A stretch of DNA of 64,000 bases from the NCBI RefSeq assembly GCF_000244915.1, contig NZ_CM001442.1, positions 4,650,001 through 4,714,000 on the forward strand. Direction: 5' to 3'. Each line of letters begins with the position of its first letter. The first letter of the stretch is position 1. Positions 1-64,000 of this stretch are shown one piece after another. A program made the position numbers and the translations under genes. The stretch comes from Bradyrhizobium sp. WSM471 (GTDB lineage Bacteria; Pseudomonadota; Alphaproteobacteria; Rhizobiales; Xanthobacteraceae). The notes beneath the pieces were generated by a model that saw only the letters and a list, made by a program, of their open reading frames with translations, had not been told where the DNA came from and made no database searches.

Positions 1-540
1 CGGTACTACCGAATTTCCTCACCGCTGGTTGCCAGCATGCTTGAGAGCATCAAGCTAGTGGCTGCTCTCGAGGTTCCTCAGCGATATCAACCTCGATCGG
101 CGCGTGACTCGGCGTTGCGGTTCGGCCGGACTTGCTACGATCATTTGGCGGGTCGACTGGGCGTTGCGATTGCAGACTCTTTGGTCGCCGGCGGCTACAT
201 CATTCTGGGTGAGGATGGTGGGGACGTGACCGATGCCGGCGCAAAATTACTGACAGAATTTGGCGTCGACCTGAATCGAAAGCGCCAAAACAAACGCATC
301 TTTTGCAAGCCGTGCCTCGACTGGAGCGAGCGCCGATATCACATCGCCGGCCATGTCGGAGCCGAGATCCAACGATGCTGCATGGAGCTGAATTGGCTGA
401 TTCGCGTGACTGATACACGGGCCGTGCAATTGACAACTGCTGGCCAGACCGGCCTTCGCGACATCTTTGGCTTGGACAAGCTAGATATTCAGATCGACCC
501 ACCAGACGTCAGGCGAGGTATGAGCGCCCTGCTCCGCTGA
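1..540 (+). CDS. ArsR-type winged-helix transcriptional regulator, 5' end outside window
   Basis: The frame is open from base 1 (R-Y-Y-R-I-S-S-P before the first ATG at 37), so the gene starts upstream and only its C-terminal part, about 179 residues, is seen. The first residues match the wing at the end of an ArsR HTH domain (RYYRISSP). The conserved C-terminal region of this subfamily follows, with CYDHLAGRLG, an NxKRxNKR basic stretch and CLDWSERR. The DNA-recognition helices themselves are not in the window, so ligand and targets cannot be inferred. It converges on pyrG. A start at 37 is an alternative but would remove the wing, so a partial gene is preferred. Confidence 0.8.
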   Translation, partial: RYYRISSPLVASMLESIKLVAALEVPQRYQPRSARDSALRFGRTCYDHLAGRLGVAIADSLVAGGYIILGEDGGDVTDAGAKLLTEFGVDLNRKRQNKRIFCKPCLDWSERRYHIAGHVGAEIQRCCMELNWLIRVTDTRAVQLTTAGQTGLRDIFGLDKLDIQIDPPDVRRGMSALLR

Positions 541-565
541 ATCTGAGACTAGCCGCTGATTTTCC

Positions 566-590
566 GGCGTGAACGTTCAATCGTTCCGCC
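566..590. terminator. Hairpin between convergent ArsR-type gene and pyrG
   Basis: A 9-bp stem (GGCG, one bulged T, GAACG, paired with CGTTCCGCC) closes a 6-base TTCAAT loop. It sits midway between two convergent stop codons. The downstream tract is only moderately T-rich on the plus strand (TAAGTCTTAATT) and poor on the minus strand, so terminator function is an inference. Confidence 0.4.
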
Positions 591-600
591 TAAGTCTTAA

Positions 601-2244
<1,644 letters not shown>

Positions 2245-2398
2245 CTAATCCCTCGAATTCGATTCGCCAAAGCGATTCGTATTCCGCCCCAAACATTTTG
2301 CGGGGCTGTGGGTGAGCCAGAACTGAGAGTGGTGACAGAGCCTTGATGGGGATTGTTGATGCAGGACGGTAGAAGCCGCCCTGCATGGCCCCCCTGCT

Positions 2399-2785
2399 TT
2401 ATTGCGAACGCGGTACCTGCGGGCCGCTCGGTGCCGGAGCCTGCTGCTGCTCGTCGGCCTTCTTCAGCGAATCCAGGATGCCGCCGGAGGTCGGCGGCGC
2501 GATCGGTCCACCACCGGCCGGCTGGGTCTGCGACGCCGGTGCGCCGATTATCGACGATGGCTTGCGGTCGTAGCCGGCATACCAGGACAGGAACAGGCTG
2601 GTGAGGAAGAAGCCAACGGCCAGGATCGCGGTGGTCCGCGTCAGAAGGTTCGCGGTGCCGCGGCTCGACATGAAGCCTGCGCCACCTCCCATGCCCAGGC
2701 CCCCGCCTTCCGATTTCTGGAGCAGGACGGCGCCGATCATGACGGTGACGATCATGAGGTGAATGACGATGACAACAGTCTGCAT
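2399..2785 (-). CDS. secG: Preprotein translocase subunit SecG
   Basis: Small inner-membrane subunit of SecYEG that assists SecA-driven protein export. At 128 residues it is typical for alphaproteobacteria, which carry a C-terminal tail. Two hydrophobic helices are visible: one at the N-terminus (TVVIVIHLMIVTVMIGAVLL) and one at about residues 52-70 (TAILAVGFFLTSLFLSW). Between them is the family's signature QKSEGGGLG followed by a glycine-rich turn. The cytosolic tail is rich in Pro, Ala and Gln and low in complexity. It lies between tpiA and pyrG on the same strand. Confidence 0.95.
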   Translation of the reverse strand: MQTVVIVIHLMIVTVMIGAVLLQKSEGGGLGMGGGAGFMSSRGTANLLTRTTAILAVGFFLTSLFLSWYAGYDRKPSSIIGAPASQTQPAGGGPIAPPTSGGILDSLKKADEQQQAPAPSGPQVPRSQ

Positions 2786-2926
2786 AGTGTCCTTCCGTCA
2801 CAAGCCGACAGCGCCGAGACGGCGGCCAATCGTGCTTCGCGGGGTTTTCCTGAAGTTGCGCGGTGTTACACGATCAGACGGGGCATTGCCACCCCCGATC
2901 AGCCGGGTCCTAAGGTTTGGAGTTAG

Positions 2927-3682
2927 CTAGGGACAGCCCTGCGCAATCGCAAGGAAATCGGCCGCCTTCAGGCTGGCCCCGCCGACCAGCGCGCCATTGA
3001 CGTTCTTCACGGCCATCAGCTCGGCCGCGTTCGAGGGCTTGACCGAGCCGCCATAGAGGATGCGCATCCCGGCGCCGTCGGCCTTGAACCTGGAGGTCAG
3101 GAATTCACGTATAAAGCCATGAATCTGCTCGACATCCCCGGACGTCGGGGTCAGGCCGGTGCCGATTGCCCAGACCGGCTCATAGGCCACGACCAGATTG
3201 GCGGCCGTCGCGCCATCCGGCAGCGAACCGTTGAGCTGGCCGCGCAGGATATCCAGGGTCTGGCCGGCATCGCGCTGCGCTTGCGTCTCTCCGATGCAGA
3301 CGATCGCCATCACCCCGGCGCGCCAGGCGGCCTCGGCCTTCTGCCGGATCAGGGCATCGCCCTCGCCATGGTCGGCGCGGCGCTCGGAATGGCCGACGAT
3401 GATCGCGGTCGCACCCGAATCCGCCAGCATTTCGGCGGCGATATCGCCGGTATGGGCGCCGGAGGCCTTGGGGTGGCAATCCTGGGCCCCCACCGCGACC
3501 TTCCTGCCGCGGGCCTTCTCGGCGAAAGCTGCGATCAGGGTCGCCGGTGGGCAAACCAGCAGGTCGGCTTTGCCGGCCACCTCTGCCGCGCCATTGAGCA
3601 TGGCGTCGAATTCGGCGGTCGAGGCCTTCAGGCCGTTCATTTTCCAGTTGCCGGCGATCAGGGGGCGGATGGCATCGGTCAT
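2927..3682 (-). CDS. tpiA: Triosephosphate isomerase
   Basis: Interconverts dihydroxyacetone phosphate and glyceraldehyde 3-phosphate in glycolysis and gluconeogenesis. The start is placed at the ATG giving [17 protein letters not shown], ten codons inside the longest frame, because family members begin just before the GNWKMN motif; this gives 251 residues, the usual length. Lys in GNWKMN, His in VGHSERR, the catalytic Glu in [12 protein letters not shown] and the phosphate loop [11 protein letters not shown] are all present. It is the first gene of the minus-strand tpiA-secG-pyrG run and is divergent from the PpiD-like gene. The shared 222-base upstream region contains the 10-base palindrome ATTGATCAAT at 3822-3831. 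Confidence 0.96.
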
Positions 3683-3904
3683 GTCAAATTCCAGCAAAAT
3701 TCGTTTGTTCATGCGCTAGCAGAGGTCCCGTGGCAGTTCCAGAGACCAGGGGCTTTTAACCGCAAGGATCGAAAGCCTGCCGCACCCGAGGTTGCGGGGG
3801 GAAAGCCACCACTTTATGATGATTGATCAATTTGGTGACGCGCTTTTGCGGAATCTGCATTAAGACGCGCTCCCGTTCCCCTCCTGCCAAACAAGTTGGA
3901 CCAA

Positions 3905-5803
3905 ATGCTTCGAGGAATGCGCAAGGCCTCATCAAACTGGCTCGGCAAGACCATTATGGCCGTTGTGATGGGCGTGCTGATCATCAGTTTCGGCGTTTGG
4001 GGCATTGCCGACATCTTCAAGGGCTTTGGGCAATCCACCGTGGCCAAGGTCGGCGGCACCGAGATTTCGTTGAACGAGTTCCGCCAGATTTACACCGATC
4101 GCCTCCAGCAGATCAGCCGCCAGTTCGGCCGCCCGCTGTCGCCTGAACAGGCGCGCGCCTTCGGCCTCGACCGTCAGGTGCTGCAGCAGACGATCGCGGA
4201 AGCCGCCCTCGACGAAGAGGCGCGCCGGCTCGGGCTCGGCCAGTCCGACGACCAGATCCGCCAGCTCATCATGAACGATCCGAACTTCAAGGGCGTCGGC
4301 GGCAACTTCGATCCGAACCGCTTCCAGTCCGTGATCCGCAATTTCGGCTATACCGAGCAGCGCTACGTCTCGGAGCAGCGCAAGGTCTCGCTGCGCCGGC
4401 AGATCACCGGCACGATCGGTGCCGGCCTCGAGCCGCCGAAGGCGATGCTCGACGTGCTGACGCGCTTCCAGAACGAGCAGCGCGCCATTGAATTCGTCAG
4501 GCTCGACGCAGCCCAGGCAGGCACCATCGACGCGCCGTCGCCCGAGGCGCTCGCCGCCTATTTCGAGGATCACAAGGTTCAGTTCCGCGCGCCCGAATAT
4601 CGCAAGATCGCGTTCGTCGTGGTCTCGCCGGAGGAGATCGGCAAGTGGAGCGAGGTGTCGGACGAGGACGCCAAGAAGGTGTTCGACCAGCGCAAGGACC
4701 GGCTCGGCACGCCGGAGAAGCGCCAGATCCAGCAGATCGTATTTCCCAACGCCGCCGAGGCGCAGGCCGCACGCGAGCGGCTCACCAGCGGGACGTCGTT
4801 CGAGGACCTCGGCAAGGAGCGCGGACTGAGCGCGTCCGACGTCGATCTCGGGCTCGTGACCAAATCCTCGCTCGATCCCGCAGTTGGAGACGCCGTCTTC
4901 GCGCTTCCCGCCGGTGAAATCAGCCAGCCGATCCAGGGCCGGCTCGGCACGTCGATCGTCAAGGTCGAAAAGATCGAGCCGGGCGTTGAGGCGAACTACG
5001 CGAGCGTTGCCGCCGACATCAAGCGCGAGATCGCCACCGAGCGCGCGCGCGTCAAGGTCGCCGATCTCCGCGACAAGATGGAAGACGAGCGCGGCGGGGG
5101 TGCCAGCGTGATCGATGCGGCGCAGAAGCTCGGGCTCACCGCCGTGACCATCGACGCCGTCGACCGTTCCGGCCGCGCCCCGAGCGGCCAGCCGGTCTCC
5201 GGCATTCCGCAGGGCCTCGACGTGGTGTCGCAGGCCTTCAACACCGATGTCGGCGTCGACAATGACTCGATCTCGTTCAAGGGCGGCTATGTCTGGTACG
5301 ACGTGCTTGCCATCACGCCGTCGCGCGACCGCAATCTCGACGAGGTCCGCGACCAGGTCGAGGCGCGCTGGCGCCAGGACCAGATCGCGACCAAGCTGAA
5401 GGCCAAGGCGACCGAGATGGTGCAGAAGCTCGAATCCGGCGGCAAGCTAGCCGACGAAGCAGCCGCGATCGGCGCCAAGGTCGAGACCGCCACTGGCTTC
5501 AAGCGCGACGACTCGCCCGCCAGCGTGCCCGCAACCGTCGTCTCGGCCGCCTTCCGCGTCGCCAAGGACGGCGTCGGGCAGTCGCCGGTGACCGGCGGCA
5601 CCGAGGTGATCGTGTTCCGCGTCACCGAGATCGTCGATCCCACGGTCGATGCCGCTTCCGAGGCGGTCAAGAAGCTGAAGGACACTCTCGACCGCGCGCA
5701 GACCGAGGAGCAGGTCGCGTCCTACGTCAACAAGCTTGAAACAGACATCGGAACCAGCATCAATCAGGCCGCCTTCGCGCAGGTGACCGGCGCGAACCAG
5801 TGA
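3905..5803 (+). CDS. PpiD-like membrane-anchored periplasmic chaperone (SurA_N / parvulin PPIase)
   Basis: Predicted folding helper for proteins emerging from the Sec translocon. The ATG at 3905 (MLRGMRKASSN) is preferred over an upstream TTG at 3896. Of 632 residues, one N-terminal membrane helix (about 17-35, IMAVVMGVLIISFGVWGIA) anchors a large periplasmic part. A SurA_N-like helical domain follows (to about 180), then a parvulin-type rotamase core near 245-355 (EKRQIQQIVFP ... DLGKERGLS ... VFALPAGEISQPIQ) and a second helical region. Domain order and length match the PpiD/SurA_N_3 family. It precedes trpD by only 14 bases, so the trp-moaC genes may be read from the same transcript. Confidence 0.88.
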   Translation: MLRGMRKASSNWLGKTIMAVVMGVLIISFGVWGIADIFKGFGQSTVAKVGGTEISLNEFRQIYTDRLQQISRQFGRPLSPEQARAFGLDRQVLQQTIAEAALDEEARRLGLGQSDDQIRQLIMNDPNFKGVGGNFDPNRFQSVIRNFGYTEQRYVSEQRKVSLRRQITGTIGAGLEPPKAMLDVLTRFQNEQRAIEFVRLDAAQAGTIDAPSPEALAAYFEDHKVQFRAPEYRKIAFVVVSPEEIGKWSEVSDEDAKKVFDQRKDRLGTPEKRQIQQIVFPNAAEAQAARERLTSGTSFEDLGKERGLSASDVDLGLVTKSSLDPAVGDAVFALPAGEISQPIQGRLGTSIVKVEKIEPGVEANYASVAADIKREIATERARVKVADLRDKMEDERGGGASVIDAAQKLGLTAVTIDAVDRSGRAPSGQPVSGIPQGLDVVSQAFNTDVGVDNDSISFKGGYVWYDVLAITPSRDRNLDEVRDQVEARWRQDQIATKLKAKATEMVQKLESGGKLADEAAAIGAKVETATGFKRDDSPASVPATVVSAAFRVAKDGVGQSPVTGGTEVIVFRVTEIVDPTVDAASEAVKKLKDTLDRAQTEEQVASYVNKLETDIGTSINQAAFAQVTGANQ

Positions 5804-5817
5804 GTTGAAAGCACGCG

Positions 5818-6831
5818 ATGGACGACCTGAAATCGATCATTGGAAAAGTGGCGACCGGCGCCAGCCTGTCGCGTGACGAAGCGGCTTCCGCCTTCGACGC
5901 CATGATGTCCGGCGAGGCTACGCCCTCGCAAATGGGCGGCCTGCTGATGGCGTTGCGGGTGCGCGGCGAGACCGTGGACGAGATCACCGGCGCGGTCTCG
6001 GCCATGCGCTCCAAGATGCTCACGGTCGATGCGCCCGCGGACGCCGTCGACATCGTCGGCACCGGCGGCGACGGCTCCGGCTCGGTCAATGTCTCGACCT
6101 GTGCCTCCTTCATCGTTGCGGGCGCCGGTCTGCCGGTGGCCAAGCACGGCAACCGCGCGCTGTCGTCGCGCTCGGGCGCCGCCGACGTGCTGGCTTCGCT
6201 CGGGGTGAAGATCGATCTGAGGCCGGAGCAGGTCGGCCGCTGCATACGCGAATGCGGCATCGGCTTCATGTTCGCCCCCGCCCATCATCCCGCCATGAAG
6301 AACGTCGGCCCGACCCGGGTGGAGCTTGCGACACGCACGATCTTCAACCTGCTCGGCCCATTGTCCAATCCCGCCGGCGTGAAGCGGCAGATGGTCGGCG
6401 TGTTCTCCCGGCAATGGGTGCAGCCGCTGGCGCAAGTGCTCAAGAACCTCGGCTCCGAATCCGCCTGGGTCGTGCACGGTTCCGACGGCCTCGACGAGAT
6501 CACCCTCACAGGCCCGACCTTCGTCTCCGCGCTCCACAATGGCGAGATCCGGAATTTCGAGGTGACGCCGGAGGACGCGGGCCTGCCGCGCTGCGAGGCC
6601 GGTGCACTCAAAGGCGGCGACGCCGACGCCAACGCGATCGCCTTGCAGGGCGTGCTCGACGGCAAGCCGAGCCCCTATCGTGACGTCGCGTTGATCAACG
6701 CCGCTGCCGCATTGGTCGTGGCGGGGCGTGCCAGGGATCTCAAGGAAGGAGTCGTGATCGGCGCAAAATCGCTCGACAGCGGCGCGGCGAGCGCGCGGCT
6801 GAAACATTTGATCGCGGTCTCGAACGGCTGA
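5818..6831 (+). CDS. trpD: Anthranilate phosphoribosyltransferase
   Basis: Joins anthranilate to PRPP in tryptophan synthesis. The 337 residues are standard length. The diagnostic PRPP/Mg loop [14 protein letters not shown] (about residues 80-93) is intact, as are [15 protein letters not shown] and the DE-containing [10 protein letters not shown] segment that binds the second metal. It starts 14 bases after the PpiD-like gene and ends 7 bases before trpC, consistent with one operon. trpE and trpG are not in this window. Confidence 0.97.
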
Positions 6832-6838
6832 GCCTGAC

Positions 6839-7657
6839 ATGTCGGACATCTTGACCAAGATCGAAGCCTACAAGCGCGAGGAAATCGCGGCGGCCAAGCG
6901 CGCGCAGCCGCTATCGGCGGTGGAGGCGAAGGCCAAGGCGCAAGCGGCACCGCGCGGCTTCGTGCGTGCGATCAAGGCCAAGCACGCCAATGGCGACTTC
7001 GCGCTGATCGCGGAGGTCAAGAAGGCCTCGCCGTCAAAGGGCCTGATCCGCGCCGATTTCGATCCGCCGCTGCTGGCCAGGGCCTATGAGGCCGGCGGCG
7101 CTGCCTGCCTGTCGGTGCTGACGGACACGCCCTCGTTCCAGGGCCATCTCGACTTTATGGTGGCGGCCCGCGCGGCAACGTCACTGCCGGTGCTGCGCAA
7201 GGATTTCATGTTCGATACTTATCAGGTGGCGGAGGCCCGCGCGCACGGCGCCGACTGCATCCTGATCATCATGGCGGCGCTCGATGATGCCACGGCCAAC
7301 GAGCTCGAGGACGCCGCCATCGCCCATGGCATGGACGTGCTGATCGAGATCCACGACCGCGCCGAGCTTGACCGCGCGCTGAAGCTGCGTTCGCCGATGA
7401 TCGGCGTCAACAATCGCAATCTGCGCACCTTCGAAACCACGCTTGCGACCAGCGAAACGTTGGCGCCGCTGATCCCCCGGGATCGACTGATGGTCGGCGA
7501 GAGCGGCATCTTCACGCCCGCCGATCTCGCCCTCCTCGAGCGCGTCGGCATGTCGACCTTCCTGGTCGGCGAGAGCCTGATGCGGCAAGCCGACGTTACC
7601 GCTGCGACCCGCACGCTGCTGGCGCGCGAGACCGCGCGCGCCACAGGCACGAACTGA
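6839..7657 (+). CDS. trpC: Indole-3-glycerol phosphate synthase
   Basis: Closes the indole ring from carboxyphenylamino-deoxyribulose phosphate, the step after TrpF. At 272 residues it is a stand-alone TrpC barrel. Motifs visible: [10 protein letters not shown] (catalytic Lys), [10 protein letters not shown] (second catalytic Lys), IEIHDRAEL, the [10 protein letters not shown] loop and the phosphate site VGESGI. The stop overlaps the moaC start as TGATG, which implies translational coupling. Confidence 0.97.
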
Positions 7658-8169
7658 TGGCGCGTAAGCCCGCAAAGGCCAAACCGACCAAGTCCGGCCC
7701 TGCCCTCACCCATATCGGCGCCTCCGGCGAGGCGCGGATGGTTGACGTGTCGGACAAGCCCGCGAGCGAGCGGCTCGCGGTCGCGGAAGGACGCGTCGTC
7801 ATGACCAGGGCGACGCTTGACCTGATCGTGTCCGGCAACGCCAAAAAGGGCGACGTGCTCGGCACCGCCCGCATCGCCGGCATCATGGCCGCCAAGCGCA
7901 CCGCGGAGCTGATCCCGCTCTGCCATCCGCTCGCGCTGTCGAAAGTGACGGTCGAGATCGAGCCCGACGCGACGCTGCCGGGCTGCCTCGTCCGCGCCAG
8001 CGTGAAGGTCACCGGCCCGACCGGCGTCGAGATGGAAGCGCTCACCGCCGTCTCGGTCGCCTGCCTCACCATCTACGACATGATCAAGGCGGTGGAACGC
8101 GGCGTGCGCATCGAAGGCATCCATCTGGTCGAGAAGCTCGGCGGCAAGTCGGGCCATTACCGCGTCTGA
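7657..8169 (+). CDS. moaC: Cyclic pyranopterin monophosphate synthase
   Basis: Second enzyme of molybdenum cofactor synthesis; it turns the MoaA product into cyclic pyranopterin monophosphate. The 170 residues are normal. The N-terminal [16 protein letters not shown] segment, the active-site run [13 protein letters not shown] and the MIKAVERG helix (catalytic Asp/Lys region) are conserved. It overlaps trpC by one base. In several related genomes moeA and lexA come next; here that pair begins 7.2 kb further on, after an accessory block. Confidence 0.97.
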
Positions 8170-8178
8170 TTGCCGCCG

Positions 8179-8319
8179 CTACTTCAGGGACGCGCTGAGC
8201 GAGCCGAATTTTTGCATTGAACTTGCCCAGGCGTTCACCACGGCAATGATCGCAAGCGCGATGCCGGCGGCGATCAGGCCATACTCGCTCGCATATTGAT
8301 TGCTTTTGCGACCGTCCGT
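8179..8319 (-). pseudogene. Flp/Fap-type pilin relic, N-terminus missing
   Basis: Between two in-frame stops the minus strand encodes about 46 residues. These contain the Flp pilin core SEYGLIAAGIALAIIAVVN followed by a short C-terminal tail ending SLSASLK. Intact Flp proteins of about 54 residues carry a basic N-terminal leader and a processing site before the EYGLIAAG helix. Here that part is replaced by TDGRKSNQYA with a stop directly upstream and no ATG, GTG or TTG in frame. The simplest reading is a decayed copy. It lies tail to tail with moaC in the short gap before the GGDEF-EAL gene. Confidence 0.6.
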
Positions 8320-8431
8320 TCACGGCGCGTTAACCCAGCTTGCTAACTTCGCCTCCACTCCGTTCCCGTAAACCAACGGATGTTTACGGGGCCAGGAATT
8401 GACCCTGACGTGTGCACCACAACGATCGATC

Positions 8432-11164
8432 ATGATGACGGGATTCGGCAGTCGCCTTTTTGACCAGGCCTTCGTGCGCAGCGGACCGATCCGCTGGCTG
8501 GTGGTGGGCGGCACGCTGCTGATCGCTGCGATCGCCGTCGGCGCGACGCTGATGGCGCAGAATTTCCGCGAACGCGCGCTGCGCAGTTCCGGCCGCGAGC
8601 TGGAAAACACCGTGCTGATGCTGGCCCATCATTTCGACCAGCAATTGCAGGATTTCGCGGTCATCCAGAAGGATTTCGTCGACTACGTCCGTGCGAGCGG
8701 CATCATCAGTGCGGCGGACTATCGCAAGCGCCTCGCCGGCCAGGACCTCCACCGGATGCTGCGCTCGAAGATCGAGGCACTGCCCTACATAGGCGGCGTC
8801 AATATCATCGATGCCGAAGGCAATTTGATCAATTCATCGACGGCATGGCCGGCCCCGAACGTGAACGTTGCCGATCGCGCCTATTTTCGGACGTTCCGGT
8901 ACGATCCCGACGCTCCAGACGTCCTGATCGAGCCACTCTACAGCCGCATCTCCGGCGCATGGACCATCCTGATCGTGCGCAAGATCGTCGGACCGAACGG
9001 CGAATTCATGGGTGTGGTCGGACGCGGCATCGAGCCGGCAAACTTCGAAAAATTCTTCGAGTCCGCCGTGCTCGGCGAAGGCACCACGATCTCGATGCTG
9101 CACCGGGACGGCACGATGCTCGCCCGTTATCCCCATTCCAGCGAATTGATGGGACGGAATTTCAAGAACGGTCCGTTCGCGCATCAAAGGATTTTCGGGC
9201 TCGACCATTTTACTGGCCGCTTCATGAGCCCCGTCGACGGCGAGGACCGGCTGATTTCCTCGCACGCCCTGCCTCACTTCCCGATCCTGATGATGGCCAC
9301 CACGACACGCGCGACGGCCCTGACGGACTGGCGCGAGCAGATCGGCATCCTGATCTCGGTCGCCGCCTCTTCCGCGCTCGCCATCGCGGGCGTGCTGATC
9401 GCGATCGTACGCAAGCTGCTGGAGCAGCATCGTCTTTCGCGGGAACGGCTGACGCTGGAAAAGCAGCGTCTCGACCGCGCCGTCAACAACATGACCCAGG
9501 GCCTGCTGCTGTTCGACGCCTCGCAGCAGCTCGTGATCTGCAACCAGCGCTACATCGAGATGTACGGGCTGTCGTCCGAAATCGTGAGGCCCGGCTGCAG
9601 CTTCCGCGACATCATTGCGCACCGCAGAGCCACCGGCTCGTTCACCGGCGATGCGGACCAATATGTCGCACGGGTCCTGCGCGACATCCATGTGCGCAAT
9701 TCCATGGTGGTCGAGACCTCCGACGGTCGCTCGATCCAGATCGTCAACGAACCGCTCACGGACGGCGGCTGGGTGGCGACGCATGAGGACATCACGGAGC
9801 GCCGGCGTATCGAGGAGCGCATCACCCATCTTGCTCATTACGACGCGCTGACCGACCTGCCCAACCGCACCCTGTTCCATGAGCATCTGCGTCAGGAACT
9901 CGATCTGGTCGCCGGCGGCGAACAACTCGCGGTGCACTACATCGACATCGACGAGTTCAAGGGCGTCAACGACGCGCTCGGGCATCTCGTCGGCGACGAG
10001 CTCCTGAAGTCGGTCGCGCAGAGCCTCCACCGGTGTGCGGGTCCGACGGACTTCGTGGCGCGCCTCGGCGGCGACGAATTTGCCATCGTCCAGAGCGCGG
10101 TGACATCGCTGGATCAGGTCAACGAGCTCGTCGCGCGGGTGTTTGAGGCCATCCGGGCGCCGTTCGACTGCATGGGACATCATCTTGCCACCGACGCCAG
10201 TATCGGCATCGCGCTGGCGCCGCAACATGGAACGGCGCTGGACCAGATCCTGAAGAACGCGGATATGGCGATGTACGCCGCCAAAGCCGCAGGGCGCCGC
10301 ACCTATCGCTTTTTCGAGCCGGAGATGGACGCCAAGATCCACGAGCGGCGGCAGCTCGAGATCGACCTGCGCCACGCCATCGCCCAAGGCGGGCTCGAAG
10401 GCGGCCTCGAGGTGTATTACCAGCCCTGCCTCAGCCTGAAGGACGACCGCATCACCGGCTGCGAGGCGCTGGTGCGCTGGCGCCATCCCGAGCGCGGCAC
10501 GGTCTCGCCGGCCGAGTTCATCCCGATCGCCGAGGACACCGGCCTGATCAACGAGATCGGCGAATGGGTGCTGGCGACCGCCTGCCGGGATGCGGCGAAG
10601 TGGCCCGACGACATCCGACTCGCTGTCAACGTCTCGCCGGTGCAGTTCAAGAGCGGCACGCTGGCGCTGAAGATCATGGCGGCGCTTGCCGCCTCCAATT
10701 TGCCGGCGAGCCGGCTCGAACTCGAGATCACCGAGGCGGTACTGATCCGCGACGACGACACCGCGCTTGCAATCCTGCACCAACTCCGCGCCATCGGCGT
10801 TCGCATCGCGCTCGACGATTTCGGTACCGGCTACTCCTCGCTGAGTTATCTGCACCGCTTCCCGTTCGACAAGATCAAGATTGACCGCTGCTTCGTCAAC
10901 GACATCGCCGGCCCCGACGGCTCCGCCAGCATCGTGCAGGCCGTCGTCAATCTCGCGGCCGCCCGCCGCATGACCACCACGGCCGAGGGTGTCGAGACCG
11001 AGGAGCAGCAGCGTCTGCTGCGCGCACTCGGCTGCTCCGAGATGCAGGGCTATCTGTTCAGCGCCGCAAAACCCGCCGACAAGGTGCTGGAGCTGTTCGC
11101 GCTCCATCGCAGCCGTCTCGCCCAGCGCGGCGGCAACGAAAGCCGCCGCCGCGAGGCAAGCTAG
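8432..11164 (+). CDS. Membrane-anchored sensor GGDEF-EAL protein (c-di-GMP turnover)
   Basis: Likely makes or degrades cyclic di-GMP in response to an extracytoplasmic signal. The ATG pair at 8432 is chosen over a TTG at 8399; 910 residues. Order: membrane helix about 20-40, periplasmic double-CACHE-like domain to about 290 (NIIDAEGNLINSS, DRAYFRTFR), second helix near 305-330, a PAS domain (NNMTQGLLLFDASQQLVICN), GGDEF domain with intact LGGDEF near 547, and EAL domain with GCEALVRWRHP near 677, ITEAV and DDFGTGYSS. Five residues before GGDEF the inhibitory RxxD motif reads GPTD, so the I-site is absent. Both catalytic signatures are intact, so net activity cannot be told from sequence. Confidence 0.93.
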   Translation: MMTGFGSRLFDQAFVRSGPIRWLVVGGTLLIAAIAVGATLMAQNFRERALRSSGRELENTVLMLAHHFDQQLQDFAVIQKDFVDYVRASGIISAADYRKRLAGQDLHRMLRSKIEALPYIGGVNIIDAEGNLINSSTAWPAPNVNVADRAYFRTFRYDPDAPDVLIEPLYSRISGAWTILIVRKIVGPNGEFMGVVGRGIEPANFEKFFESAVLGEGTTISMLHRDGTMLARYPHSSELMGRNFKNGPFAHQRIFGLDHFTGRFMSPVDGEDRLISSHALPHFPILMMATTTRATALTDWREQIGILISVAASSALAIAGVLIAIVRKLLEQHRLSRERLTLEKQRLDRAVNNMTQGLLLFDASQQLVICNQRYIEMYGLSSEIVRPGCSFRDIIAHRRATGSFTGDADQYVARVLRDIHVRNSMVVETSDGRSIQIVNEPLTDGGWVATHEDITERRRIEERITHLAHYDALTDLPNRTLFHEHLRQELDLVAGGEQLAVHYIDIDEFKGVNDALGHLVGDELLKSVAQSLHRCAGPTDFVARLGGDEFAIVQSAVTSLDQVNELVARVFEAIRAPFDCMGHHLATDASIGIALAPQHGTALDQILKNADMAMYAAKAAGRRTYRFFEPEMDAKIHERRQLEIDLRHAIAQGGLEGGLEVYYQPCLSLKDDRITGCEALVRWRHPERGTVSPAEFIPIAEDTGLINEIGEWVLATACRDAAKWPDDIRLAVNVSPVQFKSGTLALKIMAALAASNLPASRLELEITEAVLIRDDDTALAILHQLRAIGVRIALDDFGTGYSSLSYLHRFPFDKIKIDRCFVNDIAGPDGSASIVQAVVNLAAARRMTTTAEGVETEEQQRLLRALGCSEMQGYLFSAAKPADKVLELFALHRSRLAQRGGNESRRREAS

Positions 11165-11201
11165 GGCCAGGATCCGCCCGTCCAGCTTGACGGCGAGATC
11201 A

Positions 11202-11315
11202 GGCCAAAGTGTCCATCCCGGCGGCGAGGTGCTGGTCGAGCGCGACCGCGCCCGCCGCTGGGCCGAGCGCGACGGCTGCTATGAGGCCACCTTCGCGGCC
11301 ATGAACCCGAGTTGA
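11202..11315 (+). pseudogene. Short coding remnant, family not recognised
   Basis: About 36 codons ending in TGA at 11315 read GQSVHPGGEVLVERDRARRW and then AERDGCYEATFAAMNPS. Third positions are almost all G or C, like genuine genes here. The frame has no start of its own: upstream it runs into an alternative frame of the GGDEF-EAL gene. It looks like the surviving 3' end of a gene whose front was deleted. The parent family is unknown to me. Confidence 0.35.
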
Positions 11316-11336
11316 CACAGCGCCCCGAAACAAGTT

Positions 11337-11366
11337 CGCCCGGGAACGGCTATCCGCTCCCGGGCG
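11337..11366 (-). terminator. Hairpin downstream of the S41 protease gene
   Basis: A 9-bp perfect stem CGCCCGGGA / TCCCGGGCG, extended by an inner CGG/CCG pair around a CTAT loop, lies 25 bases past the stop of the minus-strand protease gene. The minus-strand tract after it (AACTTGTTTC) is only weakly T-rich. Confidence 0.5.
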
Positions 11367-11391
11367 ATCAACACCTTACCGTCGCGAGCGC

Positions 11392-12729
11392 CTAGTTCGG
11401 CACCGCAGCCTTCGGCGCCGGCTTGGCGGCGACCGCATTCGCGGTTTGGCCGTGCAGGAAGTCGTAGGCCGTATGCAGGGCCTTGTCGTCTTTCGCTTCC
11501 GGCGGGACATAGGATTGCGATCCGGTCTGCTCGGTGCCATCGGCTGCCTGGAGATGACCGCGCATCTGGGACTCCGCCATGGTGTCCATCCGGCCCTTCA
11601 GCTCGCTCGGCACGTCCTGGAGGATCTCGATGTCGGGCGCGATGCCCTGGGCCTGGATCGAGCGGCCCGAGGGCGTGTAGTAGCGCGCCGTGGTCAGCGC
11701 GAGCGCGCCGTTGCCGGTGCCGAGCGGAATGATGGTCTGCACCGAGCCCTTGCCGAACGAGCGCGTGCCGATCAGCGTGGCGCGCTTGTGGTCATGCAGC
11801 GCGCCGGCCACGATCTCCGAGGCTGAGGCGGAGCCGCCGTTGACGAGAACCACCAGCGGCTTGCCCTTGGTGAGGTCGCCACCATGCGCGGTGAAGCGCT
11901 GGGTCTCTTCCGGATTGCGGCCGCGGGTCGAGACGACCTCGCCACGCTGCAGGAACGCGCTCGACACCGACACGGCCTGGTCGAGCAATCCGCCCGGATT
12001 GTTGCGCAGGTCCATCACGTAGCCCACCAGCTTCTCCGGCGGAACGTCCTTGGAGATCGATGCGATCGCCTTCTTCAGGCCATCGGTGGTCTGCTCGTTG
12101 AACGAGGTGACGCGGATATAGCCGATATCCCCGTTCTCGACATGGAAACGCACGGGGCGCACATGGATGATCTCGCGCTTGATCGCGACGTCGAGCGGGG
12201 CGTCGGCGCCCTTGCGCATGATCGTGAGCTTGGTCTGGGTGTCGACCGGCCCCTTCATCTTGTTGACGGCCTGCTCGAGCGTCATGCCCTGCACGGCATC
12301 GCCGTCGATCTTGCTGATAAGGTCGCCCGACATGATGCCGGCCTTGGACGCCGGCGTGTCGTCGATCGGCGAGACGACCTTGACCAGCCCCTCCTCCATC
12401 GTGACCTCGATGCCGAGCCCGCCGAACTCGCCGGAGGTGGTCTCCTGCATCTCGGTCCAGGCCTTGTCGTTCATGTAGCGCGAGTGCGGATCGAGCGAGG
12501 TCACCATGCCGGTGATCGCGCCTTCGATCAGCTTGGCATTGTCGGGCTTCTCGACATAGCTCGCCTTCACCCGCTCGAACACTTCGCCGAACAAATTGAG
12601 CTTGGAATAGGCGTCATCCGCGCTCGCTGCCGCCCGTGCCGCCCATACGCCGCCGTGCGGACTGGCTGCCAAAAGGGTCAGACACGCTCCGGTGAGCGCG
12701 CCCAGTGGAAACAGCAGGGTTTTCCGCAT
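11392..12729 (-). CDS. S41-family C-terminal processing protease (CtpA type)
   Basis: Predicted periplasmic serine protease that trims envelope proteins or peptidoglycan enzymes. The start MRKTLLFPLGALTG is chosen because it begins directly with a signal peptide (cleavage after about residue 35); an ATG 17 codons earlier is possible. Of 445 residues, a PDZ domain spans about 75-160 (FGGLGIEVTMEEGLVKVV ... GIMSGDLI) and the tail-specific protease domain follows. The serine is in NGGSASASEIVAGAL and the lysine base in RSFGKGSVQ, so the Ser-Lys dyad is intact. It stands alone on the minus strand, divergent from the FMN oxidase gene. Confidence 0.92.
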   Translation of the reverse strand: MRKTLLFPLGALTGACLTLLAASPHGGVWAARAAASADDAYSKLNLFGEVFERVKASYVEKPDNAKLIEGAITGMVTSLDPHSRYMNDKAWTEMQETTSGEFGGLGIEVTMEEGLVKVVSPIDDTPASKAGIMSGDLISKIDGDAVQGMTLEQAVNKMKGPVDTQTKLTIMRKGADAPLDVAIKREIIHVRPVRFHVENGDIGYIRVTSFNEQTTDGLKKAIASISKDVPPEKLVGYVMDLRNNPGGLLDQAVSVSSAFLQRGEVVSTRGRNPEETQRFTAHGGDLTKGKPLVVLVNGGSASASEIVAGALHDHKRATLIGTRSFGKGSVQTIIPLGTGNGALALTTARYYTPSGRSIQAQGIAPDIEILQDVPSELKGRMDTMAESQMRGHLQAADGTEQTGSQSYVPPEAKDDKALHTAYDFLHGQTANAVAAKPAPKAAVPN

Positions 12730-13034
12730 GGATAGGCTGGCCTTCTTGCTTCGCGGTTCGGTGGGGCTGGGAGCCGCCATGCAAATGGCGATCCAGCCTG
12801 CTTCTCACAATACCATTCTGGTTTCTTCAAGGCCGGGATGCCACGCCGGCGGGTACACCGTAAAAATCGCTTCGTCCGGACCTAAACTTTCGGCAACGTT
12901 GCAGGACCCGGTTCGTGCACAGCGGGGGTCGGCCGGCCGGCCCACGCCTCGCAGCCATGCCATTTTAGGATGGTTTTGGCGCCCCGGACGGGTTAGGCGA
13001 TGAGGGAAGGCTTCAAATTCTCGGGAGGATAAAA
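12730..13034. other. Divergent intergenic region between S41 protease and FMN oxidase genes
   Basis: About 305 bases without a convincing gene. It must hold the promoters of both divergent genes. A GGGAGGATAA purine run (13021-13030) just ahead of the oxidase ATG is the probable ribosome binding site. No clear operator or strong terminator was found. Confidence 0.5.
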
Positions 13035-14168
13035 ATGAACGAAGCACCCCGCATCCAACCGGACAGGAACGTCGAGCTCGGCGCAAGCACCGAGCCGTTC
13101 CAGAATCTGCATGAATTCATCCGGAAAGCCCGCGCCAACCTCAACCAGAATGCCTGGGATTATATCGTCGGCGCGGCCGAGACCGAGACCACGATGCGTC
13201 GCAACCGCATGGCGCTGGACGAGATCGCCTTCCGCCCGCGCGTGCTGCGCGATGTCCGCAAGGTCACCGGCTCGGTCGAGCAGTTCGGCCGCAAGATGCG
13301 GCTGCCGGTGGTGCTCGCCCCCGTCGGCGCGCTCGAGATCTTCGATCCGGATGGTGCAGCGAGCGTGGCACGCGCCTGCGGCACTTTCGGTGCGGCGCAC
13401 ATGCTCAGTTCCGTGTCCGAGCCCGGCCTCGAGAAGACCGCCGAAGCTGCGCCCGACGCGCTGCGCCTCTACCAGCTCTATGTGCGGGGCGACGACGCCT
13501 TCGTCGCCGACGTCGTCAGCCGGGCCGAGAAGAACGCCTACGCCGCCTTCTGCCTGACCGTCGACACCGCCCATTACAGCCGTCGTGAACGTGACATCGC
13601 CAAGCGCTACGTTCGCGAGAGCCGGCTGCGCGCCACCGGCGGCGATTACCAGAAGGGTCTGGAGTGGCGGACGGTGAAGATGATCAAGGACAAGTTCAAG
13701 ATCCCGCTGATCCTCAAGGGCATCGCGACGCCAGAGGACGCGCTGATCGCGATCGATCACGGCGTCGAATGGATCTACGTCTCCAACCATGGCGGCCGTC
13801 AACTCGATCACGGTCGCGGCGCCATGCACGTACTGCCGGAGATCGTTGACGCCGTGAACGGCCGCGCCAAGATCATGGTCGATGGCGGCATCTGTCGCGG
13901 CACCGACATCGTCAAGGCGATCGCGGCGGGCGCCGACGTCGTCGGCATCGGCCGGCTGCAATGCTGGGCGCTGGCGGCGGCCGGCGAAGCCGGCGTGGCG
14001 CGCATGCTGGAGCTGCTCGAAGATGAAGTGCTGCGCTGCCTCGGCCTCCTGGGTGCGACCTCGTTCGCCGAGGTCAACAAATCCTGCCTGCACCAGGCGA
14101 CCGCAACCAATGCGCCGAGTGTGTTCAGCGCGTTTCCGCTGTTCGACCACGAGCCGTATCGATACTGA
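13035..14168 (+). CDS. FMN-dependent alpha-hydroxy-acid oxidase/dehydrogenase
   Basis: A TIM-barrel flavoenzyme of the glycolate oxidase / lactate dehydrogenase (LldD) superfamily that oxidises 2-hydroxy acids to 2-keto acids. In 377 residues the key sites are visible: the first active-site tyrosine region AWDYIVGAAE, LAPVGALEIFDPDG, the YQLYVRG tyrosine, the Lys in PLILKGI, the catalytic His-Gly-Gly-Arg in SNHGGRQLDHG (about residue 250), and the FMN phosphate loop MVDGGICRGTDIVKA. Substrate cannot be fixed from sequence. The next gene, a HAD hydrolase, starts 8 bases downstream, suggesting cotranscription. Confidence 0.9.
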   Translation: MNEAPRIQPDRNVELGASTEPFQNLHEFIRKARANLNQNAWDYIVGAAETETTMRRNRMALDEIAFRPRVLRDVRKVTGSVEQFGRKMRLPVVLAPVGALEIFDPDGAASVARACGTFGAAHMLSSVSEPGLEKTAEAAPDALRLYQLYVRGDDAFVADVVSRAEKNAYAAFCLTVDTAHYSRRERDIAKRYVRESRLRATGGDYQKGLEWRTVKMIKDKFKIPLILKGIATPEDALIAIDHGVEWIYVSNHGGRQLDHGRGAMHVLPEIVDAVNGRAKIMVDGGICRGTDIVKAIAAGADVVGIGRLQCWALAAAGEAGVARMLELLEDEVLRCLGLLGATSFAEVNKSCLHQATATNAPSVFSAFPLFDHEPYRY

Positions 14169-14176
14169 GTGAAAGG

Positions 14177-14809
14177 ATGCAGGTGAAATCGCTCTCTCCC
14201 GGAGCTGCGGATGCGCTCCTGTTCGATCTCGGCCGCGTGGTGCTCGATATCGATTTTTCCAAGGCGATCGCCTGCTGGGCGGGACATGCCGGCTGCAAGC
14301 CCGACGCCATCGTCGCGCGTTATGTGCGGGACAGCGAAGCCTATCGGTTGCACGAGATGGGGAAAATCAGCGATGAGGATTATTTCGCCTCATTGCGAGC
14401 CTCGCTCGGAATCGGCATTTCGGACGCGCAGTTCCTGGAAGGCTGGAACGCGATCTTCGCCGGCGAAATGCCTGAGATCTCCGAGCTGCTGCCGCGGGCA
14501 GCGAAGCAGATGCCGCTTTACGCTTTCTCCAACACCAACCGGCCGCACGTGGACCATTTCTCGAGGGAGTATGCCGACCTCCTCGGCCATTTCCGAGAGC
14601 TTTATTTGTCGTCCAGCATCGGCCTGCGCAAACCGGATGCGGAAGCCTTCGACCACGTCGTTGCGGCGATCGGCGTGCCCGCCGGGCGCATCGTGTTCTT
14701 CGACGATCTTGCTGAAAACATCGAGGGAGCGCGGGCGCGCGGCTTGACGGCGGTGCATGTGACCTCGCCGCGTGACGTCGGGAACGCGTTGAAGGCATTG
14801 GGCATCTGA
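14177..14809 (+). CDS. HAD-superfamily hydrolase (subfamily IA-like)
   Basis: Probable small-molecule phosphatase or haloacid-type hydrolase of 210 residues. Motif I reads LLFDLGRVVLDIDF, with one Asp followed by Leu-Gly as in the FDLGGV branch, so the usual second aspartate is missing. Motif II is FSNTN, motif III is GLRKPDAEAF with the conserved lysine, and motif IV is FFDD. A helical cap lies between motifs I and II. The ATG at 14177 touches the GAAAGG element; a GTG two codons later (14183) has better spacing and could be the real start. It follows the FMN oxidase by 8 bases. Confidence 0.85.
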   Translation: MQVKSLSPGAADALLFDLGRVVLDIDFSKAIACWAGHAGCKPDAIVARYVRDSEAYRLHEMGKISDEDYFASLRASLGIGISDAQFLEGWNAIFAGEMPEISELLPRAAKQMPLYAFSNTNRPHVDHFSREYADLLGHFRELYLSSSIGLRKPDAEAFDHVVAAIGVPAGRIVFFDDLAENIEGARARGLTAVHVTSPRDVGNALKALGI

Positions 14810-14974
14810 CGACGATCCGTCGGCGCGAAGCCCATGGAAGGTGCGCCCGACGGAACTAATTCGAAAGATTTTGGAACCAATCACTTTGTGCATTTTTATA
14901 CAGAGTTCCCGGAACAGAATACCGTCTTCAGGAGTCTACAGCCCGTTGGGACTTCTACGAACGGGTGCATCACC

Positions 14975-15166
14975 GTGTTGGGCAAAAACTACCTCACTAG
15001 GCAGGCCTCTCTTCTCCTTGAATTCGCCAGGACAACTTCAGACTCGGACCTTTCCGCCAAGCTCGTGAGCAAGGCCGCCGACCTGAAATCCCAGGCCGAT
15101 CCGCTGCCAGACAAAGACCAGGGGCCGAAGGCGCCCGACGTAACTCCCGGGCAGGCAGGGAGCTGA
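14975..15166 (+). CDS. Small conserved-type hypothetical protein
   Basis: The protein-like part starts at a GTG giving VLGKNYLTRQASLLLEFART, followed by SDLSAKLVSKAADLKSQADP; 63 residues. It resembles small bradyrhizobial proteins with a KNYLTRQA start and a KAADLKSQ helix, as far as I recall. An ATG at 14834 extends the frame to 110 residues, but the added 47 codons are AT-rich, lack the local codon bias and look non-coding. It is predicted to be mostly helical with no signal peptide. Function unknown. Confidence 0.5.
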   Translation: MLGKNYLTRQASLLLEFARTTSDSDLSAKLVSKAADLKSQADPLPDKDQGPKAPDVTPGQAGS

Positions 15167-15399
15167 TCGATGCAGGCCGGGGCGCTCGTCGCTCTCGTCT
15201 TGTCATGATTTTCGTCGCTTCCATGACCACTCTCCTGCCGATCTCTCACTTCCCTCGGATCATGCCGCGACACGTTTGATCCGCCTTCCGGAACAATGCG
15301 AAGCGGCGGGATGACTGCCCCGTTTTTGCCTCCGCGCCCGCGCTCGGCTAGAAGACTTGCGGAACATTCGCCCGAACGTGCCGAGCAGGAGTTTTCGCC

Positions 15400-16611
15400 G
15401 TGGCCTTGATGCCGGTTTCCGACGCGCTTGCCGCGGTGCTGGCGGGTGCAGAGCCGCTGCCGGAAGACATGATTTCCCTCGACGAGGCCTACCATCGCGT
15501 GCTCGCGCGTGACGTCGCCGCGCGACGCACGCAGCCGCCGCAGGCGATGTCCGCGATGGACGGCTACGCGGTGCGCGCGGCCGATGCCGCGACGATCGAT
15601 TCGGAGCTCACCGTCATCGGCGAAGTCGCGGCGGGCCGGCCGTTCGCGGGGACGGTCGGCGCCGGCGAGGCCGTGCGGATCTTCACCGGCGGCGTCGTTC
15701 CCGCTGGCGCGGACGCCGTCGTGATCCAGGAGGACACGGTCGCCGCCAGCGAGCGTATCACGATCAAGGAAGCCGCGGTCGCCGGACGGCACATCCGCCG
15801 CGCCGGCGTCGATTTCCGCGAAGGCGACGTGCTCCTGCGCAAGGGAAGCCGTCTCACCGAGCGCGACCTCGCGCTCGCCGCCGGGATGAACCATCCGCAC
15901 CTTGCCGTTTTCAGGCGACCGAAGGTCGCGATTCTCGCCACTGGCGACGAGCTGGTGATGCCGGGCACCACGCCCGGCCACGGCCAGATCGTCTATTCCA
16001 ACGGCTACGCCCTGCACGCGCTCGCCCGCAGCGAGGGCGCCGAGACCATCGACCTCGGGATTGCCGCCGACACGCTGGAGGCGACCACCGCCGGCATCCG
16101 CCGCGCCCGCGAGAGCGGCGCCGACATCCTGATCACGACCGGCGGCGCATCGGTCGGCGACCACGATCTGGTCCAGCAGGCGCTGCGGGACGAAGGCATC
16201 GCGATGGCGTTCTGGAAGATCGCGATGCGGCCAGGCAAGCCGATGATGCACGGACGACTCGGCGCAATGGGTGTGATCGGCCTGCCGGGCAATCCCGTGT
16301 CGTCCTACGTGTGCGCTTTCCTGTTCATGGTGCCGCTGATTCGCGCCCTGTCGGGCCGTTCGGTGATTCACCATCGCCGTGAACGCGCCGTGCTCGGCCG
16401 CGACGTCGGCGCCAACGACCAGCGCGAGGACTATCTGCGGGCGCATCTGGAGGAGCGTGACGATGGCACACGCGTCGTTCTTCCCGTCAATCATCAGGAC
16501 TCTTCGCTGCTTGCGAATCTCGCTGCAGCGCAGGTACTTCTCGTGCGCGCACCATTCGCGCCGAAGGCCGAAGCCGGCACGGCTTGCGAAGTGTTGCGGC
16601 TCCCCGTCTGA
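15400..16611 (+). CDS. moeA: Molybdopterin molybdenumtransferase
   Basis: Inserts molybdate into adenylylated molybdopterin, the last step of Mo-cofactor assembly. It starts at GTG 15400, supported by AGGAG at 15387-15391 with 8-base spacing; 403 residues. Conserved blocks: MSAMDGYAVRA, FTGGVVPAGADAVV, ILATGDELV, the MPT-binding loop TTGGASVGDHDLV, MRPGKPMMHG and GLPGNPVSSYV. It is followed by lexA, with which it may share readthrough. In this window it is separated from moaC by the accessory block at 8.2-15.2 kb. Confidence 0.96.
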   Translation: MALMPVSDALAAVLAGAEPLPEDMISLDEAYHRVLARDVAARRTQPPQAMSAMDGYAVRAADAATIDSELTVIGEVAAGRPFAGTVGAGEAVRIFTGGVVPAGADAVVIQEDTVAASERITIKEAAVAGRHIRRAGVDFREGDVLLRKGSRLTERDLALAAGMNHPHLAVFRRPKVAILATGDELVMPGTTPGHGQIVYSNGYALHALARSEGAETIDLGIAADTLEATTAGIRRARESGADILITTGGASVGDHDLVQQALRDEGIAMAFWKIAMRPGKPMMHGRLGAMGVIGLPGNPVSSYVCAFLFMVPLIRALSGRSVIHHRRERAVLGRDVGANDQREDYLRAHLEERDDGTRVVLPVNHQDSSLLANLAAAQVLLVRAPFAPKAEAGTACEVLRLPV

Positions 16612-16667
16612 GCGCCCCCGCAACGCGCGTTCCGCGAAGTTCGCCCTGTTCACGGTAAATTAAGCAG

Positions 16668-16713
16668 TTGCGGAACATGTATCGAACATATAGTGTCCGT
16701 TCATGATTTGTTT
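16668..16713 (+). promoter_or_regulatory. lexA promoter with LexA (SOS) box
   Basis: A perfect alphaproteobacterial LexA site, GAAC-N7-GAAC (the complement of GTTC-N7-GTTC), lies at 16673-16687. It sits between a possible -35 TTGCGG (16668-16673) and a TATAGT -10-like element (16689-16694). A degenerate second site GTTC-N7-GTTT follows at 16699-16713. The placement fits repression of lexA by its own product. Confidence 0.85.
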
Positions 16714-16787
16714 CGAGCATGTAGCGGCTTATGGCCGAATTCTGCGTCTCGGAATCGGACGACATCAACCGGGGGACTTTGGTCGAG

Positions 16788-17489
16788 ATGTTAACGCGCA
16801 AACAATACGAGCTTCTGCGGTTCATCAGTGAACGTCTGAAGGAAAGCGGCGTGCCGCCCTCCTTCGACGAGATGAAGGATGCGCTCGACCTGCGCTCGAA
16901 GTCGGGCATCCATCGCCTGATCACGGCGCTCGAGGAACGTGGCTTCATCCGACGCCTGCCCAACCGCGCCCGTGCGATTGAAGTCATCAAGCTGCCGGAG
17001 CTCCAGGCGGCCGCCGGCAGCCGCCGCGGCTTCACCCCGAGCGTCATCGAGGGCAATCTCGGCAAGGTGCGTGCGGGCTCCAGCCTGCCCGCGGACGAGG
17101 GCGAACGCCCCGTCGCGGTGCCGGTGATGGGCCGCATCGCGGCCGGCACGCCGATCGAGGCATTGCAGACCCGCAGCCATACCATCAGCGTACCGCCTGA
17201 CATGCTCGGCTCGGGTGAGCATTACGCGCTCGAAGTACGCGGTGATTCCATGGTCGAGGCCGGCATCCTCGACGGCGACATGGCGCTGATCCAGCGCAAC
17301 GAGAGCGCTGATACCGGCGACATCGTGGTGGCGCTGATCGACGACGAGGAAGCGACGCTGAAGCGCTTCCGCCGTCGCGGCGCCTCGATCGCGCTCGAGC
17401 CCGCCAACGCAGCCTATGAGGTCCGCATCCTGCCGCCCAACCGGGTGAAGATTCAGGGCAAGCTGATCGGGCTTTACCGGAAGTACTGA
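16788..17489 (+). CDS. lexA: LexA repressor (SOS regulator)
   Basis: Represses DNA-damage genes and self-cleaves when RecA filaments form. The start giving [13 protein letters not shown] is chosen over an upstream ATG (16731) because LexA proteins begin there; 233 residues. The winged HTH occupies residues 1-65 ([18 protein letters not shown], recognition helix [16 protein letters not shown]). The Ala-Gly cleavage site is in GRIAAGTP, the nucleophilic serine in RGDSMVEAG, and the lysine in ATLKRF, so autoproteolysis should work. It has its own SOS box. The last codons are part of a threefold direct repeat. Confidence 0.97.
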
Positions 17490-17521
17490 TACCGGAAATG
17501 CTTCATACCGGAAGTGCTTGG
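17475..17521. repeat. Three direct copies of a 15-16 base unit across the lexA stop codon
   Basis: The units are TACCGGAAGTACTGA (17475-17489), TACCGGAAATGCTTCA (17490-17505) and TACCGGAAGTGCTTGG (17506-17521). They abut exactly, so the final codons and stop of lexA form copy 1. Confidence 0.85.
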
Positions 17522-17952
17522 CGCCTCGCGCGCTTCCGATCTGCAGCGCCGGTCAGAGATTGGATCGGATGATCGTCCGCTCCGGCTGGATAGTCGTTCT
17601 GGTTCTGCACAGACTATCCGGCCCCTCCTCCGGCGCTGGCTCCTCGCGACGCCGACGAAGCGGTACCGCTTCAAACAGCACCGCTTCGCGGCTCGAGCGT
17701 TCGAGGAAACAGCGACCAGCGGTCAAGTTCGACCGTTGCAGCCAAGCCGGCAATATTCGCGCATGCGCCTCCCGAATGCATCGCAAGGGGCTTTGTTCCT
17801 ATTGAATTCGGGAAAGATAATGTGATCGCGGCCTGCAGAAACCAGCCGCAGATTTGCCCACAACCAAGCAGAGCGTTCGTGCTTCAACTCTGATAGAGGC
17901 CTGCGCCTCGATTGAGAGACGCGGGTTGCTATCCCAGCATGAGGAGCACCCG
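17522..17952. other. Intergenic region, no gene recognised
   Basis: About 430 bases between lexA and the next plausible start. Frames on both strands are short and lack the local codon bias. Visible items are the near-palindrome GAAGCGGTACCGCTTC (around 17658-17673) with a partial echo (CACCGCTTCGCGG) downstream, a more AT-rich stretch near 17795-17825, and GAGGAG at 17941-17946, which is the ribosome binding site of the following gene. Confidence 0.5.
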
Positions 17953-18387
17953 ATGTGTGACTACAGCCTGCATGCCGTCGCGTCGCGCCCCGCCGAAGTC
18001 GGCGAGACGATCGTCACGACAAGCTTCCGCGGCACCTCGACGCGCGGCTTCGCCTCCGCAGCCGATCCGTCTGTTGCCGTCTGCCTGCTGCCGGGAACGG
18101 AGCTCGCCTTCGCCGACGACGTCCGCTACGACAATCGCTGGATCTGGACGCGCACCATCAATTCCCGCGTGGGCAAGTTCGGCAAGATCGATCCGCACGT
18201 TCCCGACCGCCATCATGACGCGATCGAATTCCCCGACGGCAAATACGTGCTGGTGACGCAGCTCGTCGAAGGCCAGCGAGCGACCGTGCTGCAACTGCCG
18301 GTGACTCAGTCGGTCACCGAGCGCGAGAACAAGGCGCAAATCATCGCCGACAGGCAGCCGACCGTCACGCACCTGCCGATCGGCTGA
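17953..18387 (+). CDS. Conserved-type hypothetical protein (MCDYSLH family)
   Basis: The start at ATG 17953 (MCDYSLHAVASRPA) is supported by GAGGAG six bases upstream; an earlier ATG at 17854 adds a non-coding-looking leader. The 144 residues have no signal peptide or membrane helix. The body is beta-rich and polar (VCLLPGTELAFADDVRYD, KYVLVTQLVEGQRATVLQLP). I recall similar bradyrhizobial proteins beginning MCDYSLH, but no function or domain that I can name. It converges on comEC. Confidence 0.75.
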   Translation: MCDYSLHAVASRPAEVGETIVTTSFRGTSTRGFASAADPSVAVCLLPGTELAFADDVRYDNRWIWTRTINSRVGKFGKIDPHVPDRHHDAIEFPDGKYVLVTQLVEGQRATVLQLPVTQSVTERENKAQIIADRQPTVTHLPIG

Positions 18388-18525
18388 CACAGCCGCCCTC
18401 CGGCTACGAGGTCGGAGGTCAGGATTGAATCGCCATCGCCGGCCGTGGCCGGCGAGAAGGTGTGGTTTGCGCCCGGCGAATCCGAGCGGATGCGCCAACC
18501 CACTGCATTGCTCCGCACCATCAGA

Positions 18526-20814
18526 TCAATCGTCGGCCTGCAAGTCGGTCTCCGCCGGCGTTGCGTCCTTGATGCGGGGCGCGGTCGCCTTCGGCGCAAG
18601 GCTGCCGTCGAAATCACCCTCACCGGCGCCGGCCGGCAACCAGGGGCGGCTCGTGCCTCTCGCCCTTACCGTCTGAACCACAAAACCGTCACCACGCCGC
18701 GTCAGCGCCAGCGCGCTCTGGCTGGCGAGTCGCTGCCGATCGACCACCATCGCCGCGCAATCGGGCGGCGTGGGACGTGTCGTCACCACCAGCGCGGCCC
18801 GACTGCAATCGTCCGCGAGAGCGTCGACGCGCAGTGCCAGCGCGACCAGCCTCCCGTCGGCCAGTGGCGTCACGCAGCCGGATTCGTCACAGGACACGCC
18901 ATCGGCCAGCGAGGCTCTGCCGGCATCGCGCGGATCGGCGTCGGCAGCGAGCCATTCCTTGAGCAGAAAGCTGTCCTTGTTGGTCCTGATCAGGTGCAGA
19001 TATCCGTCCCTGCCCCGCACCGCGACGCTCGCGCCATCCCCGGCAATCAGGATGTCGGGCTGCCGCGCCGACAGTCCCCAGAGGATCGCTGCCAGCAGCA
19101 CCAGGGCGCCGGACCAGCGCAGCGGCGTGCGCAACAAGCCCAGCACGATGATTCCCAGGCTCGCCGCGATCAGCGGCGCGATCCCGAACGCCGGGATGCG
19201 GCCGACCGCGCCCGGCAAGGCCGCGACCCAGCGGGAGACCGCGACCATCCACTCGATGCCGATCCCCATCAGCCACCAGAACACGCTGTCCAGCCCGAAC
19301 GGCGCAGCAAGCAGCCCCAACAGTCCCGCCGGCATCACCAGCGCCGAGACCACCGGCATCGCGCCGAGATTGGCGAGCACGCCGAACGGCGTGACACGGT
19401 GGAAATGGAACGCGGCATAGGGCGTAGTCGCAAGTCCCGCAATCAGCGAGGCCATGAACAGCATCGCGATCTCGCGCCCACCCCACATCGCAATGCGCGC
19501 GGTCGCCGAATGGTCCGGCGAGGCAAACAAATTGGGCATGCCGATCTGCACCAGCGCCACCAGCCCCAGCGTTGCCGCAAACGACATCTGAAAACTCGGA
19601 TGCACCAGCGCTTCCGGCGCGACCGCCAGCACGATCAGCGCGGCGACAGCCAACGTGCGGAAGGTGATGGCACGGCGATCGACCATCACCGCGATCAGCA
19701 CCACCGCCGTCATGAAGAACGACCTTTGCGTTGCGACCTCCGCGCCCGACAGCAGCAGGTAGAACGCGGCGGCGACCAGCGCGGCGGCGGCCGACCATTT
19801 CTTGATGGCGAAGCCGGCCGCCAGTCCCGGAACCAAAGCGAGCAGCGCGCGCACCGCGAAGAACACGACACCGGCCACGACGGCCATGTGATAACCGGAG
19901 ATCGAGAGCACGTGGCCGAGGCCGGAGATGAACATCGCATCGTTGACGGGCGTGGTGATCGCATCGCGTCGCCCGGTGAGCAGCGCAGTCGCGATCGCCC
20001 GGTTGTCGCCGTCGAGCGTCGCCCGGATGCGGGCATCGATCGCATCGCGCAAGCCTTGCATGAAGGCCGCATAACGCAGCCGCCAACCGGCGGTCTCAGG
20101 GGGCGCCGCCACCGTGATGGCGCCCATTGCGAAGCCGGAGGCGCCGATGCCCTGGAAGAACATGTCGCGCGAAAAGTCGTAACTGCCGGGCCGCACCGGC
20201 GCGAGCGGCGGCATCAGCCGCGCCTTGAGCTGAACGAAGCTGCCGACCTCCGGCGCGGTGCCCTTGCGGACCGACAGGCGCACGCGCTCGAGCCTGACGT
20301 CGCTACGCTGCGCCTCCATCGCGGTGACGCGCAGCACGAAACGATCTGTGCGCTCGCGGATGTCGCGGGCCTCGACGAAGCCCGACAACGACACCGAATA
20401 GAGCGCCTTTGCCAGCACCGGGTGAGCGATGCGCGCCGTCTTCCAGGTCGCGACGGCAAAGCCGGCCGCGACCGCCGCGATCATGATGGCCGGGGCGAAC
20501 AGCCGGCTCCGCCGCAACAGAGCCGCGCCGAGCAGGAGCGCGATGGCGGTCGTGGCAACGACCCACAGCACCGGCTCATGATCTGCGGAGAAATAAAGCG
20601 CGATGCCGCAGCCAAACGCCACGGGCACCCACGGCAACAACCGCCCGGCGCCAGCCTCGGCGCGTAGCCACACGCGGAGGGTCTCGGCCAGCGATGTCCA
20701 GAGGTCGAGGCCTGCAGGCGCAAGGCCGCTGGCAGACGCGGTGCGGCCCCCGGGCCACGTCCCCGCGATCCCCTGCGACCGTACCGTCCGGCCCGGCTCC
20801 GCCATTCCCTGCAC
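18526..20814 (-). CDS. comEC: ComEC/Rec2-family inner-membrane protein
   Basis: Predicted DNA-uptake channel homologue. The 762 residues hold an N-terminal DUF4131-like region with membrane helices (about 60-120), an OB-like soluble part (to about 250), and the Competence domain with many helices. The latter carries the hallmark FISGLGHVLSISGYHMAVVAG followed by ATQRSFFMTAVVLIAVMVDRR and the helical bundle to about 560. The remaining C-terminal part is shorter than a full metallo-beta-lactamase domain and lacks an obvious HxHxDH motif, as in many proteobacterial ComEC. The start is uncertain: GTG 20814 or ATG three codons later. No other competence genes are visible here. Confidence 0.9.
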   Translation of the reverse strand: MQGMAEPGRTVRSQGIAGTWPGGRTASASGLAPAGLDLWTSLAETLRVWLRAEAGAGRLLPWVPVAFGCGIALYFSADHEPVLWVVATTAIALLLGAALLRRSRLFAPAIMIAAVAAGFAVATWKTARIAHPVLAKALYSVSLSGFVEARDIRERTDRFVLRVTAMEAQRSDVRLERVRLSVRKGTAPEVGSFVQLKARLMPPLAPVRPGSYDFSRDMFFQGIGASGFAMGAITVAAPPETAGWRLRYAAFMQGLRDAIDARIRATLDGDNRAIATALLTGRRDAITTPVNDAMFISGLGHVLSISGYHMAVVAGVVFFAVRALLALVPGLAAGFAIKKWSAAAALVAAAFYLLLSGAEVATQRSFFMTAVVLIAVMVDRRAITFRTLAVAALIVLAVAPEALVHPSFQMSFAATLGLVALVQIGMPNLFASPDHSATARIAMWGGREIAMLFMASLIAGLATTPYAAFHFHRVTPFGVLANLGAMPVVSALVMPAGLLGLLAAPFGLDSVFWWLMGIGIEWMVAVSRWVAALPGAVGRIPAFGIAPLIAASLGIIVLGLLRTPLRWSGALVLLAAILWGLSARQPDILIAGDGASVAVRGRDGYLHLIRTNKDSFLLKEWLAADADPRDAGRASLADGVSCDESGCVTPLADGRLVALALRVDALADDCSRAALVVTTRPTPPDCAAMVVDRQRLASQSALALTRRGDGFVVQTVRARGTSRPWLPAGAGEGDFDGSLAPKATAPRIKDATPAETDLQADD

Positions 20815-20900
20815 TCGATAATACGCAACGAAGCGAGAAGCTACCGGAACGTGCAGGCGGGCGGATAGCGGTACGGATCAGGAACGAAAGGGCGCGACCG

Positions 20901-21134
20901 CTACTTTTCCTCTTCCATCGTCACCGCGACATCCGCCTTGGCCGACAGCCGGACCTTGTTGCCCTCGATGTCGGCGACGAGGCCCTTGTCGATGAAGTGA
21001 TGATGTCCCTTGTGGCTGCCCTCGCCGCTGTCCTTCTTGGTCAGCTTGATGCGATTGCCTTCGACCTTGTCGACGGTGCCGATGTGGACGCCATCGGCGC
21101 CGATGACTTCCATATGCTCTGCGATGTTCTGCAT
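20901..21134 (-). CDS. DUF2171-domain small protein
   Basis: The start is placed at MQNIAEHMEVIGADG; a GTG or longer frame to 21176 adds an unlikely leader. The 77 residues match the DUF2171 pattern: HMEVIGADGVHIGTVDKVEG, then KLTKKDSG, a histidine-rich HKGHHHFIDKGLVADIEG and KVRLS. The fold is PRC-barrel-like in appearance. It is cytosolic by sequence, with no signal peptide. Such genes are frequent in stress-related neighbourhoods of rhizobia, but the function is unknown. It lies between comEC and an NTF2-like gene on the same strand. Confidence 0.8.
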   Translation of the reverse strand: MQNIAEHMEVIGADGVHIGTVDKVEGNRIKLTKKDSGEGSHKGHHHFIDKGLVADIEGNKVRLSAKADVAVTMEEEK

Positions 21135-21219
21135 GGTGGGTTCCTTGTTGGACCCACCCCAACGCGCGGGATGCAAGTTCGTTCTCTCACGAGAATGACG
21201 AAGCCGTGTGCCCGACTGG

Positions 21220-21624
21220 TCAGATCAGCGGCGCCTGCGACGAAGCATGGTGATTGACGATCTTCCAGTCGCCGTCCTCGCGAATGATGACCCAGCTCAT
21301 CTTGACCGAGAAATTGGGACGTTCGCCGGCGAGATCGAACGAGATGGTTGCAGCCATGTTGATCAGATCAGGACCTGCCCTCGCCGCATTCACTTCGGAG
21401 AACACCGCGCTCGGTTTGCGCCAGCGTGGCAGGCCATTGAAATAGTCTGCGACGCCGTCCCTGCCCTGGTAGAGCTTCGGGTTGGAGCCGAAGAAGAAGG
21501 CATTCTTCGAATACAGAGACGAGAGGGCAGCGGCGTCGAGCATGGCGAAGCCGGCGCGCCATTTCGCGATGATGGCGGAAACGATGGCGTCGGCTTCGTC
21601 GCTCATTGTGGTCTCGCAGCTCAT
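21220..21624 (-). CDS. SnoaL/NTF2-like fold protein
   Basis: A single cone-shaped NTF2-like domain of 134 residues. Typical features are the N-terminal helices (DAIVSAIIAKWRAGFAMLDAAALSSLYS), the strand NAFFFGSNPKLYQGRDGVADYF, and the closing strands VKMSWVIIREDGDWKIVNHHAS. This is the pattern of the DUF4440/SgcJ group. No catalytic role can be assigned. It begins at an ATG that follows the glnS TGA after one base (TGAAATG), with a second ATG at 21606 as alternative, so it is likely translated from the glnS transcript. Confidence 0.75.
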   Translation of the reverse strand: MSCETTMSDEADAIVSAIIAKWRAGFAMLDAAALSSLYSKNAFFFGSNPKLYQGRDGVADYFNGLPRWRKPSAVFSEVNAARAGPDLINMAATISFDLAGERPNFSVKMSWVIIREDGDWKIVNHHASSQAPLI

Positions 21625-21625
21625 T

Positions 21626-23302
21626 TCAGCCTTTAGCCACTTCCTTCGCGAACGTGTCGCGCAGGCCGATGGTCCTGGAAAATACCGGTCTGCCGGGGGT
21701 CGAGTCCTTGTCGCGCACGAAATAGCCCTGGCGCTCGAACTGCATCGGCTCGGTCGAATTGCTTTTCGCAACCGACGCCTCGACGCAGGCATCAGCGAGA
21801 ATTTCCAGCGACTGCGGATTGAGGTCGGCGGCGAAGTTCGAGGCGTCCGGGCTCGGACTGGCAAACAGCTGGTTGTAGACGCGGATTTCCGCGGGCACGG
21901 ATGTTGCCGCCGACAGCCAGTGCATTGTGGCCTTGACCTTGCGGCCGTCGGGCGCGTTACCGCCCTTGGTCGCGGGATCGTAGGTGCAACGCAATTCCAC
22001 CACTTCGCCGGCATCGTTCTTGATCACGCCGGTGCACTTGACGAAATAGGCGTAGCGCAGCCGCACCTCGTTGCCCGGCGACAGACGAAAGAACTTTTTC
22101 GGCGGGTTCTCCATGAAATCGTCCTGCTCGATATAGAGCTCACGGCCGAACGTGATCTTCCGGGTTCCGGCGGAGGGATCGTCCGGATGATTGATCGCCT
22201 CGAGCTCCTCGGTCTGCCCTTCCGGATAATTCTCGATCACGACCTTGAGCGGCTTCAGCACCGCCATGCGCCGCTGCGATGTCCGGTTCAGCTCCTCGCG
22301 AATGCAGAACTCGAGCATGCCGACGTCGACGACGCTGTTGGCCTTCGCCACGCCGATGCGCTTGACGAATTCGCGAAGGGCGGCCGGCGGCACGCCGCGG
22401 CGGCGCATCCCCGCCATGGTCGGCATGCGCGGATCGTCCCAGCCCGCGACATGGCCCTCGCGGACGAGCTGGGTCAGCACGCGCTTGGACAGCAGCGTGT
22501 AGGTCAGGTTCAGCCGCGCGAATTCGTACTGATGCGGTTTCGACGGCACCGGCAGCTTCTCGATGAACCACTCATAGAGCGGCCGGTGATCCTCGAACTC
22601 CAGCGTGCAGATCGAGTGCGTGATGCCCTCGATCGCATCCGACTGGCCGTGGGCATAGTCGTAGCTCGGATAGATGCTCCACTTGGTCCCGGTGCGCGGA
22701 TGGTGCGCATGCAGGATGCGGTACAGCACGGGGTCGCGCAGATTGATGTTGCCCGCACCCATGTCGATCTTGGCCCGCAGCACGCGCGCGCCGTTCGGGA
22801 ATTCGCCCGCCTTCATGCGTCGGAAGAGATCGAGATTTTCATCCACGCTGCGATCGCGGAACGGCGAGTTCTTGCCGGGCTCGGTCAGCGTGCCGCGCGC
22901 AAGACGAATCTCCTCCTGGGTCTGGTCGTCCACATAGGCGAGCCCGTCGCGGATCAGCTGCTCCGCCCATTCGTAGAGGCGGTCGAAATAGTCCGAGGCG
23001 AAGAACAGGTTCTTGCCCCAGTCGAAGCCGAGCCAGCGCACGTCGGCCTGGATGGAATCGATATATTCCTGCTCTTCCTTGACCGGGTTGGTGTCGTCGA
23101 AGCGCAGATGGCAGCGGCCCGGAAACTCCTGGGCGATGCCGAAATTGAGCGCGATCGACTTGGCGTGGCCGATATGCAGGTAACCGTTCGGCTCCGGCGG
23201 GAACCGGGTCACGATCTCCTTGTATTTGGCCTGCTCGAGGTCGGCCTGGATGATGTCACGAATGAAATCGCGCCCAACCTCGTTCGCCACCGGTTCTGTC
23301 AT
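21626..23302 (-). CDS. glnS: Glutaminyl-tRNA synthetase
   Basis: Class I synthetase charging tRNA-Gln directly. The 558 residues have the GlnRS signatures [16 protein letters not shown] (HIGH), [18 protein letters not shown], the KMSKS equivalent [11 protein letters not shown] and WDDPRMPT. The C-terminal anticodon-binding beta-barrels run from about residue 340 to the end, with no YqeY extension. Most alphaproteobacteria lack GlnRS and use GatCAB instead, so this is a lineage feature. It is divergent from gltX across a short intergenic region, pairing the two related enzymes. Confidence 0.95.
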
Positions 23303-23458
23303 TACGAAAATCCTGTAGGGAAATCAGCGGCCCTTCTGCCAAATTCGGGACGCTGAGCCAAGGGCTTAAGCAAGGCCTTAAGCCGTCCGCTGCCGGGCTT
23401 TAGTTATGCACCGGTCCTGTTATATACCACCGCCTCCAATGCATAGGCCTTGCCAAGA

Positions 23459-24886
23459 ATGACCTCTCCCGTCGTCACCCGCTTCGCTCCCTCGCCGACC
23501 GGCTTCCTCCATATCGGGGGCGCGCGCACGGCCCTGTTCAACTGGCTCTATGCGAAGAAGCACGGCGGCAAGATGCTGCTCCGGATCGAGGACACCGACC
23601 GGGAGCGCTCCACCGAGGCCGCGATCGGCGCCATCCTCGACGGCCTGAAATGGCTGGAGCTCGGCTGGGATGGCGATGTCATCTACCAGTTCAGCCGCGC
23701 CGCCCGCCACCGCGAGGTCGCCGAGCAGCTGCTCGCCGACGGTAAGGCCTATCGCTGCTACGCCACCGCCGAGGAGCTGACCGCGATGCGCGAGAAGGCG
23801 CGCGCAGAGGGGCGTACCCGCCTCTATGACGGTCTGTGGCGCGACCGCGATCCGGCGACGGCCCCAACCGACGTGAAGCCCACCATCCGGCTCCGCGCGC
23901 CGCAGACCGGCGAGACCGTGATCGACGATCAGGTCCAGGGCCGCGTGGTCTGGCAGAACGAGAATCTCGACGACCTCGTCCTGCTGCGCGGCGATGGCAA
24001 CCCGACCTACATGCTCGCCGTGGTGGTCGACGACCACGACATGGGTGTCACCCATGTCATCCGCGGCGACGACCATCTGATCAACGCGGCCCGCCAAAAG
24101 CAGATCTACGACGCGATGGGCTGGACGCTGCCGAGCATGTCCCACATCCCCCTGATCCACGGCCCGGACGGTTCGAAGCTCTCCAAGAGGCACGGCGCGC
24201 TTGGCGTCGATGCCTACCGCGCCATGGGATACCTCCCGGCCGCGCTCCGCAATTATCTCGTCCGGCTCGGCTGGAGCCACGGCGACCAGGAGATCTTCTC
24301 CACCGAGGAGATGATCGCCGCCTTCGACCTCGCCAGCGTCGGCCGCGCAGCAGCGCGCTTCGACTTCGCCAAGCTGGAAAACCTCAACGGCCACTACATC
24401 CGCAATGCCGACGATCAATCACTCGTGAAGATGTTCGAGGACGTGCTGGACCACGTCGTGCCCAGCCGCGACGAGCTTAAGGCCAAGTTAAACGACACCA
24501 CGCGCGCGCAGCTCCTGAAGGCCATGCCGGCCCTGAAGGAGCGCGCCAAGACGCTGATCGAGCTGATCGACGGCGCCTATTTCATCTTCGCCGATCGGCC
24601 GCTGGAGCTTGATCCGAAGGCGGCAGCGCTGCTGACGCCTGAGAACCGCAAGCTGATTGGCCAACTTCATTCCGCGCTGGAGAAAGTCGAGACTTGGAGC
24701 GCGGCCAATGCGGAAGCCGCGCTGCGCGCCTTTGCCGAGGAAAATAGTCTCAAGCTCGGTGCGGTCGCCCAGCCGCTGCGGGCGGCGCTGACCGGGCGGA
24801 CGACCTCGCCCGGCATATTCGAGGTCTTGGACGTCCTCGGACGCCAGGAAAGCCTGGGCCGGCTCAAAGATCAGGCCAAGGAGTAG
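23459..24886 (+). CDS. gltX: Glutamyl-tRNA synthetase
   Basis: Class I synthetase attaching glutamate to tRNA-Glu. The start at the ATG giving [15 protein letters not shown] is chosen over a TTG three codons upstream; 475 residues. The HIGH motif appears as [28 protein letters not shown] follows, and KMSKS appears as [10 protein letters not shown]. The alpha-helical anticodon-binding region occupies about 320-475. gltA follows after about 190 bases. The last codons and stop are part of a 15-base near-perfect duplication, GGCCAAGGAGTAGGC at 24874 and GGCCAAGGACTAGGC at 24909. Confidence 0.96.
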
Positions 24887-25079
24887 GCCGAGGACCGAGC
24901 CGAGGACCGGCCAAGGACTAGGCTACGACGTAAGTCGACCATGCGCGGCGCCATCTTGCAGCGCACACAGCAATAATATACCCATCTCAGCCGTACCTTC
25001 TGGAACATCCGGCCTGCCCCGCGATATCTCATCGGGGCCTCCGGGTCCGGCCCGTTTCACCATACATCGGGGACCTCTG

Positions 25080-26384
<1,305 letters not shown>

Positions 26385-26409
26385 GGTCGAGCCATCACGG
26401 CTTTCGAAG

Positions 26410-26443
26410 CGGCGCCATCTCCCGATGGCGCCGTTTTTGTTTT
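26410..26443 (+). terminator. Rho-independent terminator of gltA
   Basis: A perfect 9-bp stem CGGCGCCAT / ATGGCGCCG closes a CTCCCG loop (26410-26433) and is followed by TTTTTGTTTT, 25 bases after the gltA stop. Confidence 0.92.
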
Positions 26444-26530
26444 GCGCCGACACAATCTTGCTGCCGCGCACAACAACAAGTCGGCGCAATGCGTCGGCCG
26501 GCGCTTGACGTCGAAACGCTTCGCGCGCAA

Positions 26531-26551
26531 ATTCTTACTCTAAGTAAGAAT
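26531..26551 (+). promoter_or_regulatory. Operator-like palindrome over the ROK gene start
   Basis: A perfect inverted repeat, ATTCTTAC - TCTAA - GTAAGAAT. Its right arm overlaps the first ATG (26550) of the ROK regulator. It is AT-rich in a GC-rich setting, as expected for a regulator site. No second copy was seen upstream of the downstream transporter genes. Confidence 0.6.
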
Positions 26552-27740
26552 GACGACAGGGATGGAAATGCCGGAGCAGCCGAGAAGTCGGCGGCAGACG
26601 CGTGCTGCCATTTTGACTCATCTGCTTCAGTCGGGCGGGTCGTTTCGTCCGCCGCTGGCCAAGGCCGTGCGCCTGTCGGAAGCGAGCCTGTCGCGCATCC
26701 TGTTCGACCTGAAGGCCGAAGGCCTGATCGAGGAAGTGCGGCGCCCTGCCCCTTATGTCGGCGGCCCGACTGGCCTCGTGTCGCTTGATGGGACGGTGGC
26801 GCTTGCGGCTTTCGAGCTGACCACCCAGCGGCTCAGCGTCGGCGTCGGGGGCCTGTCGGGCGAACTGCACGACACCGGGGATGTGCCGCTGCCGAAGACG
26901 CCGACGGTCGCAACGGTCGGCCAGGCGTTTCGCGAGGCGATGACATTGCTGCGCGACTGGACGCGGCGCCGGCACATCCCCCTCGCGCAGATCGGCGTCT
27001 CAATTCCGGGCCTCGGCCGCTCGAGCGCATCAAGCAATCCGATCATTCCTTGCGACATCGGGCGTATCAGCGAGATGTTCGGCGCGAATTTTGCCGGCGT
27101 GCCGGTCGAGTTCACCAATTCGGTCGTCGCGCACGCCATTTTTCACCGTTGCCGCACGGAGCATTATCCATTCAGCGGCGCGCATCTCTTCGTCTTCGTC
27201 GGTCAGGGCGTCGCAGGCACCTGGATGGATGATCCGATGGAGGACGATGCCCTCCAGCCGGTCGAGCTCGGCCACATGGTGTTCGGAGCCGACGGTCCAA
27301 TTTGCCGCTGTGGTCATCATGGCTGCGTCGAGGCCTATACGTCGCTTCCGGCCCTGGCCGAGCTTCTTGGCGTCGCGGAAGCCGAGCTGCTTCAACCCGG
27401 CAGCGAATGGGTGACCGCGATACCGCTCTCGTCGCGTGTGCGGCAGGAATTGCGCCGGCGGCTGTTCCGGCTTGGCCTTGCGATCGGCAACACGCTGAAC
27501 GTGAAGCCATGCAAGGGCGTCGCGATCAGCGGCTGGCCATCGCTTCTCGCCGACGACGATCGCAGCGCGCTCGTCGAGGGGATCGACGCCTGTCTGTTGG
27601 GCGGGCGCAAGCACGCGCAAGTGTCGCTCGCTTTCGTGCCGCCGTCGAATGGCAACGATCCGCGGGCGGCGCTGGCATTCGCGGCTTTCTGCCTCGCTTG
27701 CCGCGGCGGCATGCCGGCCGCATCAATCGAGGCCGCCTGA
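26550..27740 (+). CDS. ROK-family transcriptional regulator of a sugar operon
   Basis: Predicted sugar-responsive repressor controlling the ABC operon that follows. Of 396 residues, the N-terminal winged HTH spans about 12-70 (LAKAVRLSEASLSRILFDLKAEG) and the ROK domain follows. The ROK zinc site CRCGHHGCVEAYTS and the preceding ELGHMVF (ExGH) are intact; VSIPGLG and FVGQGVAGTW mark the sugar-binding half. Kinase activity is unlikely given the HTH fusion. The first ATG lies inside the palindrome at 26531-26551; ATGs at 26562 and 26568 are alternative starts. The binding-protein gene starts 57 bases downstream. Confidence 0.87.
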   Translation: MTTGMEMPEQPRSRRQTRAAILTHLLQSGGSFRPPLAKAVRLSEASLSRILFDLKAEGLIEEVRRPAPYVGGPTGLVSLDGTVALAAFELTTQRLSVGVGGLSGELHDTGDVPLPKTPTVATVGQAFREAMTLLRDWTRRRHIPLAQIGVSIPGLGRSSASSNPIIPCDIGRISEMFGANFAGVPVEFTNSVVAHAIFHRCRTEHYPFSGAHLFVFVGQGVAGTWMDDPMEDDALQPVELGHMVFGADGPICRCGHHGCVEAYTSLPALAELLGVAEAELLQPGSEWVTAIPLSSRVRQELRRRLFRLGLAIGNTLNVKPCKGVAISGWPSLLADDDRSALVEGIDACLLGGRKHAQVSLAFVPPSNGNDPRAALAFAAFCLACRGGMPAASIEAA

Positions 27741-27797
27741 GATACCTGATGCCGCGCGGCTCTCGCGCGAAAGAGTTCACACCGGGAGGAAACTGCC

Positions 27798-29084
27798 ATG
27801 CCGATCACGACAACAAGGCGCCAACTGCTCGCCGGATCCGCGGCTGCGCTCGCACTGCCGGCCTTTGCGCGAGCGCAAGGCGCGATCAAGCCGCGTCTTA
27901 CTGCGATCTCGCAATGGTCCGCGGGCAGCGATGGGGCTGCCATCACGGCGCTCGGCAAGAAATTCGAGGAGAAAGGCGGGGTTTGGCAGCACTCGCCCGT
28001 CCCCGGCTTCACCACCGAGATGATGAACAAGCTGCGTGCCCAGATCATGGCTGGCGATCCACCGGCCTGTTCGCAGCTCAAAGGTCCCGAGATCGCGGCT
28101 TGGTCCAAGATTGCCCCGACCGTCGATCTCGATGCCGTCGTCGCTGCCGCCGGCTACGAAAAGGTTATCGCTCCGGACCTTGCAAAATTGCACAAGCCGG
28201 GGGGCAAGTGGATTGCGCTGCCTTTGCAGATCTACAGCACCAACATGCTGTTTCTCTCCAAACGCGCGATGGACAAGGCCAAGGCCGACAAGATCCCCGT
28301 CACATGGGCCGAGTTCAACGACCTCGCCGAGAAGATGAAAGCAGGCGGCGTCCCCTATCCCATCGCCAACGGTGGCACCCGCCCGGACGACGGCCAAAAA
28401 TTCGAAGCCGCTTTGGCAGGCATCAGTCCCACTGCATACCGCGCAGCCCTCATGAATCTGGACAAGAAGGCCCTGGAGGGTCCCGAAATAAAGGCTGCCT
28501 TCGTCCAGGTGCGCAAGATTGCCGACTGGATGGACCCCAACGTCGGCGCCCAGCACTTTTCGACCAACCTGAAGCGTTTCGTCGACGGCGACATGGGCAT
28601 GATGATCATGGGCGGGTGGGCGCAGGGCGTGTTGCGCAACGCGGGTTTCAAGTTCGAGGACTTCATCATCGCCCCGGGCCCGAGCGACAATAGCAAGCCT
28701 GTCTTCCTGCTGAATGCCGATGCCTTCATATTCTGGCAGCGCAAGGAGCCCGACCTGCAAGCCGGTCAGAAGCTGATGGCCCAGCTCGTCATGGATCCAG
28801 CGATCCAGACCATGTATTCGCAGATCACGGGATCGATCCCCGTGCGCACCGATGTCGATCTGTCCGGCGAAGGCTGGTCGGACGGGCAACGGCGGACCGC
28901 AGCAGCCCTGAAAGACGCGATCGCCAGCAATCAGGCCGTCCTCAGTCTCGCGCACAACATGGCGCAGGAAAACGGGATGACCGCAGCGATCATCGACGTG
29001 ATCACGGAGTACGTGAAAAACAAGACGATCAAGCCCGAGCAAGCGGTCACTCGCCTTGCCGAGGCCGTCGAGGGCGCACGTTGA
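27798..29084 (+). CDS. Carbohydrate ABC transporter substrate-binding protein
   Basis: Periplasmic solute receptor for the importer encoded downstream. Of 428 residues, the export signal TTRRQLLAGSAAALALPAFARAQ carries a twin-arginine start (RRQLL) and ends near residue 26. The rest is a cluster B (family 1) sugar-binding fold: TAISQWSAGSDGAAI, VTWAEFNDLAEKMK, FVDGDMGMMIMGGWAQG. Substrate cannot be fixed by sequence alone; neighbours suggest an aldose. A GGGAGGAAA ribosome site precedes the ATG. Its stop overlaps the TTG start of the first permease. Confidence 0.92.
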   Translation: MPITTTRRQLLAGSAAALALPAFARAQGAIKPRLTAISQWSAGSDGAAITALGKKFEEKGGVWQHSPVPGFTTEMMNKLRAQIMAGDPPACSQLKGPEIAAWSKIAPTVDLDAVVAAAGYEKVIAPDLAKLHKPGGKWIALPLQIYSTNMLFLSKRAMDKAKADKIPVTWAEFNDLAEKMKAGGVPYPIANGGTRPDDGQKFEAALAGISPTAYRAALMNLDKKALEGPEIKAAFVQVRKIADWMDPNVGAQHFSTNLKRFVDGDMGMMIMGGWAQGVLRNAGFKFEDFIIAPGPSDNSKPVFLLNADAFIFWQRKEPDLQAGQKLMAQLVMDPAIQTMYSQITGSIPVRTDVDLSGEGWSDGQRRTAAALKDAIASNQAVLSLAHNMAQENGMTAAIIDVITEYVKNKTIKPEQAVTRLAEAVEGAR

Positions 29085-30004
29085 CCATCGCTATCCCGAC
29101 AACACCGGGCCGGCCGGCAGCCCCTGACTGGGTACGCCGGCTGCCCGAATATTTGACGATCTGGGTGCCGCTGCTGTTTTCCGCCGCGCACCTCATTGCG
29201 TTCTCGCTCTGGACGATCTGGATATCATTCACGCCGTCCACTCTGGTCCCGATCTCGGGCTGGGTCGGTTTACGCAACTATTCTTCGGTTGCAGCATCGC
29301 GGAACTGGCAGATTGCCTTGGACAATCTGTTGCTGTTTGGCAGCGGCTTCGTGTTGCTGAGTCTGGCGGCCGGTCTCATCCTTGCGATCCTGCTCGATCA
29401 GCGCATTCGCGGCGAGAACCTGCTGCGGTCCATCTTCCTCTATCCTCTGGCGGTGTCATTCGTGGTCACCGGCACGGTCTGGAGTTGGCTGCTCAATCCT
29501 GGCCTCGGGATCCAGAAGCTGGTCCGCGACCTCGGCTGGAGCTCCTTCCGGTTCGACTGGCTGATCGACCGCGACATGGCCATTTGGACCATTGTCATCG
29601 CTGCGATCTGGCAATCCTCCGGTTTCGCCATGGCGCTGTTCCTCGCCGGCCTCCGCTCCGTCGACGCCGACCTGATCAAGGCGGCGCAGATCGACGGCGC
29701 CGGACCGATCCGAATGTACCGGCGCGTCATCCTGCCGACCCTTTGGCCGATCACCATCACCGTCATCGTCATCCAGCTGCAGTTCGCGATTTCGACCTTC
29801 GACCTCGTCCGCGCGCTCACCAATGGTGGGCCTGGGATCGCCACCCAGCTGCCAGCCCTCGTCGTCTACGACCTGATGTTCCAGCGCAGCCTGCTCGGAC
29901 GCGGAGCGGCGGCGGCAGTGCTGATGTTGCTCATTCTTCTCGCGGTTTTGCTGCCCTATGCAGCGTGGCGTTATGTCCAGCGGCGGCGTGCGATCCATGC
30001 GTGA
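29081..30004 (+). CDS. Sugar ABC transporter permease (MalF-like)
   Basis: First inner-membrane channel subunit of the importer, 307 residues with about six helices. The cytoplasmic EAA loop that docks the ATPase reads IKAAQIDGAGPIRMYRRVIL. Translation appears to begin at TTG 29081, which overlaps the stop of the binding-protein gene (TTGA), so initiation is probably by coupling; no ATG lies near the expected start. It overlaps the second permease by 8 bases if that starts at 29997. Confidence 0.92.
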   Translation: MTIAIPTTPGRPAAPDWVRRLPEYLTIWVPLLFSAAHLIAFSLWTIWISFTPSTLVPISGWVGLRNYSSVAASRNWQIALDNLLLFGSGFVLLSLAAGLILAILLDQRIRGENLLRSIFLYPLAVSFVVTGTVWSWLLNPGLGIQKLVRDLGWSSFRFDWLIDRDMAIWTIVIAAIWQSSGFAMALFLAGLRSVDADLIKAAQIDGAGPIRMYRRVILPTLWPITITVIVIQLQFAISTFDLVRALTNGGPGIATQLPALVVYDLMFQRSLLGRGAAAAVLMLLILLAVLLPYAAWRYVQRRRAIHA

Positions 30005-30854
30005 GCGAACCCTCGCGCCAGGCCGGATTCTGATCTATCTCGTCGTCTCGCTGATCGCTGCAGCATGGCTCGCGCCATTGGCTGTTGTCGTGCTGAACTC
30101 GCTCCGCACCAACGAGGAGATCGCGCAGGCCTCGATGATCGGCTGGCCGAAGCAATGGGCATGGAGCAACTACGCCGCCGCCTGGAGCGGTTTCTGCGTC
30201 GCCGAGACCTGCGCCGGCATCCGGCCGTACATGCTGAACTCCGCGCTGGTCACGATCCCTGCGACGATTTTCTCGACCCTGCTCGGTGCTGTCGCCGGTT
30301 ACGCCGTGTCGCTCTGGCGTTTTCGCGGCGATAGCTGGATCTACGGCATCGTGACTCTTGGGCTCTTCCTTCCCCAGCAGATGCGCTTGCTTCCCTGGAC
30401 CATCGTGTTGCGCGATACGGGCCTCATGAACACGCTGACGGGGCTGGTCGTGATCCACACGATCCAGGGGCTCTCCTTTACCGTCTTGTTCTGCCGAAAC
30501 TACTACACTGCCATCCCGCAGGATTTGATAAGAGCTGCGCGCATCGATGGCGCAGGCTTCTTTCGTATTTTCTGGCGCATCATCCTGCCGCTCTCGCCGC
30601 CGATTCTGGTCGTCACCGTGATCTGGCAGTTCACGCATATCTGGAACGAATTTCTCTACGGCGTGACATTCACGACAGGTCAGCAGCAGCCGGTCACCGC
30701 CGCGCTGATCGCGCTATCCGCCGCGGTCGCCGACATCCCGCAGCATGGCGTGCAAAGCGCGGCGGTGATGATCGCCGCCTTGCCGACCCTGCTGATCTAT
30801 CTGATCGGCGGCAAATATTTCGTGCGCGGCCTCACCGCCGGCGCCGTGAAATGA
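29997..30854 (+). CDS. Sugar ABC transporter permease (MalG-like)
   Basis: Second membrane subunit, 285 residues from the ATG giving MRERTLAPGRIL; an in-frame ATG at 29973 is an alternative. Six predicted helices, with the EAA loop LIRAARIDGAGFFRIFWRI near residue 180 and a following helix LSPPILVVTVIWQF. An unusual short periplasmic segment with two cysteines (FCVAETCAGI) follows the first helix. It overlaps the upstream permease and ends 10 bases before the ATPase gene. Confidence 0.92.
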   Translation: MRERTLAPGRILIYLVVSLIAAAWLAPLAVVVLNSLRTNEEIAQASMIGWPKQWAWSNYAAAWSGFCVAETCAGIRPYMLNSALVTIPATIFSTLLGAVAGYAVSLWRFRGDSWIYGIVTLGLFLPQQMRLLPWTIVLRDTGLMNTLTGLVVIHTIQGLSFTVLFCRNYYTAIPQDLIRAARIDGAGFFRIFWRIILPLSPPILVVTVIWQFTHIWNEFLYGVTFTTGQQQPVTAALIALSAAVADIPQHGVQSAAVMIAALPTLLIYLIGGKYFVRGLTAGAVK

Positions 30855-30864
30855 TCGGATTGTC

Positions 30865-31974
30865 ATGGCAGCACTAAGCATTCGCTCCCTGTCCAAGCGC
30901 TACGCCAATCTGGAGGTGCTGAAGGGCATCGATCTCGACATCGAGAGCGGTGAATTCACTGTGCTCGTCGGACCATCCGGCTGCGGCAAGTCCACGCTGC
31001 TCAACATCATCGCCGGGCTCGACCTCCCGAGTGCAGGCACCGTGGAAATCGGCGGGCGTATCGTCAACGACGTTCCGCCGAAGGACCGCGACATCGCCAT
31101 GGTGTTCCAGTCCTACGCGCTCTATCCGTCGATGACGGTGCGCCAGAACATCACCTTCGGCATGGAATGCCGCCACGTACCAAAGGCGGAGCAGGAGAAA
31201 GCCCTGGCGAATGTGGCCAGGCTGCTCCAGATCGAGCCGCTGCTCGGCCGCAAGCCGTCGCAGCTCTCCGGCGGCCAGCGTCAGCGTGTGGCGATGGGCC
31301 GGGCGCTGGTGCGCGATCCCCTGCTCTTCCTGTTCGACGAGCCGCTCTCCAATCTCGACGCCAAGCTGCGCGTCGAGATGCGGATGGAGATCAAGCGCCT
31401 GCATCAGCGCATCGGCGCCACCATCGTCTATGTCACCCACGACCAGATCGAGGCGATGACGATGGCGACGCGCATTGCTGTGATGCACCGGGGCGTGGTG
31501 CAGCAGTTTGCCGACCCTGACACCGTGTATCGCTATCCCGCCAATCTGTTCGTGGCCCGTTTCATGGGCTCGCCGCCGATGAACACGATGCCGGCACGGC
31601 TAGAGGCCGATGCCGGCGGGCCGGTGGTCGTGATCGGCGCGGGACGGCCGGACGAGGTCCACCTCCGCCTTGGCCAATACGACGCGGCGGCCCCCTTCGT
31701 CGGCCGTGACGTGGTGATCGGGATCAGGCCGGAATGCATCGCCGAGGGCAGCCGGGTGTTCTCCGCCGATCCGCCCGTCGTCGTCAACGCGCCGGTGGAG
31801 ATGGTCGAGCCGACGGGGGCCGAAACGATCGTGCTGCTGCGGCTTGGGGGCGAGCCTGCGCTGGCGCGCATCACGCCGGACATCCGCCCCACACCGGGCG
31901 CCGCCGCCCCGTTTGCGCTCGACACGCGCCGCATCTGCCTGTTCGACCCCGAGACGGAGCGACTGATCGCATGA
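30865..31974 (+). CDS. Sugar ABC transporter ATP-binding protein (UgpC/MalK type)
   Basis: Energises the importer. The 369 residues have a complete nucleotide-binding domain: Walker A GPSGCGKST (about 38-46), Q-loop VFQSYALYP, signature LSGGQRQR, Walker B LLFLFDEPLSNLD and the H-loop YVTHDQIEA. A C-terminal TOBE/MalK-type regulatory domain follows (about 240-369, VVIGIRPECIAEGS). The stop overlaps the SDR start as ATGA, so the dehydrogenase is made from the same transcript. Confidence 0.94.
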   Translation: MAALSIRSLSKRYANLEVLKGIDLDIESGEFTVLVGPSGCGKSTLLNIIAGLDLPSAGTVEIGGRIVNDVPPKDRDIAMVFQSYALYPSMTVRQNITFGMECRHVPKAEQEKALANVARLLQIEPLLGRKPSQLSGGQRQRVAMGRALVRDPLLFLFDEPLSNLDAKLRVEMRMEIKRLHQRIGATIVYVTHDQIEAMTMATRIAVMHRGVVQQFADPDTVYRYPANLFVARFMGSPPMNTMPARLEADAGGPVVVIGAGRPDEVHLRLGQYDAAAPFVGRDVVIGIRPECIAEGSRVFSADPPVVVNAPVEMVEPTGAETIVLLRLGGEPALARITPDIRPTPGAAAPFALDTRRICLFDPETERLIA

Positions 31975-32738
31975 CAAGAACGAGCTATGCCGGTCTTAGG
32001 GATCGCGTGGTGTTGATCACCGGTGGCGCCAGCGGCATCGGTGCCGCCTTCGTGCGGGCGTTCGCGGCGCAAGGGGCGCGCGTCGCGTTCCTGGATCTCG
32101 ATGAAGCAGCCGGCCAGGCGCTCGTCGCGGAAGTGAAGGCGGCGACCGGAACTGTACCCCTGTACGTGCCCTGCGACCTCCTCGACATCGACGCCTTGCG
32201 CGGCGCCATGGCGCAGGTGCACAGATCGCTTGGCGATGCCGCGGTTCTCGTCAACAACGCCGCCAATGATCAGCGTCAGGTGCTGGCCGAGGTGACCCCG
32301 GCCGAGTTCGACTGGATGATCGGCGTCAACCTCAAGCACGTCTTCTTTGCCGCGCAAGCGGTGGTGCCGCAGATGCAGGCGCGCGGCGGCGGTTCGATCA
32401 TCAACATGTCATCGATTGCCTGGATGCGCGGCGCGCCGGGGCTGCCGGTCTACGCCGCTGCGAAGGCCGCCATCGTCGGCTTCACCAACTCCCTGGCCCG
32501 GTCGCTCGGGCCCGACCGCATCCGCGTCAACGCGATCGCGCCGGGGATGGTGATCACGGAGCGCCAGCGCCAGCTGTGGTATCCGGACGACCATGCGATC
32601 GCCGAGCTGCGCACGCGTCAGGCTATTCCCGACGCGGTGACGCCCGATGACATCGCCAACATGGCGCTGTTCCTCGCTTCCGATGAGAGCCAGCGCGTCA
32701 CGCGGCAGTGTTTTCAGGTCGACGCGGGTCTCGGCTAG
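31971..32738 (+). CDS. SDR-family dehydrogenase, resembling aldose (xylose/arabinose) 1-dehydrogenases
   Basis: NAD(P)-dependent oxidoreductase of 255 residues. The nucleotide motif is TGGASGIG, NNAAND replaces the usual NNAG, and the catalytic Ser-Tyr-Lys is complete (NMSSIAW, then PVYAAAKAA). From memory, the stretches CDLLDIDAL, VLVNNAANDQR, VNLKHVFFAAQAV and RQRQLWYP resemble Caulobacter D-xylose dehydrogenase more than generic FabG, so oxidation of an imported aldose to its lactone is a reasonable inference. It starts in ATGA overlap with the ATPase gene and appears to be the last gene of the operon. Confidence 0.88.
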   Translation: MTRTSYAGLRDRVVLITGGASGIGAAFVRAFAAQGARVAFLDLDEAAGQALVAEVKAATGTVPLYVPCDLLDIDALRGAMAQVHRSLGDAAVLVNNAANDQRQVLAEVTPAEFDWMIGVNLKHVFFAAQAVVPQMQARGGGSIINMSSIAWMRGAPGLPVYAAAKAAIVGFTNSLARSLGPDRIRVNAIAPGMVITERQRQLWYPDDHAIAELRTRQAIPDAVTPDDIANMALFLASDESQRVTRQCFQVDAGLG

Positions 32739-32862
32739 AGCCTGTACTCACAAACCCGAGTTGCCTCGTAGAGGTCCACTCCGCATCCGAGAGCAGTCGC
32801 GTTGGCGTACCTCACCCTGGGTCCGAGTTGGGGCCAGAAGGCGACCTCCCCGATGAACTGGA

Positions 32863-33675
32863 CTACTCGGTCCTTGGCTGCGAAGCCCAATCGACCGAAT
32901 GCCGCCCTGGCCGCTGCGGCAGGATAGCGACGAGCAAGACGATTGCAGCGAGAAGGACCACGGAAGCTAAAGGACGACTCAGGGCGAGCCCGCCATGGCT
33001 GACTGGCTTGTCCAGAAAATCTCCAACGGTGGCCCCCAGAGGACGCGTGAGAATGAAGGCCGCCCAGAATAGAAAAACCCGCGATACCCTGGTCCAGTAG
33101 TACAGCGCCGCAAGCACCAAAAGTCCCGCACCAAACAGTAGAGCGCCTCCATCGTATCCCAGCCCGGAGTCGTCAGCGACCCAATCTCCGAGAGCGGTAC
33201 CCAAGGTTTGCGAAAACGTAATGGTGATCCAATAGAATAGTTCGGTCTTTGGGGACGTTACCGTGTCGACATTCACCGAGCCCAAGGTCGTGTACCATGC
33301 AGCAAGGGAACAAAGCACACAGGCCAGCAAGATGGATGAGCCTCCCACATAACCAATCCCCAATGAACGATCAAAAAAATCCGCCAACGCGGTACCCACG
33401 GTGGTGGAAGCAACGATGGCCAGCCAGTAGACCCAAGGATTGAACTTCGGCGTCGAAATCTGAGCAATGACTGCGGCAACGAAAATGGCCAGAAAGATAG
33501 CCGTTCCGATCAGATATCCGCCGTTTTGGGCGTTCTGATCTGCGTGCAGCCAGCTCATGGTCACCGCGTCGCCGCCCGTTTCGCCCAGCGTGGTGGCTAA
33601 GATTTTGATTATCCAGAAGCCGAACGTGACGGCAGGTACTTTGCTGATAATATCATCTGCGCTCTGGGGCCTCAT
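32863..33675 (-). CDS. COG4705/DUF347 membrane protein with four internal repeats
   Basis: Integral membrane protein of about eight helices. The start at MRPQSADDIISK is preferred over a longer frame (to 33753) with an unlikely leader; 270 residues. Four repeats each begin with a helix carrying T-x-G-x4-D: KILATTLGETGGDAV, ASTTVGTALADFF, FSQTLGTALGDWV and LTRPLGATVGDFL. This fourfold pattern is the mark of the DUF347 family, whose function is not established as far as I know. It stands alone between the sugar operon and lpxB. Confidence 0.87.
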   Translation of the reverse strand: MRPQSADDIISKVPAVTFGFWIIKILATTLGETGGDAVTMSWLHADQNAQNGGYLIGTAIFLAIFVAAVIAQISTPKFNPWVYWLAIVASTTVGTALADFFDRSLGIGYVGGSSILLACVLCSLAAWYTTLGSVNVDTVTSPKTELFYWITITFSQTLGTALGDWVADDSGLGYDGGALLFGAGLLVLAALYYWTRVSRVFLFWAAFILTRPLGATVGDFLDKPVSHGGLALSRPLASVVLLAAIVLLVAILPQRPGRHSVDWASQPRTE

Positions 33676-33867
33676 TGACCCACTCCTCAATACCTCGGTT
33701 GCCGGTGCGGACTGGCCAGCAAACCAAACGCTGCAAGCACCTGAAGGTGCCACTCAAAAATTCAGCCGGTGAACCGCTGGAGGACCGCTTTGGGTCCACA
33801 AGCCGCCGATCCCGCTTCAGGAGGCTTCCGCTTTGCGCTGGCAAGCCGACGCTTGGGAGTACACGTC

Positions 33868-35049
33868 CTAGCTAACCCGCCTGCCCTTGCGCATGGTCGC
33901 CAGCACGATATCCGCTGCGAGCACGCTCGGCGACGTGTTGCCGGTCGACATGATCGCATCGAGCTGGGCGAACGCTTCCACCTGCTGCCGGCGCAGCGGT
34001 GAATCGGTCAGCAGCTCCGACAGCACAGGCGCCAGCTTCTCCGGCGTGCAGTCTTCCTGCAGGAACTCCGGGATGACATCCTTGCCGATCACGAGATTGG
34101 CGAGGATCACCGAGGAGACGCGGATCGCGCGGCGCAGGATGAAGGCTTCGATCGCGCCGACGCGATAGGCCGTCACCATCGGGATGCCCGATAGCGCGAG
34201 CTCCAGCGTCACCGTGCCGGATTTTGCCAGTGCCGCGCGCGCGATGCGGAAGGCGGCGCGCTTCTCGTTCTCGCCGACCACGATTTGAGGCTTGACCGGC
34301 CAGCTCGCGATGCCTTCGCAGATGGTGGCTTCGAGATGCGGCATGGTCGGCAGCATCAGCTCGAACGTGCGGCCCTCCGTCTGCAATCGGCCGAGCGTGG
34401 CGCCGAACACATCGAGATGGTGCCTGATCTCGCTGCGGCGGCTGCCGGGCAACACCAGCAAGACCGGCGCCTCGCCGTCGCGGCGCGCCTGCTCCTCCGC
34501 GTTCGGCCGCAGCGAGGGCAATTGCTCGATCAGGGGATGGCCGACATAGCTGCATGGCGGGCCGCCGAGCTTGCGATATTCCTCCGGCTCGAACGGCAAC
34601 AGGCCGAGCACATGGTCGACATAGCCGAGCATGGTCCGCGCTCGCCCCGGCCGCCAGGCCCAGAGCTGCGGCGAGACGTAGTCGACGATCGGGATCGCCG
34701 GATTGCGCGTCCGCACGCGGCGGGCGACACGGTGGGTGAAGTCGGGGCTGTCGATGATGACGAGCGCGTCCGGCGCGGCTTCGGTCACGGCCTCCGCGGT
34801 CTCGCGGATCAGCCGCAGGATCTTCGGCAATTGCTGCACGACCGCGGCGAAGCCCACGATCGAAAGCTGCTCGATCGGAAACAGCGTCTCGAGGCCCTGG
34901 CGCGCCATGGTGTGGCCGCCGACGCCCACGAACTGCACGCCGTCGCCGAGGCGCTGGCGCAGCACCTTCATCAAGGCGCTGCCAAGCCGGTCGCCGGATT
35001 CCTCCGTGGCGATCAGGAAGATCTTGCGCTTGGGATCGCGGCCTTGCAT
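33868..35049 (-). CDS. lpxB: Lipid-A-disaccharide synthase
   Basis: Condenses UDP-2,3-diacylglucosamine with lipid X to form the lipid A disaccharide at the inner membrane. The start ATG at 35049 overlaps the lpxI stop (TGATG); 393 residues. GT-B glycosyltransferase with N-terminal IFLIATEESGDRLG, VGGHTMARQG, IDSPDFTHRVA, YVSPQLWAWRPGR, YVGHPL and LPGSRRSEI, and the C-terminal donor site SGTVTLELALSGIPMV. It is the last gene of the lpxA-lpxI-lpxB segment. Confidence 0.96.
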   Translation of the reverse strand: MQGRDPKRKIFLIATEESGDRLGSALMKVLRQRLGDGVQFVGVGGHTMARQGLETLFPIEQLSIVGFAAVVQQLPKILRLIRETAEAVTEAAPDALVIIDSPDFTHRVARRVRTRNPAIPIVDYVSPQLWAWRPGRARTMLGYVDHVLGLLPFEPEEYRKLGGPPCSYVGHPLIEQLPSLRPNAEEQARRDGEAPVLLVLPGSRRSEIRHHLDVFGATLGRLQTEGRTFELMLPTMPHLEATICEGIASWPVKPQIVVGENEKRAAFRIARAALAKSGTVTLELALSGIPMVTAYRVGAIEAFILRRAIRVSSVILANLVIGKDVIPEFLQEDCTPEKLAPVLSELLTDSPLRRQQVEAFAQLDAIMSTGNTSPSVLAADIVLATMRKGRRVS

Positions 35050-35918
35050 CACGCCGGCAGGCCGATGACGAAGAGATATTTGGCGTCGGCGAGCGCGATC
35101 ATCGCCTCCGGCTCGGCGGCGATGGTGTTGCCGGCAACGACGGCGATCCCAGCCAGCCCTGCGGCGGCGACGCCCTCGAGGGTGCGCGGGCCGATCGTCG
35201 GCAGGTCGAAGCGCAGATCCTGCCCGCTCTTTGGGACCTTCACCAGCACGCCCCGCCCGGTGGCCGCGCGGATGCGACCCTCTTCGCGCAGCCGTGCCAC
35301 GCGCGCGAGCAGCGCATCGGTGCCCTCGATGTCCTCGACCGCCACCACATGGCCGTCGATCACGACCGCAGCCTGGCCGATGTCGAACGGACCGAGCGCG
35401 GTCAGCACCGCGCGTCCGCGCTCGATGTCGGTCTTGCCGGTGTCGCTCGGCCAGGCGCGGCTGATGCAGCCCTCGGGCATTAAGAGGTCGGGCGCGACAT
35501 CCTTGATGCCGACCATGCGAAAGCCGCCCTGCTCGAGAATGCGCCCGACGCCGGACAACAAATGGTCGTCGCCGCCGCGGAAGGCGCGGATGACATGGCC
35601 GAGCAGCCGAAGCGTCGTGAAGTCGACCCGGACCTCCGAGAGCGAAGGCCTCACCAGCGTGCCGATGAAGATCAGGTCGCGGCAGCCCTCCTCGCGAAAC
35701 AGCCGCATGGCGCGGCCGAGCTGGCCGACCGAGATCCAGCGATGACGGAATTTCTCCACCCGTGCCGGATCGCAGGCTCCCCGAAGCGGAAACAACACCG
35801 GCGTGATGCCGCGGGCGGCGAGCGAGTCGGCGACAGCGAACGGCATCGCACCGCCGCCAGCGACCACGCCGACCGGCGATGAAATCTCCGAAGCCGCCGA
35901 TGTCATGCCTGCGGCCAT
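35049..35918 (-). CDS. lpxI: UDP-2,3-diacylglucosamine diphosphatase LpxI
   Basis: Hydrolyses UDP-2,3-diacylglucosamine to lipid X and UMP, the alphaproteobacterial alternative to LpxH. The start at MAAGMTSAASEIS, 7 bases after the lpxA stop, gives 289 residues; the longer frame overlaps lpxA and is not credible. DUF1009 architecture: an N-terminal domain with GVVAGGGAMPFAVAD, a middle FRGGDDHLLSGV segment that carries the catalytic aspartate region, and a C-terminal domain (VKVPKSGQDLRFDLPTIG). It overlaps lpxB as TGATG. Confidence 0.95.
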   Translation of the reverse strand: MAAGMTSAASEISSPVGVVAGGGAMPFAVADSLAARGITPVLFPLRGACDPARVEKFRHRWISVGQLGRAMRLFREEGCRDLIFIGTLVRPSLSEVRVDFTTLRLLGHVIRAFRGGDDHLLSGVGRILEQGGFRMVGIKDVAPDLLMPEGCISRAWPSDTGKTDIERGRAVLTALGPFDIGQAAVVIDGHVVAVEDIEGTDALLARVARLREEGRIRAATGRGVLVKVPKSGQDLRFDLPTIGPRTLEGVAAAGLAGIAVVAGNTIAAEPEAMIALADAKYLFVIGLPA

Positions 35919-35925
35919 CCCATCA

Positions 35926-36717
35926 TCACTTCGCGATGGCGGGAAGACAGAGCGGGCGCTTGCCCTTGCCGATGAAGTCGAGAATTTCGCCGATCGCCGG
36001 ATCTTCACCGGCGAGCGGCCGCGCCGCCTCCAGGCGTTCGGCAAAGGTCGCGGGGCCATGGAAGAGCTTCTGATAGAACGCGCGCACGGTCGCAAGCCGC
36101 TGCTTGGTGAACTTGCGCCGCTTCATGCCGATCAGGTTGAGGCCTTCGAGCACGGCATATTGGCCGTTGACGAGGCCGAACGGAATGACGTCGTCGCGCA
36201 CGCCGCACACGCCGCCGACCATAACTTGCGGGCCGATGCGGGTGAACTGGTGCACCGCGGACAGACCGCCGATGAAGACGAAATCACCGATCTCGCAGTG
36301 ACCGCCGAGCGTGGCCGAGGTCGCGAAGATCACGTCGTTGCCGACATGGCAGTCATGGCCGACATGGCTGCAATTCATGAAATAGTTGCGGTCGCCGACC
36401 TCTGTGATGCCACCGCCTGCGACCGTGCCGGCGTTCATGGTCACGGACTCGCGGATCGTGCAGCCCGAACCGATCTTGAGCTTCGTCAATTCGCCACGAT
36501 AGCTGAGCGATTGCGGCGGCGTGCCGAGCGAGGCGAACGGATAGATGGTACAATCGTCACCGATCGTGGTCTGCGCGGTGATATGCACATGTCCGATCAG
36601 CTTGCAGTTACTGCCGATCACGACATGCGGGCCGATGATGCAGAAGGGGCCGATCTCGGTGCCCTCGCCGATCACGGCGCCGTCCGCGATCCGTGCGGTG
36701 GGATCAATCTTACTCAT
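35926..36717 (-). CDS. lpxA: UDP-N-acetylglucosamine O-acyltransferase
   Basis: First committed step of lipid A synthesis. The ATG at 36717 is used rather than the preceding TTG; 263 residues. The left-handed beta-helix hexapeptide repeats fill residues 1-185 (IGEGTEIGPFCIIG, IGDFVFIGG), the catalytic histidine is in NCSHVGHDCHVG, and the C-terminal helical domain has GLNLIGMKRR. In the common gene order lpxD-fabZ-lpxA it should follow fabZ closely. Here a KTSC gene on the other strand intervenes, so lpxA presumably has its own promoter within 36718-36892. Confidence 0.96.
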   Translation of the reverse strand: MSKIDPTARIADGAVIGEGTEIGPFCIIGPHVVIGSNCKLIGHVHITAQTTIGDDCTIYPFASLGTPPQSLSYRGELTKLKIGSGCTIRESVTMNAGTVAGGGITEVGDRNYFMNCSHVGHDCHVGNDVIFATSATLGGHCEIGDFVFIGGLSAVHQFTRIGPQVMVGGVCGVRDDVIPFGLVNGQYAVLEGLNLIGMKRRKFTKQRLATVRAFYQKLFHGPATFAERLEAARPLAGEDPAIGEILDFIGKGKRPLCLPAIAK

Positions 36718-36892
36718 CAAGCAATCTGACTCATCAAGAAGGTCTGATTAGGTGTTGAAGTCGCTCGGTTTTCCGCTGGTTAGCGCGACTATGCCCGATC
36801 TGTCCAGTGACGTATGATCTCTCCGTGTTTCAAGGGCCGGGTGAAGCAGTCTTCCCGGCTCATCAACAAGTTCATGCGGAGCTTCAGGTATC

Positions 36893-37237
36893 GTGGTCAG
36901 GGCCCTGGCACTTCTCCTCGCACAGCTCGTGACCGCGCCGATCGTGTCCGAGACGATCGAGACCGCCGAACACCGCCCCATCGACCTCGCGACATTCGAA
37001 TGCCGCGACATCAGCCGCAGCACGGTGCTCCAACGGGTCTGCTACGACCGTGCGCAGCAGGGCCTCGTCGTAGCAGTGAACGGCGCTTACGATCGCTATT
37101 GCGGCGTGCCGGTCGACACCGTCGAGCGCCTGCTGGGCGCGCCGTCCATGGGACAGTTCTTCAACCAGAACATCAAGCGCGAGGTCAGCGGCGGACGCTA
37201 CGCGTGTCCTGCGCGCGAGCGTATCCAGAGAAGTTGA
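36893..37237 (+). CDS. Exported KTSC-domain protein
   Basis: The GTG start gives a short hydrophobic leader (MVRALALLLAQLVTAPIVS) and 114 residues in all. The body fits the KTSC domain: SRSTVLQRVCYDRAQQGLVV, then GAYDRYCGVP, a V-x-x-LLGAPSMGQFFN segment and an IK-terminated strand. KTSC domains occur fused to nucleic-acid enzymes or alone; the role is unknown. Two or three cysteines (FECRD, VCYD, YCGVP, YACP) suggest disulphides in the periplasm. It is antisense to, and splits, the fabZ-lpxA junction, ending 7 bases from the fabZ stop. Confidence 0.72.
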   Translation: MVRALALLLAQLVTAPIVSETIETAEHRPIDLATFECRDISRSTVLQRVCYDRAQQGLVVAVNGAYDRYCGVPVDTVERLLGAPSMGQFFNQNIKREVSGGRYACPARERIQRS

Positions 37238-37243
37238 TCCCGC

Positions 37244-37705
37244 TCAGTCGGTCAGCATGGCGCCGACGTCGGCCTCCGCAACCACCTGGCCGTTGACCTT
37301 GGCGTCGCCGTGAAACCACCACATGGCCTTGCGGCGGCCGATTGAGCGCATGTGATATTCGATGGTATCGCCGGGCAGCACCGGCTTACGGAACTTGCAC
37401 TTGTCGATGGTCAGGAAATACACCGCGCGCGGCTTCTCGGTGCCCTCGACCGACTTGATGCCGATCACACCCGCGGTCTGCGCCATCGCTTCGATCATCA
37501 TGACGCCGGGATAGACCGGGCGATCGGGAAAGTGGCCCTGGAACGGCGGCTCGTTGAAGGTGACGTTCTTGATGCCGATGCCGCTGTAATCGGTGCGGAT
37601 GTTGATCACGCGATCGATCAGCAGCATCGGAAAGCGGTGCGGGAGCGTTTGCAGGATCATGTTGATGTCCACAAGCTCGAACCTGACCGGTGCTTCGTCC
37701 GTCAC
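37244..37705 (-). CDS. fabZ: 3-hydroxyacyl-ACP dehydratase FabZ
   Basis: Dehydrates 3-hydroxyacyl-ACP in fatty acid elongation and competes with LpxA/LpxD for its substrate. The start is a GTG ([14 protein letters not shown]) that overlaps the lpxD stop as GTGA; 153 residues. Hot-dog fold with the catalytic histidine in [13 protein letters not shown] and glutamate in [11 protein letters not shown], plus [11 protein letters not shown]. Frames extending to 37780 would invade lpxD and are rejected. Confidence 0.96.
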
Positions 37706-38769
37706 TCCCGTTCCTCCTGCTTCGGATCGGCCTTGCTGTCGCGCGCCAGGCGCTCCACCGCCAAAATTTCCTTGAACCACTGCCTGGTCGGCTTGGCAAA
37801 AAAACCACCCCAGCGTCCGTTGGGAGGAACGTCGTCCTTGACGCCACTCATGGCAGTCACCTGAGCTCCATCCCCGATCTTGACGTGATTGTTGATGCCC
37901 ACCTTCGCTCCCAGCGCCACGTTGTCGCCGAGGGTGAGGCTACCGGCAAGGCCGATCTGGGCGGCCAGCAGGCAGTGCCGGCCAATGGTCACATTGTGGC
38001 CGATCTGGACCTGATTGTCGATTTTGGTCCCCTCGCCGATCACCGTGTCGCGCAAGGAGCCCCGATCAATGGTGGTGCCGGCGCCGACCTCCACATTGTT
38101 CTGGATCAGCACGCGGCCGGTCTGGGGCACCTTCAGATGCCCCTCGGGGCCGAAGAAGATGAAGCCGTAGCCATCCTGGCCGATCGAGCAGCCGGGGTGG
38201 ATCAGGACGTCGTTGCCGATCAGCGCGCACTGGATGGCGGTGCGTGCGCCGACATTGCAGTCCCGGCCGATCTTGACGCCGGGGCCGATCACGGCCCCCA
38301 CACCGATCACCGTGCCGCTGCCGATCTCCACGTCAGGGCCGATCACGGCCAGGGGATCTACGATCACGCCGTCCTCGAGCCTGGCCGTGGGATCGATGAT
38401 GGCCGACGGCGCGATGCCCTCATTGCCGGTCCAGGATTGCGGCCGGAGCGCGTCGCCATGCCACTCCCGCGCGATCCTGACGAACGCGCGGAACGGCTGT
38501 GGCGCCCGCAGCACGGCGACGTGCGCGGGCACCCGAGCCTCGAAGCGTGGGCTCACCAGGCAAGCACCGGCCTTGGTCGCCTTGAGCTCATCGGCATATT
38601 TGAGATTGTCGAAGAACGACAGGTGCATCGGGCCGGCTTCGCCGAGCGAAGCAAGGCCCCTGATGATTTGGCCGCCCCTGGCGGGATCGACCAACTCCGC
38701 CTTGGTCAGCGTGGCTATGTCAGCCAGCGCTGAGGCGGGCGGTTGTGTGAAGAAGGTCGGCTGCGCCAT
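37702..38769 (-). CDS. lpxD: UDP-3-O-(3-hydroxyacyl)glucosamine N-acyltransferase
   Basis: Third step of lipid A synthesis. The start [13 protein letters not shown] is preferred over a longer frame to 38841; 355 residues. The N-terminal uridine-binding domain (to about 110) is followed by hexapeptide beta-helix repeats ([20 protein letters not shown] onward). The catalytic histidine is in QIGHNVTIG, and GYGFIFFG is typical. A C-terminal helix ends the protein. It is coupled to fabZ by overlap and follows bamA after 125 bases. Confidence 0.96.
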
Positions 38770-38836
38770 TCCACCCCGTCGCGGTCCGGCTTCGGCATGA
38801 AGCGGCCAAGCCGCATCATGCCTCATCTCCTGGATT

Positions 38837-38882
38837 GGCACGATCCCTTTCGGAAACCGGCTCCGGTGGTCCGGATCGTGCC
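38837..38882. repeat. Inverted repeat between bamA and lpxD
   Basis: Perfect 10-base arms, GGCACGATCC (38837-38846) and GGATCGTGCC (38873-38882), enclose 26 bases containing several CCGG tetramers that could form an inner stem. There is no T-run, so RNA processing or stabilisation is as likely as termination. Confidence 0.55.
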
Positions 38883-38894
38883 GTGCTGTTCGAA

Positions 38895-41426
38895 TTAGAA
38901 CGAGGTGCCGCCGCCGAACCGGAACTCCTGGGTACGGTCGCTCTTGCCCTTGGTCAGCGGCACGGCGTAGTCGAAGCGCAGCGGACCGAACGGCGAGGCC
39001 CAGATCAAGCCGACACCGACCGACGAGCGGACGACATTGCCGTTGTCATACACCAAGCCGGTGCAGGTTCCGGCCGAGTTTGGATTGACGGTTGACGGCG
39101 TGCAGGTCGAATTCCTGGTCGTGGTCATTTCGTTGGTCACCGACCACGTCGTCGGGCCCTGATAGTCGAACAGTCCGCCGGCGTCGGCGTAGACGGCGCC
39201 CTTCAGACCGACTTCCTTCGGCAGGAACCAGAACGGCATCTGCAATTCGAGCGAAGCACCCCAATATTTGGTGCCGCCAAGCGCGTCCTGAGTACCGAAG
39301 GGATTCAGATCGCGCGGTCCGATGCCGTTCGGGGCAAAGCCGCGGACGAGGTTCGGGCCCATCTGGAAATGATCGAGCATGCGCAAATCGCTGCCCATCT
39401 TGTTCAGCATGCCGCCCTGGATGCGAGCGAGGCCGACGATATCGGACACCAGCGGAGTGTAATACTTCGCGTCGACCACAGTCTTCAGGTAGGAGACGTC
39501 GCCGCCGACGCCGGCGAAGTCCTGCCGGAAATCGACCAGCAGACCGTCGGTGGGGTTCTTGTTGTTGTCGAGCGTGTTGTAGGTCAGCGTGTAGCCGAGC
39601 GCCGAGGTCAGGGTCTTGCCGTTGGCAAGCTCCTTGCGCACCGGCAGCGAAGCTTCGCCGTCGCTGTAGCAGCCGAGGCCGTTGGTCGAGCTCAGGTCGA
39701 TGCCGTTTGCATTGGCATAGGCCGGGCTCGGGTTGAACGCCGCGGAAGCGGGATTGTTGTTACAGTTCGACAGGTAGGACGGCAGCGTGATTTCCTGCCG
39801 ATAGATCGAGTAGCGCACCTGCAGCGACAGATCTTCACGCAGGGAGAAACCGAGGCGTGGCGAGAAGCCGAGCGTCTTGGTGCCGTAGGAGATGTAACTG
39901 TTGGACTTCTGCTCACGCTGATAGAGGTCGAGACCCAGCGCGACACGGTAGTCGAGCAAATAGGGTTCGACGAACGACAGCGAATAGCCGCGGGCGTACT
40001 GACCATAGGTCACCGAGGCCTTGGCGAACAGGCCGCGGCCGAGCAAATTGCGTTCGGAGACCGAGACTTCGGCCAGCGCGCCGTCGGTGGTGGAGTAACC
40101 ACCCGAAACCGAGAAATCGCCGGTCGATTTCTCTTCCATGTCCACGAGCAGGATCACGCGGTCGCTCGACGAGCCGGGCTCGGTCGTGATCTTCACGCTC
40201 TTGAAATAGTCGAGGTTCTTCAAGCGGCGCTCGGCACGGTCGACCAGCGCGCGATTGTAGGCATCGCCCTCGGAGACGTCGAACTCGCGACGAATCACGT
40301 AGTCGCGCGTGCGGGTGTTGCCGCGCAAGTTGATGCGCTCGATATAGGTGCGCGGACCCTCATCGATGTTGAACACGACCGATACGGTATGCGCCTCGAA
40401 GTTGCGGTCGCCGCCGGGACGGACTACGGCGAAGGCATAACCGCGCCGCGAGGCTTCGATCTGCATCTCCTCGACCGACTTCTCGACCGATTCGACGTTG
40501 TAGAGCGAGCCGACATTGACGCGCGAATAGTTGCGCATCGAGCTGGGATCGAAGTTCGGAATGCTGGAGCGGAAGTCGATTGAGCCGACCCGGTATTGCG
40601 AGCCTTCCTCGATCTTGAAGGTAACGTTGAAGCCCTTCTTCTCCGGATCGTATTCGGTGAGCGCGGCCACGACCTGGACGTCGGCGAAACCGTTCTTGAG
40701 ATAGAAGCGGCGGATCAGGTCGCGGTCGGCCTCGACCCGATCGGGATCGTAGACGTCGCCGCTGCCGAGGAAGCTCAGCAGGTTCGTTTCGTGCGTCTTG
40801 ATGACGTCGCGAAGGCGGTAGGACGAGAATGCGCTGTTGCCGACGAACTCGATCGACTTGACGCCGGTCTTGGCGCCCTCCTCGACCGTGAAGACGAGAT
40901 CGACGCGGTTGTTCGGCTGCTCGATGACTTCAGGCGTGACGCGAACGTCGTAGCGGCCGGAACGGCGATAGATTTCAGCGATTCGCAGCGTGTCGGACTG
41001 CACCATGGCGCGGGAGAAGGTGCCGCGCGCCTTGGACTGGATTTCAAGGGTGAGCTGCTCGTCCTTGATCTTCTTGTTACCCTCGAAGGCAATGCGGCCG
41101 ATCACCGGGTTTTCCACCACGGAGACGACGATCTGGCCACCGGCACCGCGGTTGATCCTGACGTCCTGGAACAGGCCGGTCTCGATCAACGCCTTGAGGC
41201 CGTCGGCGATGGCGCCTTGATCCAGACGACCGCCGGGACCCGGCTTGAAGTAGGAGCGGATCGTCTCCAACTCGACCCGGCGATTTCCCTCGACGGAAAT
41301 CGACTGCACGGTCTGAGCAAGCGCAGACGAAGACACAAAGGCAGCCCCAACCGGGGCAAGCACCGGCGCGCCGAACATGATCAGGGTTGCGAGCAAGCCC
41401 CCCCGGAGTCGCAGTCCAAACTTCAT
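38895..41426 (-). CDS. bamA: Outer membrane protein assembly factor BamA
   Basis: Central Omp85 subunit that inserts beta-barrels into the outer membrane. The start [10 protein letters not shown] is chosen, just before a signal peptide ending near residue 38 (SSALAQ); 843 residues. Five POTRA domains occupy about 40-420 ([53 protein letters not shown]). The barrel includes [19 protein letters not shown] and the VRGF-type motif [14 protein letters not shown] of lid strand 6. The protein ends in F (GGTSF), the barrel-assembly signal. It follows rseP by 187 bases. Confidence 0.96.
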
Positions 41427-41613
41427 TGCGCAACGCGCCCTTATCATTCCGTACCAGACCCAACCCCAACGCCGGTCTGGAGATTCCCCAAGTTCAAGCC
41501 GCTTGTAGACAATTTCACCGACGCCGCAAACGGTCGAGCGCGCCGTAATTTCATTTTCATTCCAAGACGTTGCCCAAGAGCAACGCCCGGGCAACGCCAC
41601 AAAAAAGCCCCTA

Positions 41614-42765
41614 TCAAGATGCGGCCATTCGCAGGATGTCGTTGTAGGTCGCAAACACCATCAACATCAGCACCAAGCCAAGCCCGATTCGGAACCCCAT
41701 CTCCTGAGTCCGCTCGGATAGCGGCCGACCACGGGCAACCTCCGCCGCATAGAACATAAGGTGACCGCCATCGAGCAGCGGGATCGGGAACAGATTCAGC
41801 AGGCCGATCGACACCGAGAGCACCGCGCAGAGGTTGATCACGAACTGGAACCCGGCGCTGGCCGCCTGCCCCGACATCTTGGCAATGCCAAGCACGCCGC
41901 TGACCTCATTCGGATTGCCGTTCCCGACGAACAACGAGCCCAGGAACTTGAAGGTGCTGGTGATGATGAACCAGACCTGCTCCACCCCGATCTTGAGCGC
42001 TTCGCCGACGCCGACAGGCGACGTGGAGGTCTCCCCGGCCTGAGACTTGTGTTCGACGCCGAGCACGCCGAGACGGTGGCTGTTGCCGAAGGGATCCTTG
42101 CGCTCGAGCAGTGCCGGCGTCGCTGTCAGCGACACGATGGCACCGTCGCGCTTGACCTGGAAGGCAAGCGGCGAACCAGCATTCATCGCAACCATACGCT
42201 GCATGTCGGCAAAGCTTTCGATCGGCTTGCCGTCGATCTGGACGACGACGTCACCGATCTTGAAGCCGGCTGCCGCCGCAGCGCCGTCGGCGACGACACC
42301 GTCGACGCGCGCGATCGTGCTCGGCTTGCCGTAATACAGCGCCATGCCGGCGAAGATCAGCGCGCCCAGGATGAAATTGGCGATCGGTCCGGCGGCAACG
42401 ATGGCGGCGCGCGGGCCGACCTTCTTGTGATGGAAGCTGCCGGCGCGCTCCTCGGCCGTCATGGCCGCGAGCTTCTCGGACGATGGTGTCGAAGCCTCGC
42501 TCTCGTCGCCGAAGAACTTGACATAGCCGCCGAGCGGGATCGCCGAGATCTTCCAGCGAGTGCCATGGCGGTCGTTGAAACCGACCAGCTCAGGTCCGAA
42601 ACCGAGCGAAAAAGTTAATACGCGAACGCCCGCCCAGCGCGCGACCAGGAAATGGCCGAGCTCATGGAAGAACACGACGATGGTCAGGACGAACAGGAAG
42701 GGAACCGCGTAGCCGAGGAGCCCATGGCTCAACGTATTGAAACTATGGACGAAAAAGTCGATCAT
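41614..42765 (-). CDS. rseP: RseP-type site-2 intramembrane metalloprotease
   Basis: Cuts membrane-embedded substrates such as anti-sigma factors and signal-peptide remnants. The 383 residues have the zinc motif HELGH in the first helix (VVFFHELGHFLVARW), a GGYVKFFGDE segment, one PDZ domain (about 130-215, VDGVVADGAAAAAGFKIGD) rather than the two of E. coli, and the second metal-ligand motif NLFPIPLLDGGH. Four membrane helices. Its position between dxr and bamA is conserved in alphaproteobacteria. Confidence 0.95.
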   Translation of the reverse strand: MIDFFVHSFNTLSHGLLGYAVPFLFVLTIVVFFHELGHFLVARWAGVRVLTFSLGFGPELVGFNDRHGTRWKISAIPLGGYVKFFGDESEASTPSSEKLAAMTAEERAGSFHHKKVGPRAAIVAAGPIANFILGALIFAGMALYYGKPSTIARVDGVVADGAAAAAGFKIGDVVVQIDGKPIESFADMQRMVAMNAGSPLAFQVKRDGAIVSLTATPALLERKDPFGNSHRLGVLGVEHKSQAGETSTSPVGVGEALKIGVEQVWFIITSTFKFLGSLFVGNGNPNEVSGVLGIAKMSGQAASAGFQFVINLCAVLSVSIGLLNLFPIPLLDGGHLMFYAAEVARGRPLSERTQEMGFRIGLGLVLMLMVFATYNDILRMAAS

Positions 42766-42809
42766 CGAATTCCCTCATCCAGCGCCGCAAGGCCCTGGCC
42801 CCGAACCAT

Positions 42810-44033
42810 CTAGGATGCCTTTAAGGCAATTTGAGGCAATAGGGCGGCAGCCCTATTTCGCGCAACATGGTCAACAGCGATTGCATCGTCCGCCGACGTC
42901 AGCGGGGCCTGGTTCCCGCTGCGGATCCAGTCGTCCAGCGTCGCTTCCACCAGCCGTGCAATCGCGCCGAACCGGATCTTGCCGGCGATGAAGGCGGCGA
43001 CCGCGACCTCGTTGGCGGCGTTGTAGACGGTGGTCGCCCCCTTCCCGGTCCGGAGCGAATCGAAGGCCAGGCGCAGCCCGGGGAAGCGCTCGAAATCCGG
43101 CGCCTCGAATGTCAGCTGGCCGATCTTGGCCAGATCGAGCTTGGCCGCCGGCCCCTTGATGCGGTCGGGCCAGCCGAGGCAATGCGCGATCGGCGTGCGC
43201 ATGTCGGGTGCGCCGAGCTGAGCGACGACCGAGCGATCGGAGAACTCGACCATGCCGTGGATGATCGATTGCGGATGAACGAGGACGTCGATCTCGTCGG
43301 GCGAGAGCGCGAACAAATAGGAAGCCTCGATCACCTCGAGCCCCTTGTTCATCATCGAGGCGGAATCGATCGTGATCTTCTGGCCCATGCTCCAGTTCGG
43401 ATGCTTCAGGGCTTGCTCGAGTGTCGCCTGCTCGATGTCGGCGGGCTTCCAGGTGCGGAACGGGCCGCCGGAGGCCGTGATGATGACACGGACGAGCTCG
43501 TCGCGGTTGCCCGAGGCGAGCGCCTGGAACAGCGCATTGTGCTCCGAATCCGCAGGCAGGATGCAGGCGCCGGCTTTCGCCGCGCGCTGCATGAAGAAAT
43601 CGCCGGCGCAGACGAGACATTCCTTGTTGGCGAGCGCGACATGCGCGCCGCGATCGACCGCCGCCAGTGCCGGCTTCAGTCCGGCCGCGCCACTCACGGC
43701 GGCCATCACCCAATCGGCCGGACGCGCGCCGGCCTCGATCACCGCGCTTTCGCCGGCGCCGCATTCGGTGCCGGTGCCCGCGAGCGCAGCCTTGAGCTCG
43801 GCAAATTTTGAGGTGTCGGCGATCGCGACGAAGCGCGCTGAAAACTCCTTCGCGAGCTTTGCCAGCGCCTCGACATTGCTGTTCGCCGTCAGCGCCTCGA
43901 CACGGTAGCGCTCGGGAGAGGCGCGCAGCAGATCCATCGTGCTGTCGCCGATTGAGCCGGTGGCGCCGAGAACCGTGACGCTGCGGATGGTCGACGCCGC
44001 AGCCTTGTTGTTACGCAATGGAACCGCGCTCAT
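42810..44033 (-). CDS. dxr: 1-deoxy-D-xylulose 5-phosphate reductoisomerase
   Basis: Second step of the MEP isoprenoid pathway, supplying undecaprenyl and other prenyl chains. The start at [11 protein letters not shown] gives 407 residues; the longer frame overlaps cdsA. NADPH-binding [17 protein letters not shown], the metal site [40 protein letters not shown] and [14 protein letters not shown] are intact. It lies 4 bases downstream of cdsA, so uppS-cdsA-dxr are tightly coupled, functionally fitting (isoprenoid then lipid carriers). Confidence 0.96.
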
Positions 44034-44037
44034 ATAT

Positions 44038-44880
44038 TCACCAAACCATAAGACCGCTTCCGGCGCTATGCACACCATGGCGGAGGAAGCCGATAATCCA
44101 TGCCACCAGGATGGCGGCGACAAAACCGTCCAGACGGTCCAATAGCCCGCCGTGGCCGGGAATTAAGTGACTGGAATCCTTGACACCGAAGCGCCGCTTG
44201 ACCGCGGATTCGAACAGATCGCCGCAGGCCGACACGACCGAGAGGACCGCGGCGACGAGCATCAATGGAGCCATCTTTCCGATCCCGCAAGCGGCAAAGC
44301 CGGCCGCGACCAAAAGGCTCGCGGCAAAGCCGCCGAGCGCCCCCGACCAGGTCTTCTTCGGGCTCACGCGTGGCCACAGTTTCGGTCCGCCGATGCCGCG
44401 GCCGGCGAAATAGCCGCCGATATCGGTCGCCCACACCACGAGCAGCACGAACATCAGCGCGGCGAAGCCGTTCACGAGATCCTTCCGCAGCAGGATCGAG
44501 GCGAGTAGCGCCGCCGACGCATAGGCGAATCCGGAGGCCGCCCAGACGAACTTGCCCCGCGCGATCACCGTCACGACCGCGCCGCCAATCACGCCGGTGA
44601 TGATTGCGGTCTTCAGCGCGCCGAAGGCAACGCACAAGCCCATCGTGGCGATGACGATCGTCCCCGTCCCGGTCAGCGCGGTCGAGCCTGCGCCCACCAC
44701 CATCAGCCATTCCGCGAACAGTCCGATCGACACCAGGGTGACGAGCAGCGCCCACAGCCAGCCGCCGGCATAAGCCAGCGCAATGGCGAGCGGCGCCAGC
44801 ACCAGCGCCGCGAGGATTCGCATCACGAGATTGCTGGGGGCAGGCTGAGAACCGGCCGGTGCGGAGTCGGGCTCGCTCAC
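44038..44880 (-). CDS. cdsA: Phosphatidate cytidylyltransferase
   Basis: Makes CDP-diacylglycerol from phosphatidate and CTP, the branch point of phospholipid synthesis. The 280 residues have about seven or eight helices and the C-terminal family signature [20 protein letters not shown] followed by GLLDRLDG. It starts with GTG inside the uppS stop (GTGA), implying translational coupling, and ends 4 bases before the dxr start. Confidence 0.95.
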
Positions 44881-45635
44881 GAGGCGGTTTTCGCGACCAG
44901 GCCGCCGAAACGGCGCTCGCGCCTGGCGAATTCGGCGATTGCGCCTTCCAGGGCCGCCTTGTCGAAATCGGGCCAGTGAATCGGCACGAAGACGAGCTCG
45001 CTATAGGCGGCCTGCCACATCAGGAAGTTGGACAGGCGCTGCTCGCCACTGGTGCGGATGATGAGATCGGGATCGGGAATGTCGGGCGCGTCGAGATGCG
45101 CCCCCAATGTCTCGGCATCGATCGTGTCAGGACTGCGCCGGCCCTCGGCGACTTCGCGCGCGAGCTTCTGCGCCGCCTTCGCGATCTCCTGCCGGGAGCC
45201 GTAATTGAAGGCGACGACGAGCGTGAGGCGCGTGTTATCGCGCGTCAGTTCCTCCGCCTCGTTGAGAAGTGCGCAGATGTCGCCCTCCAGCCCGTCCCGC
45301 TCGCCGATGATGCGTACCTTGACGCCGTCGCGATGCAGGCTCGCCAGATCGTTGCGGATGAAGCGGCGCAACAGGCCGAACAGATCGCCGATCTCGCTCG
45401 CCGGACGCGACCAGTTTTCCGAGCTGAAGGAGAAGATGGTGAGATAGCGGATGCCAAGTTCATGCGACGCGCGAACCACGCGGCGCAGGGCCTCCACGCC
45501 GCGGCGATGGCCTTCCGCCCGTGGCAAGCCGCGCGCGGCCGCCCAACGTCCGTTGCCATCCATGATGATGGCGACATGCGCAGGCGCATCGGACCGATCT
45601 GGTCCTTCCGTTGCGGGCGCGGCGGCGTTGGACAT
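44877..45635 (-). CDS. uppS: Undecaprenyl diphosphate synthase (isoprenyl transferase)
   Basis: Builds the C55 lipid carrier of peptidoglycan and polysaccharide synthesis by cis-condensation of isopentenyl units. The 252 residues contain the catalytic region [44 protein letters not shown] and the C-terminal [17 protein letters not shown]. Overlaps cdsA as GTGA. A palindromic repeat lies upstream, between it and frr. Confidence 0.96.
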
Positions 45636-45649
45636 GAGGCTGCCTTAAA

Positions 45650-45715
45650 GCATGATCCGGACCCGAAGGGCCGCGTTAGCGCAAAGTGCGAAACGGTTTT
45701 CCGAAAAGATCATGC
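45650..45715. repeat. Palindromic intergenic repeat between frr and uppS
   Basis: The element is bounded by GCATGATC (45650-45657) and GATCATGC (45708-45715) and contains CGGTTTTCCGAAAAGATCATGC-type sequence at its 3' half. I recall this type of element as dispersed through Bradyrhizobium and Rhodopseudomonas genomes, usually between genes. Only one copy is seen in this window. Confidence 0.65.
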
Positions 45716-45749
45716 ACGAACAATAACCTAAAGCGCGATCCACCGCGCT

Positions 45750-46313
45750 TTAGACGGTAAGGATTTCTTTTTCCTTGGCGGCCAGCAACTGGTCGATCTC
45801 GGAGATCGTGCCGTCGGTCGCCTTCTGCACCTCGTCGGCGTGGCGCTTCTGATCGTCCTCGGACATCTCGTGATTCTTCTCGAGCTTCTTGAGAACGTCG
45901 AGACCATCGCGGCGGACATGGCGCGCGGCGACCTTGGCGGCTTCCGCGTATTTGTGCGCGACCTTGACGAGCTCCTTGCGACGCTCCTCGTTGAGCTCGG
46001 GGATGCGCAGGCGCAGCACCTGGCCTTCGGTCGCCGGCGACAGGCCGAGATTGGAATCGACGATCGCCTTCTCCACCGCCTTGACCATCGACTTGTCCCA
46101 GACCTGCACCGAGATCAGGCGCGGCTCCGGCACGCTGACGGTGGCAAGCTGGTTCAGCGGCATGTGGCTGCCATAGGCGTCGACCTGCACCGGATCGAGC
46201 ATCGAGGCGGAGGCGCGACCAGTGCGCAGGCCGCCAAGTTCGTGCTTGAGCGACTGGATCGCGCCCTGCATGCGGCGCTTGACTTCGTTGAGATCGAAAT
46301 TATCCGTGGCCAT
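45750..46313 (-). CDS. frr: Ribosome recycling factor
   Basis: Splits post-termination ribosomes with EF-G. The ATG at 46313 is used rather than the adjacent GTG; 187 residues, normal length. Three-helix bundle with [41 protein letters not shown] (domain junction), the domain II strand [20 protein letters not shown], and the long C-terminal helix. It follows pyrH by 67 bases in the rpsB-tsf-pyrH-frr series. Confidence 0.97.
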
Positions 46314-46380
46314 CACGTTTCTCCTTCAAAATCCCGCCGACCTCTCCGCACCCCTTCTCTCAGGGTGCAACGACAAGCCG

Positions 46381-47097
46381 TCAGCCGGCGACAATGGTTC
46401 CGTGGCCGCCGCCACGCAGTACAGCGCCGATCGAACCCGGCTCCGCGATCGAGAACACGATGATAGGCAGCGACGTCTCGCGGGCAAGGGCGAAGGCGGT
46501 CGCATCCATCACCTTGTAGCCGCCCTCGATCGCCTGCGAATGCGTCAGCCGGTCGAATCGCGTGGCCGTCGGGTCCTTCTTCGGGTCGGCCGAGTAGACG
46601 CCGTCGACATTGGTCGCCTTCAGCACCGCCTGGGCGCCGATCTCGGCGGCGCGCAGCACTGCGGTCGTGTCGGTGGTGAAGAACGGATTACCGGTTCCGC
46701 CGCCGAGCAACACGATCCGGCCCTCGGCGAGGTATTTGTGCGCCGCGGTGCGGGTGAACAGCTCGGAAATCTCCGGCATGACGAAGGCCGACAGCGTGCG
46801 CGCAGGCGCGCCCTTGCGCTCGATCGTGGCTTCGAGCGCGAGGCAGTTCATCATCGTGGCGAGCATGCCCATGGTGTCGCCGGTCGGGCGCGACACACCG
46901 CGCGAGGAGACCTCGACGCCGCGAAAGAGGTTGCCGCCGCCAATCACGACGGCGACTTCGGTACCGAGATGGCGGGCTGCGATCAGATCGTCGGCGACCC
47001 GGTCGATGGTCGGTTGATCGATGCCAAAACCCTGCGGTCCCGCGAGATATTCGCCGGACAGCTTGATCACGACGCGACGATAGACCGGATCAGTCAT
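46381..47097 (-). CDS. pyrH: UMP kinase
   Basis: Phosphorylates UMP to UDP; hexameric amino-acid-kinase fold. The ATG at 47097 is used although GTG-CTC precede it; 238 residues. [24 protein letters not shown], the acceptor-site run [13 protein letters not shown] and [21 protein letters not shown] are present. It lies 61 bases downstream of tsf; that gap contains two mutually exclusive hairpins. Confidence 0.97.
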
Positions 47098-47122
47098 GAG
47101 CACTTTCCTTGTCCGGCCGCCG

Positions 47123-47157
47123 CTTCCGGCGGCACGCCGGAAGGAACGTTCCGGCGC
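47123..47157 (-). promoter_or_regulatory. Competing hairpins between tsf and pyrH
   Basis: Read on the minus strand just after the tsf stop: CGCCGGAA pairs with TTCCGGCG across a 6-base loop (47156-47135). Alternatively CTTCCGGCG pairs with CGCCGGAAG across a TGC loop (47143-47123). The two stems share the segment TTCCGGCG and exclude each other. No T-run follows. Confidence 0.6.
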
Positions 47158-48081
47158 TTACTTCTTGCCGCTGGCCGCCGCGACCTCGGCCGCGAAGTCG
47201 CTTTCCTGCTTCTCGATTCCCTCACCGAGAGCATAGCGCACAAAGCCCGCGATCTTCACCGCGCCGCCGACCTTGCCTTCGGCTTCCTTCACCGCCTGCG
47301 CCACCGACTTGCCGGTGTCGTGGATGAAGGCCTGCTCCAGCAGGCAAACTTCCTTGTAATAGGTCTTCAGGCCGGACTCGACGATCTTCTCGATCACGTT
47401 CTCAGGCTTGCCCTGCTGGCGATATTTGTCGGCGAGCACGTCCTTCTCGCGCTTGACGACCGCCGGATCGAGACCGGACGGATCCAGCGCCAGGGGGTTG
47501 GCGGCCGCGACATGCATCGCGATCTGGCGACCAAGCGTTGCGAGCTCGTCGGCCTTGCCGGGCGATTCCAGTGCCACGATCACGCCCATCTTGCCGGCGC
47601 CCTCGACGACCGCGCCATGGACGTAGCTCGACACCACGCCCTGGCTGACCTCAAGCGAAGCGGCGCGGCGCAGCGTCATGTTCTCGCCGATGGTGGCGAT
47701 CGCGTCATTGATCGCAGTTTCGATCGTGACGTCGCCGACCTTGGCGGCCTTGATCTTCTCGACATCGGCGCCGGCGTTGAATGCGACCTGCGCGATCATC
47801 TTGACGAGGCCCTGAAACTGGCCGTTGCGCGCGACGAAATCGGTCTCGGAATTGACCTCGACCACGACGCCCTTGTTGCCCTTGGTGAGCGCGCCGATCA
47901 GACCCTCGGCGGCGACGCGGCCCGACTTCTTGGCGGCCTTCGACAGGCCCTTCTTGCGCAGCCAATCCTGCGCCGCTTCCATGTTGCCGTCGTTTTCGGT
48001 CAGCGCGGCCTTGCAGTCCATCATGCCTGCGCCGGTCGACTCGCGCAGGTCCTTGACCATCGCAGCTGTGATCGTTGCCAT
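47158..48081 (-). CDS. tsf: Translation elongation factor Ts
   Basis: Guanine-nucleotide exchange factor for EF-Tu. The 307 residues are full length: an N-terminal UBA-like domain ([22 protein letters not shown]), the signature SETDFVARN that contacts EF-Tu (about residue 79), and the core with the dimerisation region and C-terminal KFxxG-like helices. It follows rpsB by about 130 bases, the usual partner. Confidence 0.97.
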
Positions 48082-48212
48082 CGTTCAAAATCCTTTTTGC
48101 CTGCCGGTTTACCGCGGCGCGGCCAGATCGCCTCGCCGCGGTCCATCTCAGGAATTCGCGTCAACTGAAATGGTGGCCGGAACTTGTCCGGCCAACCCAT
48201 CGCTCTTTTTGA

Positions 48213-49205
<993 letters not shown>

Positions 49206-49426
49206 CGTTCTAGTTCTCCGGTTGGTTCCTCCGGAAGCGTGTGAGCAGGACAGAGCGTTGTCGCCCCGGCTGCCACCGGACGGCCTTGTGAGCCATGCTT
49301 CCGTGTGAGATGGCGCGGTGTATAGCGCGATTTCGACCAGAAGCAAGGAAATAAGGGCCTTTCGGGGCGGCTTTCGCCCGCGAGAGCCCCCCTTCCGTAA
49401 AGACCACGCTGCGGCCTAGCCCCTGC

Positions 49427-51946
49427 TTAGCATCTGGGCTGGTTCGGCGGGCACTTCTTTGCCGCCGGCGGCGGAGCCGGAGGACGCGGTGGGGGCGCTG
49501 CCGGGCGCGGCGGCGGCGGTGGCGCGACCGCCACCCGGGGCGGCGGAGGTGGCGCCGGCCGGGCGACCGGCGGCGGCGGCGCGGGTCGTGCCATTGGCGG
49601 CGGCGCCGGCCGAGCGACCGCCACGGGCGGAGCCACCCGTGCCGGTGGCGGCGGCGCAATACGCGGCGGAGGCGGAGGCGTCGGCCGGGCCACGGCCTGA
49701 GGCCGCGGTGGTGGTGCCGACGGCCGGGTAGCCTGGGCGGGAGCAGCGGTCGGCTGATGCTGCGGCCGGATCGGCTCCCGCGCGGCCGCAGGCGGCGGCG
49801 TGACCGGTCGTCCAACTGCGCCGGGAGGCGTGCGGGCAGCCGGCGGCGAACCAGCCGGCTCGCGGGTCGCGGACTTGCCATGGTCCCCGGGGCCGGTCCC
49901 GGGCGGAGCCTGTGCCACCGGCGGCTTCGGCGGTTGGCCGGGCACACCGGCCGGGTTTGTCGCCGTGGGCGCAGTCACCGGCGCCGTGGCGGTCGGCGCA
50001 CCGGGATGGGCTGCCGGCGTGGTGCCGGGAGCAGCAGTTGTCGGCGCTCCCGCAGGCCTTCCCGCAGGCGTTCCCGAATGGGTCGGCGGCGGTGTGCCGG
50101 GTGCAGTGGCCGTCGGCAATCCGGGTTTGCCGCCCGGCAGTGGCCCCGCTCCCGCTGGCGGTACGGGCGGACCGCCATGGGTGCCGGGAACCGGGAGCGT
50201 ATTGGCTTGGGGCAGCTTGGCCGGTGGCGTCGCAGGTGGAGTGGCAGGGGGTGTAGCAAGTGGTGGAGCAGGTGGCGTCCCGGTTGGGACGACCTTGGCC
50301 GGCGTCGCCGGAGGCATTCCTGGCCTCGTCGTCGGCTGCATCGTCGCGCTCGGCGGCATCGGCGCCTTGCCCTGCTGAATCAGGGCGGCGCGCTGCACGG
50401 CCGCCTGCGGCATGGCTGGACCAGCCGGATTGGTGCGCCCGGGAATGGCCGGCGTGAGATTGCCCGGTCCGGCACCCGCACCCGCCGGCGGTGCCGGCGG
50501 CTGGTTGATCACCGTGTTGATGACCGTCCTATTATGGATGTTCTGATAGATGATGTTGTTGGGCGGCGGTGCGACATAGACCGGCGGCCTGACGAACACA
50601 GGAATCGGCACGAACATCGGCTGGGGCAGCACGAACAGGCCGATCACCGGCATCGGCGGCGACAGCACGACGAAATCCGGTGGCGGCGGCGGCAGATAAT
50701 AGACCGGCGGCGGCGGTGGCGGCGCGAAGCCAAAATCCGGATCGCTGAAATACAGCACGGGACGGTCGACATAGACCACCTCCTCCGGCGGCGGTGGCAG
50801 CACGTCGTAGTCGATCATCGCGAAGCTCGGCGGGGGCTCGGCCGGCGCGGTGAGAATCGCGAGGCGCCGGCGCGCATCAGCCGCATGCGGACCGCGCGGA
50901 TAGCGACGCAGATACGACCAATAGGCTTCCGGCGTGTCGGTACGATAGGTCCGCCGCCAGGTGATGGCCTCGCGGCGCGCCGCGACGATCACCATCACGC
51001 GCTTCGACAGCGGGTCGCCGGGATAGGCGGTGAGAAACTCTTCGTAGGCAGGTAGCGTGTCGCGCGTGAGCGCGGCGGCATAGGCATCCTGCACGCCGAG
51101 ATCGCGGATCGGCTTGTTGCGGATCGCGGCGACCTGGTCGGGCGTGGCCTGCGGCGGCGGCGCGTCGGGCCCACGCTCGAAGAACGAGAATTGCGCCGAT
51201 ATCTTCTGCTCGTTCCAGGGCACCTGCGCGCCCTTGCTGGCCTCGTTGACGCGCAGGCGAACGCGGTCGAACACTTCAGGCAGCGGCAGGCCGCCGGTGC
51301 GGATCATCTCCGCCAGCGACTGCGCATAGATGCCGTAAGGTCCGGGCTCCTCGGGCGCCACCGTGCCGGGCGCGGCGTTGAACGCGATCAGCATGTTGGC
51401 CTCGGGCTCGACCAGCGCAAGTCCGCTCGCGATCTGCTGGCCGCCCTCAACGAAGGGCTGCGCGCGCGCGGCGTCGAGCACGACGATGTTGGCCTTCAGC
51501 GGAACGGAGGCCAACTGGCGGAGATAGTCGCCGATGCGCAGGCCTTCGGTCGGAATGTCGGTGTCGCGGGTGATGTTGGAATCGACCGGGATGAAGTAGT
51601 TCTCACCGGCGAGCTGCACACCATAGCCGGCGAGATAGACCATCGCGACGGTGCCCGGGCCTGAGGCCTGCGCCTTCTGGATGAAATCGCGAAAGCTCTT
51701 GCGCAGCGTGTCGCCGTCGAGATCGCGGGCGCCGACGACGTCGAAGCCCGCCGCCTGCAGCGTCTGCGCGATCAGGCCGGCATCGTTTGCCGTCGTCGCC
51801 AGCGGCGACTTGGCATAGGCGCCGTTGCCGACCACGAGCGCGATACGCTTTTCCTGCTGCTGCGCACGCGCCGCATCCGGCGCGCCCGCGGCAAGGACCG
51901 CGATCGGCAGGAGAAGGCAAATGAAGGCTCTGAGCGTCCCACGCAT
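49427..51946 (-). CDS. Exported caspase-fold (C14) pseudoenzyme with proline-rich tail
   Basis: The start MRGTLRAFICLLLPIAV is chosen because it opens a signal peptide (cleavage near 28, AARAQ); 839 residues. Residues 33-270 follow the bacterial caspase p20 pattern (KRIALVVGNGAYAKSP, ANDAGLIAQTLQAAGFDVV, ENYFIPVD). However, the catalytic histidine position is tyrosine (YLAGYGVQ, Tyr108) and the cysteine position is alanine (VLDAARAQPF, Ala160), so proteolysis is not expected. Residues about 275-370 are helical. From about 375 the protein is a Pro/Ala-rich, low-complexity tail with many PPPP runs, ending CPPNQPRC. It is downstream of rpsB on the opposite side of a 220-base gap. Role unknown; scaffold or envelope function is a guess. 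Confidence 0.85.
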   Translation of the reverse strand: MRGTLRAFICLLLPIAVLAAGAPDAARAQQQEKRIALVVGNGAYAKSPLATTANDAGLIAQTLQAAGFDVVGARDLDGDTLRKSFRDFIQKAQASGPGTVAMVYLAGYGVQLAGENYFIPVDSNITRDTDIPTEGLRIGDYLRQLASVPLKANIVVLDAARAQPFVEGGQQIASGLALVEPEANMLIAFNAAPGTVAPEEPGPYGIYAQSLAEMIRTGGLPLPEVFDRVRLRVNEASKGAQVPWNEQKISAQFSFFERGPDAPPPQATPDQVAAIRNKPIRDLGVQDAYAAALTRDTLPAYEEFLTAYPGDPLSKRVMVIVAARREAITWRRTYRTDTPEAYWSYLRRYPRGPHAADARRRLAILTAPAEPPPSFAMIDYDVLPPPPEEVVYVDRPVLYFSDPDFGFAPPPPPPVYYLPPPPPDFVVLSPPMPVIGLFVLPQPMFVPIPVFVRPPVYVAPPPNNIIYQNIHNRTVINTVINQPPAPPAGAGAGPGNLTPAIPGRTNPAGPAMPQAAVQRAALIQQGKAPMPPSATMQPTTRPGMPPATPAKVVPTGTPPAPPLATPPATPPATPPAKLPQANTLPVPGTHGGPPVPPAGAGPLPGGKPGLPTATAPGTPPPTHSGTPAGRPAGAPTTAAPGTTPAAHPGAPTATAPVTAPTATNPAGVPGQPPKPPVAQAPPGTGPGDHGKSATREPAGSPPAARTPPGAVGRPVTPPPAAAREPIRPQHQPTAAPAQATRPSAPPPRPQAVARPTPPPPPRIAPPPPARVAPPVAVARPAPPPMARPAPPPPVARPAPPPPPRVAVAPPPPPRPAAPPPRPPAPPPAAKKCPPNQPRC

Positions 51947-52116
51947 GGCTTGCTTGCCCGTTCTGTTGTTGAGGTGCCGCGACGCATCAGACGCGCGGCC
52001 AGCTGAATGGCACTTGAACGAAAGACTTCCAAATAGCGAAGGCTTGGATTGAGGCGGTGGGATGGCCACCCCGCTCCGCCGTCAGCTCCGCGTAAGCGAC
52101 GCGGCGACGCACCGGT

Positions 52117-52857
52117 TCAGCCCTGCGCGATCACATCCACCGTTCCTGTCGTGAGCCGATAGATGCCGCCGACGACCTTCAGCTTGCCCTGCTCCACGGC
52201 CGCATTGAGGATCGGCGTTGCCGACTTCAGCTTCGCGACGTTGTCGATGACGTTCTGCCGGATCGCCTTGTCGAGAACGTCCCCACCCTGCTGCATCGCA
52301 GTCTTGGCGGCCGGCGTGATCGCATCGACCAGCGAGGGAATATGGCCCGGCGGCGGCTTGTTGTCCTTGATCGCCTTCAGCGTCGCATCGACCGCGCCGC
52401 AAGCGTCATGGCCGAGCACGAGGATCAGCGGCGTATTCAGCACGGCCACCGCGTATTCCATGCTGGCAATGGTTTCGGTGCCGGCGAAATTTCCTGCGAC
52501 GCGGCAAACGAACAGATCGCCTCGGCCGGTGTCGAAGGCATATTCCGGCGCGATGCGCGAATCGGCACAGCTCAGCACGGCCGCGAACGGATTCTGTCCG
52601 CCGACCAGCGCCTCGCGCTCGTGCTTGAAATCGTGCCGCCGCGACACGCCGTCGACATAGCGCGCATTGCCTTCCGTCAGGCGCTTCAATGATGCGTCGG
52701 GCGACAGCACGTTCTGCGGCTTGGGCGGCGCCTTGGTCTCTTTGGCGAACGCTCTGCCGGTCAGGGCGAGGCCGAGCGCGGAGGCGCCCAACAACATCGC
52801 GGATCGTCGCGACGGCGCGATCATCTCATGTGGGGATTCATTGCACTTGTCGCACAT
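52117..52857 (-). CDS. Beta-class carbonic anhydrase with twin-arginine signal
   Basis: Interconverts CO2 and bicarbonate, predicted in the periplasm. The start MCDKCNESPHEMIA gives 246 residues. The N-terminal SRRSAMLLGASALGLALTG is a Tat-type export signal, cleaved near AFA. Zinc ligands of the beta class are all seen: Cys and Asp in LSCADSRIAPE, His and Cys in LGHDACGAVDA. GDLFVCRVAGN is also conserved. A pair of cysteines (CDKC) precedes the signal, which is unusual. It is flanked by the pseudo-caspase and lipoprotein genes on the same strand. Confidence 0.92.
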   Translation of the reverse strand: MCDKCNESPHEMIAPSRRSAMLLGASALGLALTGRAFAKETKAPPKPQNVLSPDASLKRLTEGNARYVDGVSRRHDFKHEREALVGGQNPFAAVLSCADSRIAPEYAFDTGRGDLFVCRVAGNFAGTETIASMEYAVAVLNTPLILVLGHDACGAVDATLKAIKDNKPPPGHIPSLVDAITPAAKTAMQQGGDVLDKAIRQNVIDNVAKLKSATPILNAAVEQGKLKVVGGIYRLTTGTVDVIAQG

Positions 52858-52967
52858 GTCACGTTCCCTCCCGGCGCGATGGACGAACGGCCTCACTGCG
52901 ATCATAGCCGCAACAATGTGACGACACCACAAATGACGGTGCGGGCGGGGCCGAATTCGCGCGGGGG

Positions 52968-53486
52968 CTATTGCGCCAACCGAAGCTCTGCGATCGTCGT
53001 CCGGGCGGCCGGTTCATCCAAGGGCAGGAAATCCAGCGGCCCCTGATTTTTATAGCCGGACGTCATCGCAAGCGTGAGACCCCAGCCCAGAACCCCAGTG
53101 CTCGCGTTCGCGATCATGGCGCTCTTGCGCTCACTGAACCGCGCCACGAAGAACAGGGTCTGGCCGGACTGAGCCGAAAAGTCCACGCGCGTGACGCCGA
53201 GCGCCGCTTCCTCTGCTACGAACTGGTGCTGGCCTGCCGGGCGATCGACATAGACGTAGGTCCCGGTCTTCAGGCCCTTGATCGGCGTACCGTCGAGGGA
53301 AAATTCCCAGTCCGGATCGCCGATGCCGCCGAAGCCTTTCTCGCGAAACACGACGACGCGGGCCTGCCCGGCTTTCGGCGGACCCAGCTTTCGTACCGTC
53401 TCCGAATATCCGAGCCCGCTCCTCGCCGTCTCACAGCCGCACAGCAGTGCTGCAGCCACGAGCAATACCAGCCCACGCAATAGCAT
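52968..53486 (-). CDS. DUF2846-like lipoprotein
   Basis: The start is MLLRGLVLLVAAALLCGCE, preferring ATG 53486 to GTG; 172 residues. The lipobox LLCGC predicts lipidation at Cys about 18. The mature part is beta-rich: ARVVVFREKGF, DPDWEFSLDGTPIKGLKTG, then TYVYVDRPAGQHQF and TLFFVARFSERK, a pattern of the DUF2846 family (domain resembling an Ig-like or lipocalin-type sandwich). Function unknown. It lies between dnaE and the carbonic anhydrase gene on the same strand. Confidence 0.82.
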   Translation of the reverse strand: MLLRGLVLLVAAALLCGCETARSGLGYSETVRKLGPPKAGQARVVVFREKGFGGIGDPDWEFSLDGTPIKGLKTGTYVYVDRPAGQHQFVAEEAALGVTRVDFSAQSGQTLFFVARFSERKSAMIANASTGVLGWGLTLAMTSGYKNQGPLDFLPLDEPAARTTIAELRLAQ

Positions 53487-53601
53487 CACGCCCCCAGATT
53501 TTCCCCGAGTGCATGCTAATCAAAATCAGCGACAGGTTGCAACAGGGCCGCAGCATCACCCCGCGCAAAACATGCAGCCGCCTGCAACACGGTGCGTGTT
53601 G

Positions 53602-56600
53602 CTAGAGCTGCTGCACGTCTACCACGCCGGCGACCGCCTTGATGGCGCCGGCGATCTGCGGCGAGACCTTGAAGCGGCCGGGCAGCTTCATCTCGACCTC
53701 GGTCTCGAGGTCGAGCATCATGACCAGCGAGACCTCGCCGTCGCCGTTGGAGCGGGGCGCGATGCCCGGACTGCCGACCTTCGGCGCGGCGCCGTTCGAA
53801 GCGGCCATGTCGGGACCGGCGAGACGCTTGGCGATCGATTCCAGCGGCTTGGTATCGCGCACGAAGATGCGCAGGCCCTTCTGCGTCTTGGCCGCGGCCT
53901 CGTCCAGCGGTTCGGCGTGGAGCACGCGCGCGCGGACGTCCTCGCCCTGGAGCTCGGCGCCGAGCTGGAGCAGCACCGCGGCGCCCGGCTCCAGCACGTC
54001 GCGATATTGCGCGAGGCCTTCGGAGAACAGCACCGCCTCGAAGTGACCCGTGGGATCAGAGAGCCCCATGATGCCCATCTTGTTGCCGGTCTTGGTCCGC
54101 CGCTCCATGCGCGACACCACGGTGGCGGCGACCTTGCCGGCGGTGGCGCCGGTTTTCACCGCGCGCGAGAACTCGGCCCAGGACTGCACGCGCAGCCGCT
54201 TCAGCACGGTGGCGTAATCGTCGAGCGGATGTCCCGACAGGAAGAAGCCGATCGCGTCATATTCACGGCGCAGCCGCTCCGCCGGCAGCCAGGGCTCGAT
54301 CTGCGGCAACATGATGGTCGGCGCGTCGGCCGAGCTGCCGAACATGTCGTTCTGGCCGATGGTCGCAGCTTCGTTCGCCCGCTGGCATGCGGCGAGAATC
54401 GAGTCGGCGCCGGCGAAGACCCGTGCCCTGTTCGGCTCCAGCGTGTCGAACGCGCCCGCGGCGGCGAGGCTTTCGATGATGCGCTTGTTGATCGCGCGCG
54501 GCGACACCCGCGCGGCAAAGTCGGCGAGCGAGGTGAACAAGCCGTTCTTGGTCCGCTCCGCGATGATCTGCTCGACGGCCGCGATGCCGACGCCCTTCAG
54601 CGCCGCGAGCGCGTAGTAGATGGTCTTGTCGCCGACCTCGAAAGTCGCGCCGGAACGGTTGACGTTGGGCGGCTCGACCTTGATGCCGAGGCGCTGCGCC
54701 TCGGCGCGAAATTCGGACAGCTTGTCGGTATTGTTGAGGTCGAGCGTCATCGACGCCGCGATGAACTCCACCGGGTAATGCGCCTTCATGTAGGCGGTGT
54801 GGTAGGACACCAAGGCATAGGCCGCCGCGTGGCTCTTGTTGAAGCCGTAGTCGGCGAATTTCGCCAGCAGCTCGAAGATCGTATCGGCCTGCCCCTTCGG
54901 GACGCCGTTCTTCACGGCGCCGGCGACGAAGATCTCGCGCTGCTTCTCCATCTCGGCGCGGATCTTCTTGCCCATGGCGCGGCGCAGCAGGTCGGCGTCG
55001 CCGAGCGAATAGCCCGACATCACCTGCGCGATCTGCATCACCTGTTCCTGGTAGATGATGACGCCGAAGGTCTCCTTGAGAATCGGCTCCAGTACGGGGT
55101 GGAGATATTCCGGCTCCTCGTCGCCGTGCTTGCGCGCGCAATAGGTCGGGATGTTCGCCATCGGGCCCGGTCGATAGAGCGCGACCAGCGCAATGATGTC
55201 CTCGAAACGGTCGGGGCGCATGTCGACCAGCGCGCGCCGCATGCCCTGGCTTTCAACCTGGAACACGCCGACCACCTCGCCGCGCGCCAGCATCTGGTAG
55301 CTTTCGGCATCGTCGATCGGCAGCGTGGCGAGATCGACATGGATGTCGCGCGGCTTGAGCAGTTTGCACGCGACGTCGAGCACGGTCAGCGTCTTCAGGC
55401 CGAGGAAGTCGAACTTCACGAGGCCAGCCGGCTCGACCCATTTCATGTTGAACTGGGTCACCGGCATGTCGGATTTGGGGTCGCGATACATCGGCACGAG
55501 TTCGCTCAGCGGCCGATCGCCGATCACGATGCCGGCCGCGTGCGTCGAGGCGTGACGGGTCAGGCCTTCGAGGCGCTGGGCGATGTCGAAGGCGCGCGCC
55601 ACCACCGGGTCCTCGTCGCGGAACGCCTGGAGCTTCGGCTCGCTCTCGATCGCGGCCGCAAGCGTCACCGGCGCGGCCGGATTCTGCGGCACGAGTTTTG
55701 TGAGCTTGTCGACCTGGCCATAGGGCATCTGCAGCACGCGGCCGACGTCGCGGAGCACGCCGCGGGCCTGTAGCGTACCGAACGTGATGATCTGCGCGAC
55801 CTGATCGCGACCGTAGCGCTCCTGGACGTACTTGATCACCTCGCCGCGGCGGTCCTGGCAGAAGTCGATGTCGAAATCCGGCATCGAGACGCGTTCCGGA
55901 TTGAGGAAGCGCTCGAACAGCAGGCCGAACTTGATCGGGTCGAGGTCGGTGATGGTGAGCGCCCACGCAACCAGCGAGCCTGCGCCGGAGCCGCGGCCCG
56001 GCCCGACCGGAATGCCCTGGCCCTTCGCCCATTTGATGAAGTCGGAGACGATCAGAAAGTAGCCCGCGTATTTCATGCGCATGATGACGTCGAGCTCGAA
56101 CGCAAGCCGCGCGCTGTAATCTTCTTCAGTCGTGCCTTGCGACAGTCCGTGCACGCGTAGGCGGTTGGCGAGCCCCTCCTCCGCCTGCCGCTTCAATTCG
56201 GCCGCCTCGACCGCGGCGGCGTCGGAGCTTGCGGCAGCGCCGACCGTGAAGAACGGCAGGATCGGCTTGCGCGTCATCGGCCGGAACGAGCAGCGCTCGG
56301 CGATCTCGACCGTCGAGACCAGCGCCTCCGGAATGTCGGCGAACAGCACTGCCATCTCGGCGCGGGTCTTGAAGCGGTGATCGGGCGTGAGCTGCTCGCG
56401 CTCGGTCTCCGCGATCAGCCGCCCGCCGGCGATGCAGAGCAGCGCATCATGGGCTTCGTAATCGTCGGTCGCGGCGAAATACGGCTCGTTGGTCGCAACC
56501 AGCGGCAGGCCCTTGGTGTAGGCGATGTCGATCAGGTGGCTTTCGACCCGCCGCTCCTTGTCGGTGTTGTGGCGTTGCAATTCGATGTAGAGGCGGTCCC

Positions 56601-57105
56601 CGAACAGGTTGGCGAGACGCTCGCAGCGCGCCGCCGCGAGCTCGGTATAGCCGCCGGCAAGCGCCAGCGAGATCGGCCCGTCCGGACCGCCCGTCAGCGC
56701 GATCAGGCCTTCGGTCTCGCCTTCGAGCCAGTCGAACTTGATGTGGGGAGCATGAGTGTCGGGCGTCTCCAGGAACGCGCGCGAGTTCAGCCGCATCAGG
56801 CTGCGGTAGCCACGCTCCTGCGCGGCCAGCAGCACCACGCGCGAGGGCAGCAGCACGTTGCGCGCATTGGGATCCTGGTCGCCGAACTCGATCGCGATCT
56901 CGCAGCCCACGATCGGCTGGATGCCGGAGCCCGCCATCTTGTCGGAGAACTCCAGCGCGCCGAACATGTTGTCGGTGTCGGTCAGCGCCAGCGCCGGCTG
57001 ATGGTCTTTCTTGGCTAGCTCGGCGAGCTTGGCGATCTTGATCGAGCCCTTGAGCAGCGAATAGGCCGAGTGAACGTGAAGGTGGACAAATCCGGCGCTC
57101 GGCAT
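53602..57105 (-). CDS. dnaE: DNA polymerase III subunit alpha
   Basis: Replicative polymerase (DnaE1 type, 1167 residues). The start MPSAGFVHLHVHSAYSLLKG puts the PHP domain (HLHVHSAYS) at the very N-terminus as in homologues; a frame to 57168 adds an unlikely leader. Polymerase catalytic aspartates are in VSMPDFDIDFCQD; RGSGAGSLVAWAL and GYGFNKSHAAAYALVSY are also typical. Tandem HhH motifs are followed by a C-terminal OB domain (AATVVSRMERRTKTG) and tail. The SOS-controlled small ORF lies 170 bases upstream on the same strand; whether transcription continues into dnaE is unknown. Confidence 0.97.
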   Translation of the reverse strand: MPSAGFVHLHVHSAYSLLKGSIKIAKLAELAKKDHQPALALTDTDNMFGALEFSDKMAGSGIQPIVGCEIAIEFGDQDPNARNVLLPSRVVLLAAQERGYRSLMRLNSRAFLETPDTHAPHIKFDWLEGETEGLIALTGGPDGPISLALAGGYTELAAARCERLANLFGDRLYIELQRHNTDKERRVESHLIDIAYTKGLPLVATNEPYFAATDDYEAHDALLCIAGGRLIAETEREQLTPDHRFKTRAEMAVLFADIPEALVSTVEIAERCSFRPMTRKPILPFFTVGAAASSDAAAVEAAELKRQAEEGLANRLRVHGLSQGTTEEDYSARLAFELDVIMRMKYAGYFLIVSDFIKWAKGQGIPVGPGRGSGAGSLVAWALTITDLDPIKFGLLFERFLNPERVSMPDFDIDFCQDRRGEVIKYVQERYGRDQVAQIITFGTLQARGVLRDVGRVLQMPYGQVDKLTKLVPQNPAAPVTLAAAIESEPKLQAFRDEDPVVARAFDIAQRLEGLTRHASTHAAGIVIGDRPLSELVPMYRDPKSDMPVTQFNMKWVEPAGLVKFDFLGLKTLTVLDVACKLLKPRDIHVDLATLPIDDAESYQMLARGEVVGVFQVESQGMRRALVDMRPDRFEDIIALVALYRPGPMANIPTYCARKHGDEEPEYLHPVLEPILKETFGVIIYQEQVMQIAQVMSGYSLGDADLLRRAMGKKIRAEMEKQREIFVAGAVKNGVPKGQADTIFELLAKFADYGFNKSHAAAYALVSYHTAYMKAHYPVEFIAASMTLDLNNTDKLSEFRAEAQRLGIKVEPPNVNRSGATFEVGDKTIYYALAALKGVGIAAVEQIIAERTKNGLFTSLADFAARVSPRAINKRIIESLAAAGAFDTLEPNRARVFAGADSILAACQRANEAATIGQNDMFGSSADAPTIMLPQIEPWLPAERLRREYDAIGFFLSGHPLDDYATVLKRLRVQSWAEFSRAVKTGATAGKVAATVVSRMERRTKTGNKMGIMGLSDPTGHFEAVLFSEGLAQYRDVLEPGAAVLLQLGAELQGEDVRARVLHAEPLDEAAAKTQKGLRIFVRDTKPLESIAKRLAGPDMAASNGAAPKVGSPGIAPRSNGDGEVSLVMMLDLETEVEMKLPGRFKVSPQIAGAIKAVAGVVDVQQL

Positions 57106-57275
57106 GGTCGCGTGACGGCCTCTTGCAGATGAGATGGAGCGGACACCGGCACCGGAGGCATCCTGCACTCGCCTGGCCGACTCGCCTCACGATGGTGGGG
57201 CGTCATGGTGCCAGAGTCCACGCCGGAACGGCCGATCGGCCGCGTCGTCCTGCTTTTCCCCAACCTGTCCCGCCC

Positions 57276-57374
57276 CTAGAGCTGCGGGAGCACCTGGGCC
57301 CAGATCGCGATCATCCCGACAAACAGCGCGATCGACGCCAACGCGGCGGCTTCTTCGACGAAAATCCTGAACAT
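57276..57374 (-). CDS. SidA-like 32-residue SOS-controlled inner-membrane peptide
   Basis: A 32-codon frame from the ATG at 57374 to TAG at 57276. A GGAG ribosome site lies 6 bases upstream, inside an alternative in-frame ATG at 57386 that lacks one of its own. The peptide starts MFRIFVEEAAALASI, continues as a hydrophobic helix (ALFVGMIAIWAQVL) and ends PQL: a short amphipathic head and one transmembrane segment. Two perfect LexA boxes sit in its promoter. Caulobacter SidA is known as a 29-residue SOS-induced inner-membrane division inhibitor acting on FtsW/FtsN; size, topology and control match. Orthology is inferred, not shown. Confidence 0.75.
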   Translation of the reverse strand: MFRIFVEEAAALASIALFVGMIAIWAQVLPQL

Positions 57375-57391
57375 GGCTTGCTCCATGGCGA

Positions 57392-57435
57392 GAACGTATG
57401 AAGAACATTGTTCTCATTTCGTTCTCAGGAGTCAA
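57392..57435 (-). promoter_or_regulatory. Dual LexA-box promoter of the small membrane peptide
   Basis: On the minus strand, -35 TTGACT (57435-57430), a 17-base spacer and AACAAT (57412-57407) form a promoter. LexA box 1, GAAC-N7-GAAC, covers 57424-57410 between and over the elements. Box 2, GTTC-N7-GTTC, covers 57406-57392 near the expected transcription start. Both have exact N7 spacing. Confidence 0.85.
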
Positions 57436-57481
57436 GCCGTCTCGGCCATCTCGCAGCGGAATGGTTAACCCGCTGAACTTG

Positions 57482-57516
57482 AACAACAAAAAGCCCCGGC
57501 CGATGGCCGGGGCTTT
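57482..57516 (-). terminator. Rho-independent terminator of the outer-membrane barrel gene
   Basis: On the minus strand, 12-bp arms AAAGCCCCGGCC / GGCCGGGGCTTT around a 3-base loop are followed by a T-rich run (TTTTTGTTGTT with the arm end), about 40 bases beyond the stop of the barrel gene. Confidence 0.92.
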
Positions 57517-57558
57517 CGCCGACCGCTCGAAGTCGAGCGATCGATAGCAGTCTTTTAC

Positions 57559-58278
57559 TCAGTAGCGGCCGAGGCTCGGGCCACCGAACTTGTAGTTCAG
57601 GCGGACGAGGCCCATGTCGACGTCCTGACGGATGCGATCGGTCGAAGGCACCAGCGCGAAGGTGACGTTCTTGTCCTGCAGGAACAAGTGGTTGTACTCG
57701 ACGCCAACCGACCAGTTCGGGGCGAAACCGTACTCGAGGCCGGCACCGATCGTGCCACCCCAGCGGGTCTGATCGTTCGAGGACAGCAGTGCGCCGCCCG
57801 TGGTCGAGACTTCATACTTGCCGCCGACGACAGCCGCACCGCCCTTGGCGTAAATGAGGACGTTGTTCCAGGCGTAGCCGATCTGACCGGTGATCAGACC
57901 GAACGAGTCGATCTTGGAACGGTTGCGGGTCGCGAACAGCGCGCTGACGTTGTCGCCCGAGAAGTCAGCCCAGTTGCCCTGACCTTCGATACCGAACACC
58001 CACTGGCCCGACTGCATGCGATAGCCGATCTGGCCACCGACCGTGCCGCCGGTCGCATCGTGCGAACCCTCGCGGCCACCGCCGACGAGATCCCAGGTCG
58101 AATGTGCGGAACCGCCGCCGCCGTTGATACCGATGTAGAAGCCGCTCCAGTCGTAGATCGCGGCGACCATCGCCGGCGCCTTGGTGTAAGGCCGCGCAGC
58201 GAGGTCAGCAGCCACCGCCGGTGCAGCCGCGCCGAGCGCGACAAGGCTCACAGCAGCAAGCAACAGATTCTTGTTCAT
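57559..58278 (-). CDS. Outer membrane beta-barrel protein (Omp25/porin-like)
   Basis: The 239 residues begin with a signal peptide cleaved after AVAA (about residue 23). The mature part has the usual opening DWSGFYIGINGGGGSA, then alternating strands (GGQIGYRMQSGQWVFGIEGQG, IGYAWNNVLIYAKGGAAV, YGFAPNWSVGVEYNHLFL) as in the Omp25/Omp31-like family of rhizobia. The last strand is VRLNYKFGG, and the protein ends GRY rather than in the usual terminal F. Likely a structural or minor porin. Strong terminator downstream. Confidence 0.92.
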   Translation of the reverse strand: MNKNLLLAAVSLVALGAAAPAVAADLAARPYTKAPAMVAAIYDWSGFYIGINGGGGSAHSTWDLVGGGREGSHDATGGTVGGQIGYRMQSGQWVFGIEGQGNWADFSGDNVSALFATRNRSKIDSFGLITGQIGYAWNNVLIYAKGGAAVVGGKYEVSTTGGALLSSNDQTRWGGTIGAGLEYGFAPNWSVGVEYNHLFLQDKNVTFALVPSTDRIRQDVDMGLVRLNYKFGGPSLGRY

Positions 58279-58510
58279 TTGATTCCCGTTCCAGTTTCGT
58301 TAGGCCCCCGGGCCGTGGCGTCGTCATAGCAGCGCTCGACGGAATTGCTGTAACCTCGACGCCACAGTTCGCGCCAAAGGGTCGCGCTTCATTAATGAAG
58401 ATTTACCGTGCGCGCTGGAAACCCTTTGAAACAAGTGGTTTCACGAGTTCCGATATCGCCTACACGACATACACAGCACGCGCGCGTGACAACGTCGCGC
58501 GCACGTTCGC

Positions 58511-58702
58511 GTGATTGGACAACGAATGCGGAGACGAATTGCTCTCCCCATTGTCGCCACATTTTCGCTCGCCCTCGCCACATTTACGCTCACGCTCGGC
58601 GCAAGCGCGCCGGCGCGCGCGTTCGGGACCTATCATCCTTTCTGCGTTACCGGGGATGAATGGCCGGGGCTGAGCAATTCACCGCGCTATTTGCTGCGTT
58701 GA
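58511..58702 (+). pseudogene. Truncated DUF3551-like exported protein
   Basis: A 63-codon frame (GTG 58511, or ATG 58526) encodes a signal peptide RIALPIVATFSLALATFTLT ending near ARAFG, then TYHPFCVTGDEWPGLSNS. Bradyrhizobial DUF3551 proteins continue after a WPGLSNC-like turn into a cysteine-rich SYxQCxATASG segment. Here the frame instead runs into PRYLLR and stops. No other frame restores the family pattern in the following 200 bases, so a deletion or recombination has removed the end. The flanks (58279-58510 and 58703-58918) hold nothing else I recognise. Confidence 0.5.
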
Positions 58703-58918
58703 GATGCGCCGCGCTCGTCCAATTGAAGCGGACGAGCAAACCAAGAAGCCCGGTGTTCGCGTCGTGCTCACAAATCGGGACGCTGATATGCGGCCTGCCT
58801 TGCGTTGAGCGTCCAGTGTTGACGCCGACCGATCCGGGTTTAACTAGGACGGAGAAATCTTGCAGGGGTGGCGACGTTCGCTGGGCTGGTTCCCGTTGAC
58901 GCCACCATTGCAGGACAT

Positions 58919-60237
58919 ATGACGACATCGAAGCAAGCGACCTCGCCGCGCGCGACCGCCGCCTCCGCGCCCCCTCATCTCGCCATCGTCCTGTTCTCGC
59001 TCGCGATGGGCGGCTTTGCGATCGGGACCACCGAATTCGCGTCGATGAGCCTGTTGCCGTTCTTCGCGGCCGATCTCGGGGTCGACGAGCCGACGGCGGG
59101 GCACGCGATCAGCGCCTACGCCCTCGGCGTCGTGCTGGGCGCACCGCTGATCGCCGTGCTCGGCGCACGGTTCGCGCGGCGCGCGCAGCTATTGGTTCTG
59201 ATGGCCGTGTTCGCGCTCGGCAACACCCTCACCGCGCTGGCGCCGGGCTTTGGCTCGATGATCGCGGCGCGTTTTCTCTCGGGATTGCCGCATGGCGCCT
59301 ATTTCGGCATCGCCGCGCTGGTCGCGGCCTCGCTGGTCCCTCAACATCGTCGCTCGCAGGCGATCGGCCAGGTGATGCTCGGCTTGACCGGCGCCACCAT
59401 CGTCGGTGTGCCGCTCGCCAATCTGATTGGGCAGGCGATCGGCTGGCGCGCGAGCTTCGGCCTCGTGTCGGTGCTGGCCTTGCTCACGGTGCTGCTGTGC
59501 GCCCTGTTCGCGCCGCGCGACCAGGCTGGCCGGTCCGATCCCCTGCGAGAGCTCGGAGCGTTGCGAAGCGGCCGCGTCTGGATCACGCTGGCGATCGGCG
59601 CCATCGGCTTCGGCGGCATGTTCGCCGTCTACACTTATCTCGCGACGACGCTGATCGAGGTGACCAAGGTCAGCCCGGCGGTCATTCCGTTTTTTCTGGC
59701 CGTGTTCGGCATCGGCGCCACGCTCGGCAATCTGGTCGTGCCGCGCTTTGCCGACCGCGCGCTGATGCCGACGGCGGGTTGCATCCTGCTGTTCTCGGCG
59801 GTCGCGCTCTCCGTGTTTCCGCTCGCCGCCGGCAATCCCTGGGCGCTGGCGGCAGACGTCTTCGCGATCGGCGCCAGCGTCTCGCTCGGCGCCATCCTCC
59901 AGACGCGCCTGATGGACGTCGCGGGAGACGCGCAGGCGCTCGCCGCCGCACTCAACCATTCGGCGTTCAACACAGCCAATGCGCTCGGCCCGTTCCTCGG
60001 CGGTCTCGCCATTCGCGAGGGCTGGGGTGGACCTCCACCGGTCCCGTCGGCGCCGCGCTGGCAGTTCTGGGTTTCCTGATCTGGATTGTCGCCTATCGCG
60101 ACGCCAAATCTGTTCCGGTCGATATCAGCTCGGGACGCAAGACCGCCTTACCCGAGACTCCTCCGGCGAGACGTGCACCGCCGCTGGCGCCGGACGATCG
60201 AAGCCGTTCGGATGCTGCGCGAGATCCGGTGGCTTGA
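58919..60237 (+). pseudogene. MFS efflux transporter with a single-base frameshift near the C-terminus
   Basis: The ATG at 58919 is preceded by AGGA. The frame encodes eleven good helices of a drug/nucleoside-exporter-type MFS (GGFAIGTTEFASMSLLPFFA, ALGVVLGAPLIAVLGARFARR motif A, LGPFLGGLAIREGWG). After residue about 369 it turns into PPPVPSAPRWQFWVS and stops at 60079. In the +1 frame the expected continuation is present (WTSTGPVGAALAVLGFLIWI, then VAYRDAK) and stops at 60237. A missing base in GGGGTGG around 60024-60030 explains it. Either a real loss of the last helix or a sequencing error. Confidence 0.8.
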
Positions 60238-60247
60238 GGACGCCTCC

Positions 60248-60997
60248 TTAACCAGCCATCGTCACGATCAACGGTCCGCTTCGCGTGGCGATCACAGTGT
60301 GCTCGTATTGAACGGTCGGCGCCTCGGGGCTGCTGTAGAGCGTCCACGGATCATCGCCATCCTGTGCCCATTCGGCGCCAAGGGACAGGAACGGCTCGAC
60401 GGTGAACACGAGGCCTTCGCTCATGACGCGGCGTTCGGAGCGGTCGGGCCATGTTGCGATCTCCGTCGGCTCCTCGTGGAGCGACAGGCCGACGCCGTGA
60501 CTCGCAAGATTCCTGACCAGGCTGTAACCGTTCTTCCGCGCAAAGGTCCCGATGGCCTGACCGATACCGGCGATCGGTTTGCCGGCTCCGACCTGCTGCA
60601 GGCCCGTCCACATCGCGCGCCGGCCATCCCTGCAAAGACGTTCGACCGCTCGCGTTGCGGGTGGAACGGCGAACGAGGCTCCCGTATCCGCAAAGAAGCC
60701 GTTCTTCTCGGCCGACACGTCGATGTTCACGAGGTCCCCACGCGCGATCCGCCGATCGCCCGGGATGCCATGAGCGATCTCCTCGTTCACGCTGATGCAG
60801 GTTGCGCCCGGAAAGTCGTAGGCCAGCTCCGGCGCCGAACGTGCGCCGGCAGCCTCCAGCAGCGTTCGCCCGATCCGGTCGAGCTCGGAGGTGGTCATGC
60901 CCGGCTCGAGCGCCTTCCCCATTGCCTCCAGGGTATTGGCGACGATTCGCCCGATCTCTTTCAGGCGCGCGAGGTCGTTGTCATCCGAGATTGTCAT
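60248..60997 (-). CDS. map: Type I methionine aminopeptidase
   Basis: Removes N-terminal methionine from new proteins. The start MTISDDNDLARLKEIG gives 249 residues; ATGs at 61024 and 61048 are possible. Pita-bread fold with His in EEIAHGIPG, the metal ligands Asp in NIDVSAEKNGFFADTG, His in SHGVGLSLHEEP, Glu in FTVEPFLS and Glu in QYEHTV, so the two-metal site is complete. No N-terminal zinc-finger extension. Position next to a kinase rather than translation genes suggests a second, accessory copy, but the rest of the genome is not visible. Confidence 0.93.
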   Translation of the reverse strand: MTISDDNDLARLKEIGRIVANTLEAMGKALEPGMTTSELDRIGRTLLEAAGARSAPELAYDFPGATCISVNEEIAHGIPGDRRIARGDLVNIDVSAEKNGFFADTGASFAVPPATRAVERLCRDGRRAMWTGLQQVGAGKPIAGIGQAIGTFARKNGYSLVRNLASHGVGLSLHEEPTEIATWPDRSERRVMSEGLVFTVEPFLSLGAEWAQDGDDPWTLYSSPEAPTVQYEHTVIATRSGPLIVTMAG

Positions 60998-61075
60998 GTC
61001 ATGCTCTTCCGAAAGCCGGGACATAGCCCTTGTGACGACGGCTTGCAAACGGGAGAGATCGTTTGCGAAGCGCGT

Positions 61076-64000
61076 TCATATCTCGTCGAGCAAGCTGCGG
61101 ACTTTGGCAGCCAGGTCATCGATAGCGAAGGGCTTCGGAAGCAGATGCTTGCCGGCATCGAGCACGCCATTGTGAACGATTGCATTGCGCGTGTAGCCGG
61201 TGGTGAACAGCACTTTCAGCTCCGGGTACCGTCTTGACAGCTCGGCCGCCAGTTCGGCGCCCGTCATGTCGGGCATGACGACATCCGTGAACAGCAGATC
61301 TGGAACGAAGCCATTCTCGATCGTCCTGATCGCCTCTTTGGCGCTGGCTGCCTCGATGACGGTGTAGCCAAGTTCGCGCAGGCTTTCCGAAGACATGCTG
61401 CGGACGCGCTCGTCGTCCTCCACGACGAGAATGGTTTCATTCTGATGGCTTGCACCGGCGGCTATGTCTTCCTGCGACAGATCTGAGCCCGCCTCCTCGC
61501 CAGCGAAGCGTGGAAGGTAGATCTTCACGGTCGTGCCAACATCGACTTCCGAGTCGATTTTGACATGGCCGCCCGACTGCCGCACGAAACCGTAGACCTG
61601 GCTGAGGCCGAGGCCGGTCCCCTTGCCCACAACCTTGGTCGTGAAAAACGGATCGAACACCTTGCCCAGCACATCGGACTGAATTCCCGTGCCGTTGTCC
61701 GTCACGGCCACGAGAACGTACTGCCCGGGTGCGAGTGCGTACTCGCGAGCATACATTAGATCGATCGAGGCATTGCTGGTTTCTATCGTCAGCCTGCCGC
61801 CCTTTGGCATGGCATCGCGCGCATTGACCGCGAGATTGATCATGGCGCTTTCGAGCTGGGCCGGGTCTGCCTTGACCCGCCAGAGGCCAGCCGCCAGGAC
61901 CGTCTCGAGGCGGATAAGCTCGCCAAGCGATCTCTCGAGCAGTTCGCTCATCCCGCCGACCATCTTGTTGATGTCCACGATTTCAGGCGCGAGCGGCTGT
62001 TGGCGCGAGAACGCGAGCAGCCGCTGCGTCAACGTGGCTGCGCGATTTGCACCGTCGATCGCGCCCTCGATGAAGCGGTCTATGCTGACCTCTCCCCTGC
62101 CGAGCCGCCGCTTGGCAAGATTCAGGCTGCCGAGAATTACGGCGAGCATATTGTTGAAGTCGTGGGCAATGCCTCCGGTCAATTGCCCGACGGCTTCCAT
62201 CTTCTGGGATTGCCGCAATTGCTCTTCAGCTTTCATGCGCTCGGCAATTTCGTCGGCAACACGTTGCTCCAATCCGGCATTGAGCGCCTCGAGCCGGGTC
62301 AAGAGCTGGGCGTTGTCGATGGCGGTGGCGGCATGGCCCGCAATACCAAGCAAGGCGGCCTCATGCTCGGCCTGGAATTTGCCCGTCTCGGCGTGGCCGA
62401 AGAAAAGTCCGCCGAGGACTTCGCCGGTTCGCGAGATCACAGGGACCGCCAGGTAGGATCGGACCGGAAGATGGCCCTCGGGCATGCCTTTCCGCGGCGC
62501 GTTCTTGCCGTAGCGGGGGTCCTGCAGGATATCGTCGGACCTCACCACGCCGGAGCCCTCGAAGGTCGGGCCAAAGACGGCGGTGTTGCGGGGCATCGGA
62601 AAGTTTTCAAACGCGGATCGCGGCGCACCCGACAGCGAATACAGCATGTAGCTGCCGCCATCCGGCGCCAGAACGTTGTAGAAAAAGGCGCCGAATTGAG
62701 CCCCGGTGAGGCCGACGCCGGCATCCGTCACGATCTGGACGATCTTGTCGAGGTCGCGTTCGCGAGAGACCGAAGCCCCGGTATCATTCAGTAGTCTAAG
62801 ATGACGCTCGGTTTTCTTTTGCGCAGTGATATCCAGAACCGTTCCGATGAACCGAACAGCCTGGCCGTTGGCAAAGATGGCTTGACCGGTCGCGACGATC
62901 CAGCGTTCGACCCCGTCCTCGATGCCGATGGTTCGGTATTCCATATTGTAGGTCGTCGGCGCGTGCGGCGTCAGGGCTGCGGACACGGCCTCGTGGGCGC
63001 GCTGCCTGTCCTCGGGATGGAGGCCCTTCAGGAACGACCCTTCATAGCTGACTTCGGCGTCCGGCCGTAGACCGAACACCTCCCTGCAGCGGCTATCCCA
63101 TCGAAGAACGTTGTTCACAGGGTCGTAGTCCCAGGTGCCGATACCAGCCGCCTTGTTCGCAAGCGTCAGTCGTTCGGCAGCCTCCCGCGCTGCCTGTTCC
63201 GATCGAACGCGCTCGATGTGGGCCCACGATCGCTCGGTCACTTCAGTGAGCAAGGCGAGCTCGCGCGGCGTCCACCGGTGAGGGCCGCGGTGATGAATCG
63301 CCATCAAGGCGGTCAGTCGCCCTTCTTTCACCAAGGGCATGCAAATCGTCGAACCGATCCCGATGTTCTGGAAAGTGGCGGCTTCGTCCGGCGCAATCTC
63401 CCTCAAATTGTCATTGATGATGAGCGGCCTGCCCGCGCCCAACTCTCGCACCGCCTTCTTGCCGAAGTCGGCCAGACTGTAGTGACCGAGGATATGCATT
63501 GCGCCGGGCGCGGCCCAATCGCCCCGTATCGTGAAGCCGTCCTGATCCGGGTCCATGTCGGCATAGGCGCAGTTCGAGACGCCGAGATGCTCGCCGACCA
63601 TTTTGGTCGTGACCGCCATCACGCCGTCGGCATCGCGCGTCCTGGCCGTCTCCTTGTTGAGTGCGTCCAGGAAAACAAGCCGGGCTTCGTTCTCCCGCAC
63701 AGCCGTCTCCGCACGGCGGCGCTCTACCGCCGTGCGCGTCCGCTCGGCAACGTCGCGAATAAGCTCCAGCTCTTCAGAGCTCCATTCGCGCGGCCCGGCA
63801 TTGTTCAAATACAGCAGCGCCACGACCCCATCGGGCTCCGAGATCGGCATGTTGACGAGCGCGCGCGCAGAGATCGCCGCAAGGGCCTCGGCACGATCGC
63901 CGACGCGAGGGTCTTTTTCCGCATCGGCACAGATGACGGTCTCGCCCCGCTTGAGATCTTCGATGTAGCTGCCATAGTCGCGGAAGCGCAGCACGCCTGC
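61076..64000 (-). CDS. Hybrid sensor histidine kinase with multiple GAF and PAS domains, N-terminus outside window
   Basis: The frame is open to the window edge, so at least 974 residues are present and the start is missing. Order: end of a GAF domain (DLKRGETVICADAEKDPRVGD), a second GAF (LVFLDALNKETARTRDADG), a PAS-type domain (AERLTLANKAAGIGTWDYDP), a third GAF (LLNDTGASVSRERDLDKIV), a coiled coil, and the HisKA region with the phosphorylated His in GGIAHDFNNMLAVI. Then come the ATPase with N, G1 and G2 boxes (VTDNGTGI, GKGTGLGLSQVYG) and a receiver domain with Asp in LLFTDVVMPDMTG and Lys in LPKPFAID. No membrane helix is seen in this part, so it appears cytosolic. Signal unknown. Confidence 0.92.
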   Translation of the reverse strand, partial: AGVLRFRDYGSYIEDLKRGETVICADAEKDPRVGDRAEALAAISARALVNMPISEPDGVVALLYLNNAGPREWSSEELELIRDVAERTRTAVERRRAETAVRENEARLVFLDALNKETARTRDADGVMAVTTKMVGEHLGVSNCAYADMDPDQDGFTIRGDWAAPGAMHILGHYSLADFGKKAVRELGAGRPLIINDNLREIAPDEAATFQNIGIGSTICMPLVKEGRLTALMAIHHRGPHRWTPRELALLTEVTERSWAHIERVRSEQAAREAAERLTLANKAAGIGTWDYDPVNNVLRWDSRCREVFGLRPDAEVSYEGSFLKGLHPEDRQRAHEAVSAALTPHAPTTYNMEYRTIGIEDGVERWIVATGQAIFANGQAVRFIGTVLDITAQKKTERHLRLLNDTGASVSRERDLDKIVQIVTDAGVGLTGAQFGAFFYNVLAPDGGSYMLYSLSGAPRSAFENFPMPRNTAVFGPTFEGSGVVRSDDILQDPRYGKNAPRKGMPEGHLPVRSYLAVPVISRTGEVLGGLFFGHAETGKFQAEHEAALLGIAGHAATAIDNAQLLTRLEALNAGLEQRVADEIAERMKAEEQLRQSQKMEAVGQLTGGIAHDFNNMLAVILGSLNLAKRRLGRGEVSIDRFIEGAIDGANRAATLTQRLLAFSRQQPLAPEIVDINKMVGGMSELLERSLGELIRLETVLAAGLWRVKADPAQLESAMINLAVNARDAMPKGGRLTIETSNASIDLMYAREYALAPGQYVLVAVTDNGTGIQSDVLGKVFDPFFTTKVVGKGTGLGLSQVYGFVRQSGGHVKIDSEVDVGTTVKIYLPRFAGEEAGSDLSQEDIAAGASHQNETILVVEDDERVRSMSSESLRELGYTVIEAASAKEAIRTIENGFVPDLLFTDVVMPDMTGAELAAELSRRYPELKVLFTTGYTRNAIVHNGVLDAGKHLLPKPFAIDDLAAKVRSLLDEI

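Follow-up and report, generated by a model that had tools for sequence, protein, structure and literature searches.

A 32-residue predicted membrane peptide encoded ahead of dnaE in Bradyrhizobium sp. WSM471, very probably an orthologue of the SOS division inhibitor SidA

The window analysed here, i.e. the whole 64,000-nucleotide stretch of Bradyrhizobium sp. WSM471 DNA, contains a 32-codon frame upstream of dnaE, the gene of the replicative DNA polymerase. Since its position, its LexA-type regulation and its profile similarity to a Caulobacter peptide all point the same way, the 32-residue product is very probably an orthologue of SidA. As for function, the explanation that we consider the best, and in which we have good confidence, is that the frame is a Bradyrhizobium-type version of Caulobacter sidA and would encode an SOS division inhibitor acting via FtsW/FtsN. 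The features on which the argument is built are the following (positions are those of the window).

57276..57374, minus strand: candidate SidA-like membrane peptide gene, 32 codons plus stop, product MFRIFVEEAAALASIALFVGMIAIWAQVLPQL
57381..57384, minus strand: Shine-Dalgarno core GGAG, 6 nt ahead of the ATG
57392..57406, plus strand: LexA box 2, GAACGTATGAAGAAC, read on the minus strand as GTTCTTCATACGTTC, perfect; recurs in relatives
57410..57424, minus strand: LexA box 1, GAACGAAATGAGAAC, perfect GAACN7GAAC; recurs in relatives
57407..57435, minus strand: sigma-70-type promoter match TTGACT-17-AACAAT, from a consensus scan
57489..57517, minus strand: intrinsic-terminator-like hairpin, behind the upstream gene and ahead of the peptide promoter (1 found; shuffles give a mean of 0.6)
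53602..57105, minus strand: dnaE, next gene downstream, for the replicative DNA polymerase III alpha (TIGR00594 at 1213 bits; the match ends at 57090)
16731..17489, plus strand: lexA, presumed repressor (TIGR00498, 184.9 bits)
16673..16687, plus strand: perfect LexA box ahead of lexA, GAACATGTATCGAAC, internal positive control for the motif

A conserved short frame behind a LexA-type promoter

The frame runs on the minus strand from the ATG at 57374 to a stop that ends at 57276. Its product carries charges in the head (R3, E7 and E8) and none across residues 9-32, has a single hydrophobic stretch in hydropathy analysis, and matched no family in Pfam and NCBIfam scans. An alternative in-frame ATG at 57386, four codons further 5′, would extend the peptide to 36 residues; an ATG occurs at the equivalent spot in 22 of 58 loci only, and a GGAG, GAGG or AGGA is found at most 20 nt from the 32-codon start in all 58. 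On the same strand downstream comes dnaE, separated by 170 bases if it is taken to start at ATG 57105, which is our own choice (the listed frame opens at GTG 57168); the nearest named matches of its product are DnaE proteins of Rhodopseudomonas, Tardiphaga and Afipia (75-84%), in keeping with the "Bradyrhizobium-like" label of the preliminary description. The preliminary description of this DNA had claimed, without naming a strand, a 32-codon frame, a GGAG six bases 5′ of its start, one hydrophobic helix and a location next to dnaE: the frame, the GGAG (at 57384-57381) and the dnaE adjacency proved right, and the helix is borne out in the form of one predicted hydrophobic stretch.

Within the genus, 145 of 146 genomes gave a match to the peptide without an internal stop, as did 137 out of 137 when genomes of good quality are considered. 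At the family level, 191 of 248 genomes were matched at E≤1, spanning 37 of 47 genera (no match at this threshold in the other 57), and at the order level 54 of 347 at E≤0.1, with no match at this threshold in 293. Pairwise pN/pS is 0.091 among 33 distinct sequences from the top-scoring genus matches, 0.129 among the 17 distinct sequences of 20 low-scoring genus matches, and 0.166 when both sets are pooled; read in the two alternative frames, the same 33 sequences give 1.94 and 18.6, i.e. both exceed 1.5 as compared to 0.09-0.17 for the peptide frame. Third codon positions are the most variable (0.243 versus 0.072 and 0.018), and when 17 diverse members are aligned, residues A10, F18, W25 and A26 never change. 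Judged by these substitution patterns, the 32-codon frame is a real gene under purifying selection; the preliminary description had proposed conservation of the frame in close relatives, with synonymous changes favoured, as a check, and its outcome was positive on both counts.

The strongest regulatory evidence, as far as motifs can tell, is provided by two putative LexA boxes that were absent from the preliminary description. They face each other, with starts 18 bp apart, and lie on the only sigma-70-type promoter match present in the 57050-57600 interval (1 versus a shuffle mean of 0.0, sd 0.2): box 1 extends over part of the spacer into the -10 element, of which it takes in the first three bases, and box 2 begins immediately after the -10 element. 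The motif, GAACN7GAAC, is the reverse complement of the published Caulobacter LexA consensus, GTTCN7GTTC (PMC12700426). Among the 72 box-bearing loci of relatives and of the window itself, 58 have a TTGAC or TTGAA at most 16 nt upstream of the first box. The window also contains lexA, the gene of the presumed repressor, about 40 kb away from that of the peptide. Elsewhere in the same genome, near 3.182 Mb, a perfect box (L336:237-251) precedes by 65 nt an operon (317-2594) that reads as imuA-imuB-dnaE2, imuA and imuB being named as the frames adjoining a dnaE2-like match rather than by family search.

There are 5 perfect boxes in the 64-kb window versus 1.71 expected, and 5 or more are found in 3 of 100 shuffles. 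At the scale of the genome, perfect boxes are not enriched (171 versus 223 for a reversed control pattern), so that lone boxes carry little weight. Two predicted boxes within one promoter, recurring among species, mean much more, and the argument is one of position and conservation, not of box counts.

A few observations concern the DNA further upstream. The upstream neighbour of the peptide gene (57559-58278, minus strand) encodes 239 residues with a signal-peptide-like start and is followed by the hairpin at 57517-57489; we take it to resemble outer-membrane beta-barrels of the Omp25/31 kind. Five sub-threshold Rfam matches, all over this terminator region and four of them on the minus strand, were taken as chance, none reaching the gathering score in 57050-57600. 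At 58511-58702 on the plus strand, a 63-residue secreted-looking frame ends early and looks truncated; in two relatives (L015 and L038) its counterpart extends about 50 residues past the common part.

The region upstream of dnaE in relatives and in other Alphaproteobacteria

The neighbourhood was read in 75 loci, which include that of the window (L002) and are best search matches, not a random draw; 20 of the lowest-scoring genus matches were added to offset this sampling. A co-oriented dnaE lies downstream in 73 of the 75 loci, and the distance from the peptide ATG to the start of the dnaE match is 118-1197 nt (more than 500 nt in four loci). At least one perfect box is present within 150 bp upstream in 72 of the 75 loci and at least two in 65; among the 20 low-scoring genus loci, every one has two that are perfect. 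Both the LexA boxes and the dnaE neighbourhood, whose conservation the preliminary description had suggested looking for in relatives, are thus kept. Three of the 75 loci (L041, L051 and L070) possess the peptide with no perfect box in the 150 bp upstream.

A comparable arrangement exists in Caulobacter, where a 29-codon frame with LexA-type boxes ahead of it immediately precedes dnaE (L213, L214 and L216). The 29-amino-acid peptide is matched in 60 of 61 sampled genomes of the genus of Caulobacter sp. BK020 (one partial, E 0.011). In 38 Caulobacter loci, one per genome, boxes with at most one mismatch are always present within 90 bp upstream (perfect in 19), and the dnaE start motif is 54-80 nt past the last codon of the peptide in 37; the aligned first position holds no start codon in two loci and GTG in one. 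The SidA of Caulobacter crescentus was reportedly described by Modell et al. in 2011. We presume that the CC and CCNA numberings of the C. crescentus genes differ by about 77 in this region, in which case sidA adjoins dnaE, and on the strength of the locus numbers and this offset the Caulobacter frame is taken as SidA. Together, length, LexA-type boxes and locus numbers leave little doubt about this identity, short of proof. The numbers in question are CC1926 for dnaE (PMC1839093, Table 7) and CCNA_02004 for sidA (PMC11034885); SidA itself is a LexA-controlled, FtsW-binding inner-membrane protein of 29 residues (PMC4211646).

This association with dnaE could be read in another way: the frame would be a leader, or the boxes an SOS promoter, for dnaE, the peptide being incidental and the boxes serving to raise the polymerase after damage. 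The same-strand dnaE in nearly all loci of both groups, including its close spacing in Caulobacter, fits such a role, and co-transcription with the peptide is plausible. We find this quite improbable, because it is the amino acids that are conserved (the pN/pS of 0.09-0.17 and the four residues invariant in 17 sequences) and because the distance between peptide and dnaE varies.

The position upstream of dnaE, hereafter the slot, was used to look for SidA-type peptides across the class. Named genomes were reached via a CtrA search; dnaE was located in all 32 that were chosen, and the upstream region was read in the 30 with loci. The slot test, whose criteria were set after the first loci had been inspected, demanded, in the 760 bp around and upstream of the dnaE match start, a hydrophobic ATG frame of 26-45 codons lying 20-125 nt behind LexA boxes (a single perfect one or a near-perfect pair). 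Of the 30 genomes, 24 passed it; on the opposite strand none of the 30 did, nor did any of 600 dinucleotide shuffles. On both strands of the 64-kb window, it was passed by the present locus only (here too with criteria set post hoc). The six genomes failing the test were Methylobacterium bullatum, two Hyphomicrobium, Oryzicola mucosus, Brevundimonas bacteroides and Brevundimonas sp. SSC2. Other forms of the peptide occupy the slot in Microvirga, Alsobacter, Cucumibacter, Devosia, Hoeflea, Aurantimonas, Phenylobacterium, Brevundimonas, Asticcacaulis and Robiginitomaculum, some of the distant ones retaining little beyond one helix. In Brevundimonas sp. SSC2 (L211), a SidA-like frame with a normal start is present about 315 bases upstream of dnaE and runs into an unrelated stretch, for a total of 60 residues, as if it were shifted.

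With a threshold of E≤0.1, a class-wide profile search of whole genomes matched 29 out of 385. Of these, two belong to the genus of the window, and 21 of the other 27 matches lie in open frames of more than 80 codons. Such stray matches arise because a profile of 32 positions has little power at the scale of a genome, and reading the region upstream of dnaE was therefore preferred. When this was done for genomes lacking a similarity match, 5 of 30 regions passed the slot test; the 30 regions, read from 52 dnaE-matched genomes, comprise 17 from the same family, 10 from the same order and 3 from the same class, the last three being too few for mapping the distribution outside the order. Three regions fail the slot test and yet have a perfect box: two of them (L272 and L282) contain hydrophobic frames with non-ATG starts, and the third (L273) a short non-hydrophobic frame only. 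In L277, neither a perfect box nor a hydrophobic frame is present in the 270 bases between the contig start and the dnaE match. Likewise, L256-L270, from the same family, have neither a perfect box nor a hydrophobic frame within 700 bp upstream of dnaE, and the gene is therefore dispensable in this clade. Going by these upstream regions, some divergent members are missed by similarity search, and in some lineages gene and boxes alike appear to be lacking or lost. The natural absence in L256-L270 could be exploited to ask what else changes in the division genes.

Kinship with SidA and competing readings

The two groups of peptides were compared directly with hhalign, using profiles made from 31 distinct peptides of the window family and 23 peptides of Caulobacter and Phenylobacterium. 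The alignment has an E value of 9.4e-5 (for this single comparison), with 43% identity over 28 columns and a probability of 58.7%. Its score was reached by none of 200 full column shuffles and by one of 200 segment-wise shuffles, the latter because the peptides are so short. The invariant W25 aligns with a V in Caulobacter, whose sole W sits elsewhere, and A26 is kept. Thus the comparison with Caulobacter SidA that the preliminary description had called for does uncover a similarity, which as evidence of homology is of moderate strength owing to the length of the peptides. The other attributes of SidA are found as well: the size (about 29 residues with one helix, compared to 32 residues with a predicted single helix here), the slot, with dnaE immediately downstream in the window as in the 73 and 37 loci counted above, and a promoter of LexA type, in the form of two perfect boxes predicted to lie on the promoter match. 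The preliminary description had gone as far as a functional counterpart of SidA, a proposal to which conservation, boxes, slot and similarity lend support within the limits of what sequence can tell; because the slot upstream of dnaE is common to Caulobacter, orthology is supported beyond mere functional correspondence.

These likenesses to C. crescentus SidA (a tiny single-helix peptide, LexA-type boxes, the slot and the 43% identity over 28 columns) presuppose that the Caulobacter 29-codon frame is SidA, and they go along with differences: 29 residues versus 32 here, where the peptide has a WAQVLPQL tail; same-direction boxes with up to one mismatch in the Caulobacter loci versus two perfect, opposed boxes 18 bp apart; and a distance to dnaE of about 25-35 bases in Caulobacter (L214 and L247, by eye) versus 170. 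YneA of Bacillus and SosA of Staphylococcus are larger than the 32-residue peptide and belong to Gram-positive hosts. Like SidA, YneA is SOS-induced and contacts FtsW (PMC13396833), and SosA is an SOS-induced division inhibitor too (PMC6851548). In Caulobacter, DNA damage also induces DidA, a further small membrane inhibitor of division, which differs by its length of 71 amino acids and by being SOS-independent and DriD-controlled, and which binds FtsN in two-hybrid assays (PMC4211646). SulA of gammaproteobacteria, again an SOS-induced division inhibitor, is an inhibitor of FtsZ (PMC4211646). The SulA family, PF03846, had no match in the genome under study; among 14 control genomes, only E. 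coli was matched.

The main rival explanation is a LexA-controlled membrane toxin of the TisB/DinQ type, which would depolarise the membrane or make pores in it and so slow growth. TisB, which acts on the membrane, and DinQ are single-helix, SOS-controlled peptides of E. coli, and the size class, the one helix and the LexA-type boxes of our peptide all fit. We hold this to be unlikely nonetheless, because the slot is shared with the 29-amino-acid peptide of Caulobacter, whereas the TisB and DinQ genes are not known to adjoin dnaE, and because residues 9-32 are uncharged, unlike TisB, which is amphipathic. In addition, TisB and DinQ are paired with antisense RNAs, whereas in 57050-57600 a consensus scan of the opposite strand turned up nothing promoter-like and no Rfam family reached its gathering score, both of which are weak tests. 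DinQ has been described as an SOS-controlled single-transmembrane toxic peptide acting on the membrane itself (PMC3567139).

The similarity to the Caulobacter peptide being moderate, and some distant occupants of the slot having kept hardly more than a helix, one might also think of a small membrane protein under LexA control but directed at a different target, such as an envelope or transporter subunit, which would have only the slot in common with SidA. This seems to us very improbable indeed, given that the two peptides coincide in slot, boxes and size as well as in having a single helix and similar profiles.

A possible SOS checkpoint and its reach

In Caulobacter, overproduction of SidA blocks division and its deletion in a lexA mutant relieves filamentation (PMC4211646, PMC12700426). 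Mutations in ftsW or ftsI suppress the effect of overproduction, and it has been argued that the contact of SidA with FtsW/FtsN keeps the septal synthase inactive (PMC4211646). From this system we infer that in Bradyrhizobium, too, LexA binds and governs induction, and that the peptide inserts into the membrane, binds FtsW/FtsN and arrests division, as follows. In undamaged cells, LexA would occupy the two boxes covering the promoter. Upon DNA damage, RecA filaments would form and LexA would cleave itself, freeing the promoter so that the 32-residue peptide is made. By analogy, the peptide would enter the inner membrane as a single helix, contact the late division proteins FtsW/FtsN and keep the septal wall synthase inactive. 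Once repair is done, LexA would return and division would be released. Read-through into dnaE might also raise the polymerase.

Beyond this genome, we lean towards the view that SidA is an ancient SOS checkpoint peptide of Alphaproteobacteria, which Rhizobiales, Caulobacterales and relatives have kept ahead of dnaE in a slot under LexA control, and which gene callers have missed owing to its small size. What surprises more is this apparent breadth. Among the literature matches listed, which mostly leave out subscription papers, none reports SidA outside Caulobacter, and an earlier mention is possible.

If our reading is correct, a single site may control both division arrest and dnaE, and the peptide is a candidate SOS division brake for a bradyrhizobial genome that yielded no SulA match. 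The synteny recipe, i.e. a LexA box, then a hydrophobic frame of 26-45 codons, then dnaE, may serve to find such genes where similarity searches fail. SidA-type control is suggested to be both widespread and old, and the contact with FtsW/FtsN may thus become readable from sequence variation.
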